Assembly: GCA_025361065.1 (NCBI GenBank)
Contig: JANYAY010000045.1
Location: 1-35,110, forward strand
Source: Deltaproteobacteria bacterium
GTDB lineage: Bacteria; Desulfobacterota; Syntrophia; Syntrophales; Smithellaceae
DNA length: 35,110 bases
Reading direction: 5' to 3'
Below are positions 1 through 35,110 of this stretch, one piece after another. Positions within the stretch are counted from its first letter, which is position 1, and each line of letters begins with the position of its first letter. The notes under the pieces were generated by a model that was not told where the DNA came from, ran no database searches, and worked only from the letters and a program-made list of their open reading frames with translations. A program made the position numbers and the translations under genes.

Positions 1-470
1 GGGGTGGATGTTTTTTAAGTGACTGTAATATTAATAATTTACACATTGGCACTCCTTAGTCCACCTCCGTCACATCGTGACACCTCCGCCAGCGGAGGAG
101 ACGAAATGGCTATTTATCCTATTGCGACACAGTCTCGAAAGCCGGGAACCAGTTCAAAGTTGCTATATTCACCCGTATCGAGTACGGGGCAGGCTCCTCG
201 TCGCGCTTCGCTTGCCCGGAATGACAAAAAAGTAATTGCGACGCTGTCTCGAAAGCGAGAATCCAGGATTAGACTGGGTGCCTGATCATCCGGTATGCAC
301 CGGAGTGCCAGTCCGGCATGACATTTTATCCCACTCACGCGGGACGAGCGTTATTTCTCGGTAGCTCGCTCGCGATATAATGACGTTCATTTCATACCTC
401 GACAGCGAGCTCGCGAGGTGGTTGATTATATTTAGTCGTTGCATTAATATGTATATAACCTTTTGCGGTA
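1..470. repeat. Gene-free repeat mosaic at the left edge
   Basis: No credible gene is visible here. Bases 1-110 are one copy of a ~105-bp direct repeat whose second copy is 1286-1390. Bases 126-225 carry a segment found inverted near 5095-5200, with a CGTAT(C)-AGTACGGG hairpin core at about 172-225. The 11-mer GACACAGTCTC lies at 126-136 and a variant at 240-250. Bases 328-429 are one copy of a ~100-bp element found inverted at 9643-9744. Open frames across this stretch are repeat read-through. Confidence 0.7.
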
Positions 471-1214
471 TTATATTTGTTCCTTTTGAACAGGCACGAC
501 TTTGGGCCAATATTTTTCTTCCAGGCCGTCCAGGAGAAACGACCAGAGCTCTGGGGAGTTACCACTAACCTCTTTTTCCAGTTGATTGATGATACCCAAA
601 TAGGGAGTCACAGGGCCGTAATAATCCACCGGCGGGCCGATTTCCTGAAAGGTGAAATGAAATGTCTTGAGACCATACCAGAGCTTCTTTTCCATGGCCG
701 CATACCAATGGGAAAATCCGACCCGCAGTGTTTCCTGATACATGGCTTTGTACAGTCCCAGGATAACGACCGGCTGCTGACGTTTTCGCTCCTGTTCTGT
801 TCGGTCGTCGGGATTTTCCGGCAATATGCCGCCTTCCGATTTCTTCAGGTAAGACTCGACCGCATAAATACCATCTTCCTGACGTCGGCGAAAGGACTTC
901 CTTAAAGCGAGGCGGGAAACTTCAACCAGGCCGTTCTTGGGAAGTTCGGCATCGTTGATGGAAAGCACCTTACAATGCTCATTCAAGGGATAGCCATACT
1001 CCGAGTACAAGACCAGCCGCGCGGTACCGATAACATTGCCATCGGCAAAGGCGGCAAAATGCATGGAGCTTTTATCAAACTTGTCGATTTCCAGACCATC
1101 GGGATAATCCTCCGGGGGAAGAAATCCGCATTCCTGACAATACACCTCGTAACGCACCCTATAGGTCTCCTTCAAAAGCTCGTCCGAATCCACCCTTTTG
1201 AATTTAAATTCCAT
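471..1214 (-). CDS. PEP-CTERM/exosortase-associated N-acyltransferase (FeeM/LuxI-like), copy 1
   Basis: This 247-residue protein is recognisable as the acyltransferase family associated with exosortase/PEP-CTERM systems, related to the acyl-ACP-dependent N-acyl amino acid synthases and the acyl-homoserine-lactone synthase fold. Visible family features are the N-terminal YRVRYEVYCQECGF segment, an EIDKFD motif, a GTARL strand near residue 64 and the EVSRLALRKSFRRR segment near the middle. It would transfer an acyl chain, probably from acyl-ACP, to an amine; the substrate is unknown. No exosortase or PEP-CTERM substrate is present in the window. It has a close paralogue immediately upstream in its own reading direction (1589-2323), roughly 80% identical by eye, separated by repeats. 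The start is the ATG of MEFKFK, preceded by AGGGAGGGAATAAA. The alternative of a generic GNAT acetyltransferase is less likely. Confidence 0.85.
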   Translation of the reverse strand: MEFKFKRVDSDELLKETYRVRYEVYCQECGFLPPEDYPDGLEIDKFDKSSMHFAAFADGNVIGTARLVLYSEYGYPLNEHCKVLSINDAELPKNGLVEVSRLALRKSFRRRQEDGIYAVESYLKKSEGGILPENPDDRTEQERKRQQPVVILGLYKAMYQETLRVGFSHWYAAMEKKLWYGLKTFHFTFQEIGPPVDYYGPVTPYLGIINQLEKEVSGNSPELWSFLLDGLEEKYWPKVVPVQKEQI

Positions 1215-1588
1215 GATTTTATTCCCTCCCTAGAAATTTATTTATCGTTAGTTAAATCGTAATGTCCCCCACCGGCGGGGGCAAGGGGGTGGATGCTTTT
1301 GAAGTGCCTGTAATATTAATACATATTGGCACTCCTTAGTCCACCTCCGTCACTTCGTGACACCTCCGCCAGCGGAGGACACGAAATGGCAGACAAAGTA
1401 TCAACAACGTCATGCCGATGAAAATCGGCATCCAGACGTCGTCCCGACGAAAGTCGGGAACCAGACCATATGATAATATTACTGGATTCCCCCGTATCAA
1501 GTACGGGGCAAGCTCTTCGTCGCGCTACGCTTGCACGGAATGACAAGAACAGTGATTATGACACAGTCTCTTTCACCGCATAACAATA
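1215..1588. repeat. Repeat-filled gap between the two acyltransferase genes
   Basis: It contains a GC palindrome (about 1264-1282, cccccACCGGCggggg type), the second copy of the direct repeat seen at 1-110 (1286-1390), a 27-nt hairpin (1409-1435), a 64-nt CTGGATTCC...GGAATGAC element (1481-1544) and GACACAGTCTC at 1560-1570. No gene is visible. Confidence 0.75.
1481..1544. repeat. CTGGATTCC...GGAATGAC element, 64 nt
   Basis: It has the same ends (CTGGATTCC and GGAATGAC) as the 27-nt hairpin repeats but a longer body containing the inner hairpin CCCGTA-TCAAG-TACGGG. Near-identical copy at 7019-7082, diverged copy near 166-225, inverted and enlarged copy (84 nt) at 5085-5168. Confidence 0.8.
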
Positions 1589-2323
1589 CTATTTCTGGGC
1601 CTTGACCAACTCAGGCCAGTGTTCTTCTTCCAGACCGTCCAGAAGATATGACCAGAGTTCGGGGGAGTTATCATCAACCTCTTTTTCCAGTTGCTCCATG
1701 ACCCCCAAATAAGGTGTCACGGGTCCGTAATAATCCACCGGCGGGCCGATTTCCTGAAAGGTGAAATGAAATGCCTTGAGACTATACCAGAGCTTCTTTT
1801 CCATGGCTGCATACCAATGGGTAAAGCCGACCCGTCGCGTTTCCTGATACATGGCGCGGTAAAGTCCCAGGATGACAACCGGTTTCTGACGTCTGCGCTC
1901 CAGCTCGTTCCTTTCGTCGGGATTTTCCGGCAATATACCGCCTTCCGATTGCTTCAAGTAAGACTCGATACCATAAATACTATCCTCTTTACGTCGGCGG
2001 AAGGATTTCCTTAAAGCCAGCCGGGAAATTTCGACCAGACTATCCTGGGGAAGTTCTGCTTCATTGATGGAAATCACTTTGCAATGCTCGTGCAGGGGAT
2101 AACCATACGCCGAGTTCCTGATCATCCGCACGGTACCGATGACGTTATCATCGGCAAAGGCGGCAAAATGAAGGGAATGTTTATCGAACTTATCGATTTC
2201 CAGACCATCGGGATAATCCGCCGGGGAAAGAAAACCGCATTCTTGACAGAATACCTCATAACGAACTCTATATATTTCCTGCAAAAGCTCTTCCGAATCT
2301 ACCTTTTTGAATCGAAATTCCAT
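1589..2323 (-). CDS. PEP-CTERM/exosortase-associated N-acyltransferase (FeeM/LuxI-like), copy 2
   Basis: This 244-residue paralogue of 471-1214 shares the same blocks in the same order: YRVRYEVFCQECGF, EIDKFD, GTVRM, EISRLALRKSFRRR, and a near-identical C-terminal third around GPPVDYYGPVTPYLG. DNA identity between the two genes is also high by eye, including long exact runs in the region encoding the GPPVDYYGP block, so the duplication is fairly recent. The conserved R-K-R-rich middle and acidic N-terminal motifs are intact in both copies, so both may be active. It reads in the same direction as the downstream copy and as the patatin gene upstream. The upstream gap to the patatin stop is only 33 bp, so it may be co-transcribed with it. 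Substrate unknown. Confidence 0.85.
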   Translation of the reverse strand: MEFRFKKVDSEELLQEIYRVRYEVFCQECGFLSPADYPDGLEIDKFDKHSLHFAAFADDNVIGTVRMIRNSAYGYPLHEHCKVISINEAELPQDSLVEISRLALRKSFRRRKEDSIYGIESYLKQSEGGILPENPDERNELERRRQKPVVILGLYRAMYQETRRVGFTHWYAAMEKKLWYSLKAFHFTFQEIGPPVDYYGPVTPYLGVMEQLEKEVDDNSPELWSYLLDGLEEEHWPELVKAQK

Positions 2324-2356
2324 GATTTTATTCCCTCAAGAAAAATTCATTCTTCT

Positions 2357-4513
2357 TCAGCTGTAACGCAAGACGGAAAGCTTCGATTTTATTTCTTCTG
2401 CGTGCTGCTCCGCGCAGATTGTTCCCAGGGCAATCGCCTTATCGAACTTGAGCCAGTCGAGCGTGCCGATGCCCTCGGTATCCGGCCGCATGACGACATC
2501 GGCAAGATGGAGATGCGCTTCAGTTCTCTTCGTTGATGAGGTCGAATACCAGCGCGAAATTATTTGAAACATGCTGGGTTCCATGAACATTTCGCGCATA
2601 TCGCGTCCCAGGAGCCTCGTCATTAAGCCTTTGATACCCTGCGGCGGCAACTTGTGGGGATCATAGAACGACGGGTCAATCTCCGGAGCCACATTTACAG
2701 CGATGTTGAAATCAGTGCCCATACCGGCCAGCACGTCGACAGGTACCATGTTCGTGACGCCGCCGTCGATCAGGTAATGGCTCTTCCATTTAACTGGTCG
2801 CATGATAATCGGCATCGAGCCCGAGGCACGGACAGCATTTTTAAGCGTCCCCTCGTCAATGATGATCTCCTGACCGCTAATCAGATCGAAAGCAAGTGAA
2901 GCGAAAGGGATCACGCAATCGAGGATCGACCTGCCTTCATATGCTTCGTCAGTCATGCGGTCTACTTTACTGCCCTTGATAATGTTAGTCCAAGGGGGAA
3001 CCTGCCAGTCGAAGAAAGCGCCCTTCCCCGTCCAGAGGCGCCGCAGCAAATGCTCTGCTTCGTCGCTGTTTTTGCCCATTGCGAAAATTGATCCAACAAT
3101 CGAACCCATCGAGCACCCGACGATCACATCGACGGGAATTTCGAGCCGTTCGAGCACACGCCAGATGCCGATGTGGGCAAAGCCTTTGGCACCGCCGGCT
3201 CCCAGAGCAAGCCCGATGCGGCATCCCGCTATCTCGCGCGCCAGACTATCCAGGCGCCTGCCCGTCGGGCTTTTCTTGTCTATCACCGGCAGCAATTCCG
3301 GTGACATGCGTACATCATTTATCTCTTCCCTGGCCAGGAGGAAAACGTTCTTGACCCCTGTTGCTTCGACCAGCGGTTCGAGGATGGAACTTGGCCGCGC
3401 AAATTCGAAGTCTCCGACAAGACCGATGCGCAGCCGCTTCGCCACCTGAGAGGGACTGAGGTCAAGCTCTTTCACCAGCCGCGCGACAGCCGTGTGACCC
3501 CGTCCGTTACCGGCCATGAGGAAGATCTTATCGGCCAGGGTCAGCATCTGGGCGGCTCGCATATCGAATATATGGCCGGTGTCGATGATCACGACATCAT
3601 AGAGACGGCAGATGACTGTGATCAGGTCACGAAAGCGCGACCACTCGATGCCGGGCATCCGACTCAGCGGTTCCGGAAAGGTGAGCACGTGAAAACGCTC
3701 GCCCAGTAACACGCAATGCGTCCGGAAATCGCTTAACGTCGCGAATGTACTGTGGGGGTCAAATACCCCGAGAGCGTCCTCTCCGCTTTGGGAGGCGAAT
3801 TGGCGCAGCGGTCCTTCCAGGATCGACTCACAGTCCACCAGGATAACCCTTCTGTTGGTCTGTTGCACGACTGAGGAAGCGAGATAGAGTGAGGCAAAGC
3901 TGTTCTGGAGGTCGTCGCCAATGCGGTGGATTACGTTGAGTTTTGCCAATCGGGGATTGCAAACCATTACGTTCGTGCTGGAAAGGTATCGCGAGAGTAT
4001 ACGATTGAGGCGCAACAGAACAGTTGGATTCTTCGTGAAAGTAGCCTCAAAGACTTGCTTCGTAAGGCGCAGCAGGCGTGTGTCGGCACTGGCTATGACG
4101 TCGGCTGAGATCGGATCGCCGGTCAGCAGACTCATTTCACCAAAGAAACCACCCGGAGCGTGAGTCTTGAGGAGTATCCGCGGCCGATTCTCCGAATCAG
4201 GAACAGTGACCGTGCTTACCCGGCGTTCTTTGCTGCGTCGTTTGTTACTATCGGCATCAACGTTCGGGCGAGTGCGACGGTCGGAAACGACGACAGAGTG
4301 GGTGCGCTTGTCGGTGATGACGATGTTAACGCTCCCTTCAAGAACGATGAAAAAGTGCGTTCCGATATCGCCAGCTTTGTATATTTTACCATTTCTGGGG
4401 ACAACTATCTCTTCGCCACTGACAGCGATTTCGGTAAGCGAGGCATCATCGAGATCCGCCAGCAGTTCCACCCTTCGCAGAATCTCCAGATAGTACTTCA
4501 CGAAGTCCTCCAA
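2357..4513 (-). CDS. Cyclic-nucleotide-binding-like / ParA-like / patatin phospholipase fusion
   Basis: This 718-residue protein has three parts. Residues ~10-180 are a cNMP-binding-domain (Crp/NTE-like) fold with an Arg/Asp-rich insert (~78-100) and the FGEMSLLTG cassette. The usual Arg before Ser-Ala is Ile here (DPISAD), so ordinary cAMP binding is doubtful. Residues ~185-430 resemble a ParA/CpaE-type domain (VILVDCE; YDVVIIDTGHIFD; ADKIFLMAG) without a Walker A motif. Residues ~432-718 are a patatin lipase with oxyanion loop GAGGAKG (438-444), nucleophile elbow GCSMG (Ser468) and catalytic DGG (Asp583), so the lipase dyad is complete. It likely hydrolyses phospholipids or lysophospholipids at the inner membrane, as NTE/RssA-type enzymes do. 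The middle domain is the unusual part. It lies upstream of, and in the same direction as, the two acyltransferase genes. Confidence 0.9.
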   Translation of the reverse strand: MEDFVKYYLEILRRVELLADLDDASLTEIAVSGEEIVVPRNGKIYKAGDIGTHFFIVLEGSVNIVITDKRTHSVVVSDRRTRPNVDADSNKRRSKERRVSTVTVPDSENRPRILLKTHAPGGFFGEMSLLTGDPISADVIASADTRLLRLTKQVFEATFTKNPTVLLRLNRILSRYLSSTNVMVCNPRLAKLNVIHRIGDDLQNSFASLYLASSVVQQTNRRVILVDCESILEGPLRQFASQSGEDALGVFDPHSTFATLSDFRTHCVLLGERFHVLTFPEPLSRMPGIEWSRFRDLITVICRLYDVVIIDTGHIFDMRAAQMLTLADKIFLMAGNGRGHTAVARLVKELDLSPSQVAKRLRIGLVGDFEFARPSSILEPLVEATGVKNVFLLAREEINDVRMSPELLPVIDKKSPTGRRLDSLAREIAGCRIGLALGAGGAKGFAHIGIWRVLERLEIPVDVIVGCSMGSIVGSIFAMGKNSDEAEHLLRRLWTGKGAFFDWQVPPWTNIIKGSKVDRMTDEAYEGRSILDCVIPFASLAFDLISGQEIIIDEGTLKNAVRASGSMPIIMRPVKWKSHYLIDGGVTNMVPVDVLAGMGTDFNIAVNVAPEIDPSFYDPHKLPPQGIKGLMTRLLGRDMREMFMEPSMFQIISRWYSTSSTKRTEAHLHLADVVMRPDTEGIGTLDWLKFDKAIALGTICAEQHAEEIKSKLSVLRYS

Positions 4514-5441
4514 CCATTGTCGAGATACAACCCCCTGACATTTGGTATCAGGTTATATAACCGGTGACACGAGCAATCCCGCCCAGTTCGTTCCATCGGG
4601 CAAATGAGAATAATGAAAGTTACCATAGATGCGTACTCCTGTCGAAGCGGTGTGATTTCCATACGATGGCCGTCAATCAGGTGTTTACAAAAAATTTTGT
4701 AAGACTAATTAGGTGATTTGTCAAGAATAAACTAATTAGCCAACCTTTATCAACCAACTTTTATCTTGACAACCGGGACATCTTTACTTTATCTATGGCC
4801 AAAATAATCCGGCAGATTTTATTTCCTGATTATTACTCTGGCAATTAAATGCTTAAATATTTTTCACGTCAATGATCAGGAAATTACGTAACCACTCTAA
4901 TCGTCATACTGGCGAAGGAGACTGTATTGTAATGACAGGTAGCGTTTGCGCTTCACACATGCTGTCCCCCGCCGGCGGGGGATTAAGGGGGTGGACGTGT
5001 TAATATGTCCGTGATGCTACCGAGTTATTGATTTGACTTAATTTATCCACCTCCGTCACGAGACTGTGTCATAATCACCATTTCGTCATTCCGTCCAGCA
5101 TACGCCGGATTATATTCCAGCGGAGCGCGATGAAGAGCCTGCCCCGTGCGCGATACGGGGGAATCCAGCAACTTTGAACTGGTTCCCGGCTTTCGTAACC
5201 TAATAACCTGAAGGTCACGCGAGGTCACAAGACCGAGACGACGTCTGGATGCCGGTCTGCACCTGCATGACAAAACATTGTGGTAATTTCCATTATTACG
5301 ACACAGTCTCCAGCGGAGGACACGAAATGGCAATTAATCCTATTGCAACACAGTCTCCATCGCCGGTCTGGCAATTTTTAAATATTTTATTGCCGGAGAA
5401 ATAACTAACTCAAACCAACCTTTTTTATGGAGGTGATAAAC
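4514..5441. other. Gene-free interval with candidate operators and repeats
   Basis: No gene is recognisable. Bases 4685-4702 hold a near-perfect palindrome (TTACAAAA-AA-TTTTGTAA) and CTAATTAG occurs at 4705-4712 and 4732-4739, about 170-225 bp upstream of the patatin gene start. Bases 4972-5059 hold a GC palindrome and a diverged relative of the 1-110 repeat. Bases 5085-5168 are an inverted, enlarged CTGGATTCC...GGAATGAC element, 5195-5235 one copy of a 40-bp dispersed repeat, and 5060-5070 and 5300-5310 are GACACAGTCTC-type 11-mers. Confidence 0.6.
4685..4739. promoter_or_regulatory. Candidate operator cluster upstream of the patatin-fusion gene
   Basis: The sequence shows an 8-bp-arm inverted repeat TTACAAAA/TTTTGTAA with a 2-nt centre at 4685-4702 and two exact CTAATTAG palindromes at 4705-4712 and 4732-4739, spaced 27 bp (start to start). 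The AT-rich, multiply palindromic block resembles a transcription-factor binding region. No regulator is assigned, and which flanking gene it serves is inferred from position only. Confidence 0.35.
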
Positions 5442-6845
5442 ATGTTCGACGACCTGACCTTCAAGATACAGAGACGCTTCCTGCAAAATTACCTGAAGAA
5501 ATCCGCCGCCTATTACAAAAATGATCAAGAAAAATACCTGCTCAAGGTTTTCCACAAGTATGCGTCGTCCATTCCCGCCTACACGAAATTGCTCCAGGAG
5601 AAAGGCGTTGATCCGGCAAACATCACATCCGTCGATGCCTTCAAACGGCTTGTGCCGGTAATCGACAAATATGACACCTTCATCAAATACGAAGGCCGGA
5701 TATCGAATCTATGTGTGGGTGGAAATCTGCATGATATCGTTTCGATCCTGTCGAGTTCCGGCTATTCAGGCCGATTCGCCTACGGCCTGATTTCCAAAGC
5801 CGAAGATGAGGACGGCAGTACAATGCTCGATCTTTATTTGGACCATCGTTGGCATATTTTCGAGCGCCGGACACTGCTGATCAACTGCCTTCCCATGGGT
5901 GTCAAGGTGGCAAGCAAACGCACGGTAGTGGGAGACGTGAGTGTCCGGCCCGATATAGCCGTATCCCTGGTTCGCGGATTCGGCAAAGATTTCGACCAGA
6001 TCATCATGATCGGCGAAAATACTTTTATGAAATACACCCTGGAGTACGGGATGGAAAAGGGCATCGACTGGTCGGATTACAATATCCGCCTTATTGTAGG
6101 TGAAGAGAGCTTCCCCGAGACCTACAGAACATATATGGCTTCTCTACTGCACAAAGACGTCGACAAAGCCGAAGAGATCATCGTCGGATCTTCGATGGGT
6201 ATATCCGAGATAGGCCTGAGCGTCTTTCAGGAATCACTCGATACAATCAGAATCAGAAGAAAACTCGATGCCGATCCGGTGCTGCGGAAAAAATATTTCG
6301 GCAATGTCAGCTTTACGCCGATGATCTTCAATTACGTACCCATGTCTGTCTATGTTGAGCAGCAGCAAAAGGAGGGTGATGAGTTTCCCGAATTCATTTT
6401 TACACCGCTCAGTCTGAAGAAGAAGTTGCCGCTTATCAGGTACAACAGCCACGACAAAGGTACCCACATCGAACCCGGCGAAGACATCAAACAGTTCATC
6501 ACGACCAACCTGCCAATGGTCGCCATTTATGGCAGGGGAGATTATATTGAAGTGGCCGGGAAGAGGATATACACGGAAGGTGTGAAAGAAATCCTCTATA
6601 GCAATATTGCTTTTGCCGCGAAGGTTACCGCCAATTTCCTGCTTCCTCCGGGCGTGCATGCACAAAAGCCGGTATCATTGCGCCTCCAGCTCAAAAAAGG
6701 CATTGCTGCGACTGCCCAGCTCAAAAAGGAAGCGGAAGAGATCATTTCCCAACATTATGGAGACCTGCTCCAAATTGAGCTTGTGGAATTCGATGGGATG
6801 GCACTCGATTTCGAAAGAAAACTGCCTTACCTTGGTTCATTATAA
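5442..6845 (+). CDS. LuxE/phenylacetate-CoA ligase-like acyl-adenylating enzyme
   Basis: The 467-residue protein resembles the adenylate-forming LuxE acyl-protein synthetase/PaaK group. Family features are an N-terminal helical region with SIPAYTKLLQ, a Ser/Gly-rich nucleotide loop SILSSSGYSGR (residues ~101-111), a GEESFPETYR segment, a GSSMGISEIG block (usual place of the aromatic adenine-binding motif) and a C-terminal AIYGRGDYIEVAGKRIYTEG. It would activate a carboxylate with ATP, for transfer to a thiol (protein, CoA or ACP). The exact substrate is not readable. An in-frame ATG lies five codons upstream at 5427, but GGAGGTG at 5429-5435 is spaced correctly for the ATG at 5442, so the shorter form is preferred. 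It stands alone between two repeat-filled gaps. Confidence 0.75.
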   Translation: MFDDLTFKIQRRFLQNYLKKSAAYYKNDQEKYLLKVFHKYASSIPAYTKLLQEKGVDPANITSVDAFKRLVPVIDKYDTFIKYEGRISNLCVGGNLHDIVSILSSSGYSGRFAYGLISKAEDEDGSTMLDLYLDHRWHIFERRTLLINCLPMGVKVASKRTVVGDVSVRPDIAVSLVRGFGKDFDQIIMIGENTFMKYTLEYGMEKGIDWSDYNIRLIVGEESFPETYRTYMASLLHKDVDKAEEIIVGSSMGISEIGLSVFQESLDTIRIRRKLDADPVLRKKYFGNVSFTPMIFNYVPMSVYVEQQQKEGDEFPEFIFTPLSLKKKLPLIRYNSHDKGTHIEPGEDIKQFITTNLPMVAIYGRGDYIEVAGKRIYTEGVKEILYSNIAFAAKVTANFLLPPGVHAQKPVSLRLQLKKGIAATAQLKKEAEEIISQHYGDLLQIELVEFDGMALDFERKLPYLGSL

Positions 6846-7256
6846 GAGAGCTTTGCACAAACACTCTCATCGTCAGACCGGCGAAGAGACAGTGTCGTAA
6901 CAAGAGAAAGCAACTTCAAAATCGTCATACCGGCTAAAGAGACTGTGTCACAATAGCAAGAAGCGCTATCAATAAGTGTCATGCCGATGGAAATCGGCAT
7001 CCAGAACTCACTGATAATACTGGATTCCCCCGTATCAAGTACGGGGCAGGCTCTTCGTCGCGCTACGCTTGCACGGAATGACGAAATGGTAATTACGACA
7101 CAGTCTCGAAAGTCGGGAACCAGAATATTTAATGATAATACTGGATACCGGCCTGCGCCGGTATGACGATATTGTTGGTTTATTCAGTTATGCAAAGTTC
7201 TCAAAGCTCTGGCATTGGCAAATTGGGAAACTTATACTTAGACGGGCGGATTGGAC
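6846..7256. repeat. Repeat-filled gap
   Basis: No gene is visible. It holds GAGACTGTGTC-type 11-mers at about 6885, 6939-6949 and 7097-7107, 27-nt hairpins at 6978-7004 and 7141-7167, and a 64-nt CTGGATTCC...GGAATGAC element at 7019-7082 closely matching 1481-1544. Confidence 0.75.
7019..7082. repeat. CTGGATTCC...GGAATGAC element, 64 nt, second copy
   Basis: Differs from 1481-1544 by a single visible substitution (GGCAGG versus GGCAAG) over 64 nt. Ends and inner hairpin are conserved. Confidence 0.8.
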
Positions 7257-8831
7257 GTGATTGACTATACCAGATTCTACGGTTTTTCAGAAATTCCCTT
7301 TGACATCTCACCGGACCCCAAATTCTTTTTCCCCTCGGCAAGCCATAGCGAAGCCCTGGCTTCCCTGCGTTACGGGATCACCCACAAGAAAGGCTTTATC
7401 CTTATTCTGGGAGAAGCCGGCATCGGCAAGACCACACTTCTGCATTACCTGATCAACACACTGGATGTAAATGTAAAACCCCTTTTTTTCCCGCAAAGCC
7501 TAAGCCATTTCGAACAGATGCTCCAGGAAATGCTCACCATGCTTGATCTGTCTCCCGCATTAAAAACCAAGGGCTCCATGATCCATGAGCTTTATGATCA
7601 CCTGATTGGATGTCTGACGCGGGATGAGACGGTGGCCATCATAATTGACGAAGCTCAAAACATCGGTCTGGATGTAATTGAAGAGGTTCGCCTGCTGGCA
7701 AATCTGGAGACCAGCACTGCAAAACTGCTGCAGATTGTGCTTGTGGGCAAGCCGGAACTCCAGGAAAAACTCCGTTCCGAAGTCATCAGGCAAATCAAGC
7801 AACGGATTGTCATCGTTTGCCAAATCAAACCATTGAGTGAAAAAGAATCGTGGCAATACATTGATCACCGGCTGCGGATTGCGGGAAGCGGCGCTGCGGA
7901 AGTTTATACTGACGAAGCCCTATCCCTGATCTGCCGTTCCGCCAAAGGATTCCCCCTTGCGCTAAATGTCCTGTGCAGCAATGCCCTGTCCGTGGGATAC
8001 TGTCTTGCCGAGAAAAGAATCTCTTCATCCACGGTGAAGAAAATCCTTCCCGAAAAAGACATCCTGACCTCGGATCGGGCTCAGACTCTTGCGTTAAGAA
8101 TTAAAAGACGTCTTCCACATAAAATTTTCTATAGCATTACGGCGCTCGTTTTCCTGGCACTTATTCTATTTTTCGGCCGCAGCTATTTACAACCAATCTT
8201 CGATGCGCCAGAGCCGAATCATTCAGTACTCCCACCGGCTGTTGGGGAGAATACCTCCGCACCGAAAATTAAACCTCAAGCAGCAGCCGATCATATTTCT
8301 GGCAGTCCGGATCCAAAGATTATGAATGCCGCGCAGGAAGTGCCAAAAATCGCCGCTGCACCTGCGGATCACTCCAATAGCGAAATTCACATAAAAGAGA
8401 TTGCCGAGGTGAAACAGGGTGTCAACCTGTACTCGCTGGCTTACCGATATTATAAGGTGTCCGACGAAACATTTATTGACCATATCCTGAAACTCAATCC
8501 GGAAATCAGGAACCCTCATTTGATTTTGATCAGCCAGAAAATCAAGATTCCGGAAATCAACCAAGCATTGCTGATTATCCAGTACCCGGATAGTGTTTAT
8601 AAAATTCACCTGAGGACTTTTGCTGATCGCCAGGGCGCCATCCAATTCCGGCGGAATGCTGAATTATGGGGAAAAGAAACTGAGATCGTCCCGCTGAAGG
8701 TATCATCGACCGAAACATGGTACAGAGTGATGGCGGGACCATTTGCCAACAAGGATGAAGCATCAAAGGCACTGGAAGAAATGAAACAAAAAGGTTTTTC
8801 TATGATTCCATCACAAGCAGATAAATCGTAA
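7257..8831 (+). CDS. ExeA/GspA-type AAA ATPase with membrane anchor, LysM and SPOR domains
   Basis: The protein is about 524 residues. The N-terminal AAA ATPase is of the ExeA/GspA type (YGFSEIPFDISPDP opening; Walker A GEAGIGKTT near residue 52-60; Walker B IIDEAQ near 129-134). A single membrane helix follows at ~289-307, then an Ala/Pro-rich periplasmic linker, a LysM-like peptidoglycan-binding stretch (~386-434, VNLYSLAYRYY) and a C-terminal SPOR-like domain (~443-518, YRVMAGPFANKDEA). Known ExeA proteins couple ATP hydrolysis to peptidoglycan remodelling for secretin or pilus assembly; carrying both LysM and SPOR suggests a septal or pole-linked role. The start is GTG 7257, six bases after GGGCGGA (7244-7250). 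TTG 7251 would add two residues but has no spaced ribosome site. A terminator follows directly. Confidence 0.85.
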   Translation: MIDYTRFYGFSEIPFDISPDPKFFFPSASHSEALASLRYGITHKKGFILILGEAGIGKTTLLHYLINTLDVNVKPLFFPQSLSHFEQMLQEMLTMLDLSPALKTKGSMIHELYDHLIGCLTRDETVAIIIDEAQNIGLDVIEEVRLLANLETSTAKLLQIVLVGKPELQEKLRSEVIRQIKQRIVIVCQIKPLSEKESWQYIDHRLRIAGSGAAEVYTDEALSLICRSAKGFPLALNVLCSNALSVGYCLAEKRISSSTVKKILPEKDILTSDRAQTLALRIKRRLPHKIFYSITALVFLALILFFGRSYLQPIFDAPEPNHSVLPPAVGENTSAPKIKPQAAADHISGSPDPKIMNAAQEVPKIAAAPADHSNSEIHIKEIAEVKQGVNLYSLAYRYYKVSDETFIDHILKLNPEIRNPHLILISQKIKIPEINQALLIIQYPDSVYKIHLRTFADRQGAIQFRRNAELWGKETEIVPLKVSSTETWYRVMAGPFANKDEASKALEEMKQKGFSMIPSQADKS

Positions 8832-8874
8832 ATCACCCTTTCCATAAACATAGAGGAACCACCTTCCCCGCCCA

Positions 8875-8912
8875 TAAAAAAAGGGCAGAACCAAATCGGC
8901 TCTGCCCTTTCG
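8875..8912 (+). terminator. Rho-independent terminator after the ExeA-like gene
   Basis: The stem AAGGGCAGA (8881-8889) pairs with TCTGCCCTT (8901-8909) around an 11-nt loop, with an A-run before and a short T-rich stretch after. It lies about 45 bp past the stop codon. Confidence 0.8.
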
Positions 8913-9102
8913 TTATTCCGTAACTCGTCACTGTGAGAGAAGTAAATAGTGAATAGTAACGAGTAACGGGTAAGGAAAAGAAAACGAATTGTGATCGGTG
9001 GTTTTAAAGTTTTTTACTCGTTTCTATCAACGCGTCACCAGTTACTGCATTTTATCTTTTACTCGTCACTATTGATGGTCTCGTAAAAAGTCCGTCACAC
9101 CT
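8913..9102. other. Gene-free interval with short repeats
   Basis: It contains repeated ACTCGTCACT (8922-8931 and 9061-9070) and GTAACGAGTAACGGGTAA-like runs. Bases 9077-9102 carry a TCGTAAAAAGTCCGTCACACCT repeat seen again (inverted) at 23699-23724. No gene is visible. Confidence 0.5.
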
Positions 9103-9270
9103 CTATGTTCTTTGCAAATAACATGTAAGTTTCTCAACCTCGGGAGGTTGGGTAAAGGTCTTATGTTCAAATTGTTCGGTAAGTATACTCACGCTCCAAC
9201 TCCTCTTATGGACGTCCATGCCAACGTAAATGTGTTGACCTCTGAAATCAAGTTTGCTACCTTTATTCAT
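9103..9270 (-). pseudogene. IS110-family transposase, N-terminal remnant
   Basis: Reading the minus strand from ATG at 9270 (with AGGAGG at 9277-9282) gives 55 residues before TAG at 9103-9105. They include IYVGMDVHKRSWSVSI, the first catalytic Asp block of IS110 DEDD transposases, followed by FEHKTFTQPPEVEKL, also typical. A full IS110 transposase is ~320-400 residues, so more than 80% is missing. The plus-strand open frame over the same place is its antisense shadow. It lies between inverted TCGTAAAAAGT motifs (9083-9093 and 9487-9498). Confidence 0.8.
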
Positions 9271-9809
9271 GGCAAGCCTCCTCTAGGTTTATTTGTGTTT
9301 TGGCGAACAAAATATACCATTCATCATGGAGACTTGCCTTATTATTTTTTATCATAAGGTCTGGTGAAAACCGGTGTCCAGCGTTTTGTAAGTCTTTGAT
9401 ATATCTGAATTACGGCTTTAGTAACCTAATAACCTGAAGGTCACGCGAGGTCACAAGACCGGAATGACGATTCTGAGGCTTTTCCCACTTTTTACGAGGT
9501 CGTCATTATTAGGCCGGAATGTCACCGGGATATGCAAAATGCCAACTTGCAGTTTGGCTGGACGCAGCAGGTATTTTGTGCTAATTTTAAGAAATTGCGT
9601 AAATAATCGCTGATATTTTAATGAAGAAAGCCCTATCTTTTGATAATCAACCACCTCGCGAGCAAGCTTACGAGGTATGAAATGAACGTCATTATATCGC
9701 GAACGAGCTCATGAGAATTAACGCTCGTCCCGCGTGAGCGGGATTAAGCCAAAATCGCTGGAATATTTGTTGGATACGCCGAAATAAATCTGTGGGATTG
9801 GAATAACGT
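9271..9809. repeat. Gene-free interval with two dispersed repeats
   Basis: Bases 9421-9461 are a copy of the 40-bp CTAATAACCTGAAGGTCACG-type repeat also at 5195-5235 and 15268-15307. Bases 9487-9498 carry ACTTTTTACGAG. Bases 9643-9744 are the inverted partner of 328-429 (near-identical over ~100 bp). No gene is visible. Confidence 0.7.
9643..9744. repeat. ~100-bp element, inverted partner of 328-429
   Basis: Reading the reverse complement of 328-429 gives the same sequence, including the shared core GGTATGAAATGAACGTCATT, with about ten to fifteen differences. The two copies are in opposite orientation 9.2 kb apart. Confidence 0.8.
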
Positions 9810-10082
9810 ATGACACGCCAAGAAATTGAAAAAGAAATTAAAAATATTTTCCAGCGGGAGTTTGAAGTCGAAAATCCCGGCATGGATGATAATTTAAGAG
9901 AGGCATATGGGTTTGATAGTATTGATGCCATCGAACTTCTGCTGGAAATAGAAAAGTTATTGGGCTTCGAGCTTACTCAGGAAGAAAAAAAGCAAGCTAT
10001 GGATATCCGTACAATCAATCAAATTTGCGACTATGTCGAAAAAATTATCCGGATAAAAGCAACTTCGGCCGGAGAAAAATAA
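9810..10082 (+). CDS. Acyl carrier protein
   Basis: A 90-residue acidic protein with the phosphopantetheine attachment motif GFDSIDAIEL; Ser37 is the modified residue. The four-helix ACP pattern is readable (N-terminal TRQEIEKEIKNIF, then the DSI helix and a basic tail). It diverges from the housekeeping AcpP (DSLDTVEL) and has a longer Lys-rich C-terminus, so it is probably a dedicated carrier for the ketosynthase beginning 3 bp after its stop. The ribosome site is weak (TTGGAATAACGT before ATG). Role: carries the growing or transferred acyl chain in the cytoplasm. Confidence 0.9.
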   Translation: MTRQEIEKEIKNIFQREFEVENPGMDDNLREAYGFDSIDAIELLLEIEKLLGFELTQEEKKQAMDIRTINQICDYVEKIIRIKATSAGEK

Positions 10083-10085
10083 TTT

Positions 10086-11324
10086 ATGGAACGCAGGGTA
10101 GTCATTACAGCCGCTTCGGCAATAACCCCCATTGGGCATGGCAAAGATCAAATAATTAACAGCCTGCTCCAGGGTATTTCGGGAATAAAGCCTTTGCGCG
10201 AAGATGCATTGATCAGCCGCTTCATCCATTCCAAAGTCTATGGAACCGTTGACTATCCCATTAACTATGATTTTAAGCGGCAATATCGCAAAACAATGGC
10301 GCCTTGTGCCTATTACGCCTGTCAGGTTGCCAAAGAGGTTTTGGAGGAGTCGGGGCTGACCTCCGAATTTATAACTTCCGGGAAATTAGGAGTTGCCTTT
10401 GGCTCTATTCACGGCAGCCCGATCACCCAGCGGGATATTTACCGCACATTTTTTGGAGCAACAGATAATAAAGATTATAAAACAATCGGTGCTGTCGATT
10501 ACCTGAAGTCAATGGTGCATACCACTGCCGTCAATATTACCAAGATGTTCGGCATTACCGGACGGGTTATTTCCTCCGGTACGGCTTGCACAACCAGCAG
10601 TCAGTCCATCGGTTATGGTTATGAGTCGGTTAAATTCGGAATGCAGGAAGCGATGCTTTGCGGTGGCGCTGACGAATATGATACAATCACAGTCGCTGTT
10701 TTTGATAATCTCCTGGCCTGTTCCACTGCTTTCAACAGTGACCCGCAGCGTACCCCGCGTCCTTTTGATAAATTGCGTGACGGACTGGTAGTGGCGGAAG
10801 GTGCCGGTGCCGTAATGCTGGAAGAATATGAATTCGCCCGGAAGCGCGGCGCTAACATTCTGGCGGAAGTTATCGGCTTCGCCTGCAATAATAATGGCGG
10901 CGATCTGATTTTGCCCAATCTCAACGGGATAACCAATACGCTCAAGCTCGGTCTGGAAAATGCGAAAATTAATTCTGCAGAAGTCGATTTAGTCAGCGCT
11001 CACGCCACTGCCACAAAGATGGGCGATATCATTGAAGCCCAGGCCATAAGTAATGTCTTTGGTGATCATCCCTATGTCGTCGGCCTGAAAGGCTATATGG
11101 GGCATACGATGGCTGCCTGCGGGAGCATCGAAACAATTCTCTCGCTTTATATGATGCAGGAAGGATTTATTGCGCCGACATTGAATCTGGAAGAAATTGA
11201 TGAACGGTGCGCGATGATCAAACATGTGCAAAAAATTATCCAGCATCCGGTAAAAACAGCGGCTATTCAAAATTTCGCCTTTGGCGGAGTGAACACCATA
11301 TTGCTCATAAAAAAAATATCCTGA
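10086..11324 (+). CDS. Beta-ketoacyl-ACP synthase, FabF-like
   Basis: The 412-residue thiolase-fold condensing enzyme has a complete Cys-His-His triad: Cys168 in SSGTACTTSSQS, His306 in SAHATATKMGD and His340 in GLKGYMGHTMAACG, with Lys335 and the C-terminal NFAFGGVN loop. It would condense malonyl-ACP with an acyl primer. Its sequence differs from classic FabF (SIATACTTS, THGTSTP-type motifs), placing it among the standalone KAS enzymes of small lipid or polyene-like clusters. It is translationally close to the ACP upstream (3 bp) and the acyltransferase downstream (7 bp), indicating one operon. No ketoreductase or dehydratase is adjacent, so a partner system must supply reduction. Confidence 0.9.
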   Translation: MERRVVITAASAITPIGHGKDQIINSLLQGISGIKPLREDALISRFIHSKVYGTVDYPINYDFKRQYRKTMAPCAYYACQVAKEVLEESGLTSEFITSGKLGVAFGSIHGSPITQRDIYRTFFGATDNKDYKTIGAVDYLKSMVHTTAVNITKMFGITGRVISSGTACTTSSQSIGYGYESVKFGMQEAMLCGGADEYDTITVAVFDNLLACSTAFNSDPQRTPRPFDKLRDGLVVAEGAGAVMLEEYEFARKRGANILAEVIGFACNNNGGDLILPNLNGITNTLKLGLENAKINSAEVDLVSAHATATKMGDIIEAQAISNVFGDHPYVVGLKGYMGHTMAACGSIETILSLYMMQEGFIAPTLNLEEIDERCAMIKHVQKIIQHPVKTAAIQNFAFGGVNTILLIKKIS

Positions 11325-11331
11325 GATCAAA

Positions 11332-12114
11332 ATGCCCGAAAAAAGAAGTATCCACCACCTAATCGATTTGTTTATTACCCTGCTCTTATGGTCTTACTTC
11401 CTTTTCGGTTCTATTGTTTTCTTCTTTTTGTTTTACATACCGGCATATATTTTTGCGGAAAATCGTGTAACGGCTTTTCAGAATTTAAACCACCTGCATA
11501 TGAAGAATTTTTTTACATTGACGCGATGGCTTGTCCCCCACACAGAATTTGCAATCCAAAAGGAAGTACGAAAAATCAATTCATCTGTAATTGTCTGTAA
11601 TCATTTGTCTTATCTTGATCCTATTTTGCTTATTTCGCTTTTACCCCGGCTGCGGACAATTGTGAAAAGCACGTTTTTTAAGGTTCCCTTCTTCGGCTGG
11701 CTCTTAAAAAATTCCGGTTATGTGCCTTCGGCGCCGAGTGAAATGCTCGGACCGGCAATGATTAATAATCTGGAAAGTATTAAAGAACATCTGGCGGCGG
11801 GCGGCAATCTATTTGTCTTTCCGGAAGGGACAAGGAGCCGTAAAGGCAATATGATGCCCTTTAATAAAGGAGTATTCAGCATTGCCCGCTACTGTGATGC
11901 GCCATTAAAACTGATTTTTATTAAAGATACGAACAAACTTTTCCCTCCCGGTTCATTCTCCTTTAACACCCGCGATTTTAATAAAATCAAGGTAGAATTA
12001 ATAGGATCATTGGAACCGGATTATCAGGGCAACAATTTTTCCATCTCCGCCGTCGCCGATCAGGCCCGCAAGATGTATGAAGCACGCATTACCGCGGAGA
12101 AAGATAAAACCTGA
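11332..12114 (+). CDS. Lysophospholipid acyltransferase, PlsC-like
   Basis: The 260-residue membrane protein has an N-terminal hydrophobic helix (~15-42) and the two hallmark acyltransferase motifs: NHLSYLD (NHx4D, residues 90-96) and FPEGTRSRKG (163-172). It would transfer an acyl chain, likely from the ACP encoded two genes upstream, onto a lysophospholipid or related hydroxyl at the inner membrane. It begins 7 bp after the ketosynthase stop, with no clear ribosome site of its own, suggesting translational coupling. Acceptor specificity (glycerol-3-phosphate lipid versus ornithine-type or other lipid) is not readable. Confidence 0.9.
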   Translation: MPEKRSIHHLIDLFITLLLWSYFLFGSIVFFFLFYIPAYIFAENRVTAFQNLNHLHMKNFFTLTRWLVPHTEFAIQKEVRKINSSVIVCNHLSYLDPILLISLLPRLRTIVKSTFFKVPFFGWLLKNSGYVPSAPSEMLGPAMINNLESIKEHLAAGGNLFVFPEGTRSRKGNMMPFNKGVFSIARYCDAPLKLIFIKDTNKLFPPGSFSFNTRDFNKIKVELIGSLEPDYQGNNFSISAVADQARKMYEARITAEKDKT

Positions 12115-12185
12115 AAAATAGGACGGGGGGATTATTTTTCATATCCGACCGGACCGGACGTCTTGAATTTTACCATCTAATGTTC

Positions 12186-12215
12186 TTGACATGTAGCAAT
12201 GTCTTCTTCTATAGT
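12186..12215 (+). promoter_or_regulatory. Sigma-70-like promoter upstream of the PilT-like gene
   Basis: TTGACA at 12186-12191 and TATAGT at 12210-12215 are separated by 18 bp. Transcription from here would give a leader of roughly 140 nt before the ATG at 12367. Within it, an A-run and a TTTTTTAT run near 12295-12330 could pair weakly. No known riboswitch was recognised. Confidence 0.5.
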
Positions 12216-12366
12216 ATTTATGCTAGATGATTGTAGTGCCTGTGAAAAAGACCATAAGATAAATAGTGTTCTTTAATTAAAAACTGTGCCTGACATAAAA
12301 AAATAAGTCTCTACAGGCTCTTTTTTATCATGTCGGGTCCGCAAGGCAATTATCAGGTGGAAAAAA

Positions 12367-13608
12367 ATGATTGAGTTAATCACAAAAAGATTCCAGGAAA
12401 TAATCAACGATGCCATTACCGATAGTTTGTCCGATATCTATATCACCGGCGGTCATCCAATGGTATCGAGAAAAAACGGCGTGATCCAATTTCACAGTGC
12501 CATTAAATGGACTCATCAGGAGGTCGATGACTTACTCCGACAGTTTCTCGTTCCCCGGCAGCTGGAAGTCCTTCGGGAAAGGAAGTCCGTGGATTGTGCG
12601 CTGTCGGTTAGCAATATTCGCCTCAGAATCAACGCTTTTGCGACAAACCGGGGAATAAGCCTGGCTATCCGTGTTCTTTCGGGTTATATACCGACGATCG
12701 ATGAACTGAATCTTCACCCTTCTCTTCACGAAATTTCCAAAGTAAAATCCGGCCTGGTATTGACGTGCGGCGGCACAGGAGTCGGCAAGACGACCACCAT
12801 TGCCGCCATCATCAACGCCATCAACACCACACGAGCGGCGCATATCATAACTCTGGAAAATCCCATTGAGTATAGATTCCAATCCAAGAAAGCTTTCATT
12901 CAGCAGAGGGAGCTTGGCACCCACATGCCCTCATATGCCCAGGGTTTGCTCGATGCATTAAGAGAAAACCCCGATGTAATTGTCGTTGGTGAGCTTCGGG
13001 AAATGGACACCATGCAGATTGCCCTCACTGCCGCAGAGTCGGGACATCTGGTCATCGCCACGCTGCATGCATCCAACCCGGAGGAAGCCATTTACCGTAT
13101 CTGCAATACCGTTCCGGCAGATTCCCAAAATGACGTCCGTTACCAACTGGCGTCAACGCTGCAATGGCTTATTGTTCAGCAACTTGTCTATCTTAAAAAA
13201 TTCAAAATTCGCGTGCCTCTGCTGACTATTGCCCGCGGAACTCAGGCAATCAAAAACACTATTCGTGAAAATAAATTGAATCAGCTAGAAAGTGCAATTC
13301 AAATCGGAAAAAATGATGGAATGTTCACGGCGGCAAGCTATTTCACCGACTATCTGGAAACCCGCCAGAACTTTATTTCTCCGACACAGGTTTTCCGTCC
13401 TTCCCCGGAAACCATAAGCGAGATTGTCTACGAATCGCCTCTAACCAAGGACGTTCCGGTACTAAAATCACTCAAGCAAAATCAACACAGGTCTGGCAGC
13501 GAGTCTATAATAATTCGATCTGAATATGGCAATGATGAAATGGAGACTATGCTGACTATCGATGAAGACGCATCGTTGCAGGAACTCATAAGAAAACTGG
13601 AAGGTTAG
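12367..13608 (+). CDS. PilT/PilU-type pilus retraction ATPase
   Basis: This 413-residue secretion ATPase of the PilT family has Walker A GGTGVGKTTT (135-144), the Asp/Glu box around ENPIEYRF (164-171), Walker B NPDVIVVGELRE (201-212) and the His box GHLVIATLHA (226-235). PilT-type ATPases drive depolymerisation of type IV pilins at the inner membrane. The N-terminal domain has SDIYITGGHPMVSRKNG in place of the usual SDLHLSAG-type block, and the C-terminus is extended and hydrophilic past residue ~355, more like PilU or a divergent PilT. The PilZ gene begins 11 bp downstream. The ATG follows AGGTGGAAAAAA. Confidence 0.9.
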   Translation: MIELITKRFQEIINDAITDSLSDIYITGGHPMVSRKNGVIQFHSAIKWTHQEVDDLLRQFLVPRQLEVLRERKSVDCALSVSNIRLRINAFATNRGISLAIRVLSGYIPTIDELNLHPSLHEISKVKSGLVLTCGGTGVGKTTTIAAIINAINTTRAAHIITLENPIEYRFQSKKAFIQQRELGTHMPSYAQGLLDALRENPDVIVVGELREMDTMQIALTAAESGHLVIATLHASNPEEAIYRICNTVPADSQNDVRYQLASTLQWLIVQQLVYLKKFKIRVPLLTIARGTQAIKNTIRENKLNQLESAIQIGKNDGMFTAASYFTDYLETRQNFISPTQVFRPSPETISEIVYESPLTKDVPVLKSLKQNQHRSGSESIIIRSEYGNDEMETMLTIDEDASLQELIRKLEG

Positions 13609-13619
13609 ACGGGGGAGAT

Positions 13620-14153
13620 ATGTTCGGCAAAGACAAGAGAAAATTCCGCAGAGTTACAACCTTAATGCCCTTTGAAGTTCGAAGAGTTGACCCGCAGAAA
13701 CATGAGAACTGCAAGTGCCGGGTGTCAAAAGATACCATAGTGCTTGATGATTCAACTCCTCCCCGGGTGAAAGATGAGAACTTGAATCACTGGTTGAACA
13801 TGCTCAACACCAAACTTGATTATCTGATCAATCTTTCCACCCCGAAGCAGAACAGTTCCATTTTCATGGCTGTCGAACCACTAAACATCAGTGGCAGCGG
13901 AATGAGCCTTATAACAAAAGAAGGCATTAATATAGATGATATACTGGAAATAAAGGTTGTAATTCAGACATATCCGGCAAAAATACTCCATCTCTATGGT
14001 AAGGTTGTTCGTTCTGAAGAAACACCGAACCGTCCCGGTTCTTATACTTTAGGAGTCTATTTCCTCGACATGAATGAAGAAGTGAGGAACGAGATAGTAA
14101 TATTTGACTTTAAGAAACATAAGGAAAAACTTATCAAGAGCAAATGCTCCTGA
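13620..14153 (+). CDS. PilZ-domain protein (probable c-di-GMP receptor)
   Basis: The 177-residue protein carries both halves of the c-di-GMP-binding PilZ signature: RKFRR (residues 7-11, RxxxR) and NISGSG (89-94, [DN]xSxxG), followed by beta-strand-rich sequence ending in GVYFLDM. About 75 residues separate the two halves, more than in a minimal PilZ domain, so there is an extra subdomain between them (Cys-Lys-rich, then LNHWLNMLNTKLDYLINL, a predicted helix). The ribosome site GGGGGAG directly precedes its ATG. Being co-transcribed with a pilus retraction ATPase suggests it transmits c-di-GMP levels to pilus function; that link is inferred. Confidence 0.8.
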   Translation: MFGKDKRKFRRVTTLMPFEVRRVDPQKHENCKCRVSKDTIVLDDSTPPRVKDENLNHWLNMLNTKLDYLINLSTPKQNSSIFMAVEPLNISGSGMSLITKEGINIDDILEIKVVIQTYPAKILHLYGKVVRSEETPNRPGSYTLGVYFLDMNEEVRNEIVIFDFKKHKEKLIKSKCS

Positions 14154-14213
14154 AAAATATTAAATCAGTATGTTAATGCTGCTATTTTAGATAACACTAC
14201 CGCAACCACAGGA

Positions 14214-15173
14214 TCAAGCGCCAATCCCTTCAAACAAAACAGTCGAAAGATAACGTTCACCGGCGTCCGGAAAAATAACAACTATTATTCTCCCAGCAAA
14301 TTCATCTTGCTTCGCTAAACGAATTGCCGCGGCGGCAGCGGCTCCACTGGAAATGCCCACCAGGATTCCCTCTTCCCGCGCCAGTCTGCGGGCGTAGTCA
14401 ACTGCTTCCATGCTGTCCACGAGTTCCACCCGGTCAACGACGGATAAATCCAGCGTATCGGGAATAAATCCGGCGCCGATGCCCTGAATTTTATGCGGTG
14501 ACGGTTTGAGCTCTTCACCTCTCAGTCTTTGTGTAATAACCGGGCTTTCCTTCGGCTCCACCGCAACCGAAATTATCTTCTTCTTCATTTTCTTTTTGAT
14601 ATAGCGTGAAATTCCGGTTATCGTTCCGCCGGTGCCCACGCCCGCTACAATTACGTCCACTTCACCATCGGTGTCGTTCCAGATTTCCGGCCCTGTTGTC
14701 TTTTCATGAATTGCCGGATTGGCCGGATTCTTGAATTGCTGCGGCAGAAAATATTTCTGCGGATCAGCGGCGGCGATCTCTTCCGCCCGGTCAATAGCAC
14801 CCTTCATCCCCTGCAGGCCGGGAGTCAAAATAAGATTCGCCCCGAACGCGGCAAGTACGCGCCGTCGCTCAACACTCATGGTCTCCGGCATAGTCAGGGT
14901 AAGCTTATAGCCACGCGCTGCCGCCACATACGCGAGCGCAATACCCGTATTGCCGCTGGTGGGCTCGATGATTTCCACACCCGGCGTGAGCAGACCTCTC
15001 TTTTCGGCATCCCAGATCATGGCGGCGCCGATTCGGCATTTGACGGAATAGGCAGGATTGCGCCCCTCGATTTTGGCCAGAATGGTTGCCTTTGATCCTT
15101 TAGTTATTTGATTGAGTTTTACCAGCGGTGTATTACCGATGGACTGCGAATTATCCGCAAATATTTTTCCCAT
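14214..15173 (-). CDS. cysK: Cysteine synthase (O-acetylserine sulfhydrylase)
   Basis: The 319-residue PLP enzyme has the cofactor lysine in [11 protein letters not shown] (Lys45), the substrate loop PTSGNTG (71-77) and the phosphate-binding GTGGTITG. It makes cysteine from O-acetylserine and sulfide. The residue after the PLP lysine is Cys where most CysK proteins have Asp (VKDR), a small oddity. The start ATG at 15173 is preceded by AAGGAGATGACAT. It is last in the minus-strand sulfur operon, 236 bp after metY, separated by a strong hairpin and a dispersed repeat that could alter its expression relative to upstream genes. Confidence 0.92.
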
Positions 15174-15194
15174 ATGTCATCTCCTTGATTGTTT

Positions 15195-15215
15195 CCTCTC
15201 CCCTCGCGGGAGAGG
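15195..15215 (-). repeat. Hairpin in the metY-cysK spacer
   Basis: CCTCTCCC (15195-15202) pairs with GGGAGAGG (15208-15215) around a 5-nt loop. In the transcript it sits just upstream of the cysK ribosome site. It could be a processing or stability element or simply a dispersed palindrome; no T-run follows on the minus strand, so it is not a typical terminator. Confidence 0.5.
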
Positions 15216-15267
15216 ATTAAGGTGAGGGGGCATATTGCATTTTCACCCTCCCTTTATCCCTCCCGTT

Positions 15268-15307
15268 GTACCCTAATAACCTGAAGGTTACGCGAGGGCA
15301 CAAGAGG
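15268..15307. repeat. 40-bp dispersed repeat, copy 3
   Basis: GTACCCTAATAACCTGAAGG-type sequence followed by TTACGCGAGGGCACAAGA, closely matching 5195-5235 and 9421-9461. A shorter relative lies at 22684-22712. Confidence 0.7.
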
Positions 15308-15409
15308 GAGGAAAGACTTATTTATATTTTTCCCTGGATTCCGATTTTCATCGGAATGACAGCGAAATCATCTTGGTCGGACTCAGGCCAACAATGACAC
15401 TTTTTTATG

Positions 15410-16729
<1,320 letters not shown>

Positions 16730-16747
16730 TTACCGTTCGAGTGAACA

Positions 16748-17515
16748 TTAGACAATTCTCTCTTCTCCGCTGAATACGATCATCCTGGGACCCTTTACCA
16801 GACCCACGATAGTCAGACCAACCTGCGAGGCCAGCTTGACTGCCTGATTGGTCGGAGCGCCGATTGCCGCTATGATGGGCATTCGGCACCGGAGAGCCTT
16901 GGACAGGATCTCCGAGGAAATTCTCCCACTTGTCAAAAGGAATTTATCCGTAAAACCGATATTTTTAGCCAGAGCTTCACCCACGACTTTATCAATGGCG
17001 TTATGTCTGCCGATATCATCACGAAAAATCAATATTTCTTCGCCCGATGCCAAAGCGGCGCTGTGGATGCCGTGCGTCAGATGATGTTCCTCCGACTGCT
17101 TTTGGAATTCTTTCATAAATGTCCTTATAATTTCACTTCCCACACTAAAGTCGCTGATTATTTTAACCCGGTTAATCAAGTCCAGAGGATTGTGAAAAAT
17201 AACTCCCTTACCGCAGCCTGATGTATAGATTCTCTTAAAAACAAAATCATCGGCAAACCCTTCGCCTGCAATTGTAACATTGGCTTTCCACCGTTCCTCG
17301 TCAATAATAATTGATGTCATTTGAGATAAATCGCGGATTATTCCTGACTTATAAAGAAATCCACCGACCAGATTTTCTATATGCTCCGGGCTGCAAAGCA
17401 ATGTGGCTAATTCCTTATCGTTTACCTCAATTGTCAGCGGGACTTCCCGGCTGACCGGCACAGCAGTAATTTTTCTCTCTTGCCTGTCGATAACCGTTGC
17501 GTTTAAAAGTTCCAT
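16748..17515 (-). CDS. fdhD: Formate dehydrogenase accessory sulfurtransferase FdhD
   Basis: The 255-residue protein shows FdhD landmarks: VGGFLYKSGII, the active-site loop TSGCGKG, DIGRHNAIDKVVG and LTSGRISSEI. FdhD passes sulfur from a cysteine desulfurase to the molybdenum/tungsten cofactor of formate dehydrogenase. The loop has one Cys, whereas E. coli has CxxC; single-Cys versions exist in the family. Its place in an operon with MnmA, another sulfur-transfer enzyme, fits a shared sulfur-delivery theme. No formate dehydrogenase gene is in the window. Confidence 0.9.
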   Translation of the reverse strand: MELLNATVIDRQERKITAVPVSREVPLTIEVNDKELATLLCSPEHIENLVGGFLYKSGIIRDLSQMTSIIIDEERWKANVTIAGEGFADDFVFKRIYTSGCGKGVIFHNPLDLINRVKIISDFSVGSEIIRTFMKEFQKQSEEHHLTHGIHSAALASGEEILIFRDDIGRHNAIDKVVGEALAKNIGFTDKFLLTSGRISSEILSKALRCRMPIIAAIGAPTNQAVKLASQVGLTIVGLVKGPRMIVFSGEERIV

Positions 17516-17528
17516 ATACTCGCCTCAT

Positions 17529-18590
17529 CTATGGCTTGCGAATAATTTCCTCTATTACGCCGCCTCCCAATACCCTATCCCCGTCATAGAACACAACCGC
17601 CTGACCCGGTGTAATCGATTCCTGGGCTTCCTGAAAAATTACTTTTAATTTGTCACCATCTTTTTGGACTATACAGTGCGCCGTTTTTTTCCGGTAGCGG
17701 ATCTTTGCCTCCATCTCGGCGGGGAAATCAGCAGTCAAAAGATTAATGTCCCCGGCAATTAGACCTGCCGAATATAACTCTTTTTTTTCACCTACGACAA
17801 CTTTGTTTTTTGCGGCATCAATTTCGACGACATAAAGCGGTGTTTTCGCACTGATGCCCAAACCGCCCCGCTGACCGATTGTGTAGTAAATAATTCCCTT
17901 GTGCTTACCTAAAATCCGGCCTGTCTTATCCACAATGTCGCCGGGTATGGAAGGTACATTTCGTTCCTGAAAGAACTGTCCGTAACTGCCCTGGGTTACA
18001 AAACAAATATCCTGGCTTTCGGCTTTTTGGGCCACGTGCAGACCGGCTTTTTTGGTCAGAGTACGCACTTCCTCTTTATTCAACCCTCCTAAAGGAAAAA
18101 GGATGGAAGATAAATCGTCTTTCTTAATCGGATAAAGAAAATAAGTCTGATCTTTAATCCTGTCTTGAGGACGCAGCAGATGCCATTCATCCCCCTGCTT
18201 TTCAATCCGGGCGTAATGGCCGGTGGCTAAATAATCAAACCCGATGCCGCGGGCCTTGCCCAAAAGCGTTCCGAATTTTAAATAGCGATTGCAGTCTATG
18301 CAGGGATTCGGTGTCCGGCCGCGCCGGTACTCGGCCGTAAATTTACCAATGACGCGTTCTTCCATTTCCGCGGCAAAATCAAAAACAAAATGAGGTATCT
18401 GCAATTGATCGCAGACGCGTTTGGCATCGTCTATCGCATCAAGACCACAGCAGCGCGTGCGGTCTCCATCTTCTCGAATACCCAGGCACATTGTCACTCC
18501 GGTTGCGTCGTAACCTGCCTCTTTTAACAGCAGAGCCGCCGCCGAAGAATCGACGCCACCACTCATGGCGACAAAAACTTTTTTCTTCAT
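17529..18590 (-). CDS. mnmA: tRNA-specific 2-thiouridylase MnmA
   Basis: The 353-residue protein has the PP-loop AMSGGVDSS near its start, the first catalytic Cys in TPNPCIDCNRYLKFG and the second in AESQDICFVTQG, and the C-terminal PGQAVVFYDGDRVLGGG. It adds the 2-thio group to the wobble uridine of Lys/Glu/Gln tRNAs. An in-frame ATG ten codons upstream exists (18620), overlapping the regulator gene, but AAGGAAATACC is well spaced before the ATG at 18590. It is 26 bp downstream of the Rrf2 gene. Confidence 0.95.
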   Translation of the reverse strand: MKKKVFVAMSGGVDSSAAALLLKEAGYDATGVTMCLGIREDGDRTRCCGLDAIDDAKRVCDQLQIPHFVFDFAAEMEERVIGKFTAEYRRGRTPNPCIDCNRYLKFGTLLGKARGIGFDYLATGHYARIEKQGDEWHLLRPQDRIKDQTYFLYPIKKDDLSSILFPLGGLNKEEVRTLTKKAGLHVAQKAESQDICFVTQGSYGQFFQERNVPSIPGDIVDKTGRILGKHKGIIYYTIGQRGGLGISAKTPLYVVEIDAAKNKVVVGEKKELYSAGLIAGDINLLTADFPAEMEAKIRYRKKTAHCIVQKDGDKLKVIFQEAQESITPGQAVVFYDGDRVLGGGVIEEIIRKP

Positions 18591-18616
18591 GGTATTTCCT
18601 TGAGAATCCCAATTTA

Positions 18617-19057
18617 TCAAATATTGCTCATAATATTGTTTTGCGCTTTTTCATGGCGCGTTTTGACCAGATCAGTCAAGGTAATTGCCGCCAGAGTTTC
18701 CCTGATCTTTTCACTCAAAACATCCCAGACATCCCGGGTGGGACAAGTGCCGGCGCGTGAGCAGTCCTGAGGATCTTTTACGCAATTCACCACACAGATT
18801 TTCCCTTCGACAGCGTCAAAAATATCGCCTACTGTAATTTCTTCCGGTCGCCGGGCCAGAACATATCCGCCGTGAACACCTCGTGTTGATTGAATCAAAC
18901 CGGCGGCGCGCAAGGGAATCACAATGATGCTGAGATATTTTTCCGAAATATCCTCCCTCTGGGCAATGTCTTTTAAGAATACGGGATTTTTCCCGTAATG
19001 ATCGGCCAGATCAGCCATCATCCGCACCCCGTACCTTGATCTTGTGGATAGTTTCAT
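18617..19057 (-). CDS. Rrf2-family transcriptional regulator (IscR/CymR-like)
   Basis: The 146-residue protein begins MKLSTRSRYGVR, the Rrf2 winged-helix signature, with a recognition region GVHGGYVLARRPEEIT. It has four cysteines at 88, 92, 99 and 105; the last three are spaced C-x6-C-x5-C, close to but not identical with the IscR [2Fe-2S] ligand pattern C-x5-C-x5-C. It could sense iron-sulfur status, or cysteine supply as in CymR. It heads an operon with mnmA, fdhD, metY and cysK, so it probably regulates these and itself. In related genomes such a gene is often next to a cysteine desulfurase, absent here. Confidence 0.9.
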   Translation of the reverse strand: MKLSTRSRYGVRMMADLADHYGKNPVFLKDIAQREDISEKYLSIIVIPLRAAGLIQSTRGVHGGYVLARRPEEITVGDIFDAVEGKICVVNCVKDPQDCSRAGTCPTRDVWDVLSEKIRETLAAITLTDLVKTRHEKAQNNIMSNI

Positions 19058-19129
19058 TGAGTTGCCGTCTCTTTAGGGGCCGTTACGAAATTATCTGTTC
19101 TTTTTCTCTATTGCGTTACGACGCCTTAT

Positions 19130-19174
19130 GCCGTTTTCTAACGGCTTTGTTTATATACTAGCTTTTTGGTAGTA
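19130..19174 (-). promoter_or_regulatory. Candidate Rrf2 operator and leader hairpin
   Basis: TACTA-GCTTTTTGG-TAGTA at 19156-19174 is an inverted repeat about 100 bp upstream of the regulator's ATG, with flanking AT extending the symmetry. A second inverted repeat, GCCGTT-TTCT-AACGGC, lies at 19130-19145. A TTGACA (reverse strand, 19196-19201) lies just upstream as a possible -35. Autoregulation is inferred from position and symmetry only. Confidence 0.35.
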
Positions 19175-19298
19175 ATTACCTCCGCCGTCCACCTTTGTCA
19201 AGAAATATTTTAATTCTTTCTTGATGATTTGGAAATATTTTGGAAGAGAATAGAATTAGTAAATGGAGATTTTACCTATAGTTTGATTGGCAGATGGT

Positions 19299-20290
19299 TA
19301 TAAAGGATAGGACGCTGCCTTGAATATAAAATAGGTGTTATGTCGTGCAACAAGGGAAAGTGGCAGCCGAACGCAAGGCACTGCTCAAATGGATAGAAGG
19401 TCTGCCCGGACCATGGCTGGGAGCGATGGAAGCAACCATATTTACCGGTTGGATATACGATTTTTTAAAACCCCATGCTTTTGATTTGAAGGTAGCTCAT
19501 TCCGAGATGCTCAAGGCGATTACGGCGGCGAAGAAGAAAAATGACCGTGGCTGATGCGGAGAAAATAGCGGACCTGCTGAGAGTCAATCTGTTGCCGGAA
19601 TGCTACATACTTTCGGAAGAGATACGAGAGCTGCGTCGAATTCTGCGTTACAGGAATATGATCGTTCGAACCGCCACCAAGATGAAGAACAAGATATCAG
19701 GATTGTTAATGGAAACCGGAACGCCATACAACAAAAATAAACTACACGGCAAAAAGTATTTTGGCAATCTGCTGGAGCGGATTGAGGATGTTCCGGATTC
19801 GGTAAAGGACATGTTGAAACTGAGCCGCAGTAGTTTGGAGATGTTTGAAGCTGTTCAGAAGAAACTTGTAAATACGTTACGGAAAGACAATCTGATTCGT
19901 GAACGGGTTCAAAGATTGATGAGCATCAAAGGCGTCGGTGAAGTCATGGCTCTTACCTGGGTATTGGAGATAGATGAGTCTTCTCGTTTTTCTTCAGCGC
20001 GTCAAGCAATCAGTTATTGTGGTCTTTGCAGTGCTCAGAGAGAATCGGCAGGGAAGGAACAACGTGGGCCTATTTCCAAGAAGCGTAATAAACATTTACA
20101 GACAATGCTGGTAGAGGCAGCCAAGCTGGCGCCGCGCTGGAATCCGCAATTGGCAGCGCTTCATGAGAAGGAACTAATCCGAGGCAACCGTAATCGGGCA
20201 ACACTGGCTGTCGCCCGTAAAATGGTGGAATATATGATGGCGGTTGAACGGCAGCAAAAAGATTTTGTGCCGTCGGAACTGGCGGCTTAA
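19299..20290 (+). pseudogene. Decayed IS110-family transposase
   Basis: Two open segments (GTG 19345 to 19554, and 19541 to 20290) together make one IS110-type transposase: AMEATIFTGWIYDFL and KAITAAKKKNDR in the first, DAEKIADLLR, RLMSIKGVGEVMALTW and the RQAISYCGL region in the second. They join in frame if one G of GTGGC near 19547-19551 is removed, giving NDR-ADAEKIADLL. Upstream, the frame from 19299 reads GxDAALNI, a plausible first-Asp block, interrupted by TAG at 19308-19310 and 19332-19334 and by a frame change before 19345. It therefore carries several lesions and is unlikely to make an active enzyme. Confidence 0.8.
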
Positions 20291-20800
20291 AAGGAGATTG
20301 CATAACCTTTTTTACCGAATGATCTTCCCGCTGGTCCTTGCTTTCGTGGGGACTGCGTGAGTCCAAGAGACTTCACGCCTTTGTTATGTTTCGAGGCTGA
20401 CGGGTTGGCCCAAACTCAATCTTCGGCAAAGGTCAACAAAAATGGTTTTATCCGGTAATATATGTGGCTATTGTTTCTGATGCCTGCGTGATCCCAAGGT
20501 GGCGCGCCTCCGACGAGCCTGATTTAATGGCCCATTCTCGGCGCGAACATCGCACAGTGGAATTTCAGGCAAATACCATGAGCAGGATCAAACCGAATGC
20601 TTTATGGCATCTATGACCTGATACCGCAAATGGATGTCTGGTCGACTGATCACTATCAGGTTGACCCAAGAGAAAGAATAAAAAAAATTGGACGGAGAAA
20701 AAGGCGTTACAAATAACCACTGGCGGCATCCGGGAAGGTCAGGGAAAATCTCCGTTTTTCTCCTTGACATTTCTTATCATGGATGTCCCGTGAATGCTAA
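20291..20800. other. Gene-free interval 3' of the IS110 remnant
   Basis: No gene is visible. An inverted repeat ACCTGATA (20616-20623) / TATCAGGT (20654-20661) encloses 30 bp. Another short pairing, ACGGAG with CTCCGT, surrounds 20692-20755. The first ~150 bp may be the end of the insertion sequence. Confidence 0.4.
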
Positions 20801-21781
20801 TTATTCATTTTTCTGTAAGCAATGTTGCAAGAATACCATAACCACATTCATTAACAATAAGACATCAGAAGATGTAGCCTCTGTAATAGATGGTTTAGCA
20901 GTGCTTTTCGTCGCTCTCTCGGCTGGTATGAAATTTTGAAATACATTTATAATCGGTTCTGTAAATCGAGTAATCGGAATAAGATTTTGATTCTTTGCGT
21001 CCTTAAATAAATTTGCTAGTTCACCCTTGCTGTTCTTTCCTTCTTTCCCGACGAGAATTTGAAAAAACCTTTGAATTGCACGATGTGCCTTAGTTATGGC
21101 TTCTGGATATCTCTTCTCTCTATAATCTGCAAACATTTGTTTCAGATCATCACTAACGCTTTCCCACTTTGGATCCGATAGGGCTTTTAAAGTTGGCACA
21201 TATATCTTTTCTGTAATAACTTGATCTTGTCTTGGTACAAATCCATTTCGCGTCAGTATTATGTTTAAAGCCTGTTGTTCAAAAATATGATTAAGACAAT
21301 TACTCAATCTGTCAAATTTACCAAAAGATTTTTTAATATACTCATTTCTCTTCTCATCAATTTCTTCCTTTTTTGCCGAGTTTAGATATTGCATATCGAT
21401 ATGACATTCGGCAAATTTAGAAAGTGTTCGAAGAACTAACACACCTGATTTTTCATGTAAAAAGATGTCTTGAAAATCAAGTGTTGCAGCTTCTATTCTC
21501 TTAAAATTATTGCCATTGTGAAGTTCATTCTCAGGTTTAATTTTATGTAGTCTCTTGCCAGGGCACTGTCTTAGAAAATTGTAATTTAGATATTCTATAG
21601 TGTGCAATATTTCTCTCGAGTATAATTCTAACCACCCTTTATTTTTCAATTCCTGCAATGATATTTCTTTCTCAGATATTTGCAGATCATCCCATTGCCG
21701 CAATCCAAGATTTGGTTGAATTTGTTGCTCAATATTCGGATCATTTTCGCCATATAATTTAAATATTGGTATTTTTGTCAT
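20801..21781 (-). CDS. Hypothetical protein with abortive-infection-like (HEPN-type) C-terminus
   Basis: The 326-residue protein is not confidently assigned to a family. The last ~110 residues read YPEAITKAHRAIQRFFQILVG...IPAERATKSTAKPSITEATSSDVLLLMNVVMVFLQH (shown in part), matching the layout of the Abi C-terminal/HEPN-like domain: a helix carrying AI.KA, a conserved Arg after a loop, a Ser/Ala-rich turn and a final long helix. The N-terminal two thirds are helical and charged, with no recognised motif. The gene is clearly more AT-rich than its neighbours and lies between an IS110 remnant and a palindromic element, suggesting horizontal acquisition. A defence role is an inference. The ribosome site is poor (GGAGCTCCGTTTCTA before ATG). 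Confidence 0.6.
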   Translation of the reverse strand: MTKIPIFKLYGENDPNIEQQIQPNLGLRQWDDLQISEKEISLQELKNKGWLELYSREILHTIEYLNYNFLRQCPGKRLHKIKPENELHNGNNFKRIEAATLDFQDIFLHEKSGVLVLRTLSKFAECHIDMQYLNSAKKEEIDEKRNEYIKKSFGKFDRLSNCLNHIFEQQALNIILTRNGFVPRQDQVITEKIYVPTLKALSDPKWESVSDDLKQMFADYREKRYPEAITKAHRAIQRFFQILVGKEGKNSKGELANLFKDAKNQNLIPITRFTEPIINVFQNFIPAERATKSTAKPSITEATSSDVLLLMNVVMVFLQHCLQKNE

Positions 21782-22433
21782 TAGAAACGGAGCTCCATTT
21801 TTAAATGTTTTTCAAATAATAATGCATTTTTAAACATTTATTTAAACATACTCGTAATTTCCTTTATTTCAATCGTTTTTTTGGACTATACTGAAGGCTG
21901 ATAATAAGTGCATCAGACCGGCGAATGTTGATGGAACAGTGGGCACAAGGTTCAAAGTTTATATCTGAAATACTGCAATTGAAGGGACATACAATAAGCG
22001 ACTATGCCCGAAACGTTGTGGCTCTTGGCGAAATGGAGCATCAGACAGCCGAACTGTTTGAGCCGCAGGCGAGTTTTCGGCTGTCGCGCAATGAGCCTTA
22101 GAGCCATAGTTGCAGGGCATTAGGAGCGTTTGGCTGCCCCTTCAACTGCAGCACCTTATAGTTTCTTATCCTGGATTCCCGCCTGCGCGGGAATGACATC
22201 TGGAGGCGTTCTTTCATGAACGCAACGGTTTTAAAGTTGATTTCTTACCATTTCGAAACCTCTTTATTACTAAGGTGTTGCTTAAATATACTCGCAATTT
22301 TCTTTATATCAATTCATTTTTTGAATTAGGCTGAAGACCGAAGGCTGAAGGAATAACGAATGATGATCGGATTCCCATTCGCATACCCTGATCACCCGAA
22401 ATCGGTTGCAACTCTTTTAAGAATCGGCTGAGA
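21782..22433. other. Gene-free interval with long palindrome and direct repeats
   Basis: Diverged ~58-bp direct repeats (21843-21900 and 22284-22345; cores ATACTCGTAATTTCCTTTAT and ATACTCGCAATTTTCTTTAT) flank a 179-nt imperfect inverted repeat (21973-22151). A 27-nt hairpin repeat is at 22171-22197. A 58-codon open frame (21925-22101) crosses half of the palindrome and is not called as a gene. Confidence 0.6.
21973..22151. repeat. 179-nt imperfect inverted repeat
   Basis: The ends CTGCAATTGAAGGG (21973) and CCCTTCAACTGCAG (to 22151) are complementary. Further paired blocks converge inward: ATGCCC (22004-22009)/GGGCAT (22115-22120), TGGCTCT (22019-22025)/AGAGCCA (22100-22106) and GACAGCCGA (22044-22052)/TCGGCTGTC (22077-22085). 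The arms thus pair over most of their ~84 nt, leaving a ~24-nt loop. This could be a MITE-like element or a structured RNA. Confidence 0.7.
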
Positions 22434-22628
22434 CTAAAGGAGAAAAAACCAGTAGAGCAATGCCGTCATCGAGAGAATGAACCCTGCTACGGCAAACCAC
22501 AGGGGACGGATGACACGGGTTCCCTTGGCCTGTGCCAGATCCTGTACCTTCTCGCTTTTCTTTTTATTCTTGTTCTCCTGCTTTCTTTCTGTCGCCTTCT
22601 GCATATCCTTTTTTTGTTTGTGGTCCAC
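22434..22628 (-). CDS. Small tail-anchored-type membrane protein, unknown function
   Basis: A 64-residue protein with a very Lys/Glu/Gln-rich N-terminal half (~40 residues) and one C-terminal hydrophobic helix (PLWFAVAGFILSMTALLYWF), so it should be anchored in the inner membrane with its charged part in the cytoplasm. It starts at GTG 22628, five bases after a strong GGGGGTG ribosome site, which supports it as a real gene. No family is recognised. Confidence 0.6.
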   Translation of the reverse strand: MDHKQKKDMQKATERKQENKNKKKSEKVQDLAQAKGTRVIRPLWFAVAGFILSMTALLYWFFLL

Positions 22629-22770
22629 GGATTCACCCCCTTCGGAACGTTTTGAGTTTACCAGCCCTCAATCCTTTCCTTCATACCCTGATAATCGCGA
22701 GGGCACAAGAGGAAGTATATGGACACTATTGCGCTGATACTTTATAGATTCTTTGTAACCGGCAAGACCG

Positions 22771-22896
22771 AAAATCATTATTTTTCTATTTAGCCTTTTC
22801 TATGCTACAGTGCGTCTGATTATAATCAGAAAGGAATAAAAGAAAATGATGAAACCGGCAAAGGATTCTATTGATTTGCGGAATCACGGGACATAA
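22771..22896 (+). pseudogene. Truncated duplicate of the glyoxalase-gene 5' end
   Basis: Bases 22771-22878 are about 90% identical to 23807-23913, the upstream region and first eleven codons of the VOC gene. After the shared MMKPAKDSIDL, this copy diverges (RNHGT) and stops at TAA near 22894-22896. It is a gene start without a gene. Confidence 0.85.
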
Positions 22897-23043
22897 CACC
22901 TATTAATCCTCTTTCCGGATAGCATTTTTTCTTTGCCGGAAAAGCAGTGTGCGAGGGAACAACAGGTCTCTTCTTGGCAGATCGCAGTTGTCGGTTTCTA
23001 AAATTTTATTTCACACGCCAAAATTAACTATCAGATTTTTTCC
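22879..23043. other. Gene-free leader before higBA
   Basis: Near 22891-22907 there is a stretch (GACATAACACCTATT) that is the exact reverse complement of 15 bases at 19330-19344 inside the IS110 remnant. Otherwise nothing is recognised. Confidence 0.4.
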
Positions 23044-23072
23044 TTGACGTTTAACGCGCGGCGTTATATTAT
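23044..23072 (+). promoter_or_regulatory. higBA promoter with overlapping operator
   Basis: TTGACG (23044-23049) and TATTAT (23067-23072) are 17 bp apart. The perfect inverted repeat TAACGC-GCG-GCGTTA (23052-23066) fills the spacer, ideal for repression by the HigA antitoxin. The -10 ends only 6 bp before the ATG, so the transcript would have almost no leader. Confidence 0.65.
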
Positions 23073-23078
23073 TTCACC

Positions 23079-23357
23079 ATGATTAAATCTTTCCACTGCA
23101 AAGATACACAAGCTTTGTTTGAAGGTAAATGTCCTCGAAAACTCAAAGCCATTGCCACTGTAGCAGAGAGGAAACTACAGATGCTGGATAATGCTTGCGC
23201 ACTGGAAGACTTGCGAACACCACCGGGCAACAGGCTTGAGGCGTTGCGTGGTAATCTCAAAGGTCTCTGGAGTGTCCGTATTAACAATCAGTGGCGAATA
23301 TGTTTTCGTTTTGAAAGCGGCAACGCCTTGGATGTGGAAATCATCGATTATCATTGA
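23079..23357 (+). CDS. higB: HigB-type toxin (RelE superfamily mRNA interferase)
   Basis: The 92-residue basic protein has the HigB signature order: IKSFHCKDTQALFEG at the start, LRTPPGNRLEALRG, then WSVRINNQWRICFRF and a closing VEIIDYH. RelE-fold toxins cut mRNA on the ribosome. Toxin-first order, with the antitoxin 12 bp downstream, is the higBA arrangement. No lesion is visible, so the module looks intact. Confidence 0.92.
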   Translation: MIKSFHCKDTQALFEGKCPRKLKAIATVAERKLQMLDNACALEDLRTPPGNRLEALRGNLKGLWSVRINNQWRICFRFESGNALDVEIIDYH

Positions 23358-23369
23358 GGAGGTTATACA

Positions 23370-23675
23370 ATGACTGTTAAAAATAAAATGCGACCCATTC
23401 ATCCCGGCGAAATATTGCGGGAGGAGTTTCTCGTGCCGCTGGCGCTGAGCGCCCATGCGCTGGCAATGGAACTCAAAGTTCCGGCACCACGGATCAATGA
23501 TATTGTTCGTGAACGTCGCGCCATCACGCCAGACACAGCGCTGCGACTGGCGCGCTATCTCGGAACAACCGCTCAGTTCTGGCTAAACCTGCAAACCAGC
23601 TATGATCTGAAGATAACTGAAAAAGCCATCGGCTCTAAAATAAAAAATGAAGTCCATACACGCCTTGTCGCTTAG
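23370..23675 (+). CDS. higA: HigA-type antitoxin (Xre-family HTH)
   Basis: The 101-residue protein has RPIHPGEILREEFL, the HigA opening, then an HTH with ALAMELKVPAPRINDIV and TPDTALRLARYLGTTAQFWL. It neutralises the upstream toxin and should repress the promoter through the TAACGC/GCGTTA palindrome. GAGGAGGTTATACA precedes its ATG, a strong ribosome site favouring antitoxin production. Confidence 0.93.
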   Translation: MTVKNKMRPIHPGEILREEFLVPLALSAHALAMELKVPAPRINDIVRERRAITPDTALRLARYLGTTAQFWLNLQTSYDLKITEKAIGSKIKNEVHTRLVA

Positions 23676-23698
23676 ACAAACAATTTAACGGGTCACAA

Positions 23699-23729
23699 AG
23701 GTGTGACGGCCTTTTTACGATACCGTCAC
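23699..23729 (+). terminator. Stem-loop downstream of higA
   Basis: GTGACGG (23703-23709) pairs with CCGTCAC (23723-23729) around a loop containing CTTTTTACGATA. The T-run is inside the loop, so termination is uncertain. The same sequence, reversed, occurs at 9077-9102, so this may be a dispersed repeat. Confidence 0.35.
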
Positions 23730-23880
23730 GAGTGACAAGGAGAAGATGTCTCTCAGCAATTCGACATAAAAAGTGCGGTTGCGCTATCGCCCTTAACAGT
23801 TATTGCAAAATCATTATTTTTCCATTTAGCCTTTTCTATGCTACAGCAATTGATAATAATCAGAAAGGAACATAAACACA

Positions 23881-24282
23881 ATGATGAAACCGGCAAAGGA
23901 TTCTATTGATTTGGGAGTGATTGTTGGGGATATCAAGGCCAGTCTCAACTTCTATCAAAATATTTTGGGGCTGGAGTTTGTGGGGACAACTCCTTTATGG
24001 TTTGGCACAATGCACCGGCTGAGATTCGGCACAAGTGATTTCAAGTTGATTGAACCGAAAGTATTGCCTCCATATGGCGCCATCGGGCTGGAAAATCAAG
24101 CAGGTTTTCGCTATGTGACTTTTGTAATAGAGAATCTCTCAGACCTTTGCATGGATCTGCAGAAACAAGGCATCGAGTTTACCGTGCCGGAAATGGAAAT
24201 CCGTCCCGGTGTGCGCATCGCGATGGTAAAAGATCCGGACGGAAATGTCGTAGAATTTGTGGAACGAAAGCTTACAGCTTGA
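23881..24282 (+). CDS. Glyoxalase-fold (VOC) protein
   Basis: The 133-residue single-domain VOC protein has SIDLGVIVGDIKASLNFYQ..LGLEF at the N-terminus and VKDPDGNVVEFVE at the C-terminus, the paired beta-alpha-beta-beta-beta modules of the superfamily. The metal ligand pattern is partly readable (closing Glu in VEFVE). It could be a lyase, epimerase (methylmalonyl-CoA-epimerase-like) or dioxygenase; the sequence does not decide. AAAGGAACATAAACACA precedes the ATG. Its upstream region and first codons are duplicated at 22771-22878, on the other side of higBA. Confidence 0.8.
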   Translation: MMKPAKDSIDLGVIVGDIKASLNFYQNILGLEFVGTTPLWFGTMHRLRFGTSDFKLIEPKVLPPYGAIGLENQAGFRYVTFVIENLSDLCMDLQKQGIEFTVPEMEIRPGVRIAMVKDPDGNVVEFVERKLTA

Positions 24283-24305
24283 AGGGAAAAGCAAGAACAA
24301 ACGTT

Positions 24306-25211
24306 ATGGAAAAATCCATCACCTTGAATTTTAATAAAAAGCCAACGATGAAAGCTACCGCTTTTCTTGCACTCTTCGGTAGAAGCAGTCGCTTCGACGC
24401 CGGAAAAACATTTCCGCAAATTGCGGCTAAACAAAAGGGAGTAACCATTGACAAGGGGCAGTTGGCGGAATTTCGCTGTATCTGCGGAATAGAAAGCAGC
24501 GATCAGCTTCCCGTTATCTTCCCTTTTACACTTATCTATCCGCTGTTGCAACGGATACTGGCCCATCGAGCCGCTCCTTTATCCCTTTTCCAGGTATTGA
24601 ACAGCCGGATGCAGGTATGGCAATACCGGGATATCGGCATTAATGAAACCCTTGACCTTCACTGCGAGATTGCGGGACACCGCCTCAGAGAAAAGGGCCT
24701 GGAAATGGATATTGTATCCGTTGTAAAAAGTGCCGGAGAACCGGTCTGGAAAAACACGCAGACATTTTATTACCGCGGCAAATTTGCTAAGCCGGATAAT
24801 GATTATCAACCGCCGCAATTCAAGTCTATTCCTGATGCCCTTGATGACGCCCGCTGGTTTTTGCCCGCAGGCATTGGCTATCGTTTTTCCAAGGTGTCCG
24901 GTGACGGCAATCCGCTGCATTATTGGAAGAGATATGCCCGCTTGTTTGGCTTCCAGCGTGATTTCGCCCAGCCCCTGCTGATTTTAGGAAGTAGTATGAA
25001 GTACCTGCGCCAGGTTGATGATGATAGAGCCGTCATGCTGGATATTGCCCTGAAGGCTCCTATCTACTATGAAAGCAACATAATTTTAAAAAGTGAGCAG
25101 GACAATGACAGCTTGCGTTTTGATATCTATATGGAAGGAAACGCTCTTCCCTGTATCTGCGGCAAAATGAAATTTTTGACCGCAAATGAAATTCCATTAA
25201 ATCAAACATAA
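24306..25211 (+). CDS. MaoC-like hotdog dehydratase
   Basis: The 301-residue protein has the MaoC hydratase motif in its C-terminal half: VSGDGNPLHYW, with Asp200 and His205 as catalytic residues, then ARLFGFQRDFAQPLLI. The N-terminal half (FPFTLIYPLLQRIL) looks like a second, degenerate hotdog fold. This two-hotdog layout is known in acyl-CoA and acyl-ACP dehydratases. It likely hydrates or dehydrates a 2-enoyl thioester. A longer frame from 24147 overlaps the VOC gene; the ATG at 24306, 23 bp after the VOC stop, is the sensible start. The ABC exporter starts 10 bp downstream. Confidence 0.75.
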   Translation: MEKSITLNFNKKPTMKATAFLALFGRSSRFDAGKTFPQIAAKQKGVTIDKGQLAEFRCICGIESSDQLPVIFPFTLIYPLLQRILAHRAAPLSLFQVLNSRMQVWQYRDIGINETLDLHCEIAGHRLREKGLEMDIVSVVKSAGEPVWKNTQTFYYRGKFAKPDNDYQPPQFKSIPDALDDARWFLPAGIGYRFSKVSGDGNPLHYWKRYARLFGFQRDFAQPLLILGSSMKYLRQVDDDRAVMLDIALKAPIYYESNIILKSEQDNDSLRFDIYMEGNALPCICGKMKFLTANEIPLNQT

Positions 25212-25221
25212 AGGTTCGGAT

Positions 25222-26208
25222 ATGTCCCTTATCGAAACTAAAGCCCTGACTAAGACCTATGGACGGATACAGGCTGTCCGCAGCCTTGATTTGCATATCG
25301 AAAAAGGCGAGATATTCGGGCTGCTCGGACCCAACGGCGCCGGTAAGACTACTACTATCGGAATGCTCTGCACGATAATCCGTCCGACTTCCGGCAGTGC
25401 TTCCATTGCCGGTTATGACATTATAAAGAATCCGGCCGATGTAAGGCGCCACGTCGGTATTGTTTTCCAGGACCCCACGCTGGATACTGTTCTCACCGGT
25501 CACGAAAACCTCGAACTTCATGCCCGCCTCTACGGCGTTCCTGCCGCTCACCGGGAAAACCGAATAAGGGAAATGCTCCAACTCGTTGACCTCACTGATC
25601 GCCGCAATGATCTAACCCGCACTTACTCCGGCGGAATGCGCCGCAGGCTGGAACTGGCCCGCGGCCTTTTGCACCGGCCGGCGGCGCTCTTTCTGGATGA
25701 ACCGACACTCGGTCTGGACCCGCAGACCCGGGAACGCATCTGGGATTACATTAAAAAAATGGCCCAAAAGGAGCAGACTACCGTTGTGCTCACCACTCAT
25801 TATATGGAGGAGGCAGAGCGGGTTTGTGACCGTGTAGGCATCATCGATCACGGTCAGATAATTGCTCTTAATGCTCCGGATAATCTCAAGGAATCAATGG
25901 GCGGTGATCTTGTAATCATTAGAGCAAAAGAACCGCCTGTGCAAAAGATAAAGGCACTGCCTTATGTAACGGAAGTGAAACTTGACGAGAACACAATAGA
26001 AATAACTATGAAGGATGCGCATCTCCACCTGGCCGAACTGCTCTCGATAATTTCTGACGTGGAATGCGTGGAAATAAGAGTGCCCACCCTCAGCGACGTA
26101 TTCATCCGGCTTACCGGCCGCGATATTCGGGAAGATTCTGCGGAGGATTCCGGCAGCTGGATTGACTCCGTGGCCCGATACCGCCCAGAGGGGGAATTGA
26201 AAAGATGA
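25222..26208 (+). CDS. ABC exporter ATP-binding protein (DrrA-like)
   Basis: The 328-residue ATPase has Walker A GPNGAGKTT, Q-loop VFQDPTLD, signature YSGGMRRRLELARGL, Walker B ALFLDEPTLGLDP and switch histidine in TTHYMEEAE. The ~100-residue C-terminal extension (ending in VFIRLTGRDIRED) is typical of the DrrA/NodI group that exports lipophilic substrates. It overlaps the permease gene by 4 bp (ATGA), so the two are translationally coupled. Confidence 0.93.
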   Translation: MSLIETKALTKTYGRIQAVRSLDLHIEKGEIFGLLGPNGAGKTTTIGMLCTIIRPTSGSASIAGYDIIKNPADVRRHVGIVFQDPTLDTVLTGHENLELHARLYGVPAAHRENRIREMLQLVDLTDRRNDLTRTYSGGMRRRLELARGLLHRPAALFLDEPTLGLDPQTRERIWDYIKKMAQKEQTTVVLTTHYMEEAERVCDRVGIIDHGQIIALNAPDNLKESMGGDLVIIRAKEPPVQKIKALPYVTEVKLDENTIEITMKDAHLHLAELLSIISDVECVEIRVPTLSDVFIRLTGRDIREDSAEDSGSWIDSVARYRPEGELKR

Positions 26209-26969
26209 GCAAGAAGCGCCTGCAAAAAGAATTAATGGGCATCTATGCCGTCTGGTGGCGGGAGTTAAAAGTCTTCCAGCGGGAGAAAAGCAGAATCGTC
26301 TCCAGCATTGTTCAGCCGCTCATGTGGCTTTTCCTGTTTGGCACCGGTGTTGGAGCCAGCGTCAGTATAAGCTCTGTCAACTATCAAGACTACATTTATC
26401 CGGGCGTACTAACGATGTCGGTACTATTCGGATCAGTGTTCTTCGGCCTTTATATAGTCTGGGACCGTAAGCTGGACGTACTCAAGGCCGTGCTGGTGGC
26501 TCCGGTATCGCGTATCAGTATCTTCTTCGGCAAAGTTCTGGGCGGCTGCACGGATGTTATGCTGCAGATTATAATTCTTTTTTTATTCTCATTTTTGTTT
26601 CCCTCCATTAATATCCGGGGTATCCCGCTGGCGTTTCTTCTTTTGTTTATAACGTCGATTGCCCTTGTCTCGATGGGCCTTGCTCTCGGCTCGCTCCTGG
26701 AAAGTCTGGAGGGTTTTCAGGTTATCTCTTCATTTCTTGTCTTTCCGCTCTTCTTCCTTTCCGGCGCGCTCTTTCCGATTGACGACAAGCTTCCCGTCTG
26801 GCTCACGGGTCTGGTAAAGCTCAACCCGCTGACCTACGCCGTGGACGGCGTCAGAGGCGCATTGCTCAATGTCAATGTCTTTCCCTTTTACATTGACCTT
26901 GCCGTCATCAGCTTCTTTGCCGTAATTATGTTCCTGCTGGGCAGCATTCTTTTCAGCCGGATGAAGTAA
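26205..26969 (+). CDS. ABC-2-type exporter permease (DrrB/NodJ-like)
   Basis: The 254-residue membrane protein has about six hydrophobic helices and the ABC-2 landmarks: VWWRELKVFQREKSRIVSS at the N-terminus, QPLMWLFLFGTG, then the LSGALFPIDDKLPVWL and LNPLTYAVDGVRGALL blocks. It partners the preceding ATPase. Its substrate is unknown; position after a MaoC-type enzyme hints at a lipid or polyketide-like product, which is inference. Confidence 0.93.
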   Translation: MSKKRLQKELMGIYAVWWRELKVFQREKSRIVSSIVQPLMWLFLFGTGVGASVSISSVNYQDYIYPGVLTMSVLFGSVFFGLYIVWDRKLDVLKAVLVAPVSRISIFFGKVLGGCTDVMLQIIILFLFSFLFPSINIRGIPLAFLLLFITSIALVSMGLALGSLLESLEGFQVISSFLVFPLFFLSGALFPIDDKLPVWLTGLVKLNPLTYAVDGVRGALLNVNVFPFYIDLAVISFFAVIMFLLGSILFSRMK

Positions 26970-27402
26970 AACAGTTGTTCAAAGGGTCCCAACAAAATAG
27001 CCGAGTCCTCAATCAACCAGCATGAGGCCGTAAAGATTTAGTGTTTCCGATTTTTTCTTCAAAGTCTTAACGACAAAACCGTTATTGTGAGGATGATTTT
27101 TGCATAGATGGCGCCGCCCTGCAGCGCTTTTTACAGTATTTTTCAAGATCAGCTGTTTGCAAGATAACCTCCCGGGTACGCTTTGTTCTTATTAATGGCG
27201 GCCGGAATCGCAGACCATATTGAATCAGCCGCGCATAGCATCAAATTCATCATAGCACCTTGCTCAACGCTCAAAATTTTGGCAATAATTACTCTTTTGC
27301 GGAAGGAAGTATAGGAAGAAGTCTTGCATGTCCAGCAGAGTTCAACGTTAATAAACCGACAAATGATTGCGAATTTGGATGAAGCTGTGCTAAAAGGTCA
27401 TC
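26970..27402. other. Gene-free interval
   Basis: No convincing gene. On the minus strand a 34-codon frame starts near 27257 (MMNLMLCAADSIW) and short frames follow, perhaps a decayed gene, but no family is recognised. No repeat of the other families is present. Confidence 0.35.
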
Positions 27403-28695
27403 ATGACTATATGGAAAAAGAAAAATACAATTCTTGTGACCTGCCCGAAGGGAGTCGCGCCTTATTTGCAGGCAGAAATAACCGCCTTAGGTTTTCCGGT
27501 GCTGTCGCAACTCGATACGGCCATCCAGACAGAAGGAAGCCTTGAGGATACACTGTTTTTGAATCTTCATCTGCGCACTGCCCAGCGAGTTCTGTACCAA
27601 CTGGCAATACTGACTGCCGGCACTCCGGGAGTTCTTTACGGACATCTGTATGACTTTCCCTGGGAAACATTAATTTCTGCTTCCGGGAAAACCGCTTATC
27701 TTTGCGTAACCTCGATTGTCGATAATCCGCTTATTACCGATTCCCGCTTCGTCAACGTCAAAGCAAAAGATGCCATCGTGGACCGGATTCGCGACAAACG
27801 TGGTTTGCGTCCCGATTCCGGCCCGGATAAAGATAAAGCAGTTGTTCATATTTATTGGAAAAACGATCAGGCCGCAGTTTATCTGGACACTTCAGGGGAG
27901 AGGCTGGCGTTGCGCGGCTATCGCAAAATTCCCCTCACGGCACCTATGCAGGAAACTCTGGCGGCGGCAGTTATTCTTGCTTCCGGTTGGAATGGCGAAG
28001 GGGCATTTATCAACCCGATGTGCGGCAGCGGAACGCTGGCCATCGAGGCGGCAATGATCGCTCATGCCCGTGCGCCCGGGTTGCTGCGCAATAATTACGG
28101 CTTTATGTATATTCAGGGATTTCCGGAAGGTCTCTGGCAGGAAATGCGCAAAAAGGCCCGGGATGCCGCGCGGAAAAAGTCGCCCGTAAAAATCATCGCG
28201 ACCGACAGGGACAAAGAGGCGGTCCTTGCCGCCCGGCAAAACGCCCAGACCGCAGGCGTCGATCACCTGATCGAATTTGATAACTGCCCTTACGAAAGAA
28301 CACCTCTTCCGGAAGGCGGCGGCGTGATAATTTTAAATCCGCCCTATGGCGAACGCATGGGCACTACCGTGCATAAAAATCAAAATCGCAGCAGGGATGA
28401 ATTCCCCGCGCAACACAAAGTCATTCTCCGTAGGGCCGCCGAAAGATCCGATAGCGGCAAACGCATTATTTCCGGCACACAGACGGACTTAGACAATCTT
28501 TATCAAGGCATTGGTGATTTTTTTAAAAAGACCGGCGGCGGCTATCGCGGCTATATCTTCACCGGCAATCTGGAAATGATCAAGAAGATCGGGTTAAGGA
28601 CCAAACAGAGAATAATTCTTTACAACGGCGATATCGAATGCCGTCTGCTGGAATATGAGTTATATGAAGGCAGCCGGAAAAGTCCCAGCATTTAA
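27403..28695 (+). CDS. THUMP-domain 23S rRNA methyltransferase-like protein (RlmL N-terminal type)
   Basis: The 430-residue protein has an N-terminal ferredoxin-like/THUMP region (~1-165) and a class I SAM methyltransferase (~175-430) with NPMCGSGTLAIEAAMIA (SAM loop), IIATDRDKEAVLAARQNA and the catalytic ILNPPYGERMG (N312-P-P-Y). Such enzymes put m2G on 23S rRNA (G2445-type). Between the NPPYGERMG motif and the usual following TDLxxLYxGIGDF block lies about 40 extra residues (321-360, TTVHKNQNRSRDEF...IISGTQ), an insertion the family does not normally have. The start ATG at 27403 follows AAAGG. Confidence 0.85.
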   Translation: MTIWKKKNTILVTCPKGVAPYLQAEITALGFPVLSQLDTAIQTEGSLEDTLFLNLHLRTAQRVLYQLAILTAGTPGVLYGHLYDFPWETLISASGKTAYLCVTSIVDNPLITDSRFVNVKAKDAIVDRIRDKRGLRPDSGPDKDKAVVHIYWKNDQAAVYLDTSGERLALRGYRKIPLTAPMQETLAAAVILASGWNGEGAFINPMCGSGTLAIEAAMIAHARAPGLLRNNYGFMYIQGFPEGLWQEMRKKARDAARKKSPVKIIATDRDKEAVLAARQNAQTAGVDHLIEFDNCPYERTPLPEGGGVIILNPPYGERMGTTVHKNQNRSRDEFPAQHKVILRRAAERSDSGKRIISGTQTDLDNLYQGIGDFFKKTGGGYRGYIFTGNLEMIKKIGLRTKQRIILYNGDIECRLLEYELYEGSRKSPSI

Positions 28696-28996
28696 GTGGC
28701 CGCAATTCCGGAAAACAATATCGCATTTTGCCGAAATTGCCGAAATATCGTTTCGCTGCCGGAACAGCGCCACTAACACAAAGCATCTAATACCATTGCG
28801 CTTTCCCGGGGCAAAACCATGATTAAAGTATTTGCTTGTAAATACCGATTATAAATGCATAATCAGATGTCAGAGTGCTGAAAAGACTATCAAAACAGGC
28901 AGCTCGCAATCGGCCTCCCCAAAACGTTGCTGATACTTTAACGTGGCAACGGCAAATTTCAAATTTTTGTTTGATTGATAAGATTAAGGAGAAAAC
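28696..28996. other. Gene-free interval
   Basis: It holds CCGGAA/TTCCGG-type short palindromes near 28712-28760 (paired CCGAAATT / CCGAAATA repeats). No gene or known element is recognised. Confidence 0.35.
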
Positions 28997-31162
28997 ATGG
29001 ATAAATTATCCTGTACCCAGCAGTCGAAGTCGTTGTCGGATTGGCAGTCTCATGTCCAGGAATATATGACTGATTCGGTGCAAAGGTCGATTATTTTCAC
29101 GGATATTCTACGCAAAAGAGGCAACAACTACTTAAAGCATATCCGCAGCGGCCAGCCGCCGGTTCTCATCTTCAATTACGAACTGATTCTCAATGCCAAA
29201 AATTTTCCGCGTCCCTGTAATTATGCGCTAGTCAGGATCTCTGATCGGCGGCGCGGGAAAGAAGACGGAGAGGATCATAAAGATCGCCGCCATCCCCACA
29301 AAGATTTGCCCCAGGCGCCCAAGCGTCCGATTGTGATTATTGATCCGCGCGCCGGGCATGGACCCGGTATCGGCGGATCCAAAAGAGATTCGGAAATCGG
29401 CATGGCGCTGGAAAATGGCCACCCGGTTTATTTTATTCTCTTCTATATGGACCCGATTCCCGGCCAAAACCTGGCTGATGTGGAAGAGGCCATGATAAAA
29501 TTCATGGAGAAAATAGCCGAGCTGCATCCCTATGCCGATGCCCCCGCGATTATGGGCAACTGCCAGGCCGGATGGGCGGCAGCACTGCTTTGTGCCGACC
29601 GGCCTGATATTACCGGTCCGCTGGTCTTAAACGGCGCCCCTTTATCCTACTGGAGCGGCGTGGCGGGAGAAAATCCCATGCGTTACAAGGGAGGACTTCT
29701 CGGCGGTGTGTGGCTCAATTCTTTTTTAAGCGATCTGGGCAACGACGTTTTTGACGGCGCCAATCTGGTGGAAAACTTTGAATCCCTCAACCCGGCCAAT
29801 ACGCTCTGGACCAAGCAGTATAACGTCTATTCGCAGCTGGACACCGAAGAAGAGCGTTATCTGGCTTTTGAGAAGTGGTGGGGCGGATTTGCCCTGATGA
29901 CCGGCGATGAAATTCATTTCATTGTGAACAATCTCTTTGTCGGCAACAAACTGGAAAAAGGCCGGCTCGAACTGAGGGAAGGCGAAAAAATCAGCCTCAA
30001 AAATATCGAACACCCAATTCTGGTTTTTGCCTCGCAGGGCGACAATATTACACCGGCCCAGCAGGCGCTCAACTGGATTCCCCGCGTTTATAGTTCTGTT
30101 GAAGACCTGAAGAGACACGGACAGGTTATAATTTACATTATTCATAAGGATATAGGTCACTTGGGAATTTTTGTCGCCGCTTCTGTGGCAAAGAAGGAAC
30201 ATAAGCAGATCATTAGTAATTTTGAATTGATCGACTATCTGGCACCCGGACTCTATGAAATGATCATTGAGGGAGATGTTAAAAGCGGTGATTTTACCAC
30301 CAAGTATGAAGAACGAACATTTGCCGATATTGCGTCCTATAGTGACGCAACTCAAGATCAAGATGAGGAAGATTTTAGCGTTGTGGCGAAGGTTTCGGAA
30401 GCAAATGACACTATGTATAAGCTTATGGTGCGCCCCTGGGTTAAATTATGGACAACGGAACTTTCTGCGGAAATTATGCGCAACCTCCATCCTTTAAGAC
30501 GAAATCGCTATATATTCGCAGACATTAATCCTCTGATGCGACCGCTAAAAAACATCGCCTCTGTCACTCGCCAAAAAAGAAAGCCGGCCTCTCCCGACAA
30601 TCCCCTGGTCATCATGGAAAAGGCTTTTGCCGAATATGTGGAAAATGTACTCAATATTTATCGCGATTATCGCGATCTTCGTCAGGAACATTTTTTCCGG
30701 TTGATTTACAGCAGCGACATGCTGCGGAATTTGTTCCCACCCGAAAAAGAAGTAAAACCACCAGAGACACCGGAATATGAGCGCGCAGATTATGACCGCA
30801 GAATGCTTGCTCTGGAAGAGGGTGGCGTTGCTGAAGGGCTGATTCGCGTCTTTATGGCGGTGGCCAAGACCGGCCACGGTATGAAGCACCGCCATTTTGA
30901 GTTTGCTGAAGAAATAGCCCAGACACACAAAGTACTGGGGAAAATTCGCCCATCCCTGTTCAAAAAGATTGTCAAGAAACAAGCCGCGATACTTCAAGCG
31001 GATGAAGACCGGGCAATAAATGCTCTATCTGTTCTTCTTAAAAACAAAGACGATCGGATGGACGCCCTGGGAATTGCCCGCAGGCTTTGTGTTATTGACG
31101 GTAAGTACACTAAAGAAGAAGAGGTTTTAATCGAAAAGCTCAAAAAGGGGTTAAAACTATAG
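28997..31162 (+). CDS. DUF3141 alpha/beta hydrolase with C-terminal TerB-like domain
   Basis: The 721-residue protein matches DUF3141, relatives of polyhydroxyalkanoate synthase. IVIIDPRAGHGPGIGG (~112-127) precedes the nucleophile elbow GNCQAG (187-192, Cys189), which resembles the PhaC GxCxGG box. A downstream acid candidate is in ASQGDNITPAQ and a His candidate in KDIGHLGIFV. The last ~120 residues (from about LALEEGGVAEGL) are helical and end in ARRLCVIDGKYTKEEEVLIEKL, like TerB/TerB-like domains. It may make or handle a hydroxyacyl polymer, or act as a depolymerase; unproven. The stop overlaps the convergent radical SAM gene by 6 bp. AAGGAGAAAAC precedes the ATG. Confidence 0.85.
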   Translation: MDKLSCTQQSKSLSDWQSHVQEYMTDSVQRSIIFTDILRKRGNNYLKHIRSGQPPVLIFNYELILNAKNFPRPCNYALVRISDRRRGKEDGEDHKDRRHPHKDLPQAPKRPIVIIDPRAGHGPGIGGSKRDSEIGMALENGHPVYFILFYMDPIPGQNLADVEEAMIKFMEKIAELHPYADAPAIMGNCQAGWAAALLCADRPDITGPLVLNGAPLSYWSGVAGENPMRYKGGLLGGVWLNSFLSDLGNDVFDGANLVENFESLNPANTLWTKQYNVYSQLDTEEERYLAFEKWWGGFALMTGDEIHFIVNNLFVGNKLEKGRLELREGEKISLKNIEHPILVFASQGDNITPAQQALNWIPRVYSSVEDLKRHGQVIIYIIHKDIGHLGIFVAASVAKKEHKQIISNFELIDYLAPGLYEMIIEGDVKSGDFTTKYEERTFADIASYSDATQDQDEEDFSVVAKVSEANDTMYKLMVRPWVKLWTTELSAEIMRNLHPLRRNRYIFADINPLMRPLKNIASVTRQKRKPASPDNPLVIMEKAFAEYVENVLNIYRDYRDLRQEHFFRLIYSSDMLRNLFPPEKEVKPPETPEYERADYDRRMLALEEGGVAEGLIRVFMAVAKTGHGMKHRHFEFAEEIAQTHKVLGKIRPSLFKKIVKKQAAILQADEDRAINALSVLLKNKDDRMDALGIARRLCVIDGKYTKEEEVLIEKLKKGLKL

Positions 31163-32848
31163 GAGTGCTTTTTTGCACTCATTGATGAGCGCTTTTTTAG
31201 TTGTACCCAGGTCAACAATATCCCAGGGCAGAATTTCGTCAAATTGTTTCCGGCGGTAAACATAGAAATCCGCATTCACATTAACTTCCTTGAGTGCCTG
31301 CGCCCAGTTACCCGAGAGACGATGAGCAGCCAGCAGTATCTCGCCTACTTTGCGGTCACCCAGTGAAAGCAGCGCCTGAACATAATTCCATTTCGGCACA
31401 TCGTGAATAACCTTGATCTGTTTGTCTGGGCCAAAGGCGCTGACTATCTTCTTAATTTTCTTGCCTGCGGAATTTACATCGCCCAGCGCACACCATTGGA
31501 GGGGCGTTGAAGGTTTGGGAATAAACTGATTAATGCTCAAAGTAATACTGCGGAATATTCTTTTACCCGCTGTCCGCAGCATGGCCGAATGCTGAATATT
31601 TTTGGTAAGGCCGATGATCGCATCAATATCTTTTTCTGTTTCCGTGGGCAGACCGATCATGAAGTATAACCGCAAATTTACTATTTCATTTTCTATTAAA
31701 AGTTCGGCGGCTCGCAGAATGTCTTCTTCGGTAACCCCTTTGCGCAGCAAATCACGCAGCCTCTGACTGCCTGCCTCCGGCGCCAGTGCCACTGTTTCAA
31801 TGCCATTGGCTTTGAGCAGCCGGACAATTGCTTCATTAATTTTATCAGCTCTCAGAGAACCGATTCCCGCCTGGCCCTGCTGCGCCAAAACATACTCACA
31901 GATTCGGGAAAGCTCCGGATGATCAGACACGGCAGTGCCTACCAGTCCGATTTTCTTCTTTTTGAGAAGCCCGCGATCTATGGCCGCAGCAATCTTCTCA
32001 AAGCTGCGGAAACGCACCGGCCGGTAGATGAAACTGGCGGCGCAAAACCGGCAACTGCGGGCGCAACCTCTGTTTACTTCGATAAGACACATGTCCTCCA
32101 TTTCCGTTTGGGGCGCACTGATAACTTCCTCGGTGCAAAAAGAGTTTATGTCTTTTATCGGGGAAATTTTTATTCTTGCCGGCATTCCGGGCACAATTGC
32201 CTCGACCGCTTTTATCCTGCTGTCTGTGCAATATTTAACATCATAAAGACCAGGGACATAAGCCTGCGGCAACTTTTTTTGCATTTCAATCAGCATATCT
32301 TTACGGCAAAGACCGCAAAGGCGCGCTTCTTCAAAAATTCGGGCAAATACGGGCAAGGATTCTTCAGCCTCACCCAGAATAAATAAGTCAAAAAAACCGG
32401 CGATTGGTTCCGGGTTCAAAGTTGCGGCAATCCCACCGCCTACGACCAGCGGATAATCTTCGGAACGCATGTCAGCGGTAAGTGGAATGCCTGCCAGCTC
32501 CAGCATTGTTAAAATATTGGGATAGTCGTTTTCGAAAGATAAAGAAAAAGCCAGGATGTCAAATTCGGCGATCGGTTTTTGATTTTCGATACTAAAAAAA
32601 TCCGCCCGCGGCCTGGTGGCGAATTCGGCTTCGTCACCGGCTGCGGGCAGAAACACTCTTTCACAAAGGAAGGAAGGTTGTTCATTAAATATTTTATAAA
32701 CTGTCTGGAAGCCCAAATTCGACATGCCCGTCCGGTAGTAATGAGGATAGGCGAGACAGACCGTATTATCTGTGCCCCAATTTTTTTTTACGTAGCCCTT
32801 TTCCTGTTCTAAAAGGGTTGTATATTTTTTTTTCAGTTTCCAATTCAT
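31157..32848 (-). CDS. B12-binding-type radical SAM protein
   Basis: The 563-residue protein has an N-terminal cobalamin-binding-like domain (TVCLAYPHYYRTGMSNLG; ILAFSLSFENDYPNI; YPLVVGGGIAA) and the radical SAM cluster motif CARSCRFC (Cys262, 266, 269), followed by GLVGTAVSDHPEL and the IGLPTETEKDIDAI block. This fits the TIGR03960-type group, often near cell-division or ribosome genes, whose function is not fixed. No clear Shine-Dalgarno precedes ATG 32848. It converges with the DUF3141 gene, with a hairpin (GAGTGC-T6-GCACTC, 31163-31180) at the junction. Confidence 0.85.
   Translation of the reverse strand: MNWKLKKKYTTLLEQEKGYVKKNWGTDNTVCLAYPHYYRTGMSNLGFQTVYKIFNEQPSFLCERVFLPAAGDEAEFATRPRADFFSIENQKPIAEFDILAFSLSFENDYPNILTMLELAGIPLTADMRSEDYPLVVGGGIAATLNPEPIAGFFDLFILGEAEESLPVFARIFEEARLCGLCRKDMLIEMQKKLPQAYVPGLYDVKYCTDSRIKAVEAIVPGMPARIKISPIKDINSFCTEEVISAPQTEMEDMCLIEVNRGCARSCRFCAASFIYRPVRFRSFEKIAAAIDRGLLKKKKIGLVGTAVSDHPELSRICEYVLAQQGQAGIGSLRADKINEAIVRLLKANGIETVALAPEAGSQRLRDLLRKGVTEEDILRAAELLIENEIVNLRLYFMIGLPTETEKDIDAIIGLTKNIQHSAMLRTAGKRIFRSITLSINQFIPKPSTPLQWCALGDVNSAGKKIKKIVSAFGPDKQIKVIHDVPKWNYVQALLSLGDRKVGEILLAAHRLSGNWAQALKEVNVNADFYVYRRKQFDEILPWDIVDLGTTKKALINECKKALL
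31163..31180. terminator. Hairpin at the convergent gene ends
   Basis: GAGTGC (31163-31168) and GCACTC (31175-31180) flank six T. It lies immediately after the DUF3141 stop and inside the radical SAM gene's last codons. The T-run is in the loop, so it may slow polymerase or RNA decay rather than act as a full intrinsic terminator. Confidence 0.4.
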
Positions 32849-32877
32849 TTATTTATCATAACGAATATAACAACTGC

Positions 32878-34029
32878 TTAATCGGCCTGTCTGCGTAAAA
32901 ATGTCGGAATCTCAATATCAACGTTGTCGGTTTCATCGTTAATGCCCATGGTGACAACATTGGTGTTATCGCGGGTTCTTTCCCGGCGCATAAAAGCCGG
33001 CGTCGATAAATCTTCCCGCCGGAAGCCGCCCAGATGAGTTAAATTATCGGGAGCCTGTTTTCTCTTCATAACGTCATCAAACCCGGTGGCAATAACAGTG
33101 ATGCGAATTTCATCTCCCATATTTTCATCAATAACCGTTCCGAAAATAATATTGGCGTCTTCATGTGCTTCCGCCTGAATCAATGACGAAGCCTCATTAA
33201 CTTCATAAAGACTCATATCCGGCCCGCCCGTAATGCTGAGCAGTATACCGTGCGCACCCTGAATGGTATTGTCTTCCAGAAGCGGAGAAGATATCGCCCT
33301 TTGCGCCGCTTCCACTGCACGATTTTCACCGGACGCAATACCCGTGCCCATCAGCGCCATACCCATATTGCTCATAACATTTTTCACATCTGCAAAATCC
33401 AGGTTAATAAGTCCCGGAACAATAATTAAATCGGAGATACCTTTGACCGCCTGATAAAGGATATCATCGGCTTTCTTAAATGCCTCCAATAAAGACAGGT
33501 TGCGGCCGCCCAGGGAAAGCAGACGTTGATTGGGAACAACAATCAGCGTATCCACAGTGTCGCGCAGGAGGGCTATTCCTTCTTCCGCCTGCATATTGCG
33601 CTTTTTACCTTCAAACTGAAAAGGCTTCGTAACGACGGCTACCGTCAATGCGTTGCATTCACGGGCAATCTCTGCAATAATCGGCGCTGCACCTGTTCCC
33701 GTACCGCCGCCTAACCCGGCAGTTATGAAAATCATGTCCGATCCTTCCAGATACTGCCTAAGCTGGTCGCGGGATTCCAAAGCTGATTTTTTGCCGACTT
33801 CCGGATCAGAACCGGCACCCAGACCTTTTGTTATTTCCGCACCAATCTGAATTTTGACCGGCGAGTTTGATGCGCCCAACGCCTGCACATCAGTATTGGC
33901 GATCATGAAATCCACACCGCGCAGGGAGCATGAGATCATTGTGTTAACGGCATTGCCTCCGCCCCCCCCTACTCCAATCACTTTAATTTTTGCCGAATTT
34001 TCGTTACAAACTTCTGTCAATTCGAACAT
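32878..34029 (-). CDS. ftsZ: Cell division protein FtsZ
   Basis: The ~383-residue tubulin homologue has the N-terminal IKVIGVGGGGGNAVNTM, the GTP signature GLGGGTGTGAAP and the C-terminal peptide VDIEIPTFLRRQAD, which binds FtsA and ZipA-type partners. It forms the Z-ring at midcell. Two ATGs are possible: 34035 (MPMFEL) and 34029 (MFEL). The second better matches the family start and has AAGGG at a good distance. It follows ftsA by about 15 bp in the usual division-cluster order. Confidence 0.97.
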   Translation of the reverse strand: MFELTEVCNENSAKIKVIGVGGGGGNAVNTMISCSLRGVDFMIANTDVQALGASNSPVKIQIGAEITKGLGAGSDPEVGKKSALESRDQLRQYLEGSDMIFITAGLGGGTGTGAAPIIAEIARECNALTVAVVTKPFQFEGKKRNMQAEEGIALLRDTVDTLIVVPNQRLLSLGGRNLSLLEAFKKADDILYQAVKGISDLIIVPGLINLDFADVKNVMSNMGMALMGTGIASGENRAVEAAQRAISSPLLEDNTIQGAHGILLSITGGPDMSLYEVNEASSLIQAEAHEDANIIFGTVIDENMGDEIRITVIATGFDDVMKRKQAPDNLTHLGGFRREDLSTPAFMRRERTRDNTNVVTMGINDETDNVDIEIPTFLRRQAD

Positions 34030-34044
34030 AGGCATCCCTTCCTT

Positions 34045-35110
34045 TCAAAAAAATTCTAAAAACCATTTTTTTATTGTTTTGATCATATTGCTGAATATAT
34101 TTCCTGTTTTTCTGTAAACAGAGTCACTGGATAATTGCCTGCTGCCGTAAATTATTAATCCTACTCCGGTAGCGTACGCCGGAGAATTAACAACATCGGA
34201 AAGTCCTCCCATGCCGGACGGCGTTCCCCTACGCACCGGCATATCAAATATCTGCTCGGCCAGTTCATTGATACCGGTCAAAAGCGATGTACCGCCGGTC
34301 AGAACAACTCCTGCCGCCAGCAAATCTTCAAACCCGGAACGAACAACTTCCTTGGACGCCATATTCAATATTTCTTCCATCCTGGGCTCGATAATTCTGC
34401 CTAATATCTGGCGCGATACTTCACGTGCTTCACGGCCGCCGACACTGGGCACCTCAATTGTTTCTTCTTTAGGAATCAGTGATGTTAAAGCACAACCATA
34501 TTTAATTTTAATTTTTTCCGCTTCATTAAACGGCGTGCGCAACCCGGTAGCAATATCCGAAGTCAAGTAGTTGCCACCAACAGGCAGTATGGCAGTATGT
34601 TTGATGCTTCCTTCGGAAAAGATGGCAATACCGGTATTGGAACCGCCAATATCAATGAGAACTACACCCAAATCTTTTTCATCGGAACTAAGTACTGCCT
34701 CACTGGCTGCCAATTGCTCTAAGACTACATCTTCAATATCCAGGCCTACCCTGTTGACCGATTTTACAATGTTCTGAATCGCCGCCGCAGCCCCCGTAAC
34801 AATGTGAACCTTCGCCTCCAGACGGACGCCGGACATTCCAACCGGATCCCTGACCCCATCCTGTCCGTCAACGACGTAATTCTGCGGCAGTGTATGCAGA
34901 ATTTCCCTGTCCACGGGAATAGCAATAGCTTTGGAAGCCTCGATGGCTCTTTGTACATCATCTTCACCGACTTCCCGGCCTTTAATGGCAACGATACCCA
35001 GTGAGTTCTGTCCTTTGATATGGCTGCCGGATACACCAACATAAGCCGAATTAATGCGGCATCCCGACATATGTTCAGCATCGTCGATAGCTTTTTTTAT
35101 AGCTTCCACA
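34045..35110 (-). CDS. ftsA: Cell division protein FtsA (N-terminus beyond the window)
   Basis: Actin-like protein; ~355 residues are present and the frame runs off the right edge, so the first ~55 residues, with the GLDIGT ATP-binding start, are missing. Visible are the 1C-domain sequence AYVGVSGSHIKG, the phosphate-2 motif LIDIGGSNTGIAIF and the adenosine motif GVVLTGGTSLLTGI, ending in the KKWFLEFF amphipathic membrane helix. FtsA anchors FtsZ to the membrane. The end at 34045 is correct. Confidence 0.96.
   Translation of the reverse strand, partial: VEAIKKAIDDAEHMSGCRINSAYVGVSGSHIKGQNSLGIVAIKGREVGEDDVQRAIEASKAIAIPVDREILHTLPQNYVVDGQDGVRDPVGMSGVRLEAKVHIVTGAAAAIQNIVKSVNRVGLDIEDVVLEQLAASEAVLSSDEKDLGVVLIDIGGSNTGIAIFSEGSIKHTAILPVGGNYLTSDIATGLRTPFNEAEKIKIKYGCALTSLIPKEETIEVPSVGGREAREVSRQILGRIIEPRMEEILNMASKEVVRSGFEDLLAAGVVLTGGTSLLTGINELAEQIFDMPVRRGTPSGMGGLSDVVNSPAYATGVGLIIYGSRQLSSDSVYRKTGNIFSNMIKTIKKWFLEFF

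Follow-up and report, generated by a model that had tools for sequence, protein, structure and literature searches.

HEPN domains rank with the most common RNA-cutting modules of immunity systems, and the histidine of their motif is taken as a sign of activity. Their active sites usually arise in dimers. The closest described relatives of the protein reported here are the AbiJ proteins with an AbiJ-NTD4 domain (STM4504/CBY_0614, NF046078), for which it has been proposed in print that the N-terminal part exerts restraint or sensing and that the HEPN domain acts on RNA upon infection. As described in PMC3710099, the HEPN motif is located at the end of helix 3 and in the loop that follows. Families lacking the motif are allowed within the superfamily (PMC3710099), and in AbiV and AF0298-type proteins the motif histidine has been lost, a basic residue is kept and a second conserved histidine may provide an alternative site (PMC3710099). 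PrrC and RloC are HEPN nucleases tied to restriction systems, according to the same source.

Here we describe an AbiJ-like HEPN protein gene located in a 35,110-nucleotide stretch of DNA, referred to as the window. Sequence comparison places the gene in a rare family, sister to AbiJ, one branch of which has an altered HEPN active site throughout. The family shares with AbiJ-NTD4 proteins the two-domain organization, the C-terminal HEPN domain, a collinear profile alignment and the presence of a beta hairpin together with the HEPN helices. However, the AbiJ motif RNxxGxHG is replaced by ERAT[KN]STAKP in one branch of the family (K branch) and by R[QG]xxxxxHP in the other (H branch), and residues 1-150 are dissimilar when compared as sequence profiles, the level at which the comparison was made. 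That the catalytic histidine has been lost throughout the K branch had escaped the first-pass annotation of the window. The two sister branches form a natural pair for asking whether histidine loss leads to lost activity or to changed chemistry, and the occurrence of the H branch in type III restriction operons offers a test of two-layer defence.

Gene structure, composition and selection

The gene occupies positions 20,801-21,781 on the reverse strand and encodes a K-branch protein of 326 amino acids, an assignment based on the ORF, its homologues and the codon-position pattern. According to the ORF listing of the window, the 326 codons start with an ATG at 21,781 and the stop codon ends at 20,801. 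An AT-rich composition unlike that of the flanking genes had been noticed at first reading and was confirmed by our measurements, the gene showing a GC content of 0.33, compared with 0.47 elsewhere in the window, and a GC3 of 0.27, compared with 0.44-0.64 in the other listed ORFs of at least 150 codons. Comparison with L005, the nearest full-length homologue (63% identity), returned differences of 0.30, 0.17 and 0.52 at codon positions 1, 2 and 3, respectively, thus indicating that the ORF is coding and under purifying selection. An artefactual ORF was ruled out by the existence of homologues. A weak promoter-like site, TTGAAA-16-TATGTT, lies 5' of the gene at 21,845-21,872 (reverse strand), in a region holding 19 such sites against a chance expectation of 10.7.

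Domain organization and predicted fold

The whole protein was modelled with AlphaFold2 on an alignment of 12 sequences, L002 and L003 being left out of the structure-prediction alignments, and the model showed a mean pLDDT of 82 and a pTM of 0.62. In this model, residues 202-326 (20,804-21,178, reverse strand) adopt the four-helix arrangement of the HEPN fold, with helices at 204-221, 225-243, 274-291 and 304-322. When the model of this region was compared with known structures, the ten best VIA rows were all HEPN structures or HEPN-containing proteins, including human sacsin, AF0298, TM0613, AbiA and LsoA, with Z values of 8.2-11.1, in a range (Z below about 13) that can also reflect the common arrangement of helical bundles. 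The best rows were 3o10 (Z 11.1, rmsd 3.7, 120 aligned residues), 1ufb (10.3) and 2hsb (9.8); the HEPN rows also include 5yep and 4nqf. Csm6 came next with a Z of 7.3, and the best unrelated row showed a Z of 6.0. Foldseek alone returned two HEPN-type chains at probability 1.00 and no match at E <= 0.001 for the HEPN-domain model, and the viral fold search returned none at the same threshold. Fold and profile comparison support the assignment of residues ~202-326 of the model as a predicted HEPN domain. The Abi C-terminal/HEPN resemblance originally reported for the last ~110 residues is supported in kind by the HEPN fold, the profile match and the sub-threshold NF046078 signal described below, and was too short in extent, the region measuring ~125-140 residues.

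The N-terminal domain (residues 1-183; 21,233-21,781, reverse strand) was analyzed in a separate model of residues 1-187, built on an alignment without L003 and L012, which both miss that part. The resulting model (pLDDT 87.3, pTM 0.85) consists largely of helices and includes a beta hairpin at 175-182. Comparison with solved folds gave a best VIA Z of 4.0 and no Foldseek match at E <= 0.001. The absence of a recognised family in the N-terminal part, already pointed out on first inspection, holds for residues 1-150 in family-model, profile-profile and fold searches.

Relationship to AbiJ proteins

Scans with single sequences against Pfam, NCBIfam, PHROGs, PADLOC and the PDB gave weak or no matches. 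The window protein matched no PADLOC model and did not match Abi_C (PF14355) at E up to 10, and AbiJ_NTD4 (PF18863) was not matched by any of the 14 family members within the same limit. Weak Abi_C matches were shown by the relative L003 (0.14) and by the plasmid protein L004 (7.5e-4), an AbiJ protein annotated as AbiJ-NTD4; the H branch shares the Rx6H layout of Abi_C, whereas the window protein lacks a match to it. The NF046078 model scored the window protein at 30.5 bits, below the curated cut-off of 150, and gave a signal in 13 of the 14 members (E up to 1; best 3.1e-8). L004 itself matched Pfam AbiJ_NTD4 at 3.9e-15 and reached 119.3 bits with NF046078, under the same cut-off of 150.

The family profile was then aligned with hhalign to an AbiJ-like set, alignment A5, consisting of L004, the one member compared with the family models, and five of the six weak matches from the Pseudomonadales phylum; the weakest, L022, was dropped. 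The alignment had a probability of 98.2% over 270 columns. A rerun against A5 gave 98.9% for the whole protein, 98.6% for residues 184-326 and 44% for residues 140-200, while residues 1-150 returned 0.0. The highest of twenty column shuffles was 0.3% for the whole protein, 0.2% for the N-terminal part and 2.1% for the C-terminal part. On the basis of these values, together with the NF046078 signal, homology to AbiJ is assigned to the HEPN half. Since the scores lie under the curated cut-offs, the family is a divergent sister of the AbiJ/STM4504-like families rather than a member.

Other weak matches were recorded. A T4 RIIA.1-like match (PF24210, 5.2e-4, below cut-off) was set aside, as it is confined to 34 residues of helix 2 (224-257) and to one of the 14 members. 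Residues 155-321 matched phrog_20794, a family without known function, at 1.1e-4, and weak C-terminal matches to "Exodeoxyribonuclease I" occurred for four members in Pfam and three in NCBIfam. As a separate observation, 332 plasmid records contained matches to AbiJ-NTD4/STM4504-like proteins; Escherichia accounts for 286 of these records, and 297 of the total are predicted to be conjugative.

The motif histidine is replaced by lysine in the K branch

The motif was examined in alignment A3, whose 14 rows comprise nine K-branch sequences (the window protein and L005-L012) and five H-branch sequences (L002, L003, L013, L014 and L015). All 14 rows share R289 (codon at 20,915-20,917, reverse strand) and P297, which no gap separates. 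All five H-branch rows read R-x6-H-P, i.e., the HEPN Rx4-6H motif with a six-residue spacer. The window protein reads R289-x6-K296 (codon at 20,894-20,896, reverse strand), and lysine occupies the motif-histidine position in all nine K-branch rows as well as in three of three further Nitrospirota sequences, twelve out of twelve overall. A sequencing or alignment error at K296 was discarded on the basis of this agreement and of the gapless R289-P297 interval in A3. The complete motif ERAT[KN]STAKP is present in the same 12 sequences; in the window protein it spans E288-R-A-T-K-S-T-A-K-P297 (20,891-20,920, reverse strand). It occupies the place of the HEPN motif, R289 and residue 296 being found in the model at the end of helix 3 and in the loop to helix 4. 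Nine of its ten positions are invariant in the nine K rows, the highest value of any ten-residue window, compared with 27.6% over all positions.

The change extends beyond the histidine. The residue following R289 is A290 in all nine K rows, replacing a polar residue, and the E-x3-K of the AbiJ set corresponds in helix 2 of the window protein to Q237-x3-Q241, with Q237 aligned to the AbiJ glutamate. The window branch thus has neither the polar residue after the arginine nor the helix-2 acid (Ex3[KR]), and three of the four canonical HEPN active-site features are missing in the K branch. H233 (codon at 21,083-21,085, reverse strand), four residues or one helical turn before Q237, is invariant in the K branch, the H-branch rows having I or V there. 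Retention of the motif arginine, absence of the motif histidine and a further conserved histidine N-terminal to the motif are features that the K branch shares with the AbiV/AF0298 type. In the latter, however, the histidine is located in an insert between helices 2 and 3, as reported in PMC3710099, whereas in the K branch it lies in helix 2 and is accompanied by a fixed lysine. H233, R289 and K296 may meet in space; the motif loop (286-298) has a pLDDT below 50 in the model. The K branch forms one clade (support 97/93), and the H group is poorly supported as one (59/56). Searches of the open-licence PubMed Central literature retrieved no earlier report of a lysine in the HEPN motif.

Replacement of the motif histidine by an equally conserved lysine indicates either a changed chemistry or a protein that is no longer an enzyme. 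The interpretation we moderately favour is that the gene encodes a mobile, AbiJ-like two-domain single-gene defence effector whose remodelled HEPN site acts on RNA. According to this model, the helical N-terminal domain would hold the protein inactive and would sense infection or the failure of a companion system, after which the C-terminal HEPN domain might act on RNA and stop growth or phage production. The site would have been rebuilt by keeping R289, exchanging the histidine for K296, introducing A290 and, in place of the helix-2 acid, Q237, and acquiring H233. The high, branch-specific conservation of this site argues for a pocket in use, with catalysis by the rebuilt site and non-catalytic RNA binding about equally probable. 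Lysine and arginine are both used in the chemistry of RelE and colicin E5. A more specific version, in which the fixed lysine, the kept arginine and the relocated helix-2 histidine cut RNA and the variant has spread as defence cargo through several phyla, is put forward only tentatively and we consider it rather unlikely.

The strongest alternative, although still a fairly improbable one, is that the K branch is devoid of catalysis and that its HEPN domain binds RNA without cleaving it, or binds a protein partner; a role of this kind has been suggested in the literature for MtlR-like HEPN domains. The replacement of the motif histidine, of the polar residue after the arginine and of the helix-2 acid would all fit such a protein, and non-catalytic roles are assigned to motif-less HEPN domains in PMC3710099. 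However, a dead site should drift, whereas no other stretch of the protein is as strongly conserved as this one, which is fixed in 12 of 12 sequences, a conservation that RNA binding could also explain.

Distribution of the family

The gene had been described as an orphan, a label that no longer applies, as relatives at 31-65% identity were found in Patescibacteria, Pseudomonadota, Nitrospirota, Bacteroidota and one archaeon. It was absent from 154 other genomes of the host order in a sequence search and from 154 genomes for the class in a profile search, and two relatives, L002 and L003, were detected among 297 genomes of the host phylum; L003 carries an in-frame stop. A search of genome_contigs with the single protein retrieved no relative. 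The profile search of the same collection with alignment A2 retrieved eleven (L005-L015; best-segment identity 64-31%), whose titles name Kerfeldbacteria, Magasanikbacteria, Patescibacteria, Proteobacteria/Pseudomonadales, Nitrospira, Sediminibacterium, a Pacearchaeota archaeon and one bacterium.

Phylum surveys were carried out with profile A3. The Nitrospira phylum yielded matches in 5 of 315 genomes, three of them new, and those of Sediminibacterium (1 of 316) and Kerfeldbacteria (1 of 332) returned the genome on which each search was centred. In the Pseudomonadales phylum 7 of 349 genomes were matched, namely the centre genome and six with weak matches (7.8e-11 to 3.8e-4) to AbiJ-like proteins. 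Such few and dispersed matches indicate that the family is rare and scattered. L016, L023 and L033-L035 duplicate other loci of the set. Two viral-contig scans and a phage scan contained no relative, and plasmids no close one: the window protein retrieved the distant AbiJ-NTD4 protein L004, and queries with L002 and L009 retrieved none. The GC content of the gene is below that of its surroundings in seven of the eight other K-branch loci of A3 (for instance 0.40 within 0.63 in L007), the exception being L008 (0.39 within 0.38). The family moves horizontally between distant hosts. Searches of the open-licence PubMed Central literature retrieved no earlier report of it.

Genomic neighbourhoods of the relatives

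Recognised defence loci were found at four of five H-branch loci and at three of eleven K-branch loci other than the window, figures that are raw counts over chosen neighbours, part of all those present. In three H-branch loci (L002, L013 and L014) the gene directly follows a type III methyltransferase gene (mod) and precedes a type III restriction gene (res). Both were confirmed by PADLOC in L013; in L014 they were read by eye and res is cut by the contig end; in L002 the methyltransferase part was confirmed, mod being split, res cut short and a RhuM/Fic gene lying between. Among the remaining H-branch loci, L015 is followed by an integrase and by GajA and GajB (Gabija), and the stretch of L003 contains a YoeB-like toxin and a Fic gene. 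Within the K branch, the L008 gene lies 228 bp after AbiEi and AbiEii, the L010 gene ~2.7 kb after SngB and SngC (Shango) with an integrase downstream, and the L009 gene between a TIR gene and an integrase. PADLOC recognised no neighbours, as far as they were scanned, at L005, L006, L007, L011, L012, L039, L040 and L041. The first-pass annotation had stated that homologues never found in defence islands would speak against a defence role; relatives do occur in type III operons and near Gabija, AbiE, Shango and TIR genes. The smaller number of K-branch loci with defence genes makes the link to defence weaker for this branch than for the H branch.

The H-branch proteins resemble PrrC and RloC in being HEPN proteins embedded in an R-M locus; they differ from what PMC3710099 describes for these nucleases in that the family has no ABC ATPase domain, the restriction system is of type III instead of type I, and the window gene stands alone. 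Searches of the open-licence PubMed Central literature retrieved no earlier report of HEPN genes between type III mod and res. L042 carries at 6,657-10,569 a type III restriction system in which mod is split, res is short and the HEPN gene between them is intact. Two further, unrelated ORFs, each lying immediately 3' of a K-branch gene, contain a HEPN-like RNxxxH stretch: one in L007 (9,178-9,978), with a weak RiboL-PSP-HEPN match of 4.5e-4 below cut-off, and one in L006 (1,207-1,908), with no Pfam or PADLOC match.

The type III operons raise an alternative to which we assign a low probability, namely that the family began as the third gene of such operons, acting as a guard or regulator, and that the K branch is a stand-alone form and not a defence system of its own. 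Three of the five H-branch genes do lie between mod and res, and AbiJ proteins are noted in R-M operons in PMC3710099. However, the K-branch stretches lack R-M genes and their active site has changed; this origin and an independent defence role could also hold together. A similarly small chance is given to the reading that the product has no part in defence and is an RNA-binding protein of HEPN fold, regulatory or metabolic in role, encoded by a mobile gene. The loci L005, L006, L011, L039 and L041, which have no recognised defence gene nearby, would agree with it, whereas the patchy spread over distant phyla, the AT-rich cargo, the integrase neighbours and the sister genes in restriction operons do not.

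The accessory insert around the gene

The gene lies in an accessory insert of the window (~19.07-24.33 kb), flanked by an rrf2-type regulator gene on one side and an ABC-transporter locus on the other. The insert contains an IS110 transposase in two frames, dispersed repeats, the AbiJ-like HEPN gene and HigBA. It was compared with three relatives of the same genus, L030, L031 and L032, the last being uninformative because its stretch ends short of rrf2. Since rrf2 and the ABC-transporter gene are ~194 bp apart in L031 and separated by ~3.5 kb of unrelated DNA in L030, the stretch was assigned as an accessory insert. Two genes, both named by eye, occupy the L030 gap (9,716-13,206): one for an alpha/beta-hydrolase-like lipoprotein and one for an MtfA-like peptidase. 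As this gap holds other genes, the rrf2-ABC interval may be an insertion hot spot.

The IS110 transposase remnant (19,345-20,290, forward strand) is split over two overlapping ORFs in different frames, the second matching Transposase_20 at 1.5e-21; the split might represent either decay or a frameshift signal. Among the 20 matches listed in its own genome, none was a further copy of the transposase. HigB (3.3e-19) and HigA (6.4e-35) form a separate module at 23,079-23,675 on the forward strand, in agreement with the nearby higBA module noted previously. PADLOC analysis of 10 other window proteins returned a single, partial match, of the ORF at 27,403-28,692 to mad2, and no defence gene besides HigBA was seen near the window gene among these proteins. 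That the gene is an imported relic heading for decay in its host is very improbable, as the ORF is full length with its branch motif intact and codon differences at third positions, despite the short insert with its frameshifted IS110 and dispersed repeats and the in-frame stop of L003.

The gene had also been placed between a decayed IS110 and a long palindrome. The split IS110 is indeed there; the palindrome corresponds at most to an imperfect inverted repeat at 20,682-20,775 (21-nt arms, 76%), which lies 3' of the gene, as does IS110, or to a short REP-type one near 22,171-22,200. The segment 22,166-22,206 is a short REP-type palindromic repeat, of which the genome has about twelve nearly identical copies. 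Just 3' of the stop codon, the segment 20,672-20,795 has three further occurrences in the genome, 84-88% alike and located on contigs C158 and C37, and is possibly a small mobile repeat. Finally, HigBA is bracketed by a direct repeat of ~107 bp (22,771-22,878 and 23,807-23,913), whose copies are 88-98% alike in pieces and which includes the start of the next, glyoxalase-type ORF (23,881-24,282), as if the module had arrived with a duplication of its target.
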